A stretch of DNA of 64,000 bases from Lentimicrobium sp. (GTDB lineage Bacteria > Bacteroidota > Bacteroidia > Bacteroidales > Lentimicrobiaceae), in the NCBI GenBank assembly GCA_019429275.1, contig JAHYJC010000005.1, forward strand, positions 1 through 64,000, read 5' to 3'. The notes beneath the pieces were generated by a model. It was given only the letters and a program-made list of their open reading frames with translations. It did not search any database and was not told where the DNA came from. Shown here piece after piece: positions 1 through 64,000 of this stretch. Positions within the stretch are counted from its first letter, which is position 1, and the number at the start of each line of letters is the position of its first letter. The translations under genes were made by a program, and so were the position numbers.

Positions 1-870
1 TGGATATCTCAATGTCAGGCAATATCTGCCTTTTAAAAGGCTTCAGGAGTTGTTGCATGACCTTATGGGGGCGAACATCAGCGAGGGAGGGTTGCATTGC
101 CTGCTTAACAGGTTGGCAGCCAAAGGGGCTGATGCCTATGAATTGATCCGCAAAAGTGTTGTTAAAAGTAGTGTTATCGGTGCTGATGAAACGGGTATGA
201 AGGTCAATGGAATGAAGCATTGGTTCTGGACATGGCAAAATAACAGAGCAACATATATTGCTGCCTCTACCAACAGGGGAACCGAAACAATTAATAAACA
301 TGTTGCCGATATATCGAAAGAAGTTACCCTTGTACATGATTGTTGGAAAGCTCATTTTCAAACTCAAGTAGACAGGCATCAAACATGCACATCCCATCTG
401 GAGCGTGAAACCATATACTTTGAGAAGCGTTACAAAACAACCTGGCCTAAACGTTTTCGCAGCATATTGATACAGGCCGAAAAGCTTAAAAAGGAATTTA
501 TTCCCGCTGATTATATTAGACCTAACCAAGCCAGAGATAGCCTTGAAAAACAGTTGAGTATTTTGCTGGAAGAACCTTTGAATCCGAAACACAAAGAATT
601 GGTCACATTTCAAAAGCGGATAGTCAAATACCGTGATCATATTTTGACATTCCTTTACCATCCTGAAGTCCCTGCTGATAACAATGGCTCGGAAAGGGCA
701 ATCCGGAATGTGAAAGTAAAACAGAAAATATCCGGACAGTTCAAAGTATTTGAAGCTGCTGAAAATTTTGCCATACTGAGATCCATTATTGATACTGCCA
801 TAAAAAATGGCCAGAATGTTTTTCTTGCATTAAACACCATTGCCGATTACAAAAGAAACTGATTAGTTAC
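1..870 (+). mobile_element. Right-hand part of an IS66-type insertion sequence (left end outside window; right boundary not resolved)
   Basis: Inferred from the transposase only. Terminal inverted repeats cannot be compared because the left end is missing. Confidence 0.6.
2..862 (+). CDS. IS66 family transposase, 5'-truncated by window edge
   Basis: The reading frame stays open to the window start (GYLNVRQYLPFKRLQELLHDLMGANISEGGL...). IS66-type motifs DETGMKVNGMKHWFWTWQ, VHDCWKAHF and PADNNGSERAIRNVKVKQKISGQF. The ORF-track start at 50 is an internal TTG. Confidence 0.9.
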   Translation, partial: GYLNVRQYLPFKRLQELLHDLMGANISEGGLHCLLNRLAAKGADAYELIRKSVVKSSVIGADETGMKVNGMKHWFWTWQNNRATYIAASTNRGTETINKHVADISKEVTLVHDCWKAHFQTQVDRHQTCTSHLERETIYFEKRYKTTWPKRFRSILIQAEKLKKEFIPADYIRPNQARDSLEKQLSILLEEPLNPKHKELVTFQKRIVKYRDHILTFLYHPEVPADNNGSERAIRNVKVKQKISGQFKVFEAAENFAILRSIIDTAIKNGQNVFLALNTIADYKRN

Positions 871-888
871 AATGATTTATATCACGAG

Positions 889-918
889 CGGCAGTCGAAA
901 ATACTGCCGTTTTTTTTT
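889..918 (+). terminator. Rho-independent terminator downstream of transposase
   Basis: CGGCAGT-cgaaaat-ACTGCCG hairpin followed by nine T's. Confidence 0.85.
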
Positions 919-981
919 GCCTCTGCTATGTGATTAATCTGGCAGGTTTTTGATGCTCTCACAGGTAGCCTGAAATAAATC

Positions 982-1425
982 CTATCTCTTTTTTTTAAAG
1001 AATTCTGTCATAAGTTTTCCACACTCCCCGGCCATAACGCCACCCCGCACTTTGGTTTTTGGGTGCAGAAGATTCGCTCCAAGGGTTGAGTAACCACGTT
1101 TTGGGTCAGATGCTCCATAAACAATTTCGCCAAGTTGCACCCAAAGCGATGCTGCAGCACACATAGGGCATGGTTCCAGGGTGACATATAAGATACACTC
1201 ATTCAAATATTTACCTCCCAGGTGGTGAGCTGCCGAGGTAAAAGCCTGCATTTCGGCATGAGCGGTTGCATCGTTCAATGTTTCGGTGAGGTTATGGCCG
1301 CGTGCAATAATTCTGCCACCGCTAACAATCACCGCTCCAACAGGCACTTCGTCTCTTTTCAATGCAATCAGCGCTTCATTGTAAGCCTCCTGCATGAAGC
1401 GCTTATCATTTTCTGCTTTATCCAT
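982..1425 (-). CDS. tadA: Nucleoside deaminase, tRNA-specific adenosine deaminase (TadA) type
   Basis: HAEMQAF and PCPMCAAA zinc-deaminase motifs. Confidence 0.85.
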   Translation of the reverse strand: MDKAENDKRFMQEAYNEALIALKRDEVPVGAVIVSGGRIIARGHNLTETLNDATAHAEMQAFTSAAHHLGGKYLNECILYVTLEPCPMCAAASLWVQLGEIVYGASDPKRGYSTLGANLLHPKTKVRGGVMAGECGKLMTEFFKKKR

Positions 1426-1762
1426 GACCAGGTGATAAAATATTTTCCAGCGAAAGACAAATATAGGTATTGGATATTTATGATCTTAGAATAAATAAAT
1501 CATTTTTCATGAATGGATTTTTTAGCTGAACTAATATTAAAAACTGATTTTTCTATACATTTTATCCAACAATAAAAATTTTGCGATTGGTTATATTAAA
1601 TATTGGACAACAGTGGATGAAAATTCATTATCGGTTAATTTGATTCACAGCATAAACTAAGTGTTAAGGATGCTGTAGGCTTGCTATCTGATTGATTTTG
1701 TGCTTAATAGTTTCGCAGAGATATATTTATTATTTGTATTTATCCTTAAAACTTAATCTATA

Positions 1763-1793
1763 TTTGATTTTCCTCTTTTTTTCACTATATTTG
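1763..1793 (+). promoter_or_regulatory. Bacteroidetes-type sigma-ABfr promoter for cold-shock gene
   Basis: TTTG (1763-1766) - 19 nt - TATATTTG (1786-1793); matches TTTG-N19-21-TAnnTTTG. Start codon 27 nt downstream. Confidence 0.75.
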
Positions 1794-1820
1794 TATTGCT
1801 AATCTCTAATTTCAATTGTT

Positions 1821-2012
1821 ATGCCTACCGGTAAAGTAAAATTTTTTAATGAGCGTAAGGGCTTTGGTTTTATTATCGATGATGAAACCCAGCATGATGT
1901 TTTTGTCCATGCCACAGGCCTTTTCGAGAAAGTTATTGAAAATGATCTTGTAACTTTCGAAATTGAAGAGGACAAAAGAGGAAAGAAAGCAATAGATGTA
2001 AAAAAAATATAG
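1821..2012 (+). CDS. Cold-shock domain protein (CspA family)
   Basis: MPTGKVKFFNERKGFGFI...DVFVHATGL: RNP motifs of CSD proteins. Confidence 0.95.
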   Translation: MPTGKVKFFNERKGFGFIIDDETQHDVFVHATGLFEKVIENDLVTFEIEEDKRGKKAIDVKKI

Positions 2013-2033
2013 TTTTTCTTTTCAAAATGCCCT

Positions 2034-2059
2034 AAAGCCCCTTTTACGGGGCTTTTTTA
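2034..2059 (+). terminator. Rho-independent terminator after csp gene
   Basis: AGCCCC-ttttac-GGGGCT stem followed by a T-tract. Confidence 0.85.
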
Positions 2060-2132
2060 TTTCATCATATACATTCAGGCAATATCAGCCATTGGTTAAT
2101 CGTCTATCTTTGTGGCCATAAAATACAGTGTT

Positions 2133-4019
2133 TTGAATTATCTATTGATTGAACAACTCAGCAAGTCTTACGGTGAGAAAGAACTCTTCAGCAACATTAC
2201 TTTTGGCATTGACCAGGGAAGTAAGGTTGCCCTGATTGCTCGTAACGGAGCCGGTAAAAGTAGTCTGCTCAACATTATTGCCGGTCTTGATTTGCCCGAC
2301 AGCGGTTCTATTACCTTCAGAAGAGACATTCGATGGTCCTATTTGTCGCAGAATCCTGAAATGCAGGAAGATCAGACCGTTTTTGATATTCTCTTTAATG
2401 CTGATAACGAATTTATGAGGGCCATCCGCGATTATGAGCTCAGCCTGAACCGTTTGAAGCACGATGATTCCATAGAAGCACACAAAATGCTTGAAGAGGC
2501 TACCAATAAAATGGAACTTGTTCACGGATGGGATTACGATGTTAGGATAAAAGAAATTCTGAGCCGCTTTAAAATCACTGAACTCGATCAAAAAGCAGGA
2601 GAATTGTCGGGTGGACAACGGAAAAAAGTTTCATTGGCCAAGGCTTTGCTCGAAGAAACCGATCTGCTCATTCTTGATGAGCCAACAAACCACCTCGATA
2701 TTGAAATGATAGAATGGCTCGAAGATTATCTTTCACGCCAAAACCTGAGCCTTTTGGTGGTTACTCACGACAGGTACTTTCTGGACAATGTTTGCAATGA
2801 AATCCTTGAACTCGACAATAATAAGCTTTACCGGTACAGAGGAAATTACTCCTATTTTCTGGAAAAGAAAGCTGAACGGGAACTGATTGAGCAAACCGAA
2901 ACAGAAAAGGCAAAAGGACTTTTCAGAAAAGAACTGGAATGGATGCGCCGCATGCCACAGGCACGTACCACCAAGTCGAAGGCCCGGATCGATGCATTTT
3001 ACGACATTCAGGAGAAAGCCGGAAAACGAACCGAAAAGGATACGGGCCCGCTTGAAGTAAAAATGACCAGAATTGGTGGGAAAATATTGGAAATGAATAA
3101 TATACACAAATCGTTCGGAGAAAACCGATTGATTGAGGACTTTTCATACACCTTTAAAAAAGGCGATAAAGTTGGGGTTGTAGGTAAGAATGGTTCCGGG
3201 AAAACTACTTTGCTGAATATGATAACCGGGTCATTATCGCCCGATTTGGGTAAGATAACCACCGGACAGACTATAGTTTACGGTTATTACTCGCAGGAAG
3301 GATTTAAGACTCAGGAGGATAAACGTGTGATTGACATTGCCCGGGATGTTGCAGAGGAAATGGCTATGGGGAAAGGGAGGATTTCTGCCTCAGCCTTTTT
3401 GACACATTTCAATTTTTCTCCCGTGCTTCAGTATAACTATTTTTCAAGTCTGAGTGGCGGAGAAAAGCGGCGGCTTTTTTTGCTTCTGCAATTGCTGAAA
3501 AATCCTAATTTTCTGATACTTGATGAGCCAACCAACGATCTGGATATTCACACCCTTAACCTTCTTGAAGATTTTCTGATCAATTTTGAGGGTTGCCTGC
3601 TTATTGTTTCGCACGACAGGTATTTCATGGACAAAATTGTGGACCATGTATTTGTATTTGATGGGAACGGAAAAGTTAAGGATTACTATGGCAATTATAC
3701 CGATTTCTACAGGCTAAAGATGCAGGAAGAGGCCAGGATAAGCCGGCAAAAAATACAGGCAGTTGTAAAACCGGTAAAAGCAGACAACACCTTGCCAAAA
3801 CCAAAGAAGCCAACCTATAAGGAAAAAACTGAATATGAGTCACTCGAAAAGGAAATTCAACAGCTTGAGCAATTAAAAATTGAGGTGCTTGAAAAGATGA
3901 ATAGTGGCACCTGTGCCCAGGAGGAGCTGGAAAAACTGAGCTTTACCTATCAGGAAACTGAGATCACCCTAGACGAAAAAACAAATCGCTGGCTAGAACT
4001 GAGTGAATTGTTTGACTGA
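2133..4019 (+). CDS. ABC-F family ATP-binding cassette protein
   Basis: Two ABC domains (GRNGAGKSS/LSGGQRKK; GKNGSGKTT/LSGGEKRR), no TM segments, C-terminal coiled coil. The ORF-track GTG at 2112 lies inside a TATCTTTG (-7-like) element at 2105-2112, so a TTG at 2133 or 2145 is more plausible. Confidence 0.88.
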   Translation: MNYLLIEQLSKSYGEKELFSNITFGIDQGSKVALIARNGAGKSSLLNIIAGLDLPDSGSITFRRDIRWSYLSQNPEMQEDQTVFDILFNADNEFMRAIRDYELSLNRLKHDDSIEAHKMLEEATNKMELVHGWDYDVRIKEILSRFKITELDQKAGELSGGQRKKVSLAKALLEETDLLILDEPTNHLDIEMIEWLEDYLSRQNLSLLVVTHDRYFLDNVCNEILELDNNKLYRYRGNYSYFLEKKAERELIEQTETEKAKGLFRKELEWMRRMPQARTTKSKARIDAFYDIQEKAGKRTEKDTGPLEVKMTRIGGKILEMNNIHKSFGENRLIEDFSYTFKKGDKVGVVGKNGSGKTTLLNMITGSLSPDLGKITTGQTIVYGYYSQEGFKTQEDKRVIDIARDVAEEMAMGKGRISASAFLTHFNFSPVLQYNYFSSLSGGEKRRLFLLLQLLKNPNFLILDEPTNDLDIHTLNLLEDFLINFEGCLLIVSHDRYFMDKIVDHVFVFDGNGKVKDYYGNYTDFYRLKMQEEARISRQKIQAVVKPVKADNTLPKPKKPTYKEKTEYESLEKEIQQLEQLKIEVLEKMNSGTCAQEELEKLSFTYQETEITLDEKTNRWLELSELFD

Positions 4020-4174
4020 AAAAAAACATAAAATCAGTGGCGCCAATCCTTCAAAACCATTGGGATACTTTTAAATCAGGTCTTGTTAAAAGCAAATTCA
4101 CCGGAAAGGTTTCTTCCCTGTGAATATTTTGCAAATCAATTTTTCAATGTAACACCTGATGGTGTTAAGGTGAC

Positions 4175-5296
4175 CTATGAATTCAGCATTACCGGCATTA
4201 CCAGCATGAGTATATCTTCAGCAGGATTTTCGCCTTCAACCGGACGAAGGATGCCTGCACGGTTGGGAGCTGACATCTCGAGCCTGATATTCTCGGTGTT
4301 GAGGTTGGTGAGCATCTCAAGAAGGAACCGGCTGTTGAATCCAATTTCCATATCCTCTCCATTGAAATTACAGCTGAGCCGTTGCCTTGATTCATGGGCA
4401 AAATCAACATCTTCAGCATCGATGAAGAGCTCCTGTCCTGAAATGGAGAGCCTGATCTGATTGGTCGATTTATTGGCAAAAAATGAAGCGCGGCGAAGGG
4501 TAGTGATTAAAGAGAGGCGATCGACAATCAGCGTGTTTGGGTTGTCGGATGGAATTACTGCTTCGTAATTCGGGTAACGGCCTTCGATCAGGCGGCAGAC
4601 CAGTTCAATATTTTTAAAGATAAAACGTGCGTTGGTAACACTGTACTCAACTTTAACCTCTGAATTGTCAGAAGGTAGAATGTTCTTAAGTTGGTTCAAT
4701 GGTTTCTTGGGCATGATAAACGTGGTACTTTCCGAAGCACTGACATCGGAACGTTTGTACCTGACCAGTTTATGGGCATCAGTTGCCACAAATATGATAG
4801 AATCTGGCGATAAATCACAAAAAACTCCCGACATGGCTGGCCTCAGGTCATCATTACCTGTTGCAAATATCGTCTTATTGATAGCAGTAAGCAATAATTC
4901 CGAAGGAATGGTAATGCCAGAAATTTCCTCCATCTGAGGTGCTTTTGGAAATTCATCGGCATTGTGACCAGCTATTTTAAACTTAGCTTCATCGGCAGCA
5001 ATTTCTATCCCCAATAGATTATCGATGGTAAAAGTTAATGGTGTATCACCATAGGTTTTCAGAAGCTCAAGCAGGATTTTTGCAGGTATTGCTACCGACC
5101 CGTCTTCTTCGGCCAGGTTTGTTTCAATGGTTACCTGCATTGTTGTTTCCAGGTCAGAAGCTGTAATCTGTAGTGTATTGTCCTTGAGGTCAAACAAAAA
5201 ATCATCAAGAATTGGTAAAGTATTGCTTGAATTCAGAACTCCACTGATTGACTGAAGGCTTCTGAGAAGGCTTTGGCTTGATACTATAAATCTCAT
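4175..5296 (-). CDS. dnaN: DNA polymerase III subunit beta (sliding clamp)
   Basis: MRFIVSSQSLLRSLQSISGVL..., ATDAHKLVRYKR, C-terminal LMPVML. Confidence 0.95.
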   Translation of the reverse strand: MRFIVSSQSLLRSLQSISGVLNSSNTLPILDDFLFDLKDNTLQITASDLETTMQVTIETNLAEEDGSVAIPAKILLELLKTYGDTPLTFTIDNLLGIEIAADEAKFKIAGHNADEFPKAPQMEEISGITIPSELLLTAINKTIFATGNDDLRPAMSGVFCDLSPDSIIFVATDAHKLVRYKRSDVSASESTTFIMPKKPLNQLKNILPSDNSEVKVEYSVTNARFIFKNIELVCRLIEGRYPNYEAVIPSDNPNTLIVDRLSLITTLRRASFFANKSTNQIRLSISGQELFIDAEDVDFAHESRQRLSCNFNGEDMEIGFNSRFLLEMLTNLNTENIRLEMSAPNRAGILRPVEGENPAEDILMLVMPVMLNS

Positions 5297-5422
5297 AATT
5301 AGGTGATTTTCTTAATGGTAATACAATTGTTACTTTCGTGTAAAATTAAAAAAATAAATGACAATGCATTAAGGTAAAAAAAACTGCTTTCAATAAAATT
5401 ATCAACAGCTTATTAACCCGGA

Positions 5423-6064
5423 TTATTTTTTGATTCTGTTTTTCCCGAAATCAAATTTTTTCTCAGTTCCCTTCAGCAATCTTTTAATGTTTTCCCTGTG
5501 GGTAAAAGGCACAAAGAAAGCAACTGCCAACGATAAAATAATCAATGGAATACGGGTTTCTCCCAAAACAAAAATCACGATTACAGGGAAAATAACAGAG
5601 CTTACAATGGATGATAATGAAACGATGCGCGTTATAACCATACAGAAGACAAAACACACAAGAATGATTATAAAAGCAGCCGGATAAAGAGCTATGACAA
5701 CCCCTACCAAACTGGCAACTCCTTTACCTCCCCTGAATTGCGCAAAAACCGGATAAACATGGCCAATAACAGCAAAAGCACCGAGAAGTATCCTGTAAAT
5801 GACTTCCTGGTTTTCGCTGAAACCTTCATAAGTTATCCAGTTGGCAAGACTAACTGCAAGCCAGGCTTTAAATACGTCAAACACGAGTACCGGAATGCCA
5901 GCCTTAAGGCCAAGGACTCTTATTGTGTTTGTGGCACCGGCATTTCCACTTCCTTCGTTACGGATATCGATATTAAAGAAAATTTTGCCTACCCAGACTG
6001 AAGTGGGAATTGAACCAAGCAAATAGGCTGCTATGAATGCTAATATAGTGTTTAATATTGTCAT
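5423..6064 (-). CDS. plsY: Glycerol-3-phosphate acyltransferase PlsY
   Basis: GSIPTSVWVGK, GSGNAGATNTIRVLG, FRGGKGVA motifs; multi-TM. Confidence 0.93.
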   Translation of the reverse strand: MTILNTILAFIAAYLLGSIPTSVWVGKIFFNIDIRNEGSGNAGATNTIRVLGLKAGIPVLVFDVFKAWLAVSLANWITYEGFSENQEVIYRILLGAFAVIGHVYPVFAQFRGGKGVASLVGVVIALYPAAFIIILVCFVFCMVITRIVSLSSIVSSVIFPVIVIFVLGETRIPLIILSLAVAFFVPFTHRENIKRLLKGTEKKFDFGKNRIKK

Positions 6065-6189
6065 TTATGGCTTTTTAATTACGGTTTTCAAACACGAGGT
6101 TTGCTCAGGCGAATTCACAGGTTCTCAATTTCAGCAAATTTCAGAATCTTTTATCAGGATTTCAAAGATTCCGGTTTCAATTTACATCA

Positions 6190-9100
6190 TTAATTTGATT
6201 CTCTTGATTGCATTTTTCTCAAAAAAGCAATTCGCCTTTCAGGCGTTGAGATTATAAACTGATATTCCTCTCCCGAACCTTGAGCTTTCAGCCTGCGTTT
6301 ATCTTCTTTCAGTCCGGCCAGAATATTATTGAAATCGTTATTTGAAGAAATGGCCTGCATTATGCCGTTTCCATAAGTAAAGAAATACCATTCAGTATTG
6401 CTGATTTCGATATAAAGATTGAGAATATCGCCTGTTCTGCGCTTACCGATTTCGATATATCCATTAACTTTTCTGTTTACCTGATCGCGCAATATTCCTG
6501 CAATGCCCAGTTGGCCTTTGCTCACAAAACTTTTCAGATTTTCATCCCACCTCATTTCCACATCAGTAAGAATAATACTCTGTACGAGTTCAACAGGTGG
6601 TCTTCTCAGATTGCCTGTGGTGTTAAGTTCATTGAGTATTTCCTCAGCCTGACGGGCGCCTGCTAACCCTGTTAGAAGTGAATGGTATGATTCGCTGTTG
6701 ACATTGGTGCCCTGAAGTTCTGCTTTTAGCAGACTTTCTCTGAGTTTGCCCAAGGCGGGATCAGAGAAGAAAAAGTTAAGCGCCAGAGCCAGATTGAATT
6801 TTGTAGAGTCAACCACTGAATAATGGGTGGCTTTTCCAAAACTCCTGAGTTTCACCAGACCCAGGCCAACTCCGGTTTCTATCTCGCCCGAGGATGTAAT
6901 TATACATTGCCGGGTATCGATGGTCATAAAATTTCCTTCGGTGTTTTTTTTGTCAAGCTGGCTTTCTGTTCCCAAAAGAAAAGATTCTGAGTTTCTATCA
7001 AAGCTGATAAATCCTGAAGCAGATGCAACGAGTGTGTCGCCCCATGCTTTTGGTTTGCTATAAATGGCCGGATAAATTCTACTGAAAAAATCAGAATAAA
7101 CAATGGCAACCAGCACCGGGTCGCCAAGTGTGTCTCGCATAATCGGTGAAACCGGCAGCCTGATATTAGAAGGATCGAGTTGCGCACTAAACGACACCCT
7201 TGGGCCCTTGGCATCAAAGCAATCGCTCTTTGGCCTGTAATTTCCCGTAAAGGTCAGCAATGGCCGGGAAGCATCCATGTATATATCGCCCGTAAAATCA
7301 AAATGGCTGCTCAGTGCAAACGGGTCATTTCCAGGAATTCTGGCCATCCCATTTGTGTTTCCGGCATTATTCATGCTCAAAGTTTTAAAGTAAAGTGGTT
7401 GCACATTTCCCAGGTCATCGGTATAATCATAATATCCTGCAGCCAGATAATCTTTTCTTGATTTGATTGTGATATCGGCATTGTAAATCCGATAAGCCTT
7501 GCTTTTCCGGTTGGCGATAAGGGTGGCATTTTTGAGTGGTTTCATGACTCCATCTGAAAGTATGGTCACATGTCCGTCGCCCGGAAATACAGCGGCATCG
7601 CCAACCCTGATCATTTTTACTTCCCTGGCATTTATTATGTTTTCCTTCATCCGATAGGTGGCCTCCATGGCAAAAAACTGGAGTGAATCCATTTTGGGAT
7701 TGGTTGACATAAATTCGGAACCACTGAAGTCAAAATCAACAAGTTCAGTAAGGCTTGTTGTATCGGCAAGAGCAGCTCTGCGGGCCAGAGAATTGGTAAG
7801 AAACAACTCTTCGTCCTGCATCCTCCATTCGATTTTATCCATGTAACTTATGTACCGGCTCAAAGGCAGGTCAATTTTTGTACTTACACCGGGTGTACCA
7901 AAGTTGGCTATGTTATTCCTGAAATCTACCCTGCCGGGATAAATTTTAACAGAAAGCGAGAGGTTTGGCCTTTCAGGATAGTAAAGCCTGAAACTGGCGG
8001 TATCTGTCTCAAACGATTGATTGCTGAATATAAAAGTGCCCGAAGCAATATCGGCATTGTCAAGTTTGCTGATGCCATTTCCAAGCAATCCTGCGGAGGT
8101 CAGAAAGAGTGTGCCCGAGTGCAGTGATTTATTGTTATACATAGCGAACTCTTTGCCAGGTATAGATTGAAGACGCATTATATCTAAATCCGGCATCCAG
8201 TACTGGTGCACATCCTCAACTTCCATCTCCGGGAAGCTCAAAGGACCAGACTGCTCTTTCATTTTAATACTGCTCAAATCGGCAACCAGCGAATCAGGAG
8301 TAAATAGAAATCTTTTTGATTCGGAAATGGATGTCATAAACTTAAGACTTCCTGAACCTTCCAAACCCTTGTTGCTCAGTGATAAATCAGAGTAAAATAC
8401 AGCCTTATCATTATAAACAGGAATACCTTCTGGCTTTAATTTTCGGGTAAAACCCAGCGAGTAATCTTTCATTACCCTCAAGGGTTCTGCGATGTCAGGC
8501 ATCAAGCCATCTGAAAAAAGATGACCGTTAAATTTAAGGCCTTCAGTCGTAAAATTATTCAGGCTATCAAGTTGAAACGGGTAAATTACATAATAAAATT
8601 TGTCACGACTGTATGCTCCTTTTTCAATTGAGGGATAATCATAAAATACAAAAGCATCATTTTTGCTGATAAATATCGGGTATTGAGGGAGTAGTTTTGT
8701 ACCCGATTTATTATCAGGCGCATCAATGAGTAAATCTCCGCTGAGGTTGGCCAGTACATTTTTAACCAGAACCTGATCAATCTTTTTTGTTCGTTTGGAA
8801 ACTGTGTCCACTTTAAACGAAATAGAATCGATCTGAGGCATGCTCAATTGAAACCTGTCGTATTCGAATGAACTCTTATTTGCATAAAAGTCAAAGTATC
8901 CGGCTTTTACCTTTCCTGTGAACACAAAATTCAGATCTTTTTGTACAAGAATCTCCTGATCGCGCGGATAAATTTTCACCGCCTGTGAATCGCTTATAGA
9001 AACTTCAGGCACGCCCTTTATGATAAGGTCAAAGGTTTCAAGATTAAGGGATGCATTTTTCGAAGCATTAACCCTTGAATTTATCTGTATAACATCATAA

Positions 9101-10677
9101 TCCTTTTTTCTGCTTTTTGCACTCAGAAAGTCAAACAAGCGATCAGAAACTTCAATTCTTTCATTGTCAATATTGTAAATGAGATAGCCTCCGTTTGCCA
9201 GATTGAGTACCATTGCCTTTGACTGGGCCACTGGTTTTTTCATGTATTCAACCAGCTCACTCAGGTAAAATTTCCTGTTGTTGCCATTCTTTTCCACGAA
9301 ATTGTAGATGACATTGATGGGATTAACATCATCAATTCCCTGCATGCGGTAATATCTGCCTTCGGAGAAAAAATTCGAGGATTCAAAAACTGCTTCACCT
9401 TGTTGTCTGATGCCTTTTGACATTTCAAAACTCATGCTGTCGCTTTCAAGGGTATACAACAAAGTTTCAAAATACATATCAAGCTTGTGATAAGAGTTAT
9501 AAAAAGGACTTGCTGATGCCCCTTCAGAAGACCGGTTAAGCATCAGTTCCCGGTTTTGATTAAGATAACGCAATTGCACCCCCGGATGAAAAATAGAGTC
9601 ACCTTGATGATAAAGTGTAGCAGAAGACCGTTGCGAAGAGATGCGATCAGGGCGAATTACAAAACTACGGGATGCCAGTTTTAAAATGGGTTCTCCTTTG
9701 TATGAAATCCAAAGCAAGGCATCCTGATCGCCATAACCTGAGCCTATAATCCGTGAGCCTTCAAGCGTGAACCCACCTTTGTAATCAATGCCGTTGAATA
9801 ACTGCCTTATTTCAAGATCGTTCTGATATGAGGTAAATTTTGGCGTTGTTGCCCTGTCCAAAGAAACTCCAGCCATAACCCTATCTTCAAATTTACCAGT
9901 CAGGGGCAGGTTAAAGAAATCTTTATGATAAAAATTTGCAGTATCGGCCGACCAGGCTGTTTGTTTCAGATTGATTTCATAATTTCCGGGATAAACATAA
10001 ACTTTATCAGGATCAAACCCAAACACTTCCCAGTTTACCTTTCCGCCATTCCCCGCAAATTTATCCAGGGTAGGAAAATGTGTACCCGAGGTCTGAAAAA
10101 TTCTGATGCTATCGCGGCCCGAAATGCAAACCAGATCTACCTTTTCAAGTTTAACTTTTAAAATGGAATCAAAATAATAACTGAAGTTTCCGTTGCGGAA
10201 TTGCCACGAATTTGCATAGGAGCGAAAAAGCACTTTACTAAGGTTCAGATTGGCTGTGTTTGCAAGAAAATTGCTCAATGCCCTGAGGTTTTTAGCATCC
10301 AGAAATGGCTCCAGGCCTTTGTGCCAGGCAAGTAAATTTTTTGATTCAGTGCGGGGTTCAAAAGAAGTGAGGGCTGATAAATAATCGCGAAAGGCCGGTG
10401 TAGGCCGCATGCGCTGGGCCATCATGATGTTAAGCGCATTTCTTATGCTGTTTTGAACAGCAGGTTCATATTCTCCTGAATTCCAACGGCTACTGAATTG
10501 CTGAATGGCCTGTCGCGACTCTTTGTCGGTGGCCGGTTTCATAAATTCTTCCACTTCAATAATCAGAACTGTTGGTTGTTCCGAAAATTGCTTTTCAGTC
10601 TGGGCAAAAGCATTGAACCCGTTTAATAAAAACGCAAGTAAAACAAAAGATGAAAAGATTCTGAGATTATTAAACAT
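6190..10677 (-). CDS. Very large (1495 aa) secreted protein of unknown function
   Basis: N-terminal signal peptide (FSSFVLLAFLLNGFNAFAQ), uninterrupted ORF, no family recognised. Confidence 0.85.
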   Translation of the reverse strand: MFNNLRIFSSFVLLAFLLNGFNAFAQTEKQFSEQPTVLIIEVEEFMKPATDKESRQAIQQFSSRWNSGEYEPAVQNSIRNALNIMMAQRMRPTPAFRDYLSALTSFEPRTESKNLLAWHKGLEPFLDAKNLRALSNFLANTANLNLSKVLFRSYANSWQFRNGNFSYYFDSILKVKLEKVDLVCISGRDSIRIFQTSGTHFPTLDKFAGNGGKVNWEVFGFDPDKVYVYPGNYEINLKQTAWSADTANFYHKDFFNLPLTGKFEDRVMAGVSLDRATTPKFTSYQNDLEIRQLFNGIDYKGGFTLEGSRIIGSGYGDQDALLWISYKGEPILKLASRSFVIRPDRISSQRSSATLYHQGDSIFHPGVQLRYLNQNRELMLNRSSEGASASPFYNSYHKLDMYFETLLYTLESDSMSFEMSKGIRQQGEAVFESSNFFSEGRYYRMQGIDDVNPINVIYNFVEKNGNNRKFYLSELVEYMKKPVAQSKAMVLNLANGGYLIYNIDNERIEVSDRLFDFLSAKSRKKDYDVIQINSRVNASKNASLNLETFDLIIKGVPEVSISDSQAVKIYPRDQEILVQKDLNFVFTGKVKAGYFDFYANKSSFEYDRFQLSMPQIDSISFKVDTVSKRTKKIDQVLVKNVLANLSGDLLIDAPDNKSGTKLLPQYPIFISKNDAFVFYDYPSIEKGAYSRDKFYYVIYPFQLDSLNNFTTEGLKFNGHLFSDGLMPDIAEPLRVMKDYSLGFTRKLKPEGIPVYNDKAVFYSDLSLSNKGLEGSGSLKFMTSISESKRFLFTPDSLVADLSSIKMKEQSGPLSFPEMEVEDVHQYWMPDLDIMRLQSIPGKEFAMYNNKSLHSGTLFLTSAGLLGNGISKLDNADIASGTFIFSNQSFETDTASFRLYYPERPNLSLSVKIYPGRVDFRNNIANFGTPGVSTKIDLPLSRYISYMDKIEWRMQDEELFLTNSLARRAALADTTSLTELVDFDFSGSEFMSTNPKMDSLQFFAMEATYRMKENIINAREVKMIRVGDAAVFPGDGHVTILSDGVMKPLKNATLIANRKSKAYRIYNADITIKSRKDYLAAGYYDYTDDLGNVQPLYFKTLSMNNAGNTNGMARIPGNDPFALSSHFDFTGDIYMDASRPLLTFTGNYRPKSDCFDAKGPRVSFSAQLDPSNIRLPVSPIMRDTLGDPVLVAIVYSDFFSRIYPAIYSKPKAWGDTLVASASGFISFDRNSESFLLGTESQLDKKNTEGNFMTIDTRQCIITSSGEIETGVGLGLVKLRSFGKATHYSVVDSTKFNLALALNFFFSDPALGKLRESLLKAELQGTNVNSESYHSLLTGLAGARQAEEILNELNTTGNLRRPPVELVQSIILTDVEMRWDENLKSFVSKGQLGIAGILRDQVNRKVNGYIEIGKRRTGDILNLYIEISNTEWYFFTYGNGIMQAISSNNDFNNILAGLKEDKRRLKAQGSGEEYQFIISTPERRIAFLRKMQSRESN

Positions 10678-10715
10678 AATAGATTCAACAATTAAATTGA
10701 GTTTCGTCAGGATGC

Positions 10716-11549
10716 TTATTTTAACTCATAGTGCACTGCTGCCCAATTGTTTCGCTCGGTTTTTGTAACCATAGTTAATCCCAGTGATTCTGCTTTGTCA
10801 TTGATTGTTTCTACATCATCGCAATAAAAACCGCTCATTATCAGTATTCCTCCCCGATTCAAAGTGTTGCAATACTGTTCCAGATCACGGAGCAGTATGT
10901 TTCTGTTGATATTGGCAATGATGATATCAAATTTCCTGCCGGCAAGTAAGGACACATCTCCATGATAAACGTGGATATGAGTCATTTTATTTTTCTCAAT
11001 ATTTTCGAGCGAATTTCGATAAGCCCAATCATCATTGTCGATTGCGGTTATGTCAGAAGCCCCTTTCATGGCACCCAGAATTGCCAATATACCTGTACCA
11101 CAACCCATATCAAGCAGTGATTTTCCTTTGATGTTTGTATTCATCATCAATAAAATTACCTGTGCAGTGGTTTCATGATGTGCTGTACCAAACGACATTT
11201 TTGGTTCAATCACAATATCAAACTCCATGCCTGTGATTTCGGGATGAAAAGGAGCCCTGACCAAACATCTGTTGTCAATGATTACCGGCTCAAAATTTGA
11301 TTCCCAAACTGCATTCCAGTTCTGATCTTTAATGATTTGCCAGGTATATGAGGGATTTGCACCTTCGGGCCAGAGCGTTTCATTATTTAAAATCGTTTCG
11401 GTAAATGCATTTGCCCGAATGTAAGCCAGCAATCCGTTTTCGGTTTCTTCAAAACTTTCGAATCCCAACTCACCCAAAGCTGCCATAATAACCTCGGCAT
11501 AGGAAACTTCTTCTGCTGGCAGACTGCAATTCAGTTCAATATAATCCAT
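10716..11549 (-). CDS. prmA: Ribosomal protein L11 methyltransferase
   Basis: SFGTAHHETT and LLDMGCGTGILAILGAMKGA motifs. Confidence 0.93.
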   Translation of the reverse strand: MDYIELNCSLPAEEVSYAEVIMAALGELGFESFEETENGLLAYIRANAFTETILNNETLWPEGANPSYTWQIIKDQNWNAVWESNFEPVIIDNRCLVRAPFHPEITGMEFDIVIEPKMSFGTAHHETTAQVILLMMNTNIKGKSLLDMGCGTGILAILGAMKGASDITAIDNDDWAYRNSLENIEKNKMTHIHVYHGDVSLLAGRKFDIIIANINRNILLRDLEQYCNTLNRGGILIMSGFYCDDVETINDKAESLGLTMVTKTERNNWAAVHYELK

Positions 11550-11570
11550 TTGATATTCATTAAAGATTTA

Positions 11571-11596
11571 CCTGACAGGTTGATATACCGACAGGT
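11571..11596. repeat. Short palindromic/direct repeat pair
   Basis: ACCTGACAGGT perfect odd palindrome followed by a second GACAGGT copy. Confidence 0.5.
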
Positions 11597-11624
11597 TAAA
11601 TGATAATCCGGTTTTCGGAGGAAA

Positions 11625-12383
11625 TTAAAAACTATTTGCAATTTTTACAAAATCACTGGCTTTCAGCGAAGCTCCCCCAATGAGTCCCCCGTCAACATCT
11701 TCATTGGCAAATAGTTCACGGGCATTGGCCGCATTACAGCTGCCTCCGTAAAGCACCGGGGTTTCATTTGCTGCAGTTTCTCCGAATTTTGCAGCAAGCA
11801 CTTTACGTATAAAAGCGTGCATTTCCTGCGCTTGTTGTGGCGTGGCGGTGCGGCCGGTACCAATTGCCCAAACAGGTTCATAGGCAATCACAACTTTGCT
11901 GAAATCTTCCTTAGTCAAATGAAACAAGGCCTGTCCAATTTGCTTCTCAACCACTTCAAAATGTTTCTCCGATTCGCGTTCTTCAAGAACTTCGCCACAG
12001 CAATATACAGGAGTAATATTATGTTTGATGGCCTGATCAATCTTTCGGGCAATGATGGCGTCGGTTTCGCCGAAATACATCCTGCGTTCAGAGTGTCCCA
12101 GTATAGCAAACGAGGCTCCGGTTGAGCTGATCATTGCAGCTGAAATTTCACCTGTATAGGCTCCTGACTCATGTTCGCTGATGTTCTGAACACCTGTGAA
12201 AAAATTATTTTCATTTGCTACATCATTGGCAAGTTCGAGATAAAGCGCCGGAGGAAATACCACAATACTGACCTCTTCGGGACTGTTGTTTGCCAATTCG
12301 TCGGAGATGCCAAAAAGTAAATCTTCAGCTTCATCAAAAGTTTTATTCATTTTCCAGTTTCCTGCAACAATTTTTCTTCTCAT
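11625..12383 (-). CDS. tpiA: Triosephosphate isomerase
   Basis: AGNWKMNK, LGHSERR, YEPVWAIGTG, GGSCNAANA. Confidence 0.97.
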   Translation of the reverse strand: MRRKIVAGNWKMNKTFDEAEDLLFGISDELANNSPEEVSIVVFPPALYLELANDVANENNFFTGVQNISEHESGAYTGEISAAMISSTGASFAILGHSERRMYFGETDAIIARKIDQAIKHNITPVYCCGEVLEERESEKHFEVVEKQIGQALFHLTKEDFSKVVIAYEPVWAIGTGRTATPQQAQEMHAFIRKVLAAKFGETAANETPVLYGGSCNAANARELFANEDVDGGLIGGASLKASDFVKIANSF

Positions 12384-12410
12384 TTTCTTTGATTTTTAGA
12401 TTATTCTGAG

Positions 12411-13490
12411 TCAGGCCAGCCTGATGCGGGGATCAAGAAGGCCATAAACAATATCCACAAAAATATTAATAATCACCAACAATACGGCGATAAAAAGCAC
12501 AGCACCCATCACCACCGGGAAGTCATATTTTTCAAGTCCATCAACAATCACCACACCAATCCCCTTCCAGTCAAAAACATATTCCACAAAAACAGCGCCT
12601 GCCATCAACGAAGCAAACCACCCCGAAATTGCAGTTACAACTGGGTTGAGCGCATTTCGCAGAGCATGACGGTAAATGATGCGGTTAAATCCAAGTCCTT
12701 TTGCTTTTGCTGTGCGGATATAATCCTGCGAAAGTACTTCGAGCATGGAACTGCGGGTGAGTTCAATGATGATGGCCAAAGGCCTTATACCTAGAGTAAT
12801 GGCCGGTAGAATCAGGTTTTTGAGATCAAGATATTCACCGCGGCCAAAATCGTCGACCGAGTAGAGCGTACCGAACATACTGAGGCCTGTATAATCGGCC
12901 AGCACAAATGCAAACAACCATGCAATGATTATGGCTGCAAAGAAAGAGGGAAGTGACATACCAAGAACAGAAACCACGGTGATGAACTGATCGACCCATT
13001 TTCCTTTTCTCACAGCAGTTACTACTCCCAGAAATATTCCCGCAACCGCAGCAAAAATCATGGAAACTGTTGCAAGCAACATGGTATTTGTAAAAGATTG
13101 AGCAAGAATTTCTGAAACTTTGCGTTGACTCTGATAGGAGCGGCGCAGGTAAGGTTTTTTTAACACAATGCGTGAATCTCCGGCGGTAATCAATGTTACA
13201 AAAGGAGCGTATTTTTCAGTGTCGGGATACCATGAGGGATGGGTTTCAGAAACACTATGCCACGAAACAGGTGAAAGATCATTTACAAAAGCAAAATACT
13301 GAACTATCAATGGCTTGTCGCGTCCAAGTTCCTTGTTTATGGCTTCAACCGATGAAATGTCAGCCCTCTGACCCAGCATCATGCGGGCAGGATCGCCGGG
13401 AAGTATGGTAAAAAGCACAAAAACCAGGCTTACTACACCCACTAAAACAAAGAAGCCATAGAATATTCTTTTCAGAATGAAACCCGTCAT
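12411..13490 (-). CDS. Oligo/dipeptide-type ABC transporter permease (DppB/OppB-like)
   Basis: MTGFILKRIFYGFFVLVGVVSLVFVLFTILPGDPA; EYVFDWKGIGVVIVDGL; C-terminal DIVYGLLDPRIRLA. Confidence 0.9.
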   Translation of the reverse strand: MTGFILKRIFYGFFVLVGVVSLVFVLFTILPGDPARMMLGQRADISSVEAINKELGRDKPLIVQYFAFVNDLSPVSWHSVSETHPSWYPDTEKYAPFVTLITAGDSRIVLKKPYLRRSYQSQRKVSEILAQSFTNTMLLATVSMIFAAVAGIFLGVVTAVRKGKWVDQFITVVSVLGMSLPSFFAAIIIAWLFAFVLADYTGLSMFGTLYSVDDFGRGEYLDLKNLILPAITLGIRPLAIIIELTRSSMLEVLSQDYIRTAKAKGLGFNRIIYRHALRNALNPVVTAISGWFASLMAGAVFVEYVFDWKGIGVVIVDGLEKYDFPVVMGAVLFIAVLLVIINIFVDIVYGLLDPRIRLA

Positions 13491-13499
13491 AAATTCTGC

Positions 13500-14615
13500 T
13501 TATTGGGTCTTTTGGATGAACTTATCTTCAAATTCAGCATATGATGGAAAATCGTTGTAATGCCATTTGTCAAGAACAACGCCATTCTCAAGCAGGATTA
13601 ATCCCGGATTTGATCTGACCATGATTTTAAGTGTGATATCATCAGCATTGTAAAATTCATAGGTCAGGCTCATGGTTTCTTTGATGCTGTCAATTTCTTC
13701 GCTCAGCGAACTGGTTAATGCAATAAAACTATGGCCGTCGGCTTCGGCAGCCCGGGCAAAATCGTCCATTTTTTTCAGCGATTTGTGGTCAGCTTTTTCA
13801 AGGCTCCAGGCGGTAAGAAGAAACTGGTAGCCAGGATTCCGAATGAAATTTTCGGTATAGTCATTTCCTTCAAAATCAAGTATCTGCAGATCATGGCTTT
13901 TTTCAGTATTGGGGTCTTCGGCCCGTTGACTGACAAATTCCCACTGCAATACCCACACCGAATCGCTGAAAGGATAGTTGGGCGAAAGGTATTCCTGTGT
14001 TTCGCCGGTTGTGGTGTTACGGTAAGTAAGGAAATATTTTACTGGAAGAGGATTTTCAACAAACATTTTATTGCCTTTTTTCCAGTCCATAAAATCAATG
14101 ATGGGCAGGTGGCGGTAGCAATGCAGACTCAGCCAGATAAAGACGAGTGCAAAAACTCCTGCCGCGCCATATGCCTGGAAATTATTCCACTGATCTTTGG
14201 TTTTATTTCGCCATATAAAAAGCACAAGGGTTGGCACCATAAGCACAACATTCTTATAAAAGGTCTGCCAGTTGGTTAATTTAATGGCATCACCAAAACA
14301 GCCGCAATCGGGCACAGGATTGTAAATTGCATCTATGAAAGTAAGCCCGGTAAAAAATAACATCATTCCCAGCAATAACCAGGCATTTACTTTTGGTTTA
14401 AGATTGAACAGAACCACTACGCCCAGAACAAATTCAGCAGTGCTGAGAATTATTGAAAGGGTAAGGGCTGCCGGAAGCATCCATTCGGTTCCCCATGCAT
14501 AGAAATAATCTTCAAGACGGTAAGCCATCCCTAAAGGATCGATGCCTTTAACAAAACCTGAGAATATAAATACTACACCTACAACAATCCGTGAAATAAA
14601 ATGATAAAAGCGCAT
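13500..14615 (-). CDS. DoxX-family membrane protein, BT_3928-like
   Basis: N-terminal DoxX-like TM domain (IVVGVVFIFSGFVKGIDPLG) and a soluble C-terminal domain; neighbours the DUF1599 gene and tpiA as in Bacteroides. Confidence 0.8.
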   Translation of the reverse strand: MRFYHFISRIVVGVVFIFSGFVKGIDPLGMAYRLEDYFYAWGTEWMLPAALTLSIILSTAEFVLGVVVLFNLKPKVNAWLLLGMMLFFTGLTFIDAIYNPVPDCGCFGDAIKLTNWQTFYKNVVLMVPTLVLFIWRNKTKDQWNNFQAYGAAGVFALVFIWLSLHCYRHLPIIDFMDWKKGNKMFVENPLPVKYFLTYRNTTTGETQEYLSPNYPFSDSVWVLQWEFVSQRAEDPNTEKSHDLQILDFEGNDYTENFIRNPGYQFLLTAWSLEKADHKSLKKMDDFARAAEADGHSFIALTSSLSEEIDSIKETMSLTYEFYNADDITLKIMVRSNPGLILLENGVVLDKWHYNDFPSYAEFEDKFIQKTQ

Positions 14616-14646
14616 ACGAATAACGTTTAGGTTAAAAAAAGCGGGA

Positions 14647-15204
14647 TTAATTTTCGTTGTTTTTTAGTTCAGTAAGTTTAATCAGTGCAAAAAGTGCATA
14701 GTTAATCATGTCGTAATAATTGGCATCTACGCCCTCTGAAATAAAAGTCTGGCCTTTGTTGTTTTCAATTTGCTTGACCCTTAGTAATTTCATTAAAATA
14801 ATATCGGTAAGAGAGCCAATCCGCATATTTCTCCAGGCTTCATCGTAATCGTGATTTTTGTTCATCATTAAGCTTCTGGCTTTGCTGATGTACTTATCGT
14901 AAAAATGTTCGGCTTCGGTAAGATTCATATTGAGGTCTTCGCTGTTGCCAAGTTCGATCTGTATCAGGGCAATCACTGAGTAGTTTACAATACCGATAAA
15001 TTCAGGCCATTCATCTTCGCCTACTTTGTGCGATCCTTTACCCTGAATACTTCGTATGCGGTTTGCTTTTATGTAAATCTGATCGGTAAGTGACTCAGGC
15101 CGCAAAATTCTCCAGGCTGTACCATAATCTTTCATCTTGGTTAAAAATATATCTTTGCAGGCTTCAATGGCAGCGTCGAATTGCGAAGCAGTATCAGTTG
15201 TCAT
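14647..15204 (-). CDS. DUF1599 domain-containing protein
   Basis: Duplicated KDYGTAWR.LRPESLTDQIYIKANRI / HDYDEAWRNMRIGSLTDIILMKLLRVKQIE repeat. Confidence 0.85.
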   Translation of the reverse strand: MTTDTASQFDAAIEACKDIFLTKMKDYGTAWRILRPESLTDQIYIKANRIRSIQGKGSHKVGEDEWPEFIGIVNYSVIALIQIELGNSEDLNMNLTEAEHFYDKYISKARSLMMNKNHDYDEAWRNMRIGSLTDIILMKLLRVKQIENNKGQTFISEGVDANYYDMINYALFALIKLTELKNNEN

Positions 15205-15240
15205 AGATAACAAATTATTAATTAACTACCAGTAATAGGG

Positions 15241-16128
15241 ATGGCAGATTTAAATGCAGGTTTGGCGGATAAAGGTACAAATTTTTCGCAAACGCACTCC
15301 ATCAGGTGCGGGGGTTTGTCGCTCGACCTTTCAAAACCAGCGGTAATGGGAATACTGAATGTTACTCCTGATTCATTTTTCGATGGTGGAAATTATATCA
15401 CAGCAACGCAGATTATCGATAGGGCAGGGGAGATGCTAAATCAGGGAGCAAGTATTATTGATGTGGGGGCTCTTTCTACCCGGCCAAATACCACCGGAGG
15501 AACTGCCGAAGAAGAGTCCGGTCGTTTGATCCCGGCCATTGAATTGCTTGCCGGCCATTTTCCCGGTGTTATCATTTCGGCCGACACCTACCGTGCTTCA
15601 GTTGCACGCCAGGCAGTGGAGGCCGGCGCTGCAATCATCAACGATATTTCAGGAGGTACTATGGATGACGAAATGAGCAGGTTTATTGCCGTCTCCAATG
15701 CGGCCTATGTGCTGATGCATATCAAAGGAACACCGGCAACCATGCAGGAAAATCCTGAGTATACCGATGTTGTTGCCGAGGTGAGTGCATTTTTCGAAAA
15801 ACAGCTTCAGCCTTATATTTCTGTCGGTAAAGAAAACATAATCCTTGATCCGGGTTTTGGCTTTGGAAAAAATTTGTATGACAATTATCGCCTGCTTGCA
15901 AGGCTGAAAGAATTTGCTAATAGCTATTTTCCTCTGTTGGTTGGCGTTTCGCGAAAGTCAATGATAAATCAGGTGCTGCAAATCCGTCCCGCAGAAGCCT
16001 TAAACGGAACGACCGTTCTTAACACCATTGCTTTGATTAATGGTGCCTCAATTCTGAGGGTGCATGATGTGAAAGAGGCAATAGAGGCTGCAAAACTGGT
16101 AGAATTATTAAAAGATAATAATTTATAA
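15241..16128 (+). CDS. folP: Dihydropteroate synthase
   Basis: VMGILNVTPDSFFDGG, DVGALSTRP, INDISGG, DPGFGFGK. Confidence 0.96.
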   Translation: MADLNAGLADKGTNFSQTHSIRCGGLSLDLSKPAVMGILNVTPDSFFDGGNYITATQIIDRAGEMLNQGASIIDVGALSTRPNTTGGTAEEESGRLIPAIELLAGHFPGVIISADTYRASVARQAVEAGAAIINDISGGTMDDEMSRFIAVSNAAYVLMHIKGTPATMQENPEYTDVVAEVSAFFEKQLQPYISVGKENIILDPGFGFGKNLYDNYRLLARLKEFANSYFPLLVGVSRKSMINQVLQIRPAEALNGTTVLNTIALINGASILRVHDVKEAIEAAKLVELLKDNNL

Positions 16129-16161
16129 CTGACACAGTTTACAATCCAAAAACAGGGATGA

Positions 16162-16212
16162 CCGATGAAGTAGCCGGGACACTCCACACCTGATGTTGCG
16201 CCCCGGCTTTTT
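16162..16212. terminator. Terminator-like hairpin between convergent folP and PII-like gene
   Basis: AGCCGGGac...gCCCCGGCT followed by TTTTTAATTTT. Confidence 0.6.
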
Positions 16213-16216
16213 AATT

Positions 16217-16510
16217 TTAAACGCTTTGCAGAATATCCCAGACAAATGCCCTGATACCTACTTCGGTATTTATGAGATTTATTTTTCTGACTTTTTCAAG
16301 TACCGGTTCTACCTTGTTTTCAGGAATAACAGTCATCAGGGCAGAATTCATTTCGGGCCAGGTGTGAGTTCCCATGCGGGGTTCTCCGGTTTCCGATCCA
16401 CGGCCTTTTACTTCATTCCACCACGAAAATCCTTTGATTTCAAGTTGATCCAGGATGTACTCCACCCGTTCGGTGTGTGCCTGGTTAAATACTATAAATA
16501 CTGCTTTCAT
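16217..16510 (-). CDS. PII-like (P-II superfamily) small protein
   Basis: MKAVFIVFNQAHTERVEYILDQLEIKGFSWWNEVKGRG...SALMTVIPENKVEPVLEKVRKIN...GIRAFVWDI: PII-like beta-alpha-beta pattern with a shortened T-loop region. Confidence 0.7.
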   Translation of the reverse strand: MKAVFIVFNQAHTERVEYILDQLEIKGFSWWNEVKGRGSETGEPRMGTHTWPEMNSALMTVIPENKVEPVLEKVRKINLINTEVGIRAFVWDILQSV

Positions 16511-16520
16511 ATTTTGTGTT

Positions 16521-19500
16521 TTAATCCAGGTTTTGAAATTTCTTCCTGATTCTCATTACTTTATCGCGTTCACCACTGCGGGCAAGTACACCGTACATTA
16601 CCGGAACAACCACCATGGTAACAATGGTTGAAAATACCAGTCCTCCAATAACTGTAATTCCCATTGGACGCCATATTTCTGAACCTTCGCCGGTGCTGAG
16701 CGCCAGAGGAAGCATTCCAAGTATGGTTGTCATGGCAGTCATCAGAACCGGACGCAGTCGTGATCTGCCCGAAACAACAATGGCTTCGTACAATCTCATT
16801 CCTCTGTCGCGCATCAGGTTGGTGAAGTCAACCAGTACAATTCCGTTTTTTACAACAATACCAATGAGCAGCACTGCACCCAAAGCGGCAACAAGACTGA
16901 GCGTGGTACTGGTGATCAGCAGGCCGAAAATTACCCCTGTAAAGGCAAAAGGAATGGAGAACATAATGATAAAAGGCATGGTGAATGACTCAAACTGTGA
17001 TGCCATTACAATGAAGACAAGTATAAGGCTAAGTACCATGAGCAATCCCAAATCCATAAATGATTCCTGCTGATCCTCATAAGAACCTCCAACCTGTATT
17101 AGAACTTCCTGTGGTACTTTTACCTCATCGATAACGCCCTGAACTTTTTTGGCTAGCTCTCCGAGTGAAATGTTGTCGGGTTTAACCTTTACGGTAACGA
17201 TACGCTCTTTGCGTTTGTGCTGAATAGCAGGAGGCCCCCAGTATTCCTCAATAGATCCTATCTCTTTTAATTTGATCTTTTTACCCATAGGAGTCATTAT
17301 TGTCAAAGCTTCAAGGTCGGAAATTGAACTCCTGTAAGCTTCATCCAATCTTACCCTGATGTCATACTCATCACCTTCTTCTTTAAATTGCGAGGCAGTC
17401 ATTCCATAGATACGGTTTCTTACCATTGTTGAAACTGTGGCACTGTTGAGTCCGTGCAGTGCAAGTTTTTCCTTGTCAAGCAATACCTGAAGCTCAGGTT
17501 TGTCATTTTTACGGCTTATGGTGACTTCGGTTGCACCTTTCATGGTAGAAACCTTATTTTTGATTTCATTAGCCAGCGCATTGGTAGTGTTGAAATCATA
17601 GCCGTAAATTTCCACATCAACGGTGCTCTCACCTCCCATTCCCATTCCTGCACCTGAGGTTGAAACCGATGCTGTAATAATTTCGGGATAAAGTGCAATC
17701 TGCTTTCTCATGTCATCGGCAATTTCCCAAACGGTTCGATCTCTTTCGCTGACATGTTGAAGCCTCATCATAACATTGATCACGTTTGATCCTGTTGAAC
17801 TGAAAATTGAAAACATGCTTCCCTCGTCATCCGATCCTGAGGAGGAAGCCATAATTCTGACTTCTGGATAATGCTCTTTGATCATAGTTTCAAGTTTCCG
17901 GGTGGTTTTAACGGTTTCTTCAACACGTGTACCAGTCTGAAGTTCAACTGCCAGTGAAATGCTCGATTGATCGGTTTCAGGCATAAAGTCGGTGCCAACA
18001 AATCGTATCAGCATAAGCGATGACGCAAAAATTCCCAACGCAATGACCATGACAAAGGTTTTATGCTTTAAAGCCCATCTCAGCGTATTTTCATAAATAT
18101 TGTCAAGCCGATTCAATAAAGGTTCAACGAAGGTTTCAAAACTAAAACGTCGTTTCACCGATGTTTTTTCCCTCAGCTTCAGCAATTTTGATGAAAGCAT
18201 GGGTGTAAGTGTGATGGCAGCCGTTGTTGAGGTTATAATGGTAATGGTCACAATCCAGCCAAGCTGGTTGAACATAACTCCGGTCATACCACCCACCAGT
18301 GTTAGAGGAAAGAAAACTGCAACAACAACCAGTGTGGTTATGATTACCGAAAGCCAAACCTCGTTGGTTGCATAAATGGCTGCTTCGCGCGGACTACTTC
18401 CTCTTTCAATATGTTTTGAAATATTCTCAAGTACCACAATGGCATCGTCAACAACCATTCCAATGGCAATTGAGAGGGATGTCAGTGAAATTACATTTAT
18501 CGAGTTCCCTGAAATATAAAGATAAATGAATGAAACAATAAGTGAAATTGGAATGGTAAGTATAATAATAAATGTCGCACGCCATCTGCCCAGGAAGAAC
18601 AGAACCACAAGTGCAACAAAGATGAAAGCCCACATCAGGGTTTTTGAAAGGTTGAAAATAGATCCCTTGATGAAGGTAGATGTATCCATAATCAGCTTGA
18701 TCTCAACATCCGGCGGCAGTGTCTTTTTCAGGATTTCGAGGTTTTTGTTGATTTCACGGGCTACTTTTACAGTATTAGCACCCGATTGTTTCATTGCAAA
18801 CATCCTTAGGCCATTTTCACCATTAATCTTTTCGTCAATCGACATGTCCTTGAGTGAGTCCTTGACCGAGGCAACATCACGCAGGTAAACCGGCACTCCG
18901 TTGAAATTTCCGACTACCAGGTTACTCAGTTGCCTGCTGTCGGTAAATTCGCCCTGAACCCTAAGCTGGTAATCCATTTCACCCATCTTAATGTTGCCCG
19001 AAGGCATATTCAGGTTCTCAGTGGCAATGGTGTTGCCAATTTGTTCAATTGTGAGGTTGTAGGCATCCAGTCTTTTTGGATCGGCATCAATGTATATGAT
19101 GCGGTTGGGTGCCCCGATGGTTGAAACAGACCCAACGCCATCAATCCTGTTGAGCGGGTTGATGATTTTTTCTTCAAGCAGTTTTTCCAGACCCGGATAA
19201 CTTTCTTTTGCAGTAACTGCATAGAAAACAATCGGCATCATATTGGTATTGAACTTGAAGATGATTGGCCTTCCGGCGCCTTCCGGCAGATTGTCATAAA
19301 TACGGTCAAGTACATCCCGCACTTCGTTGGTCGACTCATCCAGGTTTGCCCCCCAGCTGAATTCAATGGTAATTACCGACAGGTTGTCGCTTGAAGTAGA
19401 AGTAACCTCCTTCACTTTATCCACCGTATTAAGTGCGTCTTCAAGCTTTCTGGTAACGTTGGTTTCAATATCTGCAGCATTGGCTCCGGCGTAGGTAGTC

Positions 19501-19643
19501 ATCACCGACAGAAAAGGAGGATCTATCTCAGGGTAGAGGTCGATGGGGATTCTTGAAATGGCGTAAAAACCCATTACAACTATGGCTGTAAAAACCATAA
19601 AAGTGGTGATGGGTTTATTTACAGCGGTTTTATATATGCTCAT
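16521..19643 (-). CDS. RND efflux transporter permease (HAE1/AcrB-like)
   Basis: MSIYKTAVNKPITTFMVF...RIPIDLYPEIDPP; 12-TM RND architecture; GIVVKNGIVLVDF. Confidence 0.95.
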   Translation of the reverse strand: MSIYKTAVNKPITTFMVFTAIVVMGFYAISRIPIDLYPEIDPPFLSVMTTYAGANAADIETNVTRKLEDALNTVDKVKEVTSTSSDNLSVITIEFSWGANLDESTNEVRDVLDRIYDNLPEGAGRPIIFKFNTNMMPIVFYAVTAKESYPGLEKLLEEKIINPLNRIDGVGSVSTIGAPNRIIYIDADPKRLDAYNLTIEQIGNTIATENLNMPSGNIKMGEMDYQLRVQGEFTDSRQLSNLVVGNFNGVPVYLRDVASVKDSLKDMSIDEKINGENGLRMFAMKQSGANTVKVAREINKNLEILKKTLPPDVEIKLIMDTSTFIKGSIFNLSKTLMWAFIFVALVVLFFLGRWRATFIIILTIPISLIVSFIYLYISGNSINVISLTSLSIAIGMVVDDAIVVLENISKHIERGSSPREAAIYATNEVWLSVIITTLVVVAVFFPLTLVGGMTGVMFNQLGWIVTITIITSTTAAITLTPMLSSKLLKLREKTSVKRRFSFETFVEPLLNRLDNIYENTLRWALKHKTFVMVIALGIFASSLMLIRFVGTDFMPETDQSSISLAVELQTGTRVEETVKTTRKLETMIKEHYPEVRIMASSSGSDDEGSMFSIFSSTGSNVINVMMRLQHVSERDRTVWEIADDMRKQIALYPEIITASVSTSGAGMGMGGESTVDVEIYGYDFNTTNALANEIKNKVSTMKGATEVTISRKNDKPELQVLLDKEKLALHGLNSATVSTMVRNRIYGMTASQFKEEGDEYDIRVRLDEAYRSSISDLEALTIMTPMGKKIKLKEIGSIEEYWGPPAIQHKRKERIVTVKVKPDNISLGELAKKVQGVIDEVKVPQEVLIQVGGSYEDQQESFMDLGLLMVLSLILVFIVMASQFESFTMPFIIMFSIPFAFTGVIFGLLITSTTLSLVAALGAVLLIGIVVKNGIVLVDFTNLMRDRGMRLYEAIVVSGRSRLRPVLMTAMTTILGMLPLALSTGEGSEIWRPMGITVIGGLVFSTIVTMVVVPVMYGVLARSGERDKVMRIRKKFQNLD

Positions 19644-19675
19644 TGTTTTATCATTTAAATTGTTTATCGAAGAAC

Positions 19676-20728
19676 TTATTCCCCTTCAACCTGAATGGCC
19701 ATGCCATCAAGCAAACGGGCCTGCCCACTGACCACAACTTTATCACCCAGTTTGAGCTGATCTGAAATGACTTCAACCAGATCATTGTACCTTCTTCCTG
19801 GCACAACCGCTATTCTGCGGGCAACACCATTTTCATCGATAAACAAATATCTATCGTTTGAACCCTGCATTTTGAGCACGGCGATAGCAGGTGTCATCAT
19901 GGCCTCCACTTTGTCAAAATCGAGCTCAGCCCTGCTGAACATTCCGGGGCGAAGCAATCCTCCGGCATTATCAACATGTATTTCAACATTGAATGTCCGG
20001 CTTCCGGCATCCACGGTCGGATAAATATTAAATATGCTTCCTTTGAATGTTTTTTCAGGATAAATATCACTTACCAATCTTACCTCCATGCCTTTCCGTA
20101 TCAGTGGGAAATATTTCTCCGAAACCGGCACAATCGCTTTAAGACGAGTAATCTGCACCAACGAAACAATGGCTGCCTTACCAACCTGGGGTACCGGTGC
20201 ACCCGAATACATTTCGCCTGCCTCAAAGTATTTTCCTGAAATTATTCCACTGAATGGAGCCTTTAGTTTTGTGTTTTCCTGAAGGAATGAAACATTGCTT
20301 CGCGCGATTTCGAGCTGAGATTTCATTTGATCATATTGTTGCTGAGGCACACTGCCCGCTTTTTGCAGTGTATCAAAACGCCTGAAGTCAATTTCAAGAT
20401 TTTTGAGTTGAATTTCAGCCTGATGCAACTGAGTACGGTCCATTTGAACAATGAGGTCGCCTTTATTTACACGGCTACCCACCTCAACATAAATGGCATC
20501 AATCCGGCCCGGAGAGGCAGGAGCCATGTGGAGTTCCTCAAATGCCTGAAGTGTTGCCGAATACTCAACTGAGTGCGAAACCTGCTGCACTTCAAGAGGT
20601 GCAACCTTTACTATTTCAGTTTTTTCAGTATTTGCTGCATTTTTTGATTCACCGTCTTTCTTCTCGCCTGAACATGAAATGGCCATTACGGTTATGGCTA
20701 AAAGGCTGAATTTGAATATTTTATTCAT
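19676..20728 (-). CDS. RND efflux periplasmic adaptor (membrane fusion) lipoprotein
   Basis: Lipobox ITVMAISCSG; PGRIDAIYVEVGSRVNKGDLI; KAPFSGIISGKYFEAGEM. Confidence 0.93.
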   Translation of the reverse strand: MNKIFKFSLLAITVMAISCSGEKKDGESKNAANTEKTEIVKVAPLEVQQVSHSVEYSATLQAFEELHMAPASPGRIDAIYVEVGSRVNKGDLIVQMDRTQLHQAEIQLKNLEIDFRRFDTLQKAGSVPQQQYDQMKSQLEIARSNVSFLQENTKLKAPFSGIISGKYFEAGEMYSGAPVPQVGKAAIVSLVQITRLKAIVPVSEKYFPLIRKGMEVRLVSDIYPEKTFKGSIFNIYPTVDAGSRTFNVEIHVDNAGGLLRPGMFSRAELDFDKVEAMMTPAIAVLKMQGSNDRYLFIDENGVARRIAVVPGRRYNDLVEVISDQLKLGDKVVVSGQARLLDGMAIQVEGE

Positions 20729-20750
20729 TTTATTGGGAATGTTTTGATTT

Positions 20751-22049
20751 TTAATTCAGGTTTCCATAAAGTTTTTGTAATTGCACGCCAGCCTGCAAAA
20801 GTTGCAGCATCGAAGAAATATATTCAGTTTCAGCGCGGACATAATTATTATCGGCGGTAATCAAATCAAGCCCCGAAATGATTCCCTGCTCATATTTGAA
20901 TTTGAGACTGTTGTATATCCGCCGCGAAACTTCAACATTGTTTTTCTGATTGTTGTATGTTTCCATGGCACTGTTGAAATTAAATCGCAGCTGCTTTTCC
21001 TGTATTTTCAACTGATCGGAAAGAAGGGCTTTGTTGTTTTGTGTAGTTTCAAGATCAATACGGGCCTGTTTTACCTGTGCATTGCGAACACCACTCGAAA
21101 ATAATGGTATACTCAGTTGAAGTCCCACCATGTTCTCAGGAGTCATGTCAAAATCCGGTTTAATAAGTTTGTAGGTGTATCGATAATATCCTGATAGTGT
21201 GGGCAGTGCGTTTGCTCGTTTCATATCTATCATTTTCAGGCCAACCAATTCCTGCTGACTCAGCATTTTAAAATCTATCTGATTTTCGGGATTGAAATTA
21301 CTGTTCAGAGGCAAACTGCTTTCAGTGCTAACGATTAGCTGATCCAGGGTGTTGGTGAGTTCTATTTCAGTATCGACCGATACTCCCAGTTGAAGCCTCA
21401 GCATATTTGTAGCCAGTTCAAGCTGTCGTTCCGACGATCTTACTGCATTTTGCAATGTGTTCACCTGAACCGATAATTGGTCGAGGTCAGTCTTTTCGAT
21501 AATACCCACCCTTTCAAGAACAGCGGTTTTTTCGTAGAGGCCCTGCAGGTTTTCAAGATTCTGTTCCATCAGCTTCAGCAATTCTTCAGAGATCAGAGCC
21601 AGATGGTACCCATCGGTTACCTGGCTCAAAATTTCAAGTTCTGATTTCGTGTAACTCATATCTGCCATTTTCTGGTAGAGCCTGGCAGTCTGAACTCCCA
21701 CTATGTAGTTGCCGCTGAAAATTAATTGGGTTAGGTTTACATTAAGATTGCTTTGTGGTTTGATGTCGATTTCTGATGGCGGCATATTTTCAGCAAACTG
21801 TATCGAAATTTTGGCACCCAACGCGTTGGAGTAATCCATGGCAGCGTTAACCTGTGGCAAACCATTGGCGATGGCTTCCCTCACAGCCATTGAGGCTTTA
21901 TTTCTCGCCAGATCGGCATTTGTCATGGATTTGTTGTATTCCAGAGCGGTTTTTTTAGCTCCGGCAAGGTCAAGAACAAGTTTTTGCTGGGCCATTAATA
22001 CACCAGAGCAACCAAGCAGAAGCAGTAAAGTCAGAAGTTTCGATTTCAT
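20751..22049 (-). CDS. TolC-family outer membrane efflux protein
   Basis: Signal peptide, long helical TolC-like repeats, position in the efflux operon. Confidence 0.92.
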   Translation of the reverse strand: MKSKLLTLLLLLGCSGVLMAQQKLVLDLAGAKKTALEYNKSMTNADLARNKASMAVREAIANGLPQVNAAMDYSNALGAKISIQFAENMPPSEIDIKPQSNLNVNLTQLIFSGNYIVGVQTARLYQKMADMSYTKSELEILSQVTDGYHLALISEELLKLMEQNLENLQGLYEKTAVLERVGIIEKTDLDQLSVQVNTLQNAVRSSERQLELATNMLRLQLGVSVDTEIELTNTLDQLIVSTESSLPLNSNFNPENQIDFKMLSQQELVGLKMIDMKRANALPTLSGYYRYTYKLIKPDFDMTPENMVGLQLSIPLFSSGVRNAQVKQARIDLETTQNNKALLSDQLKIQEKQLRFNFNSAMETYNNQKNNVEVSRRIYNSLKFKYEQGIISGLDLITADNNYVRAETEYISSMLQLLQAGVQLQKLYGNLN

Positions 22050-22057
22050 TTTTTAGT

Positions 22058-22681
22058 CTATAAAAGTTCATCTAGATTTTCAAAATATTTATCCATAAGG
22101 TCAATTCCTTTACGGGTGCAAATCCCCCTGAAATAAGGGAGGAAGATGTTTTTGAGAATATCCGTTTTTTCAGGATTCAGTGCCCTTAACCTATCACTTG
22201 TATGAAGCATACCAATCAGCTCATGCAGAAAGTTGTCGACCAGTTCAATTTTTAGATCAGATCTGAATATGTTTTCTCTGATTCCTTTCTCAAAGAGAGC
22301 ATAAGAGGCAGAAAATTCTTTAAGATTTTCTTTACATGTAAATAATAATGCATTTACTACAGGAAAATATTTCTTAATGTCTTCGACAAATACCCTGTTA
22401 AATTCATTTCTTCTCTCTGCTTCCATTTTCATGATCAGAAAAATGGCTTCAATTACATGCTCAGTTTTTGAAATAATTCCAAGCATCTTCTTGTTATTCC
22501 TGATGATCATTTCGCGCAATGATTGCACCACAAGATCATCTTTGTCTTTAAATAACTCATAAATTGTGCGCTTCGAAATGCCCAATTCCGTAGCAATAGA
22601 ATCCATGGTTACATTCTTTACCCCAACACTGAGAAACATTTCCAAAGCTTTTTCAAGTATCCTTTCACGAGTTTCCATCAA
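22058..22681 (-). CDS. TetR/AcrR family transcriptional regulator
   Basis: TRERILEKALEMFLSVGVKNVTMDSIATELGISKRTIYELFKDKDDL helix-turn-helix. Confidence 0.95.
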   Translation of the reverse strand: MMETRERILEKALEMFLSVGVKNVTMDSIATELGISKRTIYELFKDKDDLVVQSLREMIIRNNKKMLGIISKTEHVIEAIFLIMKMEAERRNEFNRVFVEDIKKYFPVVNALLFTCKENLKEFSASYALFEKGIRENIFRSDLKIELVDNFLHELIGMLHTSDRLRALNPEKTDILKNIFLPYFRGICTRKGIDLMDKYFENLDELL

Positions 22682-22701
22682 ATTTTTTTATTTACGAGCG
22701 G

Positions 22702-22735
22702 CAAAACTATAAAACTTTTATGGTTTTATAGTTTT
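22702..22735 (-). promoter_or_regulatory. Predicted TetR operator overlapping the tetR -7 box
   Basis: Perfect inverted repeat AAAACTATAAAAC (22703-22715) / GTTTTATAGTTTT (22723-22735), 7-nt spacer. Minus-strand TAGTTTTG (-7-like) at 22709-22702. Confidence 0.75.
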
Positions 22736-22875
22736 TTTAACAAAAATTATGATCATTTTTTTTAAAAATAATATTTGAGGCTAGATTGATAGTAGAACCT
22801 GTTTGACATAAGGCTTGAAATGATGAGTTTATATGAGTTGCAATCGGGAGCAAATGCTTAATTTTGCAAAAAGTA

Positions 22876-23679
22876 ATGTTTATGACTGCACTGTTGATTC
22901 CCTTTTTTATGCAGATCCGCCTTTTTGATATTATAGATATTCTATTGGTGGCGCTGATGTTATATGCATTATATAATCTTGTAAAGGGGACCGCCGCAAT
23001 AAATATTTTACTTGGTATTGTTGCTGTTTTCCTCGCATGGCGCCTGGTTAAAATTCTGGAAATGGAATTGCTTACCGAAATTCTGGGGGCATTTATAAGC
23101 GTAGGGTTTATTGCTTTAATTGTGGTTTTTCAACCTGAAATCAGAAAGTTTCTTCTTTTGCTGGGGACTTCTGCTTTTAACCGCAAGCGTAAAAATCATT
23201 TTTTATTCTGGAGAATCAAAGATAATGGCGATAATTTGACGGATATTGACCCCATTGTTCAGGCATGCCACCGCATGGCCAACAGCAAAACAGGAGCCTT
23301 GATAGTGATGGCCCGCATCAATGAGTTGGAAGATTTTATCAATTCAGGTGAAGAAATCAATGCACGAATCTCTGACCGCCTGATTGAAAATATATTTTAT
23401 AAAAATGCACCCTTACATGATGGAGCTGTCATTATAAGGAACAATACCATTACTGCTGCGAGTTGCATACTTCCGGTTTCAAATAATGCTAATCTTCCTG
23501 CTCATGTTGGTCTTCGACACAGGTCTGCGGTGGGAATTACCGAGAAATCGGATGCAATTGCAATTGTTGTTTCCGAACAAACCGGGAAGATTTCGTGGTG
23601 CAATGCTGGTGAAATTCAGTTAAATATTCCTCCTTCAAAATTGAAATCCCTGCTTGAAGAAACGTTTGGATCGACTTAG
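22876..23679 (+). CDS. cdaA: Diadenylate cyclase (CdaA / DisA_N family)
   Basis: N-terminal TM helices; DGAVIIRNNTI and LRHRSAVGI.E motifs. The ORF-track TTG at 22864 lies in TAATTTTG (22859-22866), so ATG 22876 is preferred. Confidence 0.92.
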   Translation: MFMTALLIPFFMQIRLFDIIDILLVALMLYALYNLVKGTAAINILLGIVAVFLAWRLVKILEMELLTEILGAFISVGFIALIVVFQPEIRKFLLLLGTSAFNRKRKNHFLFWRIKDNGDNLTDIDPIVQACHRMANSKTGALIVMARINELEDFINSGEEINARISDRLIENIFYKNAPLHDGAVIIRNNTITAASCILPVSNNANLPAHVGLRHRSAVGITEKSDAIAIVVSEQTGKISWCNAGEIQLNIPPSKLKSLLEETFGST

Positions 23680-23692
23680 GCGCTGGTCTTTT

Positions 23693-24862
23693 TTATTGTT
23701 TTGCTGCCTTTTTACTCCCATCATAAAGATCGAATCCAACAAAACGGCATTCAAGTTGTCCGTTAAAAAGTATATGCTTTTTCATTGGTTTAAGCCCAAT
23801 CATTTTAAGGGCCTGCAAATCTGAACTTATCACCCAAGCCTTGTATCCGGCAAATCTGCGTTTGAGGAGATTCCCAAGATCCTTATACAAACTTGTAATA
23901 TCTTCAATCATAATACGTTCGCCATAAGGTGGGTTGGTTATCAATACACCGGGAGGATCAGGAGGAATAATATCCTGAAAAGGGGATACCTTAATACTTA
24001 TATCTTTATGAAGCCTTGCCTGCCTTAGGTTGGCTTCTGCTGAACGGAGATTACTGCCCGAAATGTCTGAACCTAAAATTTCAATTTCAATATCTCTTTG
24101 CTGCTCAATGCCTTCATTCAAAACATCTTCCCAAATGGCACGGTTAAAATCCTTCCATTTCATGAAACCGAATTCCTCCCTGAATTGTCCTGCAGGAAGA
24201 TTCATGGCAATCATTGCCGCCTCTATAAGTATTGTACCCGACCCGCACATAGGATCAATAAAAGTGGATTGCCCATCCCAGCCGCTGAGCATTATCATTC
24301 CCGCAGCAAGTACTTCGCTGAGTGGAGCTTCGGCATTTGAAATATGATAACCTCTTTTATGCAACGAAGATCCTGAGCTATCGAATGACAGATCGAGTAA
24401 ATCTTTATTAAGGTGGATGTTGATCATGAAATCCGGATTTACGGTATCGACAGAAGGTCTTTTTCCGGTTTTTTCGCGGAAACGGTCTGCAATGGCATCT
24501 TTGGTTCTTTGCGAAACATAGTGTGAATGAGTAAAAACTGCATTACTAATGGTAGAATCAATAGCAAATGTGTTGTCAACTGAAAAGTAGTCTTCCCATT
24601 TCACTGCTTTTATGGAAGTATATAAATCATCCTCGGTAAGAATAGTAAACTGATGAATGGGTAACAGAATTCTTAAAGCAGTTCGGCATTGGTAATTGGC
24701 ACTGTAAAGAAGATGTTTATCTCCTTCGAATGCAACAGCCCTGTTCAGCACTTCTATACTTTCTGCCCCAAGATCTGACAATTCCTGCGAAAGTGCATTT
24801 TCAAGCCCTGCAGGACATTTGGCTAGCATTTTCATCTTATTTGACGGGTAAAGTGCTGTCAT
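23693..24862 (-). CDS. THUMP-domain class I SAM-dependent RNA methyltransferase
   Basis: DPMCGSGTILIEAAMIA, LGSDIS, LITNPPYGER. Confidence 0.9.
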   Translation of the reverse strand: MTALYPSNKMKMLAKCPAGLENALSQELSDLGAESIEVLNRAVAFEGDKHLLYSANYQCRTALRILLPIHQFTILTEDDLYTSIKAVKWEDYFSVDNTFAIDSTISNAVFTHSHYVSQRTKDAIADRFREKTGKRPSVDTVNPDFMINIHLNKDLLDLSFDSSGSSLHKRGYHISNAEAPLSEVLAAGMIMLSGWDGQSTFIDPMCGSGTILIEAAMIAMNLPAGQFREEFGFMKWKDFNRAIWEDVLNEGIEQQRDIEIEILGSDISGSNLRSAEANLRQARLHKDISIKVSPFQDIIPPDPPGVLITNPPYGERIMIEDITSLYKDLGNLLKRRFAGYKAWVISSDLQALKMIGLKPMKKHILFNGQLECRFVGFDLYDGSKKAAKQ

Positions 24863-24884
24863 GTTTTGTATTTAAGTTTTACTT

Positions 24885-25280
24885 TTATTGATTGGTGCTT
24901 TTAATTGCATTCAAAAATTCTTCAGCATGAACAATATGTCTTTTGTGAATGCCTTCGCCAATGGTTCCCTTTTCATCATAAACCAAAACCTTGAATTCCA
25001 GTTTTTTCCTGGTACTATCAATGAGTTCTGAACTGCACTTTACACACATTCCTGTCAGTGTTGGTTTCAGGTGTTTAACACATATTTCGGTGCCCAAGGT
25101 TATATATCCTTTGGGCAATTTGCCCTGAACACTCAACTGGGCAGTTTTTTCCATCAAAGCAATCATGGCCGGTGTGGCAAAAACTTCAAGAAGTCCTGAC
25201 CCGTATTTAACAGCGGTATCATTTTCGCTCACAACAATTTCAGCATATCCTTTGATTCCGGGAGCAAGGTTAAATTCCAT
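24885..25280 (-). CDS. Hot-dog fold thioesterase-like protein (FlK-like)
   Basis: YGSGLLEVFATPAMIALMEKTAQLSV...GTEICVKHLKPT pattern. Confidence 0.75.
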   Translation of the reverse strand: MEFNLAPGIKGYAEIVVSENDTAVKYGSGLLEVFATPAMIALMEKTAQLSVQGKLPKGYITLGTEICVKHLKPTLTGMCVKCSSELIDSTRKKLEFKVLVYDEKGTIGEGIHKRHIVHAEEFLNAIKSTNQ

Positions 25281-25287
25281 AATATTT

Positions 25288-25698
25288 TCAGGAAAAATTG
25301 AAAATCACTGTTTGCTTAAGATCAGCATGAAGGCTTTGTGAAACCGGACAAATTTTGGCACACTGCCTGATGATTTGTTTTTGTTTTTCGGAATAATTAT
25401 GATCCGGAAAATCAAGTTCAACAACGACTTCACCCACCCTGCGCGGGTCAGAGGCCATTATTTTTGTGACTTTTGCTTTTGTTCCTTCAATGCTGAACCC
25501 TGAATTATTGGCGGCTATTCCCATGATGGTGATCATACAAAGTCCGAGTGAAGTAGCCAGCAAATCTGTTGGAGAAAATGCCGATCCTTTGCCGTTATTA
25601 TCCACAGGCGCATCAGTAATTATTTCGACTCCTGACCGTAAATGTGTGGCTTTAAGTTGTAAATCACCTAAGTATTCGAGGGTAGCGGTGGTATCCAT
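25288..25698 (-). CDS. OsmC family protein
   Basis: SPTDLLATSLGLCMITIMGI and C-terminal CPVSQSL. ATG at 25698 (MDTTATLEYLGD) is preferred because the ORF-track start at 25746 runs into a terminator hairpin. Confidence 0.88.
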   Translation of the reverse strand: MDTTATLEYLGDLQLKATHLRSGVEIITDAPVDNNGKGSAFSPTDLLATSLGLCMITIMGIAANNSGFSIEGTKAKVTKIMASDPRRVGEVVVELDFPDHNYSEKQKQIIRQCAKICPVSQSLHADLKQTVIFNFS

Positions 25699-25733
25699 GG
25701 TTTTTTCCTGCAAAGATAAGCGCATAAAATGAA

Positions 25734-25760
25734 AAAAGCCCGGCAATTTGCAGGGCTTTT
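25734..25760 (-). terminator. Terminator for the Cys-rich small protein gene
   Basis: AAAAGCCC-ggcaatttgca-GGGCTTTT. Confidence 0.75.
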
Positions 25761-25780
25761 AGTTCAGATACTGAATTTTG

Positions 25781-26107
25781 TTATTTTACATCAGGCGCAG
25801 AAACAGCAGCTGTGGTCGCTCCACTCTTTTTGGTGTCGCGGTCACCGGCCGAAGCCTTTGCTGATTTGTCCTTGGCGCCGCATGATTTGCTGCAATCTGA
25901 TGATGAAGCCTTTGCAGATTTATCACCGCATGAACTCTTGGTTGCGTCAGCCTTAGCTGCTTTTTTTGTTCCATCGGGTGTCAGATCCTTATCAGCATTA
26001 AAATCAGCGGTATAAGTACTGACCTGATTTGCTGAAGCATCGCTGGTTACTCCCGAGTAAGCAAAAACGAATGCAAATACTGATAATGCAATTATTACTT
26101 TTTTCAT
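25781..26107 (-). CDS. Small secreted Cys/Lys/Ser/Ala/Asp-rich low-complexity protein
   Basis: MKKVIIALSVFAFVFAYSG signal peptide; internal repeat KSSCGDKSAKASSSD / KSCGAKDKSAKASAGD. ATG at 26107 preferred because the ORF-track start at 26134 falls in the predicted -7 box. Confidence 0.75.
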   Translation of the reverse strand: MKKVIIALSVFAFVFAYSGVTSDASANQVSTYTADFNADKDLTPDGTKKAAKADATKSSCGDKSAKASSSDCSKSCGAKDKSAKASAGDRDTKKSGATTAAVSAPDVK

Positions 26108-26131
26108 GGTATATTTGTTTTGGTTAGATTG

Positions 26132-26139
26132 CAAACTTA
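26132..26139 (-). promoter_or_regulatory. Predicted -7 element for the Cys-rich protein gene
   Basis: Minus-strand TAAGTTTG (plus CAAACTTA), 24 nt upstream of ATG 26107. Confidence 0.6.
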
Positions 26140-26159
26140 GGCGTATTTATAGTACTGGT

Positions 26160-26198
26160 TTGTTAAGGAACAGTTAATAACTGTTAAGGGCCTGTTAA
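26160..26198. promoter_or_regulatory. Four direct repeats, candidate OmpR/PhoB-type response-regulator binding array
   Basis: TTGTTAA (26160), CAGTTAA (26171), CTGTTAA (26181), CTGTTAA (26192); start-to-start spacing 11, 10, 11 bp. Confidence 0.7.
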
Positions 26199-26227
26199 AA
26201 AAGACAATATTCAGCCATTGAAACCAG

Positions 26228-26235
26228 TATCTTTG
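26228..26235 (+). promoter_or_regulatory. Predicted -7 element for the histidine kinase operon
   Basis: TATCTTTG, 17 nt upstream of ATG 26253. Confidence 0.6.
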
Positions 26236-26252
26236 CAAAACGCAGCTGAACA

Positions 26253-27581
26253 ATGAAAAAACATAGCATTCTACTCTTAATTTTAATTACATCCGTATCT
26301 CTTGCCGGTATAATATTTATACAAATATACTGGGTCAGGAATGCATTGCGCCTTCAGGAGGAACAGTTTGACAATAAGATACAGCTGACACTTAAAAGTG
26401 TGGTCAACCGGATGTTCGATGAACGTGGCCTGGTAGGAATTGATTCAACCGTTTGTGGCGAACATTGCGACCGCCGTACCTATAATGTACTCACCTCAGT
26501 TAATACCATTCGCCTCGACTCATTGCTAAACGAAGAGTTCGGTGGCATGGAAATTTCAAAAACCTATGCCTGGGGAGTTTATAATCCAGGCTGTGGAACC
26601 ATTTTTGCCGGTAATACCGGAAGCTATCGATCCGAACTTATTACTACCAACCATCATGTTTCACTTTCATGTCTTTACCAATCCGAAAAATTATTGCTGG
26701 GGGTTTATTTTCCTGCTGAGCGCAACATGTTGTGGTTGAACATATTTCCTTACCTTTTACTTGCCTTTGTTTTGCTGGGCATCGTAATTTTTGCTTTTTC
26801 CTACATGATATTTTCATTCCTGAAGCAAAAAAAACTTTCAGAAATGAAAAGCGATTTTGTCAATAATATGACACATGAATTTAAAACTCCTATTTCAACA
26901 ATTTCACTGGCAAGTGAAATGCTGTTAAAACCCGAAGTTTCTGAATCGCCCGCAAGAACAAGGCGATATGGAAATATCATACACGATGAAAATCTGAGGT
27001 TAAAGCAACAGGTTGAGCAGGTCTTGCAGATTGCCATACTTGATAAAGGCGAATACAGGCTTAGTCGCAAAGAATTTGATGCCCATGAAGCCTTAAAGTT
27101 GTGTATGAAGAATTTTGAGCTAACCATTCGCGATAAAGGTGGTTTTATGGGCAAAAAGCTCAATGCAACCCATAGTCATATTTATGCTGATTTTCATCAT
27201 TTTATAAATATGGTGAACAATCTTCTCGACAATGCTGTAAAATATTCTGAAGCTTATCCCGAAATTCAGATCATTACCAAAAACATTGGGGGTATGTTCG
27301 TTGTTGAAGTTCACGACAAAGGCATTGGCATAAGCAGCGAGAATATTAAATATGTTTTTAATAAACTTTACAGGGTGCACACCGGCAATATTCATGATGT
27401 AAAAGGTTTTGGGCTGGGTTTATATTATGTAAAGACCATGGCCGAAGCTATGGGTGGATCGGTAAAAGCCAGGAGTGAACTGAAAAAGGGTAGTATTTTT
27501 GAAATACACATGCCACTGCGATCTGAAAAAAATGTAAAATCTGAAGATCATGGATCAGAAAATGAAAATATTGCTGGTTGA
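26253..27581 (+). CDS. Sensor histidine kinase
   Basis: Two TM segments flanking a periplasmic domain; HEFKTPIS H-box; NLLDNAVKYS N-box; DKGIGIS and GFGLGLYYVK. Confidence 0.95.
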   Translation: MKKHSILLLILITSVSLAGIIFIQIYWVRNALRLQEEQFDNKIQLTLKSVVNRMFDERGLVGIDSTVCGEHCDRRTYNVLTSVNTIRLDSLLNEEFGGMEISKTYAWGVYNPGCGTIFAGNTGSYRSELITTNHHVSLSCLYQSEKLLLGVYFPAERNMLWLNIFPYLLLAFVLLGIVIFAFSYMIFSFLKQKKLSEMKSDFVNNMTHEFKTPISTISLASEMLLKPEVSESPARTRRYGNIIHDENLRLKQQVEQVLQIAILDKGEYRLSRKEFDAHEALKLCMKNFELTIRDKGGFMGKKLNATHSHIYADFHHFINMVNNLLDNAVKYSEAYPEIQIITKNIGGMFVVEVHDKGIGISSENIKYVFNKLYRVHTGNIHDVKGFGLGLYYVKTMAEAMGGSVKARSELKKGSIFEIHMPLRSEKNVKSEDHGSENENIAG

Positions 27582-28248
27582 AGATGATCACAACCTGAGT
27601 GCTGTGTTGCAGGATTACCTGGAACTTTTGAGTTATCATGTTACACTGGCGGCCGACGGTGAACAAGGCCTTGAATTTTTTAAGACACAACAGTTTGACC
27701 TTTGTATTCTCGATGTGATGTTGCCACGCAAGGATGGATTTACCCTTGCTGCCGAAATCAGAATCATCAATTCTCAATCTCCCATAATATTTCTTACTGC
27801 TTTAGGGCAGAGCGAAAACCGCATCAATGGGTTTAAGGCCGGCTGCGACGATTACATCATTAAACCATTTAGCAGCGAAGAACTTGCCCTGCGTATTGAG
27901 GCCATTTTAAAGCGGTGTATGAATCAGACTATGAGGCCCCGTTCTGACTTTTTTGATTTGGGAGAAATACGTTTTGATGCCGGAAATATGGTTCTGTTGA
28001 CAAAAGATAAAGAACAAAAACTCACACCTAAGGAAAATGCCCTGCTCAGGCTCCTGTGTATGAATAAAAACAATCTGCTTTCCCGCGATCAGGCGCTAAT
28101 CGAAATTTGGGGAGCAACCGATTATTTTTACGGCAGAAGCATGGATGTATTTATAACACGGTTGAGAAAATACCTGAAACACGAACCAAATGTTAACATA
28201 CAAAATGTCCATGGCTCGGGCTTCAAACTCGAAGTAAAAAATCAGTAA
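27550..28248 (+). CDS. OmpR/PhoB-family response regulator
   Basis: KILLVEDDHNLS receiver, CILDVMLPRKDG, winged-helix C-terminus (LTPKENALLRLL...DVFITRLRKYL). Overlaps the kinase 3' end. Confidence 0.96.
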   Translation: MDQKMKILLVEDDHNLSAVLQDYLELLSYHVTLAADGEQGLEFFKTQQFDLCILDVMLPRKDGFTLAAEIRIINSQSPIIFLTALGQSENRINGFKAGCDDYIIKPFSSEELALRIEAILKRCMNQTMRPRSDFFDLGEIRFDAGNMVLLTKDKEQKLTPKENALLRLLCMNKNNLLSRDQALIEIWGATDYFYGRSMDVFITRLRKYLKHEPNVNIQNVHGSGFKLEVKNQ

Positions 28249-28377
28249 TCTTATTCATCGCTTGCTTTTCCGATAATAATATGCAATTGTAAATCTGAAT
28301 TTTGATTAAAGGCAATAGGCTTAAATCAGGTTTCTTAGTAAACTATAGTTTTTATACAAAAATTTTCAACCTCTGCT

Positions 28378-28707
28378 ATGCACCTTAAAGAAGTCCAGAA
28401 TCTTGTAGATGAGTGGATAAAAACCACCGGTGTAAGATATTTCAATGAACTGACAAATACTGCCATTCTTATGGAGGAGGTTGGGGAAGTTGCCCGGATT
28501 ATGGCCAGAAGGTATGGCGAACAATCAGAAAAAGAATCTGATAAATCTGCAAATCTTGCCGATGAAATGGCTGATGTGCTTTTTGTCCTGATTTGCCTGG
28601 CCAACCAAACTGGCATCGACCTGACAGAAGCTTTTGAGCAGAACCTCTTAAAAAAAACCGATCGCGATTCCCAAAGGCACAAAAGCAATCCGAAATTGAA
28701 GGAATAA
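28378..28707 (+). CDS. MazG-like nucleotide pyrophosphohydrolase
   Basis: NTAILMEEVGEVARIMAR and LADEMADVLFVLICLANQ. Confidence 0.9.
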   Translation: MHLKEVQNLVDEWIKTTGVRYFNELTNTAILMEEVGEVARIMARRYGEQSEKESDKSANLADEMADVLFVLICLANQTGIDLTEAFEQNLLKKTDRDSQRHKSNPKLKE

Positions 28708-28742
28708 TAAACGACCCGGTGTTTTTGATCTGTAAAAAAAAA

Positions 28743-29567
28743 CTACAAACCCAATTCTGACTCCATAAATCTTACGATTTCTTTATAAAGGATTTGTTTA
28801 CGATAGTTAATTTCAGTAAGCAAGATTTTATACCTGCTGAATCCTGGAAAATTATTCTCATTTTTTCTGGAGAGAAATCTAAAAATGAGGGCTCTGGCTA
28901 CAACATGATCGTGCCATTCACCCAGCAAATCATTTGCTTTTTCTAGTTCATGTAAGGTTTTACTCTTTCTGGCCAGGGTTTTGTCTCCCTTTTCAAAAAC
29001 TGATAAAAGATAACTGCACTGTTTTAGTTTTCGCCTGATCTCGTGCAGTTGTTCATCGTGTCGCTGATTTGACTTCAGGTTTCCCGCTGTTTCCATCAGT
29101 TGTTGTAAAAGCAGCTCAATGGCTGACCTGATTTTTGGATCTTCGGAATTTGCAAAAATGGGAGGTAAAGCAATTGCAATTTTTCCGGTAAAAAAAGAAG
29201 CAGTATTCTGGTGAATGTATTTGTTAAATTTTTTGATTGACTTGTTTTCAAAACTTATCAGGAACGTTGCCAATTCAGAAAAGTTTATGTTTGATTTTTC
29301 AGAATAGGTTGCCAGTAGATTTTTTTGCACTTGGGCGTCACGTATTTTGCCCGAAATCCTGAATAATTCCCTGATTTCGATATCTGTTTCAGCGCTTTTA
29401 AAACCCGGTTGAAGTTGTTCCGCCAGCATCATTATAGCCCTTAAGCGTTTAACGGCAACCCTCATGTCATGAATGGCATCAAAATCGAAGCTTTCACAGA
29501 TTTTGGCAAAGTTTTGCTCAAATACCTCTATCTGCTTTTCAAAGAATAGTTGTAACTCCTTTTGCAT
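28743..29567 (-). CDS. CHAD domain-containing protein
   Basis: HDMRVAVKRLRAIMML, LHEIRRKLKQCSYLLS, GEWHDHVVA. Confidence 0.88.
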   Translation of the reverse strand: MQKELQLFFEKQIEVFEQNFAKICESFDFDAIHDMRVAVKRLRAIMMLAEQLQPGFKSAETDIEIRELFRISGKIRDAQVQKNLLATYSEKSNINFSELATFLISFENKSIKKFNKYIHQNTASFFTGKIAIALPPIFANSEDPKIRSAIELLLQQLMETAGNLKSNQRHDEQLHEIRRKLKQCSYLLSVFEKGDKTLARKSKTLHELEKANDLLGEWHDHVVARALIFRFLSRKNENNFPGFSRYKILLTEINYRKQILYKEIVRFMESELGL

Positions 29568-29812
29568 GACGACGAGTTTAATAAGTGCCCGAGTATTGTT
29601 CTTATGATATGACAATTTATTTTTGAGCTTTAAAGTTACTAATGATCCTTGTGTTAGAAAATAATTTATGCTTTTTTGTTCAGTAAAATTTTTGGCTAAA
29701 AGCTTGAGTATAATTAATTTCTTCTTTAAATGATTTTATTTTCATTTATTCATTTCAGATTACATTTTCGCGATTCGTGGATCAATTGTATATTAGCATA
29801 AAATATGAGTTT

Positions 29813-30907
29813 ATGAATCGCACCGTTAAAATTATTTTTGGAATAGCTTTGGCTGTTCTGGTTATCTTGTTTGTCTGGAATTTTTCCAATATTGTATTTT
29901 ATATTCTTGCGGCGGCAGTATTTTCAGTAATTGGTCGGCCAATGGTCCATTTTTTTGATGGATTAAATTTCGGGCGTTTTAAAATTCCTCATGTAATCAG
30001 TGCCCTGTTATCACTAATTATTTTACTTGTACTCATTGGTTCTTTTGTGGCAATTTTTGTTCCGTTAATTGCACAACAGGCCAGGATCATTGGTAATATC
30101 GATACTCAATCCCTTGCAGCTGCATTCAGGGAGCCACTCCTGTTTATTGACTCTGCACTGCAGGATTTATCCATACTTAAAGAAGACGAAAATGCACAGG
30201 CAGCCATACTGTTTCAGCTACAGTCTTTGGTAAGTGTGGCCACATTTACCGATGTCTTTAATTATATAATATCCTTCACAGGGGCATTCATGATGGCAGT
30301 ATTTTCAATTCTCTTCATAAGTTTCTTTTTTCTGAAGGATGAAACCCTGTTTTACAAGTCATTTATGCTGTTTATTCCTGAGAAGCATACCGAATCAGCT
30401 GCCCGCATTTTAAATGAAGTAAAACGTTTGCTCACAAGATATTTTCTTGGACTGTGCATGGAGCTGGCTGCCATGATTACTTTACTTACTCTTGGTCTCA
30501 CCATCTTCGGTGTTCAGAATGCTCTGCTTATTGGATTTATCGGAGGACTATTTAATATCATACCTTATTTGGGCCCTCTTATCGGGGCAACCATTGGCAT
30601 TGTACTAGGCATTACCAGTAGCCTTTCATTGGGTACCTATACATCACTTTTACCGCTGAGTATTACAATCGCTTCCGTTTTCGCCGTGAGCAATTTGATC
30701 GACAATATGCTGCTTCAGCCTATCATTTATTCAACCAGCGTAAGAGCTCATCCAATCGAAATTTTTCTGGTTATCATTATTGCCGGAAGTTTGTTTGGAA
30801 TTGCAGGCATGATTCTGGCAGTGCCTGCCTATACCGTTCTTCGTGTTATTCTCAGGGAATTTTTTAGCGAAATGCGGATTGTTAAGAAGCTGACAGAAAA
30901 TATGTAA
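29813..30907 (+). CDS. AI-2E family (PerM-like) transporter
   Basis: GFIGGLFNIIPYLGPLIGATIGIVLG; polytopic membrane protein. ATG at 29813 preferred. Confidence 0.92.
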   Translation: MNRTVKIIFGIALAVLVILFVWNFSNIVFYILAAAVFSVIGRPMVHFFDGLNFGRFKIPHVISALLSLIILLVLIGSFVAIFVPLIAQQARIIGNIDTQSLAAAFREPLLFIDSALQDLSILKEDENAQAAILFQLQSLVSVATFTDVFNYIISFTGAFMMAVFSILFISFFFLKDETLFYKSFMLFIPEKHTESAARILNEVKRLLTRYFLGLCMELAAMITLLTLGLTIFGVQNALLIGFIGGLFNIIPYLGPLIGATIGIVLGITSSLSLGTYTSLLPLSITIASVFAVSNLIDNMLLQPIIYSTSVRAHPIEIFLVIIIAGSLFGIAGMILAVPAYTVLRVILREFFSEMRIVKKLTENM

Positions 30908-30975
30908 TATCTCCAATTTAAACAAATTGTCTCACCAAAGCAGAAGGTTGAAAATAAAATTATTTTTGAGATAAG

Positions 30976-31006
30976 AAAAAACCGGATTTCATCGATCCGG
31001 TTTTTT
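30976..31006. terminator. Bidirectional terminator between convergent genes
   Basis: AAAAAACCGGA-tttcatcga-TCCGGTTTTTT. Confidence 0.88.
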
Positions 31007-31032
31007 GAATTTTATGCAAGTTGAATAAAAAC

Positions 31033-31596
31033 CTAAACGGTCATAATATCTTTTTCCTTAAGGTCGAAAAGCTTATCTGTTTTATCGGAATATTTGTCAG
31101 TTAGTAATTGTACTTCTTTCTCAAGCTGCTTGACTTCATCTTCAGGAATGCCATCTTTTTCCAGTTTTTTTCCTGAATCTATTGCACTTCGCCTGATGTT
31201 TCTGATTGTTATTTTTGCATTCTCCATTTCGGCTTTTGCTCTTTTTACAAGATCCTTGCGCCTTTCTTCAGTGAGTGGAGGCACGGCAATGCGGAGAACC
31301 TCACCATTGTTTTGTGGGTTAAATCCAAGATTTGCAGCCATTATAGCTTTTTCAATCGGACCAAGCATTGATTTTTCCCAGGGTTGAACAATAATCTGCC
31401 TTGGATCAGGTGTATTGATGTTTGCAATCTGGTCAATCGGCGTCAAAGCACCATAATAGTCAACCTTTACACCTTCGAGCATAGAAGGACTTGCTTTGCC
31501 AGCCCTTATTTTATGAAATTCTTTTTCGAGGTGTACAATTGCATTTTGCATTCCTTCTTCTGCTTCGTCAAGCGTAAATCTAACATCTTCGTTCAT
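31033..31596 (-). CDS. frr: Ribosome recycling factor
   Basis: KIRAGKASPSMLEGVKVDYYGALTPIDQIANI; PPLTEERRKDLVK. Confidence 0.97.
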   Translation of the reverse strand: MNEDVRFTLDEAEEGMQNAIVHLEKEFHKIRAGKASPSMLEGVKVDYYGALTPIDQIANINTPDPRQIIVQPWEKSMLGPIEKAIMAANLGFNPQNNGEVLRIAVPPLTEERRKDLVKRAKAEMENAKITIRNIRRSAIDSGKKLEKDGIPEDEVKQLEKEVQLLTDKYSDKTDKLFDLKEKDIMTV

Positions 31597-31700
31597 GGTT
31601 TGAAGTGTTGAAAGGTTATTCTGTTTTAATTAGCAAAGCGGGTGCAAATATACAAAAGAGGCAAAGCATTCGCAATAGCTGGTTTTGCATTCCTGCAAAT

Positions 31701-32408
31701 TTACTCTGTTACCAGGGTGCCAATCTTTTCTCCTTCTAAAATTCTTTGAAGATTGCCTTTGATGTTCATATTAAAAACCTGTATCGGAAGATTATTTTCC
31801 CTGCAAAGTGTAATTGCTGTAAGATCCATCACGCCATATTGCTTTGCATAAACCTCATCGAAGGTAATTGAATCAAATTTGGATGCAGTAATGTCTTTTT
31901 CAGGATCTGCAGTATAAATTCCATCAACACGTGTTCCCTTCAAAATTACATCAGCTTGAATTTCAACAGCGCGGAGAGCTGCTGCACTGTCGGTTGTAAA
32001 AAACGGATTACCCGTTCCTCCTGCAATAATCACTACATTGCCTTGTTTGAGGTATTCTATGGCTTTTCGCCGGCTCATGGATTCTGCAATGGGATCAATG
32101 GCAATTCCTGACAATAACCGGGCTTTAATTCCGGTTTTTTCGAGTTCAGCTTGCAAAGCCATACTGTTGATAACAGTTGCCATCATGCCCATATAATCTC
32201 CCTGTACCCTGTCCATTCCTTTGGCAGTGCCCTGAAGCCCTCTGTAAATATTCCCGCCACCAATCACAATGGCAATTTCAACACCTTTATCAAAAGCAGC
32301 TTTGATTTCAGAGGCATACAGCGAAAGCCGATTGGGATCAATGCCATATTGCTGATTGCCCATCAGGGCTTCTCCGCTTAATTTTAGAAGTATCCTGTTA
32401 TATTTCAT
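31701..32408 (-). CDS. pyrH: UMP kinase
   Basis: RILLKLSGEALMG, VIGGGNIYRG, GTGNPFFTTDSAAALRA. Confidence 0.97.
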   Translation of the reverse strand: MKYNRILLKLSGEALMGNQQYGIDPNRLSLYASEIKAAFDKGVEIAIVIGGGNIYRGLQGTAKGMDRVQGDYMGMMATVINSMALQAELEKTGIKARLLSGIAIDPIAESMSRRKAIEYLKQGNVVIIAGGTGNPFFTTDSAAALRAVEIQADVILKGTRVDGIYTADPEKDITASKFDSITFDEVYAKQYGVMDLTAITLCRENNLPIQVFNMNIKGNLQRILEGEKIGTLVTE

Positions 32409-34390
32409 CTGATAATGACCAGAGGTTTGGTTTGAATTGATTTTTCAGTTACCAGCCTGTAAAAATATCGACCGGGTGCAAGATGTTTTAAGCCTGCAAC
32501 TATCAGGTGGCTGCCCTGATCAAATTTGCCGTTTACAAGTTCGGCAACCTGTTGTCCAACCTGATTGTATATTTCCAGCGTCACATGTGAAGGTTGGTTG
32601 AGGCCGAATCTGATATTGGTGTAATCAGAAGTGGGATTTGGATAATTCTGAAGCATGATGACATTGGCTTCTTCGTCGGGCCCGGAAACAGAAACGGTTT
32701 CGTCAAGGAATAGGAAATGCAGACACCAGGAGTCGAGTGTTCCCGTATTTCCGGCGCCACCATCATTAACCCGTAGTTGCCAGTTTCCGGCAATTGGTCT
32801 GTTGTTAAACGCACTCAAAGGCATCTGAGGCCTGAATCGCCCTGTAAAAGGCGCAACTCCCTGAGTAATGGATTGCTCAGCTTCGTCATCAAAGGTAGTA
32901 TTGGTGTAATTATCACCCGATCCTCCGTTTTTGTCGCTCAGCATTGATATGGTACCATCAGGTCCGGTAAGTATGATTCTAAGATCACCGGTGCGGGTAT
33001 GTGTAATGTTTAAGTTCACATTCAGGTCCATAATTTCGCCCGGGCCCGAAATTTGAATATTGTCATATGTGTTCTGGAAATCTATGATAGGAAGTGGAGT
33101 GGTTTGCGAACATTCAGAAACAGCAAATATATTGCCTATATCATAATTGAAGAAGAATTCAGGAACTTCTGTTCCTGGAGGATTGATTCCTTTTCCTCCG
33201 GCAGGAAGTGTTGCCATCAGTCTGCCTGCTGAATCCTGAACGGCAAAGTAATATTGAACATTGGTCTCCATGGGGAACCCGGGAATCAGAAATGTGTAGA
33301 CATTATCTACTGCTGTTTCAGGAAGTACAAATTCAAATTCACTATTGTTGACTGAATAATATAAATGTGGTGGAAAATTGTTGTTGTTAATTGGATGTGA
33401 GCTATATACAGTTAAAACAGCTTCTCTGGGTTCAGTTGAATTTCCTGAAACAACCGGATTATGTTCCATTCCAATGCGGTGATCCCAGGCCTGTGCAGCA
33501 ATATTGGCCAGAGCTGCCCTAAGCATAGCAACATAGTAATCCATGTTTAAAATATCAATTTCATCACTTGGAGTATGGTAGTAGTCGTTGAAATCGTACC
33601 AGTCCTCAATTACCAGCATTGCAGGGTAGCCATATGACCAGAATGAAGCATGGTCGCTGGCGGTGGTATAATAATAGTTATGGTTCATTTGTGGCTGGTA
33701 AAGTGCAGTGGTACTCAGAAAATCATTGCTGAAAGATTGCGAAAGGGTATTGGTGGCAATGGTGTACACGAAATCGTTATCGGAGTCCCAGGCAATCATA
33801 TCCAGATTAAGTACGCCCAGAATCTGTCTTCCCTGAAAAGATGCATATTGCGCGTAAGCTGCGCTTCCCACTAAGCCTATTTCTTCTTCATCCCAGGCTG
33901 CAAACCTGATGGAATAGTCAAAATCGAGATTGGCAAATAAACGGGCGGCTTCAAGCACAGCAACTGTACCGGAAGCATTATCATCAGCGCCCGGAGAATT
34001 ATTACCTGAAGGCATATTGTCGTAATGCCCACAAATGATGAATTCTTTTTGGGGATATTTTGTTCCGGTTTTTTTTGCCAGTACATTCTTGCCCCGGGTG
34101 CCATTGAAGGTGTGAATTTCGGGAGTATAACCGTATTCCTGAAATTTTTGATATAAAAAATCAGTTGCCCTGGTATTGCCTGCGCTCAGGTAATGCCTGG
34201 AATTAATGGTTACTACATCGCCATTAATGGTTACTGTTGTATCGCCGGCCAGCTGACGGGTCAGAAGCAGAACAGAATTATGATCAGCCTGTTGAATTAT
34301 TGAGTCCAGAAAGGGACTATAGCCAAATTGAGCACTTAAACTCAGACTTAAAATTACATTTGAAATCAGCAGTAAAGCAATTCTTTTCAT
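32405..34390 (-). CDS. Secreted M28 peptidase with P-domain-like region and T9SS C-terminal sorting domain
   Basis: ICGHYDNMPSGNNSPGADDNASGTVAVLEAAR, DEEEIGLVGS; jelly-roll region DLNVNLNITHTRTGDLRIILTGPDGT; C-terminal QNYPNPTSDYTNIRF...GRYFYRLVTEKSIQTKPLVI. Confidence 0.92.
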   Translation of the reverse strand: MKRIALLLISNVILSLSLSAQFGYSPFLDSIIQQADHNSVLLLTRQLAGDTTVTINGDVVTINSRHYLSAGNTRATDFLYQKFQEYGYTPEIHTFNGTRGKNVLAKKTGTKYPQKEFIICGHYDNMPSGNNSPGADDNASGTVAVLEAARLFANLDFDYSIRFAAWDEEEIGLVGSAAYAQYASFQGRQILGVLNLDMIAWDSDNDFVYTIATNTLSQSFSNDFLSTTALYQPQMNHNYYYTTASDHASFWSYGYPAMLVIEDWYDFNDYYHTPSDEIDILNMDYYVAMLRAALANIAAQAWDHRIGMEHNPVVSGNSTEPREAVLTVYSSHPINNNNFPPHLYYSVNNSEFEFVLPETAVDNVYTFLIPGFPMETNVQYYFAVQDSAGRLMATLPAGGKGINPPGTEVPEFFFNYDIGNIFAVSECSQTTPLPIIDFQNTYDNIQISGPGEIMDLNVNLNITHTRTGDLRIILTGPDGTISMLSDKNGGSGDNYTNTTFDDEAEQSITQGVAPFTGRFRPQMPLSAFNNRPIAGNWQLRVNDGGAGNTGTLDSWCLHFLFLDETVSVSGPDEEANVIMLQNYPNPTSDYTNIRFGLNQPSHVTLEIYNQVGQQVAELVNGKFDQGSHLIVAGLKHLAPGRYFYRLVTEKSIQTKPLVIIR

Positions 34391-34437
34391 CTTGAATAGT
34401 ATTTATGAGGGCCTTAAAATTAATTAAAAATAAACAC

Positions 34438-37400
34438 CTATTCTGACAAGCCGTGGCAATTTTTATATTTTTTTCCGCTGCCACATGGACAAGGATCATT
34501 GCGGCCGATTTTTTTCTCTACCCTTATCGGGGCTGATACCTGTGGCTCTGATGTTCTTCCGGCCTGGCTGAGAAGGTCTGTGCGCTCTTCTTTAAGTTTA
34601 CTGGTATCGGTGCGGCGTGGCATTTGAGCTTCCCTTACCTGGGTTGATTCCTGGACTGGTAAATTAGCTTTTACGATAAAAGAGGTAATGTCTCTGTTTA
34701 CTTTTTGCAACATCGACTTAAAAAGTTCAAACGATTCAAATTTATATATGAGCAAGGGATCTTTCTGCTCGTAAGTTGCATTTTGAACCGAACTGCGAAG
34801 TTCATCCATTTCGCGAAGATGGTCTTTCCAGGCATCATCAATCACACCAAGGGTAACTCCTTTTTCAATGGCAAGGGTGATTTCGCGTCCTTTGTCATTG
34901 TATGCTTTTTTCAAATTTGCTACCACCTGCATGGTCTTAATTCCATCAGTAATTGGTATAGCAATATTTTCATAGCGAGGATGATTTTCATAAACATCCC
35001 TGATAACCGGATGAGCTCTTAGTGCAAGTTGGTCACTTTTTTTGCGATAATTTCCATAAACCCGGTCAAACAGTTCGTCCACGAGTTGTTGTTTGTTGGC
35101 AGAGTTAAATTCATCGGCTTTCAATTCTGGCTCAACAGCAAAGGTTTTTAACAGTGATATCTGATATCCTTCGTAATCGCGGTCTTCGTGATGGGTAGAA
35201 ACTATATTTTCACAAACATCATAAATCATATTTGAAACATCCACGGCCAGGCGTTCTCCATAAAGGGCATGCCGGCGTTTACTGTAAATAACTTCGCGTT
35301 GCGAGTTCATTACGTCGTCATATTCCAAAAGGCGTTTACGGATGCCGAAGTTATTTTCCTCAACTTTTCGTTGCGCCCGCTCAATGGATTTTGTGATCAT
35401 GGAGTGCTGAATAACTTCCCCTTCTTTGAGGCCGAGGCGGTCCATAATTTTGGCAATCCTTTCCGATCCAAACATTCGCATCAGATCATCTTCGAGCGAA
35501 ACAAAAAACTGTGAACTTCCCGGATCTCCCTGTCGTCCTGAACGTCCGCGTAACTGACGGTCAACCCGCCTGGACTCATGCCTTTCAGTACCGATAATGG
35601 CAAGGCCGCCTGCTTCCTTCACATTTTTTCCAAGCTTGATGTCGGTTCCACGACCTGCCATGTTCGTTGCAATGGTTACTGTTCCGGCCTGACCTGCTTC
35701 AGCAACTATATCGGCTTCTTTCTGGTGGAGTTTGGCGTTAAGTACATTATGTTTTATGTTTCTCAGTTTCAGCATTCTGCTGAGTAACTCCGAGGTTTCA
35801 ACTGATGTGGTACCAACCAATACCGGTCTTCCTTTTTTTATCAGATCAATGATTTCATCAGCAACGGCATTGAATTTTTCGCGTTTGGTCTTATAAACCA
35901 GATCTTCCCTGTCATTCCTGACAATTGGCCGGTTAGTAGGAATAACAACTACATCAAGTTTATAGATATCCCAGAGCTCACCAGCCTCGGTTTCGGCAGT
36001 ACCAGTCATACCAGCAAGTTTACGGTACATTCTGAAGTAATTCTGAAGGGTAATGGTGGCGTAGGTCTGGGTTGCAGCTTCAATTTTCACATTCTCTTTT
36101 GCCTCAATGGCCTGATGAAGACCATCGCTGTAACGCCTGCCTTCCAGAATACGTCCGGTTTGCTCGTCAACAATTTTGATTTTGTTGTCCATTACAACGT
36201 ACTCAACATCTTTTTCAAACAAAGTATAGGCTTTAAGAAGTTGATTTACGGTATGAACACGTTCTGATTTTACAGAATAATCGCGCATCAGTTCGGCTTT
36301 TTTCTCAATTTTTTCATTATCAGGGATTCCTGATTTTTCCATGTCAGCAATCTCAGCACCGATGTCGGGGAGGATGTAAAATTTTGGATCGTCGTATGAT
36401 GCGGTGATAAGGTCAATCCCTTTTTCAGTAAGTTCAACAGTATTGTTCTTTTCGTCGATTACAAAAAACAGCTCATCATCAATAAGATGCATATTTTTTG
36501 ATTGCTCCTGCATATAGAAATTTTCAGTTTTCTGCATCAGGGCACGCATGCCTGGCTCACTCAGGAATTTGATGAGTGCCTTGTTCTTGGGCAGTCCACG
36601 GAATGATCTGAAAAGTTGTTCTCCGCCTTTTTTTTCATTTTCGGGTGAAGCTCCTTCAGACAGTAAACTTTTGGCATCGGCCAGAATTTTGGTTACCAGG
36701 TTTCGCTGTGCTTCATATAATTTCCTTATTTCAGGCTTTAGCTGTTCAAATTCCTGATTGTCGCCTCTTGGTGTTGGCCCTGAAATGATGAGGGGAGTTC
36801 GTGCATCGTCAATCAACACTGAGTCAACCTCATCCACAATGGCATAGTTGTGAGGCCTTTGTACCATCTCTTCAGGATTTCGTGTCATATTGTCACGCAG
36901 GTAATCAAATCCGAATTCATTGTTGGTGCCAAAGGTGATATCAGCGAGGTAAGCATTGCGGCGGGCTTCAGAGTTGGGCTCGTGTTTATCTATGGTATCT
37001 ACTTTCAATCCATGAAATTCATAAAGTACCCCCATCCATTCCGAGTCGCGTTTTGCCAGATAATCGTTAACGGTAACAATATGTACCCCTTTGCCGGAAA
37101 GGGCATTGAGGTAAACAGGTAAGGTTGCAACCAGCGTTTTTCCTTCACCTGTCGCCATTTCGGCAATTTTTCCGTTGTGAAGTACAATACCACCAATCAA
37201 CTGTACATCATAATGAACCATATCCCAGGTAATGAGATTGCCTCCGGCCGTCCATTTATTGTGGTAGTAAGCTTTGTCGTCAATTATGTCGATATGTGCT
37301 TTGGTTGTGGCCAGGTCGCGGTCCATTTGGCTGGAAGTTACCTCTATGGTTTCATTATCCTTAAATCGCCGGGCAGTTTCTTTTACAACGGCAAAGGCTT

Positions 37401-37728
37401 CAGGCAAAATCAGGTTGAGCACTTCCTGGGTTATCTTGTATATTTCGTTCTCAAGGTGGTCAATTTGCTCATAGAGTTTTTCTTTCTCATCCATATCCAT
37501 TTCTGAATCGGATTCGATTTTCTCGCGGTATTCAGCAATTAATTGCTCTTTGGCCGCAGTAGCTTCAACTATTTTTTGCTTGAATTCCTGAGTTTTATCT
37601 CTCAACCCATCGTTAGAAAGTTTTTCAATTGCAGGATAAACTTCCTTGATTTTGTTTGCCAAAGGAGTAACCTCTCTGATATCTTTATCGGATTTTGTGC
37701 CGAGAAAATTCTTGAATATAGATAGCAT
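34438..37728 (-). CDS. secA: Preprotein translocase ATPase SecA
   Basis: [39 protein letters not shown]-terminal [16 protein letters not shown]. Start [10 protein letters not shown] preferred over the upstream Met at 37812. Confidence 0.97.
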
Positions 37729-37917
37729 ATCTGGAAATGATTGTGCAAAAAGTGAGTTAATTATGGATTTTTCCAACAAAATGTAGGACAAGTGGCATAA
37801 AATGTGCCGCAATCACCATTAAGTGGTGCAAATTTAGCTTATTTATTGATTATTTTTTTTTCGGTAAGGGAAATCCTTGAGCAGGAGGGATTCAATATGA
37901 ATTTGTGCCATTAAGAA

Positions 37918-37950
37918 AGCCGCGACAATTTGTCAGCGGCTGCCTTTTTT
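37918..37950. terminator. Terminator-like hairpin near small DUF2795 gene end
   Basis: AGCCGC-gacaatttgtca-GCGGCT, with T-rich flank. Confidence 0.55.
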
Positions 37951-38170
37951 AATACTCATCTTCATGAAAGAAGAAATCTTCTTTTGAAGGATAATCAGGC
38001 CAAAGATCTTCAATGCTATCGTAGACCTCTCCTTCGTCCTCAATTTCCTGAAGATTTTCGATGACTTCCATAGGAGCACCCGACCTGATGCTGAAGTCAA
38101 TCAGCTCATCTTTAGTGGCCGGCCAGGGAGCGTCTTCGAGTTTTGAAGCCAATTCTAAAGTCCAATACAT
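37949..38170 (-). CDS. DUF2795 family small acidic protein
   Basis: ASKLEDAPWPATKDELIDFSIRSGAPMEVIENLQEIEDEGEVYDSIEDLWPDYP. Confidence 0.8.
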   Translation of the reverse strand: MYWTLELASKLEDAPWPATKDELIDFSIRSGAPMEVIENLQEIEDEGEVYDSIEDLWPDYPSKEDFFFHEDEY

Positions 38171-38279
38171 TAGAAAAAAGTTATAGGTTTAATTTTTTGC
38201 AAAAATAGACTAAATAATATCAAATACAAGTCAAAAACGATGCCATGATATTTTGTAATTATTTTAAGTTTAAAGTTTT

Positions 38280-38849
38280 CTAAACTCTTGCTTTCCACGG
38301 CGTTTCAACAGCATTAAAATCCATCGAAAATTTTCTTGACAAAACAAACAAATAATCCGACAGTCTGTTCAAATACTTAATCACTAATGACCCCATCAAG
38401 GTTTCAGGTTGATTTTCAACAAGGCTTGTGGTTATACGTTCGGCTCTGCGGCAAACACATCTGGCAATATGACACAATGAAACAGCCTGGTGACCACCGG
38501 GTAGAATAAAATTTGTTATGGGAGGAAGCAAAATATTCATATCATCAATGGCTTTTTCAAGCAATTCTATATCAGACTCAAACAAAGCCGGAAGTGGCTT
38601 GGTGGTTTTTTCAGGATCGGCTGCCAATAATGATTCTGCTGTAAAAATTCTGTCCTGTATTTCAATAATTAAATCATGTGTTGGTTGATCGATTTCCTGA
38701 TCCCTGATTAATCCAAGGAAGGAATTAAGTTCGTCAAGCGTACCATAGGCTTCAATTCTTTGATTGTATTTTGGAACTCTGGTTCCGCCTATCAGAGATG
38801 TTTCGCCTTTGTCGCCTGTTTTGGTGTAGATTTTCCAGTCGGAGCTCAT
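38280..38849 (-). CDS. Cob(I)yrinic acid a,c-diamide adenosyltransferase (PduO type)
   Basis: YTKTGDKGETSLIGGTRVPK, LPGGHQAVSLCHIARCVCRRAER. Confidence 0.95.
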   Translation of the reverse strand: MSSDWKIYTKTGDKGETSLIGGTRVPKYNQRIEAYGTLDELNSFLGLIRDQEIDQPTHDLIIEIQDRIFTAESLLAADPEKTTKPLPALFESDIELLEKAIDDMNILLPPITNFILPGGHQAVSLCHIARCVCRRAERITTSLVENQPETLMGSLVIKYLNRLSDYLFVLSRKFSMDFNAVETPWKARV

Positions 38850-38902
38850 AATATTGTTTAATAAATATTTTCAAAGGGTAAACAGAGCGATTGGGCGATT
38901 GT

Positions 38903-39637
38903 TCATTCAGATGTTGCTTTCGTGTGATAATCGCTCACCATTTTTATTTCTTTATTTAGTTCATCAGATGATACAAGTCCATCCGACAGTCTTATGATGC
39001 GGTGGGCATGGCGGGCTATATCTTCCTCATGTGTCACAAGGATAATGGTGTTGCCGGCTTTATGAATTTCTTCGATCAGTCCAATTATTTCAACTGAAGT
39101 TTTTGAGTCGAGGTTTCCGGTGGGTTCATCGGCAAGAATGATTGAAGGATTGTTGACCATCGCCCTGGCAATGGCGACCCTTTGACGCTGACCTCCTGAT
39201 AATTCGTTTGGCTTGTGTTTTACCCTGTCAGTTAATTTTACATCATCGAGCACCTGCAACGCTCTTTCAGTGCGCTCTGCTTTCGCCGATCCTGCATAAA
39301 TCATTGGCAACGCAACATTCTCAAGTGCAGTGAGTCGCGGAAGCAGATTAAAAGTCTGAAATACAAAACCTATCTCTTTATTTCTGATTTCTGCAAGCTC
39401 ATTATCTATCAGCTTGCTCACGTCTTTTCCATTCAGCCAGTAACTTCCGCCTGAAGGTGTATCAAGGCACCCCAGAAGGTTCATAAGTGTTGATTTTCCT
39501 GACCCCGAAGGACCCATGAGCGCCACAAATTCATTGCGGTTAATTGACAAAGTAATACCTCTTAAAGCACGGACTATTTCAGAACCTACCCTGAAAAATC
39601 GCGTAATATTTTCAAGCCTTATGATTTCCTCGTTCAT
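38903..39637 (-). CDS. ABC transporter ATP-binding protein (LolD/MacB type)
   Basis: [56 protein letters not shown]. Confidence 0.93.
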
Positions 39638-39740
39638 TCTTTTGATTTATTTGAAAACGGACAAATTTATAAATAATTATTGGCCCGGCGATTTATTTAA
39701 TATGCTATCTGCGTATTAAAACATGTAGCCTGTCCAGAAA

Positions 39741-40535
39741 TTAATACCGGATTATAAAATCCTGTTTGCTAAGCTCTTGCCTAAAAAAGACTATACCCAT
39801 GTAAAATAAGTCAAGTGTTATTTTTACATCCGGGTGTTTCATTATTTCGTTCCATGCTTTTCCCATTTCCGGCGACCAGTGAATATCATGAAAAATAAGG
39901 ATGCTGTTGGGGTTGATATGTTTCTTTATTTGTTCAAAATAATTCATTGTACCCTCGTATGTATGATCTCCGTCGATAAAAGCATAATACAGATTGTTTT
40001 CATAATGTGATAGTACTTCGGGCAGCGTATCAATAAAAGGTCCGATTTTAAGAACAACATGCTGACAATTTACCTTTTCGAGGTTTTTACGGGTGTATGA
40101 TGAAATATTAAAACATCCTTCCATTCCGGTAAACTCAGCCTCAGGATTTCCTTTGGCCTGGTACATGGTACTTATTCCCAGCGAAGTGCCCATTTCTAGC
40201 ATGGTTACCGGTTTGAAATATTTTACCACTCGGTAAAGTAGTCGGCCATGACGAACAGTAATTCCTGCCGTTGAAGCAATCTCACTGATGCGGCGTTTTC
40301 TGAAGCCATAACCACCGCTCAAATTTCCGGACGCAAAGTCGGTGGTTTCGATTAATGAATGGTTGTGCTTTAGTTTTTCTACCTCTTTTTCAACAATATG
40401 GTAATCGGGATATGCAGCCTTATCGTACAAAACCTCATCCAAAAATTTATACACAAACGGAGAATGAATGCCATGACGGTTTTTGGCAAAAATCAGGTAT
40501 TTCAGGTATTGACCGATCATGTGTAATTTCTTCAT
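39741..40535 (-). CDS. Class I SAM-dependent methyltransferase (O-methyltransferase-like)
   Basis: LEMGTSLGISTMYQA, YAFIDGDHTYEGTMNYFEQI. Confidence 0.85.
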   Translation of the reverse strand: MKKLHMIGQYLKYLIFAKNRHGIHSPFVYKFLDEVLYDKAAYPDYHIVEKEVEKLKHNHSLIETTDFASGNLSGGYGFRKRRISEIASTAGITVRHGRLLYRVVKYFKPVTMLEMGTSLGISTMYQAKGNPEAEFTGMEGCFNISSYTRKNLEKVNCQHVVLKIGPFIDTLPEVLSHYENNLYYAFIDGDHTYEGTMNYFEQIKKHINPNSILIFHDIHWSPEMGKAWNEIMKHPDVKITLDLFYMGIVFFRQELSKQDFIIRY

Positions 40536-40607
40536 CTGATTATAATCAGTCGGTTGAGTTGACCTTTATAAAATGAATATATATTTCAGACAGCTGTGAA
40601 TTTATAA

Positions 40608-42146
40608 TCAGGTTCCCCAGTTTTCCCTGTCAAGGCTGCGATAATGAATGGCTTCGGCAAGATGTTCGGTTTTAATTTCGCTGCTGTTGTCAAGATCGGC
40701 AATGGTGCGCGATACTTTAAGAATACGGTCATATGCCCTGGCGGAGAGACTAAGTTTTTCCATGGCATTTTTTAATAAAATATGACCGGTTTCGTCAATT
40801 TTACAAATCGTTCTCAGCATTTTCGTAGTCATTTGGGCATTGGCATGAATGCCTTTATTCTCTTTGTACCTTTCTTCCTGTATCAATCGTGCTTTCACAA
40901 CTCTTTCACGGATATCGGAACTTTTTTCCGAAATTCTGATATCGGAAAGTTCTCTGAACGGAACAGGAACAACCTCAATCTGTATGTCAATGCGGTCGAG
41001 TAGGGGGCCCGAAATTTTGTTAAGGTATTTTTGTACTACTCCCGGCGCACAAACGCATTCCTTATCAGGATGGTTGTAGTATCCGCATGGACAAGGGTTC
41101 ATGGCAGCTACCAGCATAAAGCTGGCCGGGTATTCAACCGAAAGCCTGGCTCTGGATACGGTAACATGCCGGTCTTCAAGGGGTTGGCGTAGAACTTCAA
41201 GAACTGTACGCTTGAATTCGGGTAATTCATCAAGAAACAAAACGCCATTGTGTGAAAGTGAAATCTCACCTGGCTGAGGATTTGACCCTCCTCCAACAAG
41301 TGCTACATCAGAAATGGTATGATGCGGACTCCGGAATGGCCTTACTGAAATAAGTGAAGTGTTGCGCCCCATTTTTCCGGCAACAGAATGAATTTTTGTC
41401 GTTTCAAGCGCTTCGTGAAGGTTTAAGGGAGGTAGAATTGAAGGCAAGCGTTTGGCCAACATGGTTTTTCCCGAGCCCGGCGGGCCAATCAGAATTACGT
41501 TATGGCCACCCGCTGCTGAAATTTCAAGTGCTCGTTTTATATTTTCCTGACCTTTTACATCAGAGAAATCAAATTCATATTCATTCAGTTGTGAGTAAAA
41601 CTCTTCACGGGTGTTTACAATTTCGCGTTCGAGAGTGGCGTCGTTATTAAAAAAGCGGATTACATCAAGTATATTTTCTGCTCCATAAACTTCCAGATCA
41701 CTGACAATGGCGGCTTCCCTGGCATTCTGCTTTGGAAGAATAAATCCTTTAAACCCCTGTTTACGTGCTTCAATGGCAATGGGGAGCGCGCCTTTTATGG
41801 GCTGTAGCCCGCCATCCAGCGAAAGCTCGCCCATAATAACAAAATCGGCTATTTTATCCTGTTTAATTTGTTCAGAAGCAGCAAGTATTCCAACAGCAAT
41901 GGTCAGGTCGTAGGCTGAACCCTCTTTGCGGATATCGGCCGGTGCCATATTGATGACTATTTTTTTCCCTGGAATTCTGTATCCGTTGTTTCTCAATGCA
42001 GCTTCAATTCGCTGGTGACTTTCTTTTACTGCGCTGTCGGGCAGGCCAACAAGAAAAAACTGAATGCCGGTGTCCACATTCACCTCAACAGTGATGGTAA
42101 TGGCATTAATTCCAATGACAGTGCTACCAAATGTTTTTACTAGCAT
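40608..42146 (-). CDS. YifB family Mg chelatase-like AAA ATPase
   Basis: [55 protein letters not shown]. Confidence 0.95.
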
Positions 42147-42317
42147 ATTCTGTTTTTAAGCAGGTATTTAACTTATTGATTCTTCCGGAAATGTTTTCAT
42201 TCAATACAAGATTCGCCATTTTTTATTGCTTACCGGCAAATTTACAAATAATAAGGCTGAAATTGCCACTTTCCAATCGGGCAACTTATATCGTTATAGA
42301 ATATTGAACATTTAAGG

Positions 42318-42551
42318 GTGTCAAAGGTTTATTCAGAAAATCAACACGCAACTATGAATTCCGATAATACAGCCAAAGAACCCACCTCACCCTGCAAAAG
42401 GGTTTGTCGTCTCGATGAGGAAGGTATGTGTGTTGGTTGCTTTCGTAATCTCGATGAAATTGCAAACTGGTCCATCATGCCCAAAGAAGAAAAGCTGGAA
42501 GTTTTGCGTAAGGCACATTTGAGAATGCAGCTTAGAGATCTTAAACTCTGA
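42318..42551 (+). CDS. DUF1289 domain-containing protein
   Basis: PTSPCKRVCRLDEEGMCVGCFRNLDEIANWSIM: Cys pattern of the family. Confidence 0.85.
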   Translation: MSKVYSENQHATMNSDNTAKEPTSPCKRVCRLDEEGMCVGCFRNLDEIANWSIMPKEEKLEVLRKAHLRMQLRDLKL

Positions 42552-43586
42552 TCATTTCTTCCTTGGTTTGTACCCTGATTTTTCTAGAATTTCTCTTGAA
42601 CTTCCGTTTGCCAAAAGCGATGTCAGCGGGATGTTGTTTTTTTTCATGTAAGACTTAACAATCTGCATTCCCAGCCAGGCTCCTGTGCGTGCTGGCGAAT
42701 CCTGTGAAAAGGACGAGGTAAAGGGTCCGTCAACCATAAACATACTCCTCGATTTTGAATCGGTGCCGTATAGCAGCTCATTCTCGATAATAAATTGCCA
42801 GAGGTTGCTTTCATTGTCAATGCACCATTTATGCTGGTTCTGATTAAATCCTGCAATTATGTGTTCATTTGTACCGGGCAGGAGTTTCTGGGCAAAATAC
42901 AGCAGTTTTCCTTCTTCAATCATTGCGTCCAGTAGAGTATAGGGGCCAGTTTGTTCTGGAATAAACGGATAAGCCATCTCTTTCATGCAGGTTGGAATTA
43001 TATGCTCAGCAGTAAACCGGCTTGAAAGATAAATCGGAATCCCCATTTTCTTATACATTTCATAATCCTTGCCCAGAAACATATCCAGCGCAATTATAAT
43101 TACTGAATCAGCATATTTAACCGGATACTGAAAATCGAAACCAGAAACATAGGTATAAGTTTGGTGTAATACTTTTGTCCCGGTTTCACGTGCGAAATTT
43201 TCAAATGCTTTGTTTAGCCCTGCAGTAAGGCTGTTGAGGTCAGGATACTGTTTTTTTACCTCCTGGTATGCGTCCTGATTGATATCACTGCTGATAAATG
43301 CACTTATTTGGTTAATGTCGTCAGGAGTGAAGTCGCCACTACCCAAAAATACACTGAATTCCGGAACAAGCCTTTTGAGGTTTGTTTCCAGGTTTGCTTT
43401 ATCAATCTCAAAGAGAGCTGTTTCGTAACGCTTGATGCGGAAAGCCACTTTCTCTGGTAGGGAAATTTGACTATTGTTTAATGAATCGGGCCGATTAACG
43501 TCAGAATTCTGATTTTTGCTTATGCATCCTTTAATCAGGATTACCATTGAAACAATGAGAAGAAAAGAAAAATTTGATTTATTCAT
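42552..43586 (-). CDS. gldB: Gliding motility lipoprotein GldB-like
   Basis: Lipobox (ILIKGC); DMFLGKDYEMYKKMGIPIYLSSRFTAEHIIPTCMKEMAYPFI; GAWLGMQIVKSYMKKN. Two genes from nadE. Confidence 0.82.
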   Translation of the reverse strand: MNKSNFSFLLIVSMVILIKGCISKNQNSDVNRPDSLNNSQISLPEKVAFRIKRYETALFEIDKANLETNLKRLVPEFSVFLGSGDFTPDDINQISAFISSDINQDAYQEVKKQYPDLNSLTAGLNKAFENFARETGTKVLHQTYTYVSGFDFQYPVKYADSVIIIALDMFLGKDYEMYKKMGIPIYLSSRFTAEHIIPTCMKEMAYPFIPEQTGPYTLLDAMIEEGKLLYFAQKLLPGTNEHIIAGFNQNQHKWCIDNESNLWQFIIENELLYGTDSKSRSMFMVDGPFTSSFSQDSPARTGAWLGMQIVKSYMKKNNIPLTSLLANGSSREILEKSGYKPRKK

Positions 43587-43628
43587 GGAATTAAGATTCA
43601 ATTAATTGCAGTGCAAAATAAATAAAAA

Positions 43629-43654
43629 ACCCCCGAAAAGGAAGAATCAGGGGT
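43629..43654 (-). terminator. Terminator for the OM barrel gene (minus strand)
   Basis: Minus strand ACCCCT...GGGGGT followed by TTTTTATTT. Confidence 0.65.
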
Positions 43655-43675
43655 GTAGAAACGTCATTTGGCAGT

Positions 43676-44269
43676 CTAAAGTAATTTTATTCCCAGGCCG
43701 GCTACCAACAAATTGTTTTTCAGCGTCAGGTCATTGTTTTTTGAAAAGTCACTCATTCCAATTTCATACCTCAGGTCAAAAGTAAAAATCAGAAAGTCAA
43801 TGCCGGCTCCGACCTGAATGCCCCAGTTGGCCCCATTGATTTCTTCTTCTGTGATAGCGGATAACCAGTTTTGGCTGTTGACGTCTTTATTGACTGCAAG
43901 CGAAGCAACAGGGCCGCCCATCACCCTGACATTAAAAAGCCTGGCATCCATTACTTCAATTCCAAGCAGAAGCGGAATATCTAATGTTTTGACGTGTATT
44001 GTTTTATTGCTTTCAGGAATATCATTATTATATAATTCTCCCTTCCTATTCATAAACGAAATCTCTGGCTGCAGGTAAATTTTATTTCCCAATCTCACAA
44101 ATATGCCAAAATTAAGTGATCCTTTTATTTGCTCCTCAATCATCACGTTATCTGAGGAGAAATTGGAAAAAGATGCACCGGCCTTAGGCCCAAAAGTTAA
44201 TGAAGGAATCTGTGCCTGAACTAATGATGCTGTTATGAAAATCAACATCAAAAATATTAGCCTCTTCAT
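43676..44269 (-). CDS. Outer membrane beta-barrel protein (PorT-like)
   Basis: Signal peptide MKRLIFLMLIFITASLVQAQ; FGPKAGASFSNF...; IQVGAGIDFLIFTFDLRYEIG. TATATTTG on the minus strand at 44297-44290 supports ATG 44269. Confidence 0.82.
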   Translation of the reverse strand: MKRLIFLMLIFITASLVQAQIPSLTFGPKAGASFSNFSSDNVMIEEQIKGSLNFGIFVRLGNKIYLQPEISFMNRKGELYNNDIPESNKTIHVKTLDIPLLLGIEVMDARLFNVRVMGGPVASLAVNKDVNSQNWLSAITEEEINGANWGIQVGAGIDFLIFTFDLRYEIGMSDFSKNNDLTLKNNLLVAGLGIKLL

Positions 44270-44393
44270 AGGATTGATCTTTGACATTACAAATATAATA
44301 TCGAATTGGACACATAAATACAAATAACTTTTAAATGAACTAAATATTGTCGCAAAGCTTTGTATTTTTGCATAAAACAAAATCCAGGTAATT

Positions 44394-45092
44394 ATGAAAT
44401 CATTCAGAAATATTTTTTTTATTGGTGTTGCATTAATGCTGATGGCAAGCCCGGTTAATTCTTATGCACAGTACCAGTCTATAGCATTAGGTGTTAAAAT
44501 TGCCCCAAATATTGGCTGGCTTAGGGCTGATCTGGAAAATTATTCCAATGAAGGCATTGTCACGGGTATTGGCTGGGGGCTGATTTCCGATTTTTATTTT
44601 GCTGAAAACTACGCTTTTTCAACAGGTTTTACTGTTTCATTTCATAATGGTAAAATTTCATATCCCGATCTGCAATCTGATGCTATCGGCGTTTTAAACC
44701 GGAGCTACAGGCTGAAATACATTGATATACCGCTGCTTATAAAAATGAAAACCAATGATTTGGGCAAATTTCGGTTTTTTGGAAATATTGGAATCCAACC
44801 CGGAGTTCGCATTGGTTCAAAAGCCAAAGATTCTTTCAGATCAACCATTCCACCAATGACAATTACAAAAGACTGGCATGCAATTGATTCACAAACAAAC
44901 CTGTTTAGAGCAACCATGGTTATTGGAGGAGGAATTGAATATCCAATCGATAATTCAACGGCAATTATTGCTGGAATCAATTTTATAAATGGTTTGTCAG
45001 ATGTTCTCAAAGGCGACAATCGGGTAAATACAGCTGTCGAGCACAAAGGAGTTCCCAATGCTTTTGAATTGACCATAGGAGTTATTTTTTAG
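44394..45092 (+). CDS. Outer membrane beta-barrel protein
   Basis: Signal peptide; YKLKYIDIPLLIKMKTND-type barrel motif (RLKYIDIPLLIKMK); alternating barrel strands. TATTTTTG at 44363-44370 upstream. Confidence 0.8.
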   Translation: MKSFRNIFFIGVALMLMASPVNSYAQYQSIALGVKIAPNIGWLRADLENYSNEGIVTGIGWGLISDFYFAENYAFSTGFTVSFHNGKISYPDLQSDAIGVLNRSYRLKYIDIPLLIKMKTNDLGKFRFFGNIGIQPGVRIGSKAKDSFRSTIPPMTITKDWHAIDSQTNLFRATMVIGGGIEYPIDNSTAIIAGINFINGLSDVLKGDNRVNTAVEHKGVPNAFELTIGVIF

Positions 45093-45182
45093 ATAGTTCC
45101 CAAAGGTTTTTTTGATTCCCTGGCAAAATCCGGAAACCTGACCTCCCTGGAATGGTTTAACATAATCATAGGAATAAGATCT

Positions 45183-46829
45183 ATGAAAATTGCACTTGCC
45201 CAGCTCAATTATCTGATTGGCGATTTCACCGGCAATAGTCAGAAAATCATCGGTGCCATAGCTTCTGCACGCAAATCCGGCGCCGAACTTGTGGTCTTCG
45301 CCGAAATGGCCCTTACAGGTTATCCCGCCGGAGATTACCTTGAATTTGATGATTTTATTAATCAAACTGAGAACCACATCCAGTTAATTGCAGCGGAATG
45401 CTGCGGAATTACTGCCATTGTGGGCGGCCCTTCGCGTAACCTGACCGGAAAAGGAAAGCCTCTTTTCAATTCGGCATGGGTGCTGGCAGAAGGCAAGGTG
45501 CAGCAACTGGTGCACAAAAGCCTGTTGCCCAATTACGACGTGTTTGATGAATACCGTTATTTTGAGCCAGCCACAGGTTACTCTCTTTCTCAAATTAACG
45601 GAACCCTTATGGCTGTGACCATTTGCGAAGATATCTGGAATACCGGAGAAATTCCACTATATCAGCGTTTTCCGCTTGATGAAGCCATTACCCTTAAACC
45701 TGAACTGATTATCAATATTGCGGCTTCGCCTTTTCACTATAACCAGGCTCTTAATCGCCGGCAGGTGATGAGAGATAATGCATTGAAGTATAAGTTGCCC
45801 GTGGTTTATGTAAACCAGGTAGGCGCGCAAACAGAACTCATTTTTGATGGTGGCTCCCTGGCCTGCGATAGCGGGGGAAATGTTCGCACGATCTTACCTT
45901 TTTTTGCCGAGAATTTGCAGATTATTGAAACCGAAAAATCATGGTATAATGTACTTCCTGCTGCCGAAGTATTAATCGATGAAACAGAGGTTGATATTGC
46001 CCTTATGCATGATGCACTGGTGCTTGGCATCCGCGACTATTTCGGGAAAATGGGTTTCAGTAAAGCCGTTCTTGGGCTTTCGGGCGGTATCGATTCAGCA
46101 GTTACCCTGGCTTTGTCAGCCGAAGCTCTTGGCCCGGAGAATGTTCATGGCATTCTGTTGCCCTCCGAATTTTCGAGTGATCATTCCATTGCAGATGCAA
46201 AAGGACTTGCTCTGAGCCTTGGCTGCCCCCACGAAATCATTCAAATAGCAGATGTATTTCAAACCCTCACTGACACAATGCAGCCATTTTTTAAGGAACT
46301 GCCCTTCGGCCTGACCGAAGAAAATATGCAGGCCCGCATAAGAGCAGTCATTCTGATGGCTTTGGCAAACAAGTTTGGCTACATTCTGCTGAATACCAGC
46401 AACAAAAGCGAAGCAGCAGTGGGATATGGCACGCTCTACGGCGATATGTGCGGTGGGCTTTCAGTGTTGGGCGACGTTTATAAAACCGATGTTTACCAAC
46501 TTGCGCACTACATCAATCGTGAGAAAGAGATTATTCCGCTGAACTCAATTGTAAAGCCGCCTTCGGCAGAATTACGCCCCGGTCAAAAGGATAGCGATTC
46601 CCTGCCCGAATATGAGGTGCTCGATAAATTGCTATTCCAGTACATCGAAAAACGCAAGGGCAGAATGGAACTTGAAAAAATGGGTTTTGAGCCACAATTG
46701 GTAGCACGCGTGCTGAAAATGGTGAATTCAAACGAGTGGAAACGCAAACAATCACCACCCATACTTAGGGTTTCACCAAAAGCCTTTGGTGGTGGGAGGC
46801 GTATGCCAATTGTGGGGAAGTATCTATAA
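45183..46829 (+). CDS. nadE: Glutamine-dependent NAD+ synthetase
   Basis: N-terminal nitrilase-like glutaminase domain, GLSGGIDSAVTLALSAEALG, LLNTSNKSEAAVGYGTLYGDMCGGLSVLGD. Confidence 0.97.
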   Translation: MKIALAQLNYLIGDFTGNSQKIIGAIASARKSGAELVVFAEMALTGYPAGDYLEFDDFINQTENHIQLIAAECCGITAIVGGPSRNLTGKGKPLFNSAWVLAEGKVQQLVHKSLLPNYDVFDEYRYFEPATGYSLSQINGTLMAVTICEDIWNTGEIPLYQRFPLDEAITLKPELIINIAASPFHYNQALNRRQVMRDNALKYKLPVVYVNQVGAQTELIFDGGSLACDSGGNVRTILPFFAENLQIIETEKSWYNVLPAAEVLIDETEVDIALMHDALVLGIRDYFGKMGFSKAVLGLSGGIDSAVTLALSAEALGPENVHGILLPSEFSSDHSIADAKGLALSLGCPHEIIQIADVFQTLTDTMQPFFKELPFGLTEENMQARIRAVILMALANKFGYILLNTSNKSEAAVGYGTLYGDMCGGLSVLGDVYKTDVYQLAHYINREKEIIPLNSIVKPPSAELRPGQKDSDSLPEYEVLDKLLFQYIEKRKGRMELEKMGFEPQLVARVLKMVNSNEWKRKQSPPILRVSPKAFGGGRRMPIVGKYL

Positions 46830-46855
46830 AATGGTGGTCATCATCTCACTCAAAT

Positions 46856-46894
46856 AAAAAAATCCGGATTCAGTCAACATGAATCCGGATTTTT
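46856..46894. terminator. Bidirectional terminator between nadE and nifU-like gene
   Basis: AAATCCGGATTC-agtcaacat-GAATCCGGATTTTT. Confidence 0.88.
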
Positions 46895-46908
46895 CGCAAT
46901 GTGAAGCT

Positions 46909-47154
46909 TTAAATATTCAGCGCTTCCACCGATTTGATTTCGGGTAATGCTTTTTTTACTGCCTCTTCAACACCGTTTTTGAGGGTCATGCGGCTATATG
47001 GGCAGGAACCGCAGGCTCCCTGCAATTCAACATTTACAACTTTGTCTTCGGTAAGTTCAACAAAGCTGATGTCGCCGCCATCGGCCTGAAGGTAAGGACG
47101 GATTTGGTCAATGATGTTTTTCACTTTTACAGTGAGTTCTTCGTGATTTGACAT
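46909..47154 (-). CDS. NifU C-terminal-domain (Fe-S scaffold) protein
   Basis: IRPYLQADGGDISFVEL...VELQGACGSCPYSRMTLKNGVE. Confidence 0.95.
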   Translation of the reverse strand: MSNHEELTVKVKNIIDQIRPYLQADGGDISFVELTEDKVVNVELQGACGSCPYSRMTLKNGVEEAVKKALPEIKSVEALNI

Positions 47155-47155
47155 A

Positions 47156-47170
47156 TTTTTTTTTTTTTTT
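47156..47170. repeat. 15-bp mononucleotide tract (T on +, A on -) immediately upstream of nifU-like start codon
   Basis: Uninterrupted T15, one base from the ATG. Confidence 0.95.
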
Positions 47171-47187
47171 GAGTTTTAAACTAAAGA

Positions 47188-48288
47188 TTATCTGATTATT
47201 TCAACAATTTTGGTTGCTTCCATTGTAGCATTCCTTATGGCAACCTGCTGTGCTGTTTTTTCGGCCAGTTGCCTGAAAGCTTCTGAAACCGGAGAACTGT
47301 GATCCAGCACAATCGGTATTCCGCTATCGCCCGATTCGCAAATGCCCTGAACCAGCGGAATTTGACCGAGTAAGGGAATTTTGTGCTCTTCAGCAAGGTG
47401 TTTTCCACCTTCTTTGCCAAAGATAAAATATTTATTTTCAGGAAGTTCGGCAGGAGTAAACCAGGCCATATTCTCAATGAGTCCGAGCACAGGTACTTTG
47501 ATGGTGTCCTGCGTAAACATGCCGATGGCCTTGCGGGCATCAGCCAATGCAACTTCCTGCGGAGTTGTTACTATACAAACTCCGGTAACTGGCAATTGTT
47601 GAACAATGGTAAGGTGTATGTCGCCGGTTCCGGGGGGCATATCAATCACCATGTAATCAAGTTCACCCCAGTCGGCTTCACTGAAAAGCTGCGTAAGCGC
47701 ATTGCTGGCCATTGGCCCGCGCCAAACCAGTGCTTTTGCCGGATCAACAAAAAAACCGACTGATAAAATGCTGATTCCGTGTTTTTTAACAGGTACAACA
47801 AGCATCTTGCCGTCTTTTTCAATGGCGTGAGGTTTGGTTAGTTTTTCGTTGAACATGACCGGAACAGAAGGTCCGTAGATGTCGGCATCTATCAGGCCAA
47901 CCCTGGCTCCGGAAAGGCCCAGGGCAACTGCAAGGTTTGCAGCAACGGTAGATTTACCTACTCCTCCCTTGCCCGATGCAACAGCTATAATATTTTTTAC
48001 GCCCTGAAGCAAGGGTTGTTTCACGGCCCTCCGTGTGGTGACGCGTGAAGTCATCTCAACATTCACTTCGGCCTGTTGATCAACAAGTTGATGAATTGCG
48101 GTGATGCAATCCTGCTTTATCTTATCTTTTAAAGGACATGCCGGCGTTGTTAAAACAACTTTAAAGTTTACCTTGTTTCCATCTACCTGCAAATCTTCTA
48201 TCATGTTCAATGTAATGAGGTCTAGATGCAGGTCTGGATCATTAACAGTTCTTAAAGCATTGATAATTAATTCATTGTAAAGAGTCAT
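47188..48288 (-). CDS. Mrp/NBP35-type Fe-S carrier P-loop ATPase
   Basis: VASGKGGVGKSTVAANLAVAL, DIYGPSVPVMF, DMPPGTGDIHLTI. Confidence 0.95.
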   Translation of the reverse strand: MTLYNELIINALRTVNDPDLHLDLITLNMIEDLQVDGNKVNFKVVLTTPACPLKDKIKQDCITAIHQLVDQQAEVNVEMTSRVTTRRAVKQPLLQGVKNIIAVASGKGGVGKSTVAANLAVALGLSGARVGLIDADIYGPSVPVMFNEKLTKPHAIEKDGKMLVVPVKKHGISILSVGFFVDPAKALVWRGPMASNALTQLFSEADWGELDYMVIDMPPGTGDIHLTIVQQLPVTGVCIVTTPQEVALADARKAIGMFTQDTIKVPVLGLIENMAWFTPAELPENKYFIFGKEGGKHLAEEHKIPLLGQIPLVQGICESGDSGIPIVLDHSSPVSEAFRQLAEKTAQQVAIRNATMEATKIVEIIR

Positions 48289-48340
48289 GTTGGTATTTGC
48301 TGTATTAATTTAGATTTGGTAAAGATAAGGTTTTTTATAA

Positions 48341-48420
48341 TTTCCAACCTGCCAGCCGGCAGGCTGATTTCCAATTTCAAATTTTGGATTGTTAAATTTG
48401 GATTTTGGTATTCGGATTTC
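48341..48420. repeat. Intergenic palindrome plus degenerate TCCAAATTT-type repeats
   Basis: CCTGCC-agcc-GGCAGG palindrome (48348-48363) followed by iterations of (c)aaattttgga/aaatttgga. Confidence 0.55.
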
Positions 48421-48463
48421 TCTGGCCTGCTTCTGAATCATTAAGGATTGTCTGCTCATTATT

Positions 48464-50113
48464 TCATACTTTTGGTCTGGCTGTTCTCTCTATTTCCTTC
48501 AGGTTATCCAGTTTCTTTTTTGCCAAAAAACTGTTGATGTTGCCCAGATGTTCTTTTATTTGTTTGTTTCCGAACTCAAAAACCTTGTTTACCAGTCCAT
48601 TAAGAAAGTCCCGATCGTGCGAAACCAGAATCAGTGTACCGTCATAATCTTGTAAAGCACTTTTGAGGATATCCTTGGTTTTTATGTCAAGATGATTGGT
48701 TGGCTCATCGAGGATAAGCAGGTTTACCGGCTCGAGCAACAATTTGATCATGGCAAGGCGGGTGCGCTCACCGCCTGAAAGCACCTTTACTTTTTTGTCC
48801 CAGCTATCTCCGCCAAACATAAAAGCACCGAGAATATCCCTGATTTTTGTCCGGATATCTCCTTTGGCTACATCATCAATGGTCTGAAAAACAGTAATTT
48901 CTTCATCCAGCATTGAAGCTTCATTTTGTGCGAAATATCCGATCAGAGTATTGTGACCAATGCTGAGCTTGCCATGATAATCGGTTTCGCTCATAATGCA
49001 CTTGACCAAAGTTGATTTACCTTCTCCGTTTTTACCAACAAAAGCAACCCTCTCACCTCGTGTAATGTTGAATGAAGCACCCGAAAAGACAGTATGATTA
49101 CCGTAACTTTTAGCTAAATCTTCAAGAATTACCGGATAGCTGCCTGAACGGGGTGATGGTGGAAATTTCAGCCTGAGTGCTGAAGTATCCTCTTCGTCAA
49201 CTTCAATAATGTCAAGTTTTTCCAGCATTTTCACCCTGGATTGTACCTGATTGGTTTTTGAAAAGGTTCCTCTGAACCTGTCAATAAAATCCTGATTGTC
49301 AGCAATGAATTTTTGTTGTTCGTCGAATTGCTTTTGTTGCTGTTCGCGTCTTTCAGCCCGCAACTGCAGGTATGTGGAATAATTTACTTTGTAATCATAA
49401 ATGCGTCCCATGGTCACTTCAATGGTTCGCGTGGTGATGTTATCAATAAAAGCTTTATCGTGAGAAATCACAATTACTGCTTTTGCGCTGTTTATCAAAA
49501 AATCCTCAAACCACTGAATGGATTCAATGTCCATATGGTTTGTCGGTTCATCGAGCAGAATAAGGTCTGGCTTTTGCAAAAGAATTTTCGCCAGTTCAAT
49601 GCGCATTCGCCATCCTCCGCTGAATTCGCTGGTTGGCCTGGTAAAGTCGCTTCTCAGAAAGCCCAGTCCGGTCAATATTTTTTCGACTTCGGCATCGAAG
49701 TTTATATCTTCAAGAGAATAAAATTTTTCGCTTAGTGAAGAAACCTTTTCAATCAACTTATAATATTCGGGCGATTCATAATCGTTGCGCGAATTTAGCA
49801 GGTGGTTAAGGCACTCTATTTCGCGTTCCATATCGTGGATGTGAGCAAAAGCCTGGGCAGCTTCTTCGAAAACCGTGCGTTTATCTTCAGTAAGCAGCTG
49901 TTGAGGCAGATAAGCAATCACGGCATCCTGGGGAGCAGAAATCTTGCCCCGTGAAGGGGTTTTTACTCCGGCAATTATCTTTAGCAGGGTTGATTTTCCG
50001 GCTCCGTTTTTTCCCATCAGGGCTATGCGATCCTTTTCATTAATGGCAAAAGAAATATCCTTAAATAGAGTTGTTCCACCAAATTCAACGGTTAATCCAT
50101 CAACTGAAATCAT
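48464..50113 (-). CDS. ABC-F family ATP-binding cassette protein
   Basis: GKNGAGKSTLLKIIAG; EFSGGWRMRIELAKILL; GKNGEGKSTLVK; LSGGERTRLAMIKLLL; no TM. Confidence 0.95.
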   Translation of the reverse strand: MISVDGLTVEFGGTTLFKDISFAINEKDRIALMGKNGAGKSTLLKIIAGVKTPSRGKISAPQDAVIAYLPQQLLTEDKRTVFEEAAQAFAHIHDMEREIECLNHLLNSRNDYESPEYYKLIEKVSSLSEKFYSLEDINFDAEVEKILTGLGFLRSDFTRPTSEFSGGWRMRIELAKILLQKPDLILLDEPTNHMDIESIQWFEDFLINSAKAVIVISHDKAFIDNITTRTIEVTMGRIYDYKVNYSTYLQLRAERREQQQKQFDEQQKFIADNQDFIDRFRGTFSKTNQVQSRVKMLEKLDIIEVDEEDTSALRLKFPPSPRSGSYPVILEDLAKSYGNHTVFSGASFNITRGERVAFVGKNGEGKSTLVKCIMSETDYHGKLSIGHNTLIGYFAQNEASMLDEEITVFQTIDDVAKGDIRTKIRDILGAFMFGGDSWDKKVKVLSGGERTRLAMIKLLLEPVNLLILDEPTNHLDIKTKDILKSALQDYDGTLILVSHDRDFLNGLVNKVFEFGNKQIKEHLGNINSFLAKKKLDNLKEIERTARPKV

Positions 50114-50274
50114 TTATAAATTTTTAAAACAGGGCGCAAAGATACCCTATTTTGTTAATTCACTGCCAAATGTGGATTTCAGATCAACCAATTCCTTCTC
50201 CAAAATAAATATCTATTAAAAGATTTCTCTTCCGGACAGTTTTATTTGAAGATTTTTTGATAATTGGCAAAAAA

Positions 50275-50307
50275 AAATAACCGTTTCAAAATCTGAAACG
50301 GTTATTT
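50275..50307. terminator. Terminator downstream of porin-like gene
   Basis: AATAACCGTTTC-aaaatct-GAAACGGTTATT. Confidence 0.85.
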
Positions 50308-50329
50308 CTGAATGAGTTAAAATTCAGGT

Positions 50330-51010
50330 TTAAAATCTGTATCCGATTGAAAATCCAAATCCGGTGTTCTTGATGGAAGATTCATCTGAGATGGTCAGAC
50401 CTTTGTACTCCGGGTTAATTTTCACCAGGCCAAGTTGGGCGTTCATCTGAACAAACAAACCAGCTGCTATTTCGTAACCAAAGAAAATATTTCCTCCAAC
50501 ATCAAGCGGTTTGTAATAAGGAACGGTTTTTGGGTCGTCAGTTTCCACAACATTCTGGAAGACAATATCCTGCTCAATTGTAGCTGCTCCGCCCACGGAG
50601 GTCTCTGTTTTTCCGCCAATGGCATAACCCAGGTAAGGACCGAATCCAAGAAAAATATAGCCATCACCTAGCGCACCCTTGTAGAGGAAATTCAAAGGTA
50701 ATTCAATGTAGGATAGCTTGAATTTGGTGGTAATTGCATCTTCTTTATTCTGTGCACCCTTGGTTGAGAAAAGCAGTCCGGGTTGGAAGTAAAATTCAGG
50801 AGCTATAGGTATCTGAACATTTGCTCCGGCATGAAATCCCGTGAGCAGATCGTTTTCAATTTTATCGCCTGAAATGTCAGTTCCGTTTAGATTCTGGAAG
50901 TTAACGCCTCCAATTACTCCGAAGGTAAGTCCGGCACCGGCCTGTTGTGAAAAAGTTGCAACTGACAGCAACATGAGTAAGGTTAATATTGAAACAATTT
51001 TACTTTTCAT
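50330..51010 (-). CDS. Outer membrane beta-barrel / porin family protein
   Basis: Signal peptide MKSKIVSILTLLMLLSVATFSQ; GVIGGVNFQNL...; LSYIELPLNFLYK. ATG at 51010 preferred, removing the overlap with ompA. Confidence 0.83.
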   Translation of the reverse strand: MKSKIVSILTLLMLLSVATFSQQAGAGLTFGVIGGVNFQNLNGTDISGDKIENDLLTGFHAGANVQIPIAPEFYFQPGLLFSTKGAQNKEDAITTKFKLSYIELPLNFLYKGALGDGYIFLGFGPYLGYAIGGKTETSVGGAATIEQDIVFQNVVETDDPKTVPYYKPLDVGGNIFFGYEIAAGLFVQMNAQLGLVKINPEYKGLTISDESSIKNTGFGFSIGYRF

Positions 51011-51038
51011 TATTCTGATTTTAGGTTGATGGTTTAGG

Positions 51039-51710
51039 TTATTTATTTGCTTCTTTTTCTGCGTCAGCAATCATTTTTTCATTGGCAGTAATTACAAACT
51101 CAACCCTGCGGTTCTGAGCGCGGCCTTCTTCGGTATCGTTTGTGTACTTAGGCAGTAATTCGCCAAATCCTTTGATGAGCAGGCGCTTGCTGTCAATTCC
51201 CTTTCCTGTGAGATAATAGGAAACAGAATAAGCACGTCTTTCTGATAAGGACTGGTTGTATGCATCACTTCCTCTGCTGTCAGTATGGCCTTGAATTTCA
51301 ATATCGGTATCAGGATAGGATTCCAATACCTTGACCAGTTTATCCAAATTGTTTTTGGCATCAGCCGAAAGATCTGATTTGTCGAATCCAAATAAAACAC
51401 TGGAGCTGAATTCAACAACAATACCCTCTTCAACACGAATCACCTTGGCATCGGGAACAGTCTTTTTAATTTCTTCCGCCTGTTTGTCCATCTGATTGCC
51501 AATGATGGCCCCTGCAGCTCCACCAACAGCAGCGCCTATTACTGCTCCCAGTGCTGTATTGCCGGTAGCTTTGCCAATTACGGCGCCCATTGCACCTCCG
51601 GAAGCAGTTCCAACAGCTGCACCTTTTTGAGTTTTGTTCCAGGTTGAGCAACCTGTTACCATTAGGGCAGCAAGTGTAAAAAGAATAATTCTGTTACTGT
51701 TTTTTTTCAT
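51039..51710 (-). CDS. OmpA-family lipoprotein with glycine-zipper region
   Basis: Lipobox LMVTGCS; Gly-zipper AVIGKATGNTALGAVIGAAVGGAAGAIIG; IEIQGHTDSRGSDAYNQSLSERRA; AQNRRVEF. Confidence 0.93.
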   Translation of the reverse strand: MKKNSNRIILFTLAALMVTGCSTWNKTQKGAAVGTASGGAMGAVIGKATGNTALGAVIGAAVGGAAGAIIGNQMDKQAEEIKKTVPDAKVIRVEEGIVVEFSSSVLFGFDKSDLSADAKNNLDKLVKVLESYPDTDIEIQGHTDSRGSDAYNQSLSERRAYSVSYYLTGKGIDSKRLLIKGFGELLPKYTNDTEEGRAQNRRVEFVITANEKMIADAEKEANK

Positions 51711-52132
51711 GATTGATGATTTTAGATGATTTTAAAGTATTATTAATTAAATTTCCAAAGCAACAACAAACTGAAAGTAAAGTTATTAAAAACTTATTTC
51801 GAATGCAAGTGTCTTTTGGATTGTCTGCTATTCATTGGTCATTTTGAAATGGCAATTCCAAATATTACCTGATTGAATCTTGAACGATTCCAGTTTAGCA
51901 ATTACTATGCCAACAAAAACCAGCATTTAACCGGGAAATTCTATAAAAATGTTTAACTTCGAAAATCATTTTATCTGATGAAACATTTTTGCTCTTGAAT
52001 ATATTGATGGTTTGAAGCTCTGTGGCCCATTCTTCCAATTTTAGTGGAAAATTCAATTTATTATTGCATTTCAAATTCGCCGACTCAATAAACGATGAAT
52101 TTATTTGGTTGAACTAGTTAATAATAGTAACC

Positions 52133-53149
52133 ATGTATAACAAACTGATTGCCAATATTAAACCTTTGGGTTTTACCTGGGAAACCAGGGATCCTTTTCT
52201 TTTCTGTGTTCATCATCTTGACAATTATCCCGCAGGAAATGATCAGCTTGGTCCCGTTGCTTCGCTGTCAGGACGAAATCTGGGACAGGATTTTACTACC
52301 AGAGATGGTTGGAGAATGTACCATGGAGAGAAAATTCCGGGTTTTCCGGCCCACCCACACAGAGGTTTTGAAACCGTAACTGTTGTGCTTGATGGCTTTG
52401 TTGATCACTCTGATTCTTATGGAGCAGCAGGAAGGTATGGGGGTGGAGATGTACAATGGATGACGGCGGGTTCGGGTTTACAACATGCCGAAATGTTTCC
52501 GCTTCTAAATAAAGACAAACCGAATAATCTGGAGTTATTTCAGATTTGGCTGAATCTTCCTAAAACAAACAAGTTCGTAAAGCCTCATTTCAAAATGCTA
52601 TGGGCAGAAGAAATTCCGGTCTATTCAGTGATAGATGAGGCAGAAAAGTCAACGGAGGTTAAGATTATAGCGGGAAAAATCGGAGATGTTTCTGCGCCAA
52701 CGCCGGCACCAGATTCATGGGCTGCCAATCCGGATAATGAAGCAGGCATCTGGCTGATAAAGATGGAGGCAGGCGCTCAGTGGGTTTTGCCAAAGGCATC
52801 TCCTGAAATCATCAGATCTCTTTATTTCTACAGAGGTGCTGAAATTACAGTTGCAGGAATTCCTGTAAGGCCTTATCATTCTCTTGAACTTTTAGCCGAT
52901 GGCTCAGTAATCTTAATTAATGGTAAAACTGATGCATATCTGCTGTTGCTACAGGCCAGACCTATAAATGAGCCGGTTGTGCAGCATGGTCCATTTGTGA
53001 TGAATACGCCGGCTGAAATCAATGAAGCCATTTTTGATTACCGGAAAACACAGTTTGGAGGTTGGCCCTGGAATGAATATGATCATGTTCATCCGCGCGA
53101 AAAAGGCAGATTTGCCCGGTATGCTGATGGATCAGAAGAAATCAGGTAA
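52133..53149 (+). CDS. Pirin family protein
   Basis: PHRGFETVTVVLDGFVDHSDSYGAAGRYGGGDVQWMTAGSGLQHAEMF. Confidence 0.93.
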   Translation: MYNKLIANIKPLGFTWETRDPFLFCVHHLDNYPAGNDQLGPVASLSGRNLGQDFTTRDGWRMYHGEKIPGFPAHPHRGFETVTVVLDGFVDHSDSYGAAGRYGGGDVQWMTAGSGLQHAEMFPLLNKDKPNNLELFQIWLNLPKTNKFVKPHFKMLWAEEIPVYSVIDEAEKSTEVKIIAGKIGDVSAPTPAPDSWAANPDNEAGIWLIKMEAGAQWVLPKASPEIIRSLYFYRGAEITVAGIPVRPYHSLELLADGSVILINGKTDAYLLLLQARPINEPVVQHGPFVMNTPAEINEAIFDYRKTQFGGWPWNEYDHVHPREKGRFARYADGSEEIR

Positions 53150-53297
53150 TGCCCTTTGCCAATGTCTGATTTTCAGGATTTAAAGTCAATCTATCCTTTT
53201 GTATCTTTCAGGTCATAAAAAATCTTCAATTGGCTAACTATTCAATAACGGTATATTCACAACTTGAGTGCGTTATTACACATTATGTTGACTAGCT

Positions 53298-53660
53298 TCA
53301 GTCTGATTGCAGCGCAATTTCTTTTAAAGGATCCCAAAACATTTCCTTAAAATTGACAATTCTGTCATTTTCGATGACTGCACCTTCGCTGCTGAGAAGT
53401 TGAGCCATCAGTTGCGGATCTCCGAAATGAAACTTTCCGGTGAGCATTCCATTCCGGTTTACAACCCTGTGGGCAGGAATTTGTGCAGTAGAATGATGCG
53501 ATGCATTCATTGCCCATCCTACCATCCGGACTGAGCCCTTGCTGCCAAGGAAACCCGCAATGGCACCATACGAAGTTACTTTTCCATGCGGTATAAGTTT
53601 CACTACATGATAAACCGCATCGAAAAAAGAAAGAGGAGGGTTGCTATCTAACATGCTCAT
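53298..53660 (-). CDS. MGMT-like DNA-binding (alkyltransferase-like) protein
   Basis: VVKLIPHGKVTSYGAIAGFLGSKGSVRMVGWAMNA...IPAHRVVNRNGML. PAHR in place of PCHR, so no catalytic Cys. Confidence 0.88.
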   Translation of the reverse strand: MSMLDSNPPLSFFDAVYHVVKLIPHGKVTSYGAIAGFLGSKGSVRMVGWAMNASHHSTAQIPAHRVVNRNGMLTGKFHFGDPQLMAQLLSSEGAVIENDRIVNFKEMFWDPLKEIALQSD

Positions 53661-54321
53661 TACGGGCTTTAAGCTTAAACCGAAGATATTTAATGGGTAT
53701 GCCCTGAGCCAGAAAAATTTTTTCGTAATGCGTTTGTGTCAGCATCACATCTTCATTCAGATTGCTGTTATAAAGATCAAAAGTGTGCATAAGAAGTTTG
53801 TGCCCTTCTCCGGCAATTGTCTCAAGTGTGTATTCAAAAAAGGCCAGGCTGTCGGTTTTCAGGTGAATGATGCTTTCCGGCCTGAGTAATTGGGCATATC
53901 TGTTCAAAAACATTGGAGAAGTAAGCCTTTTTCTTGATTTTGCAGGCTGAGGATCGGGAAAAGTTATCCAGATTCCCGAAATTTCATGAGGTGCAAAAGC
54001 TTTCAGAATGGAATCAATTCTCATTCTCAGGAAAGCTACATTCTTATGACCATTTTCCAGCGAAGTTTTGGCTCCTCTCCATAGTCTTGCTCCTTTAATA
54101 TCAATGCCTATATAATTGTTACAGGGATATTGTGCCGAAAGAGCAACAGTATATTCTCCTTTGCCACAGCCCAGTTCAAGAATGAGGGGGTTGTTATTTT
54201 CGAAAAAATCTTTCCATCGTCCCCTGAGTTCAAATCCGGACTGAAGCTCTTCAAAACCAGGCTGAAATAAATGGGGAAATGTTTCGTTTTCAGCAAAACG
54301 GGCCAACTTATTCTTTGTCAA
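53644..54321 (-). CDS. trmB: tRNA (guanine-N7-)-methyltransferase
   Basis: LELGCGKGEYTVALS, YIGIDIKGARLWRGAK, WITFPDPQPAKSRKRLTSP. Confidence 0.95.
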   Translation of the reverse strand: MTKNKLARFAENETFPHLFQPGFEELQSGFELRGRWKDFFENNNPLILELGCGKGEYTVALSAQYPCNNYIGIDIKGARLWRGAKTSLENGHKNVAFLRMRIDSILKAFAPHEISGIWITFPDPQPAKSRKRLTSPMFLNRYAQLLRPESIIHLKTDSLAFFEYTLETIAGEGHKLLMHTFDLYNSNLNEDVMLTQTHYEKIFLAQGIPIKYLRFKLKARNEHVR

Positions 54322-54401
54322 GATTGTGCAAAATACAGGTGAGTAATGGATGGATTACCGGGCAAAATTACAAAAAAAGATGTTGTTGAATGTCAAGTGA
54401 A

Positions 54402-55460
54402 TTACCGAAGGGTTAGAAGCCAGGCTCCCGGAAAATCGCCTTTGCGCAGTTCTTCAGTTTTCTGAAGTGCTTTTTCCTTTTCTGAAAAGGCTTCAATACT
54501 CACCCTATAAAGTCCGCTGTGATTTTGCCCTGCTATCGACGAATTATAACCCTTTTCTTTGAGTTTCTTAACTAGTCTGTTAGCATTTTCTTCTACTGCA
54601 AATGCGCCGGCAATTATAAAAAAATTATCGGCTTCAGCCTTAATCTCCTTAATTATCGGCTTTTCAGCTTCAGCCACAACAGTTTCAACCGGAGGTCCGA
54701 CAGGTACTTCAGCTATAGTTGTTTCAGCGAGAGTGTTGCTTTTGGGAATAGTAACCAGAAATGGATTGATCATTTCTTTAGCTGGCTTATATTCAGGTAC
54801 CGGAATAACAGAGGCACTATTATTATTGTATATGCTGTTGATTTTGTCGGTGTTGAAAGCTCCCCAGAATGAGAGTGCAGCCAAAGGCAGTAAAACCGCA
54901 GCCCATTTTATTGAAGAAGGAAGTTTCCTTCCCGATGGAACGGCACTGCTGCGAACCTTATTTCGGGATGCTTTCTGGAGGCTGCCCATTTTTTCAACAG
55001 GTTGCGATGTGAAGGAAGAGAGTCCAAAGGCATCATCAAAAAAATTAATGCTACTTTCGGGAGTAAATTGAAGATTTCGTTCTTTATCAGTAAACAGAAG
55101 TCCAATATTTTCAATGTTGACTTTAGCTCCGCTGTTAAGCGCAACCGTCCAATGAAACGATTGCCTGTCGATCAAAGCTGAGGCTTCTGAATAGCTGATT
55201 TTTAAGGTTTGCACCAAATGGTTTGCAAGTAAACCATCATTGTTTCTGAGACTGCTGTTAAATGCTACCTGTCGGGTTGGAGGTGTGAAAACATTGGTTA
55301 CAGGATTAATACCAGCAGGAATGTATTTTGCAATAAATCCACCAAAACCTGAAACAATTACACAATCCTGTTCGGTTAAAAGTTCGCTTATGTACTTTTC
55401 AATGCTCATAAAATCTTTCAATTTTTCCAGTAAGGGAATAACCAATTTGTTAAATGACAA
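54402..55460 (-). CDS. HU-CCDC81 and SPOR domain-containing protein
   Basis: N-term MSIEKYISELLTEQDCVIVSGFGGFIAKY...; one TM; C-term FFIIAGAFAVEENANRLVKKLKEKGYNSSI...YRVSIEAF SPOR. Confidence 0.87.
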   Translation of the reverse strand: MSFNKLVIPLLEKLKDFMSIEKYISELLTEQDCVIVSGFGGFIAKYIPAGINPVTNVFTPPTRQVAFNSSLRNNDGLLANHLVQTLKISYSEASALIDRQSFHWTVALNSGAKVNIENIGLLFTDKERNLQFTPESSINFFDDAFGLSSFTSQPVEKMGSLQKASRNKVRSSAVPSGRKLPSSIKWAAVLLPLAALSFWGAFNTDKINSIYNNNSASVIPVPEYKPAKEMINPFLVTIPKSNTLAETTIAEVPVGPPVETVVAEAEKPIIKEIKAEADNFFIIAGAFAVEENANRLVKKLKEKGYNSSIAGQNHSGLYRVSIEAFSEKEKALQKTEELRKGDFPGAWLLTLR

Positions 55461-55526
55461 CTTAACAGACCTGCATAAGTGCAGAAATTTTTGGTCCCGC
55501 TAAAATAATAGCATATCTCCGGATTT

Positions 55527-56294
55527 TCAAGAATTGTTGGTAAGTTTTGATAAGTCTTCAGGAGTATCAATCCCAATGGTTTCAAAATCGGTAACACCGG
55601 TATGAATTTCATAGCCATTCCATAGCCAGCGCAATTGTTCAAGCGATTCTGCAACTTCGGGAGGTGCCGGAGGAAGTTTGGCTATTTTTTTCAGTACCTT
55701 GGTGCGGTAAGCATATATACCTATATGTTTGAAAAATTTGTGAACATTCAGCCATTGTTCAGTTTGTTTTCCCCTGATGAAAGGAATGGGCGAACGGCTG
55801 AACAGCATTGCCCGGCCAAAACTATCAGAAATAACTTTTACAACATTAGGGTTGAAAAGGTCAGCGTTATTTTCAATTGCCTTAATAAGTGTGGCAATCT
55901 GAACTTCACTGTTTTCGAATAATCTGATTACTTTTTCGATTTGTTCTGGTTTGATATATGGCTCATCGCCCTGAATATTAACTACAATGTCGAAATGTTG
56001 TCCATTTTTTTCGAGCAAATGAATGGCTTCTGAAATCCGGTCTGTGCCGGTGGCATGAGTTGATGCAGTCATAATTGCCTGGCCCCCAAAGTTCATCACA
56101 TGTGACAAAATTCTCTCATCATCAGTGGCAACAATAACTGTTGTCAGTAACGGGCACAAATCAGCCTGACGATAAACCCTTTCGATCATGCTTGTGCCAT
56201 CGATTTCAACCAATGGTTTACCCGGAAAACGGGTTGAAGCGTATCGTGCCGGAATAATTCCTGCAACCCTAAGGCTTGTTTCAGAAAAGTCCAT
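55527..56294 (-). CDS. kdsB: 3-deoxy-manno-octulosonate cytidylyltransferase
   Basis: GIIPARYASTRFPGKPLVEIDGTSMIERV, NIQGDEPYIKPEQI. Confidence 0.95.
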   Translation of the reverse strand: MDFSETSLRVAGIIPARYASTRFPGKPLVEIDGTSMIERVYRQADLCPLLTTVIVATDDERILSHVMNFGGQAIMTASTHATGTDRISEAIHLLEKNGQHFDIVVNIQGDEPYIKPEQIEKVIRLFENSEVQIATLIKAIENNADLFNPNVVKVISDSFGRAMLFSRSPIPFIRGKQTEQWLNVHKFFKHIGIYAYRTKVLKKIAKLPPAPPEVAESLEQLRWLWNGYEIHTGVTDFETIGIDTPEDLSKLTNNS

Positions 56295-56895
56295 GGATTT
56301 CAGCATTGATTTTCTCAATTACAACAGCCAGGTCTTCAGGTTTTTCGGAGAAATTCAGGTTATCGACTTCTACAATCAACAATTTGCCGAGGGTGTATTT
56401 TGAAATCCAGTTTTCGTAACGATCGTTCAGGCTTTTCAGGTAATCTAGGCGGATTGAGTTTTCGTAATCCCTGCCTCGTTTTTGAATCTGATGGACAAGT
56501 GTAGGGACACTGGCTTTAAGATAAATCAAAAGATCAGGTGGTTTTACAAAGGTGCTCATCAGTTCGAACAAGGAGGCATAATTTTGAAAATCGCGCGAAC
56601 TCATCAGATTCATGGCGTGAAGGTTGGGCGCAAAAATGTAGGCATCCTCATAGATTGTCCGATCCTGAACCACAGTTTTTCCACTGCTCCTGATATCGAT
56701 AATCTGCCTGAAGCGGCTATTGAGGAAATAAACCTGCAAGTTGAACGACCAGCGCTGCATATCTTCATAAAAACTTGGCAGGTATGGGTTGGTTTCAACA
56801 TCTTCATAATGTGGTTCCCAGCCAAAATGTTTTGAAAGTAATCCGCAAAGGGTGGTTTTTCCGGATCCTATGTTTCCGGCTATGGCTATATGCAT
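56281..56895 (-). CDS. Deoxynucleoside kinase
   Basis: IAIAGNIGSGKTTLCGLLSKHFGW, VQDRTIYEDAYIFA. Confidence 0.92.
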   Translation of the reverse strand: MHIAIAGNIGSGKTTLCGLLSKHFGWEPHYEDVETNPYLPSFYEDMQRWSFNLQVYFLNSRFRQIIDIRSSGKTVVQDRTIYEDAYIFAPNLHAMNLMSSRDFQNYASLFELMSTFVKPPDLLIYLKASVPTLVHQIQKRGRDYENSIRLDYLKSLNDRYENWISKYTLGKLLIVEVDNLNFSEKPEDLAVVIEKINAEIHGLF

Positions 56896-56924
56896 GGGGT
56901 AAATTTTAAAGGGTTAACGTCAGA

Positions 56925-58451
56925 TTATTTTTTTGAATCAGTTTTGCTTGTAATTGAAAGTATTTCATCAACATATTTTCGCTCATTCGAAAGTCGTGGC
57001 ACTTTAAATTGTCCTCCAAGCCTGTTTGAGATTTTAAGCCAGTTGTAAAAAGTTCCTTTTGGCAAGAGTCTTACAATCGGGATGTCAAGAATCATGTTGT
57101 GGTATCTTTTGGCTTCATAGTCCGAATTTAGTGATTTCAATGCATTGTCAAGCACTTCAATGAAGTATCCCAGATCAGAAGGCTCTTTTTCAAATTCAAT
57201 CAACCATTCGTGAGCTCCGCTTTTGTTTTCACTAAAATATACCGGGGCAGCAGTGTATTCATTGAGCATAGCTCCGGATTTGGTGCAAGCCAATTCAAGG
57301 GCTTTCTGAGCATTGTCTATGATAAGTTCTTCGCCAAAAGCGTTGATAAAGTTGCGGGTGCGGCCAGTAATCCTGATGCGGTATGGGTTGGTTGAAGTGA
57401 AAGTTATGGTATCGCCAATTCTGTAGCGCCACAAACCGGCGTTTGTGGTAATGATCATTGCATAGTTCACGCCAGGAACCACTTGCTCAAGGGTCACCGG
57501 GCGGGCTTCCTGCTGCTGCTGATCGCTCAACATAATAAATTCGTAAAAAATACCATAATCGAGCATTAGCAACATATCATCGGCGTCGAACCTGTCCTGA
57601 ATTCCAAAAAAGCCCTCAGATGCATTGTAGGTTTCGAGGTAGTTCATCGGGCCTGCAATCAGCCGGTGGAATTGCTGCCTGTATGGAGTAAAACTAACTC
57701 CTCCATGAATAAAGAGTTCAAGATTTGGCCAGACTTCCTTTATATTTGACTTTCCTGTGATTTCAAGTATCCGTTTGAGCAAAACCATTGTCCATGATGG
57801 AACGCCTGTTATGTTGGTTACATCTTCGTTGCTGGTTATTCGCGCAATTTTTTCTATTTTCTCTTCCCATTCGCTCATTAGGGCGATTGAGAGTTCAGGC
57901 GTACGGATAAGCTCCAGCCACGCCGGCATATTTTCCATCAAAATGGCCGAAACATCGCCTACCATCGAACCAGTGCCAGTGTTATCAATTAAATGAGATC
58001 CCCCCATCCCTAAAATCTTCCCTGTAAATATGCGGGTCTCGGGATGGTTATTGCAGTATATGGAAATGAGGTCTTTGCCACCCTTTGTGTGACAATCATC
58101 AAGGGCCTCTTCGCTTACAGGAATAAATTTACTTTTGTCGCCGGTGGTTCCCGATGATTTTGCAAACCACTTGATTTCAGAATTCCAGAGTAAATTTTGT
58201 TCGCCATTACGCAGGCGATCGATATAAGGCTTTAAATCTTCATAACTGTTTAACGGAACCCTATCTGCAAAAGTTTTATAGTTTTCAATATCTGAATAAC
58301 CATATTTTTTCCCCCATTCAGTGCCCCTGGCCGATAACAGCAATTTTCTAAGCCACTCTATCTGCACATCATGGGGGTATTTCATAAAAAGCTCAATTTG
58401 ATGTATGCGCTTTTTCATGTACCACGAAATCAGGGAATTAATTAAAGCCAT
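56925..58451 (-). CDS. GH3 auxin-responsive promoter family protein (acyl-adenylating superfamily)
   Basis: KSSGTTGDKSKFIPVS, YNASEGFFGIQDR, GLWRYRIGDTITFTS, GRTRNFINAFGEELI. Confidence 0.88.
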   Translation of the reverse strand: MALINSLISWYMKKRIHQIELFMKYPHDVQIEWLRKLLLSARGTEWGKKYGYSDIENYKTFADRVPLNSYEDLKPYIDRLRNGEQNLLWNSEIKWFAKSSGTTGDKSKFIPVSEEALDDCHTKGGKDLISIYCNNHPETRIFTGKILGMGGSHLIDNTGTGSMVGDVSAILMENMPAWLELIRTPELSIALMSEWEEKIEKIARITSNEDVTNITGVPSWTMVLLKRILEITGKSNIKEVWPNLELFIHGGVSFTPYRQQFHRLIAGPMNYLETYNASEGFFGIQDRFDADDMLLMLDYGIFYEFIMLSDQQQQEARPVTLEQVVPGVNYAMIITTNAGLWRYRIGDTITFTSTNPYRIRITGRTRNFINAFGEELIIDNAQKALELACTKSGAMLNEYTAAPVYFSENKSGAHEWLIEFEKEPSDLGYFIEVLDNALKSLNSDYEAKRYHNMILDIPIVRLLPKGTFYNWLKISNRLGGQFKVPRLSNERKYVDEILSITSKTDSKK

Positions 58452-58694
58452 TTTCTTTCAGGTATATTTACAAAAATAATGGATTAATCCCGAAACCCAT
58501 GAAGATAAAATGATAGATTTTTACCATTTTATCAGATATCTCTCCTGGTAGAAACTCTTCAAAGCTGCTTTAATTATAATGCATTGTTTTTTAGGTCTAT
58601 ATAATACAAGATTGATGATTTGTTGAATTTATTTGGTCAGATGCATCTGCATCAGAAATATTATTTTGTTTGAAATAGACTGCTGTATTGGATG

Positions 58695-58702
58695 TATATT
58701 TG
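58695..58702 (+). promoter_or_regulatory. Predicted -7 element for ispE
   Basis: TATATTTG with an upstream TTTG at 58669-58672 (22-nt gap). Confidence 0.5.
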
Positions 58703-58732
58703 CATAACTGGTTTCAAGTATCTTACAGAAAA

Positions 58733-59548
58733 ATGATAAATTTTCCACATGCAAAAATCAATCTGGGACTTAAGGTCATCAGAAAGCGGTCAGATGGGTT
58801 TCATGATATAGAGACCATATTGTATCCGATAGGCTTGTCAGATGCACTTGAAATTGTGCCGGCAAAGGATGGCGTTTTTGAATTTCAGAGTACAGGTATT
58901 CCTGTTTTAGGCTCTGTTGAAGGTAATTTGTGTGTTAAAGCCTTTAGGTTGATTCAGCAAAGGTACAAACTGCCCGAAGTAAAAATTCATCTTCATAAAA
59001 TTATACCTGCCGGTGCCGGATTGGGTGGTGGTTCGTCTGATGCTGCTTTCACCCTGAAATTGGTCAGCAGGATTTTTTCTTTCAGAATTTCCGAGGATGA
59101 ACTTCTTGACATGGCCTCAGTTCTTGGCAGCGACTGTAGTTTTTATATTGAAGGGATGCCGGCTTTTTGCACTGGCAGGGGAGAAGTTCTGCAAAATATA
59201 TCACTGAATCTGGCTGGCTGGCATCTGGTTATTGTTATGCCCGGAATTTTAGTTTCGACGCTCTGGGCTTACCAGCAGATTGTTCCATCAGGAGAGTCTT
59301 TGCCGGTTTCTGAAATAAATTCAGAAAATGTTGAAAAATGGAAAACACTTTTAACCAACGATTTTGAAAATCCGGTGATGCATCAGTATCCTGTCATTCG
59401 CGATTTGCGAGATAAATTGTTGATTGCAGGTGCCGAATATGCTGCGATGAGCGGAAGTGGCTCTTCTGTTATCGGCCTGTTCAAAAAAAAGCCCGACAAT
59501 TTGCCTGAAAAATTCAATCAAATGTTTGTATGGCAGGAAGTGCTGTAA
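58733..59548 (+). CDS. ispE: 4-(cytidine 5'-diphospho)-2-C-methyl-D-erythritol kinase
   Basis: HAKINLGLKVIRKRSDGFHDIETI; PAGAGLGGGSSDAAF; AAMSGSGSSVIG. The ORF-track start at 58688 precedes a TATATTTG box (58695-58702), so ATG 58733 is preferred. Confidence 0.95.
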   Translation: MINFPHAKINLGLKVIRKRSDGFHDIETILYPIGLSDALEIVPAKDGVFEFQSTGIPVLGSVEGNLCVKAFRLIQQRYKLPEVKIHLHKIIPAGAGLGGGSSDAAFTLKLVSRIFSFRISEDELLDMASVLGSDCSFYIEGMPAFCTGRGEVLQNISLNLAGWHLVIVMPGILVSTLWAYQQIVPSGESLPVSEINSENVEKWKTLLTNDFENPVMHQYPVIRDLRDKLLIAGAEYAAMSGSGSSVIGLFKKKPDNLPEKFNQMFVWQEVL

Positions 59549-59626
59549 AAAGCAACAAGGTGAATTTTTTCTTCACTTTTTTTCTGATAAATCAAGTACG
59601 GGATAAGCTTCGTAATTGAATTATGT

Positions 59627-60703
59627 CTATTTTGGGGCAATTCTCAATAACCAGATGGCCAGTATTCCAAACAAAATGTTTGGGATCCAAACAGCAACAA
59701 CAGGCGGAAGATTTCCAAAGGTGGCAAAAACTGTAGTAACCTGCATAAAAAGTATAAAGGCAAAACAAATGGTTATTCCAACGCCAAGATTAAAACCTAT
59801 TCCTCCCCTAATTTTGCGGCTTGAAAGTGATACCCCAATTAAAGTTAACACAATGGTTGCAAAAGGGAATGCGATTCTTTTGTGTTTTTCAATCTGAAAT
59901 TTCATGAGGTTTCCAGACCCTCGAAGTTTCTCCATGTCAATAAAATCGCGTAGTTCACGATAATTCATATACATGGCATCGTCAATATCTATGGCAAAAT
60001 CTCCCGGACTGATGTTAAGTAAAGTGTCCATTTTTGAGCCCCGGGTGATGATTTCAGCTTTAGTGCCAATCTCTCGTTTTATCCAGTTTTCAATGGTCCA
60101 TAATCCTGATATACTGTCCCACTTCAGGTAATCGCCGGTTAACTTCTCTACCATTCCGCTATCGCTGAATTTTTCCAGGGAGAAACGAAACCCGGTTCGT
60201 TTTTTAACATCAAAACTTTCTACATAGGCAAATACACCCGGGTTGATTTGCATATGAACATTTGACTGATTGTTATTCTTCTGACTTTTCAGATAATTTT
60301 TCTGGAAATTCTGCATATTTTTGCTTGTTTCAGGAATTACGAAATTCGTAAGGCCAAACGACATCAGCGCCAGAATAAAAGAAGCCAGCAAATAAGGCCT
60401 TAGCATGCGCCAGTAGCTAACTCCACTATTTAGAATGGCAATAATTTCAGTGTTTGCAGCCATTTTTGATGTAAAGAAAATTACAGCAATAAAAGTAAAT
60501 AAAGCACTGAAAAGGTTAATAAAGTAGGGGATGAAATTGGCGTAGTATTGAAAAATAATGGCATTCAAGGGTGGTTTTTTCTCCAGGAAATCGTCTATTT
60601 TCTCAGAAATATCGAAAATAATAATTACCACAGCCAGCAGAGCAATGGCATAGAAAAAAGTGCCTAAAAACTTTCGTATTATGTACAGGTCAAGTTTTTT
60701 CAT
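59627..60703 (-). CDS. LptF/LptG family permease
   Basis: MKKLDLYIIRKFLGTFFYAIALLAVVIIIFDI...; IEKHKRIAFPFATIVLTLIGVSLSSRK. Confidence 0.93.
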   Translation of the reverse strand: MKKLDLYIIRKFLGTFFYAIALLAVVIIIFDISEKIDDFLEKKPPLNAIIFQYYANFIPYFINLFSALFTFIAVIFFTSKMAANTEIIAILNSGVSYWRMLRPYLLASFILALMSFGLTNFVIPETSKNMQNFQKNYLKSQKNNNQSNVHMQINPGVFAYVESFDVKKRTGFRFSLEKFSDSGMVEKLTGDYLKWDSISGLWTIENWIKREIGTKAEIITRGSKMDTLLNISPGDFAIDIDDAMYMNYRELRDFIDMEKLRGSGNLMKFQIEKHKRIAFPFATIVLTLIGVSLSSRKIRGGIGFNLGVGITICFAFILFMQVTTVFATFGNLPPVVAVWIPNILFGILAIWLLRIAPK

Positions 60704-60751
60704 GCAATCTTTCTATATCCGGTGGTAGTTAACGGTTTTTGCAGGAGTTTA

Positions 60752-61882
60752 TTATAGTCGGTTCCCCAGGCGTTTTGCCATGATGGTTTTCCATGTACTG
60801 AAAGTTCCTTCAATGATTTTTCTTCGGGCCTCATCAACAAGCCACATGTAAAAAGCAATATTGTGCTGGCTTGCAATCATTGGTCCAAGCATTTCGCCTG
60901 CCACGAAAAGGTGACGAACATAAGCGCGGCTGTATGCTGAATCAACAAATGAGGTTCCTTCGGGATCGAGTGGTGAAAAATCGTCTTTCCATTTTTCATT
61001 TCTTAGATTGACAAATCCATTACTGGTAAATATCATACCATTACGTCCATTACGGGTAGGCATAACGCAGTCAAACATATCTACTCCTTGTGAAATTCCT
61101 TCCAGAATATTCACAGGAGTGCCAACGCCCATAAGGTATCGGGGTTTATCCTTTGGAAGAATGTTGCAGACAAGTTCGGTAAATTCATACATTGTCTCCA
61201 CCGGTTCTCCTACAGCCAGGCCTCCTATGGCATTGCCCTCTGCATTACATGAGGCTATTTTTTCGGCCGAAAGAATTCGCAAATCCCTGAAGGTGCTGCC
61301 CTGAACAATAGGAAACAAGGCCTGACGATATCCGTAAAGATTTTCCGTTTCATTATAACGGATTAAACAACGGTCTAACCAGCGGTGGGTGAGTTCCATT
61401 GATTTGCGTGAATATTCGTAATCGCAAGGATAAGGTGTGCATTCATCAAAAGCCATCATGATGTCAGCACCTATAATGCGCTGAATGTCAATTACACGCT
61501 CAGGGCTGAACATATGCCTTGATCCATCAATATGCGACTGAAAAATAACACCTTCTTCCTTCATTTTACGCCTATGGGCAAGAGAATACACCTGGTAACC
61601 TCCGCTATCGGTAAGTATGGGTTTTGTCCATCCATTAAATTTATGCAAACCACCTGCTTTTTGAAGAATATCTAAACCTGGCCGCAGGTAGAGGTGGTAG
61701 GTGTTTCCCAGAATAATCCGGGCTTTTGCATCTTCATCTACATCCCGTATATGTATAGCTTTTACTGTTCCCGCAGTGCCAACCGGCATAAAAACTGGGG
61801 TTGCAATTTCACCATGGTCAGTAGAAATTACTCCCGATCGGGCATTACTTAAAGTATCAATTGACGTGAGCCTAAAATCCAT
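60752..61882 (-). CDS. tgt: Queuine tRNA-ribosyltransferase
   Basis: GNTYHLYLRPG, LTDSGGYQVYSL, GGLAVGEP, DCVMPTRNGRNG. Confidence 0.97.
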   Translation of the reverse strand: MDFRLTSIDTLSNARSGVISTDHGEIATPVFMPVGTAGTVKAIHIRDVDEDAKARIILGNTYHLYLRPGLDILQKAGGLHKFNGWTKPILTDSGGYQVYSLAHRRKMKEEGVIFQSHIDGSRHMFSPERVIDIQRIIGADIMMAFDECTPYPCDYEYSRKSMELTHRWLDRCLIRYNETENLYGYRQALFPIVQGSTFRDLRILSAEKIASCNAEGNAIGGLAVGEPVETMYEFTELVCNILPKDKPRYLMGVGTPVNILEGISQGVDMFDCVMPTRNGRNGMIFTSNGFVNLRNEKWKDDFSPLDPEGTSFVDSAYSRAYVRHLFVAGEMLGPMIASQHNIAFYMWLVDEARRKIIEGTFSTWKTIMAKRLGNRL

Positions 61883-62046
61883 GAAATCCAGTATGTGCTT
61901 CGATGAAGGCTGCAAAGTTAGCAATCTTCTTCAGACTTTTTTTCAAAAGTAAGGAGAGCCGGCAAGCTTCAACCGGCATACACAAACACAATATATGTAT
62001 AATTTCAGGTTTTAATTAATCTTTGAATATTGTTACTATAGAGCAT

Positions 62047-64000
62047 TTATTTTACTGTAATGATTTTGTCTTCATTTACAATGAAGGATAATGAAAGTTT
62101 GTTTACCATCAATCTGAAATATCCCTTTTCAAGTAAAGTTTCATTGTTGTGATTTACAAATGCAAGATCAGTTACCGGAATTTCAAATTTTAAAGTTTGT
62201 GTTTCGCCTGATTGAAGCATAACTTTACTAAAAGCCCTTAGGCGTTTTACCGGGGGGGTGTTGGATGCAATACTGTCGCTTATAAATACCTGTACCACTT
62301 CCATGCCGGCTTTTCCTGATTTATTTTGAATTTGTACACTAACTTTCAGATTTTCACCTGATTTGTAGTCTGTTTTGTCCAATGCAAGTCCGGAGTATTC
62401 AAAATTGGAGTAGCTTAATCCAAAACCAAATGGATACTGGGGCAAAAATCCTGATTCAACAGGTGCCTCTGTTATGGTTTGATCTTCGGTATGTTTGTGG
62501 TAGTATGGCTCAAGGCTGTAAGCAAACCGTGGATACGTGTAGGGGAGTTTTCCTGAGGGATTGGCATCTCCGTAAAGGATGCGCGCCAGGGCTTCGCCTC
62601 CGTAATTTCCCGGAAGATAAGCGTTAACTATGGTTTTGGTGAAGGGTTCAATGTTGTTTATCAATCTTGGCCTCCCCTGAACAAGTACCAAAATTACCGG
62701 TTTTCCTGTTGCAGATGCAGCTTTCACAAGATCCTGCTGATTTGCAGATAGTTCAAGATTGGTATCATTTCCTTGAAATTCAGTGTATGTGTTTTCGCCA
62801 AGGCACAAAATGATATAATCTGCTTGCCGGGCTTTTACCGAAAACTGTTTCAAATCCATAACATTTTCAGCTCTGAAATCTTCAGTATCCTCATAATTTA
62901 CACCCTCAAACAGCGTAATCCGCTCCGGATTGTCTGATAGATCTTTGAGCGATTCATAAATTGTAGAATAGGCTTTTGTAAATTCGTTTACAAGATTACC
63001 CTGCCATGAATAGCTCCATCCACCGAGTAGAGGCCGCATATTGTTTGCAGCAGGTCCGCTGATGAGTATTTTTGCATCTTTAGGCAGAGGTAGGATATTG
63101 CCTTGGTTTTTCAGTAGAGTGATTGATTCCAGAGCGGTACGTCGTGCATCAGCAGCAAAGTTTTCAGATGCAAATTCAGGATAATCTTCCTGAAAAGTCA
63201 TGGGGGTTTCAAAGAGGCCAAGTAAAAATTTAACTTTCAAAATCCGGCTCACAGCATCATCAATCCGCGACATCAATATAGCACCTTCGTTTACCAACTC
63301 AACAACATAACCGGCAAAATCAAAATTGTAGGGCACCATTGACATGTCAATGCCTGCGTTAACTGCAATTCTGACCGCTTCTTTTTGATTGGCTGCAATT
63401 TTATGCCTGGTTTGCAGGTATTCAATATCGCCCCAATCAGATACTACCAGGCCTGAGAAACCCAATTCGCCCTTAAGCAAGTCGTTAAGCAAAAATCGGC
63501 TGGCATGCACAGGCATACCATTTATTTCGCCCGAATTTACCATCACAGACATCGCCCCTGTTTCTATCGCCTTTTTAAAAGCCGGAAGGTGGTATTCTCT
63601 GAGTACATTCATAGGTATCAGGGCAGGAGTGCGGTCTTTGCCGCTCACAGGTTGAGAATATCCCAGGTAATGTTTCAGGCAAACGGCTATTCTGTTTTTA
63701 TCTGACAAAAGATTGTCTCTACCCTGTAATCCCTGTATCAGTGCTTTTCCCATCTCTGAAACAAGTAGCGGATCTTCGCCAAAGGTTTCCCAATGCCTTG
63801 GCCATCGCGGGTCAATGCCCAGATCCAGCACCGGACTAAATGTCCAGGGGCAGCCAACAGCCCTTGATTCATAGGCTGTAATTTCACCGGCTCGTTCAAT
63901 GAGTACCGGATTCCAGGTGGCAGCCATGCCAATTTGTTGCGGAAATAAGGTGGCTCCAGCAACATAAGAAGCTCCGTGAATCATGTCAAGCCCGTAAAGT
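62047..64000 (-). CDS. Glycoside hydrolase family 3 beta-glucosidase-like protein, N-terminus beyond window edge
   Basis: GLDMIHGASYV...(frame open to edge), GLVVSDWGDIEYL, WSYSWQG, fibronectin III-like C-terminus. Confidence 0.95.
   Translation of the reverse strand, partial: LYGLDMIHGASYVAGATLFPQQIGMAATWNPVLIERAGEITAYESRAVGCPWTFSPVLDLGIDPRWPRHWETFGEDPLLVSEMGKALIQGLQGRDNLLSDKNRIAVCLKHYLGYSQPVSGKDRTPALIPMNVLREYHLPAFKKAIETGAMSVMVNSGEINGMPVHASRFLLNDLLKGELGFSGLVVSDWGDIEYLQTRHKIAANQKEAVRIAVNAGIDMSMVPYNFDFAGYVVELVNEGAILMSRIDDAVSRILKVKFLLGLFETPMTFQEDYPEFASENFAADARRTALESITLLKNQGNILPLPKDAKILISGPAANNMRPLLGGWSYSWQGNLVNEFTKAYSTIYESLKDLSDNPERITLFEGVNYEDTEDFRAENVMDLKQFSVKARQADYIILCLGENTYTEFQGNDTNLELSANQQDLVKAASATGKPVILVLVQGRPRLINNIEPFTKTIVNAYLPGNYGGEALARILYGDANPSGKLPYTYPRFAYSLEPYYHKHTEDQTITEAPVESGFLPQYPFGFGLSYSNFEYSGLALDKTDYKSGENLKVSVQIQNKSGKAGMEVVQVFISDSIASNTPPVKRLRAFSKVMLQSGETQTLKFEIPVTDLAFVNHNNETLLEKGYFRLMVNKLSLSFIVNEDKIITVK

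Follow-up and report, generated by a model that had tools for sequence, protein, structure and literature searches.

In enterobacteria, the gene of the small envelope protein CpxP and the CpxRA kinase-regulator operon are divergent, with the sites of the regulator between them. Housekeeping promoters of Bacteroidota have the -7 consensus TANNTTTG and TTTG as the -33 element. SaeR of Staphylococcus aureus, a member of the OmpR family, has the proven site GTTAAN6GTTAA, and sites of this form mostly activate (PMC5083920). Two of them are present in the sae P1 promoter, which is autoinduced and drives SaeP and SaeQ, accessory proteins of the envelope that feed back on the kinase (PMC5083920). PhoP of M. 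tuberculosis, another OmpR-family regulator, binds repeats of 7 bp separated by spacers of 4 bp (PMC4832192). For RprY, the closest named family to the regulator considered here, the RprY papers searched give no DNA site, nor does the HaeR paper.

The array under study is located in a window of 64,000 nucleotides (the whole stretch of DNA analysed), between a small secreted gene and a divergent kinase-regulator operon (Table 1). Four direct 7-mers, TTGTTAA (26160), CAGTTAA (26171), CTGTTAA (26181), and CTGTTAA (26192), have start spacing of 11-10-11 bp, and their common core is GTTAA at 26162, 26173, 26183, and 26194. The array can be written as two GTTAA-N6-GTTAA pairs with N5 between them. 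A preliminary description of this DNA had given the same 7-mers, positions, and spacing, as well as the -7 boxes on both strands, and direct reading confirmed them.

The array resembles the SaeR site in half-site, 11-bp repeat, direct orientation, and the presence of an OmpR-family regulator, and both pairs match that site perfectly. It differs in that the lineages are unrelated, the regulator is no SaeR ortholog, and the pairs are joined as 11-10-11 and serve two divergent promoters of the Bacteroidota type. The layout, with repeats between a small envelope gene and a two-component operon, is that of CpxP/CpxRA, but gene order and half-site are different and the small protein has no CpxP domain according to Pfam and NCBIfam. 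The locus would work like an autoregulated divergon of the SaeR/Cpx type, with a regulator that, by the tests made, is a member of neither the SaeR nor the RprY family.

Regulator, kinase, and flanking genes

The regulator has both a receiver and a winged-helix Trans_reg_C domain, as members of the OmpR/PhoB family have. Its score in the RprY model NF051850 is 286 bits, under the curated cut-off of 370, and another regulator of the same genome scores higher (327.7 bits); it is thus most aptly described as a paralog of RprY. SaeR identity was rejected, as the match to the SaeR DNA-binding domain reached an E value of only 4e-5, and ArlR and PhoB structures matched this domain better. The recognition helix is conserved as RSMDVFI(T/A)(R/K)LRKYL.

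The regulator gene overlaps the 3' end of the kinase gene. In the extracytoplasmic domain of the kinase (window 26253-26780), Cys72 and Cys140 are conserved and Cys68 is often present, which suggests thiol or metal sensing. An AlphaFold model of the sensor (pLDDT 79) has no significant match in PDB. The small protein has a signal-peptide-like N-terminus with an ASA cleavage motif and no match in Pfam or NCBIfam. Beyond its gene on the divergent side, an OsmC protein and then a thioesterase-like protein are encoded. The OsmC-family gene (window 25288-25746) adjoins this kinase in most relatives, and the small gene, where present, sits between the two. A terminator scan from the small gene to the OsmC gene found none, although an inverted repeat GCCC..GGGC is visible at about 25737-25762.

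Table 1. Features of the divergent locus, in window coordinates
Feature	Position	Strand	Remark
Gene of small secreted Lys/Cys-rich protein	25781..26107	-	108 aa counted from ATG
-7 element TAAGTTTG of small secreted gene	26132..26139	-	TANNTTTG at fixed distance in 25/25 four-box loci
Box pair 1, GTTAA-N6-GTTAA, small-gene side	26162..26177	+	Read directly; perfect in 25 loci
Box pair 2, GTTAA-N6-GTTAA, kinase side	26183..26198	+	Read directly; 5 bp past pair 1
-7 element TATCTTTG of kinase-regulator operon	26228..26235	+	29 bp past last box
Membrane sensor histidine kinase, 442 aa	26253..27581	+	HisKA and HATPase_c
OmpR-family response regulator	27550..28248	+	Response_reg (PF00072) and Trans_reg_C (PF00486); presumed array binder

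Conservation and position of the array

Related loci were collected solely by kinase or regulator homology, and the 700-bp upstream regions of 48 distinct kinase genes were compared and scored for the array out of 20. Conservation of the spacing, on which the preliminary description had staked its reading, was found: a perfect 20/20 array at 11-10-11 is present in 25/48 loci, always on the kinase strand, and these loci span the genus and many other families, with the genus members being related and their counts not independent. The best shuffled score was 16/20 against the observed 20. Distances between GTTAA on the same strand peak at 10, 11, 21, and 32, with counts of five or fewer at every other distance. 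The boxes keep every base, both within the genus and in other families, whereas the spacers and flanks vary; among other families, the boxes have a pairwise identity of 1.00, the spacers of 0.41, and the flanks of 0.42 and 0.28. At all 25 loci, direct repeats about one helical turn apart are located upstream of a promoter, as in operators of the OmpR/PhoB type.

The preliminary description had proposed a genome search for paired repeats. Allowing up to two mismatches, a single copy of the four-box pattern was found in the 4.19-Mb genome and none in its backward control, which together with the shuffled scores argues that the array is not due to chance. Single GTTAA-N6-GTTAA pairs are not enriched (25 versus 67 in the control), so the signal resides in the array plus its position. 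That the repeats are no operator, being a tandem repeat of chance or neutral origin or an element acting at the RNA level, has next to no probability. GTTAA is AT-rich and common, and single pairs are not enriched, but in one family after another four perfect boxes keep their strand, their spacing, and their distance from the promoter at a score that shuffled sequences do not reach, and this conservation already contradicts such an origin.

A wide regulon was also considered and rejected, as scans of the own genome for single pairs and for a -7 box with a pair gave nothing above chance besides this site. With one perfect array and unenriched single pairs, the circuit looks like a local one on these scans. 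The perfect array is found in only 7/397 genomes of the phylum, the own genome counted. In three genomes of the same class (G088, G147, and G373; L208, L209, and L196), it precedes a gene of a DegQ/HtrA-like protease, with a -7 box 27-28 bp away. In three others, from one distant family (G335, G343, and G402; L205-L207, L198, and L199), perfect arrays precede genes for proteins with secreted-looking N-termini, and several have a -7 box at 22 bp; G335 holds three such arrays.

The -7 consensus of the Bacteroidota housekeeping promoter is present and conserved on both sides of the array. The -33 element TTTG is absent from both: on the minus strand, where it had been described as unrecognisable, CAAA is read over 26162-26159 instead, and on the plus strand CAAT at 26205-26208. 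Box 1 covers the -33 position of the small-gene promoter. Between the minus-strand TANNTTTG and the first box, the distance is 22 bp in 24/25 arrays; the remaining array has 23 bp. On the kinase side, the plus-strand TANNTTTG is located 26-29 bp from the last box in 14/25 four-box loci (seven genus members at 29 bp and seven other loci at 26-27 bp). For the other 11, it has a different position or none was detected within reach, and in several of these the kinase gene has moved off.

The divergent gene of the small secreted Lys/Cys-rich protein is present at nearly every four-box locus (at L018 the contig ends first), and among the homologous loci the array was seen at none found to lack it. 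In the genus, the small gene was found in 13/19 genomes (E 1e-4), as a single copy in each and at this locus only. Five of the six genomes where it was missed (G002, G003, G007, G008, and G009) are the members without an array upstream of the kinase; in the sixth, G011, the array is present and the copy of the small gene has diverged. At four loci (L003, L005, L009, and L010), the kinase starts 225-434 bp from the array, but the distance to the small gene remains 54-65 bp. As the array stays by the small gene when the kinase moves, it is anchored chiefly to the small gene. Judged from these positions, it is first of all the putative operator of the small gene, and that of the kinase operon too where both genes are near.

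Reduced forms of the array also occur. Five orthologs with the same recognition helix have no array (L014-L017 and L019), a point against the operator reading given below, and about ten loci carry one perfect pair only. No divergent Cys-rich gene was seen at eight single-pair loci (L025, L026, L027, L030, L036, L048, L049, and L051), and a kinase -7 box is 26-28 bp from the pair in seven of them, with none seen at L027. L075 likewise carries one pair, at 28 bp; the ORF that a script flagged there overlaps the OsmC gene and is not taken to be the small gene. Three further loci (L023, L042, and L054) have degraded arrays, in which 41-43 bp separate the minus -7 box from the pair that survives.

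Proposed mode of regulation

Quite probably, the array is the operator of the adjacent OmpR-family regulator, which would bind it as two dimers and activate both promoters in a local circuit. The dimers would lie head to tail on the same helix face, one per GTTAA-N6-GTTAA pair, and the bound regulator would activate the promoters on either side, each with a -7 box and no recognisable -33 element. The small-gene-side pair would substitute for the -33 element of that promoter, and the kinase-side pair would act 26-29 bp upstream of the -7 box of the kinase operon. Besides its own operon, the system would induce a single secreted Lys/Cys-rich protein. That protein may be the output, buffering metals or thiols, or it may feed back on the sensor as a partner.

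The preliminary description had already assigned the array to the adjacent regulator, as controlling its own operon and the small gene. The conserved 11-10-11 spacing, the fixed -7 distances, and the co-occurrence with the small gene support this assignment; it is amended in that the array belongs chiefly with the small gene, occurs once per genome, and has the half-site and pair spacing of the SaeR site.

Activation is less certain at the small-gene promoter than at the kinase promoter because the repeats point away from the former, and the coverage of its -33 region by a two-pair site would also allow repression. A regulator that represses one or both promoters from the same operator, with relief by the signal, is nevertheless unlikely. 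Box 1 on the -33 position and the direction of the repeats are in its favour, but both promoters are without a recognisable -33, as expected of activator-dependent promoters, and activation is the usual effect of SaeR sites of this form (PMC5083920).

The sister system RprXY

The RprXY-like paralog operon of the same genome (G000:C24, about 36300-36410; L174, about position 1428) has its own GTTAA array, with spacing of 10-10-10 and a degenerate box 2. It shares with the window array the half-site and the promoter distances of 22 and 29 bp. The two arrays differ in spacing. The divergent gene at the RprXY-like array encodes a glucose-6-phosphate isomerase-like product in three of the genus loci read.

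In the 18 genomes with both systems, scores for the window-type operator are 20 at 11-10-11 and 14-15 at 10-10-10, whereas the RprXY operator of 17/18 genomes scores 17-20 at 10-10-10 and 12-16 at 11-10-11; the exception is G057, with 15 and 13, respectively. The recognition helices are nearly identical (RSMDVFI in the window regulator versus RSMDVYIAKLRKYL in the paralog). This hints that a difference in spacing, 11-10-11 versus 10-10-10, separates two sister regulators that share such helices and the GTTAA half-site, a conceivable if somewhat doubtful reading. Counter-examples are RprX-like systems with an 11-10-11 array in G035 and G037, the latter alongside a window-type system but with GGTTAA boxes, not TGTTAA. 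Among genomes with an RprY above the family cut-off, the 10-10-10 array is present in three (G023, G024, and G031), and in six (G020, G036, G038, G042, G045, and G047) none was found within 260 bp.

The same comparison bears on which regulator occupies the window array in vivo. The near-identical helices and the GTTAA repeats in the paralog's own promoter would fit binding by another regulator of the RprY clade, such as the paralog at G000:C24, in place of the adjacent one. This is very improbable, as in 17/18 genomes each system keeps to a spacing of its own, and the adjacent regulator is the likelier binder.

Related arrays were seen beside further kinases. A third kinase-regulator pair (L202, G010:C50; L203, G012:C45; and G004:C46:904) has a longer array with a mixture of GTTAA and GTAAA boxes. 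L202 and L203 have a divergent secreted DUF1573-like protein and a minus -7 box at 22 bp. A distant kinase system (L204, G053:C18) has a near-perfect four-box array and a divergent secreted Lys/Cys-rich protein of its own.

The array provides a candidate DNA site, readable from sequence, for a Bacteroidota regulator clade without a site in the papers searched. The sister regulators, with the same reading head and promoters set apart by one base of spacing, represent a clean natural experiment in how each stays off the promoters of the other. If spacing does keep them apart, the spacing of half-sites would be the code by which two-component systems of Bacteroidota are insulated after duplication. 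The locus also brings to attention a widespread family of secreted Lys/Cys-rich proteins with no name yet, tied to one sensor.
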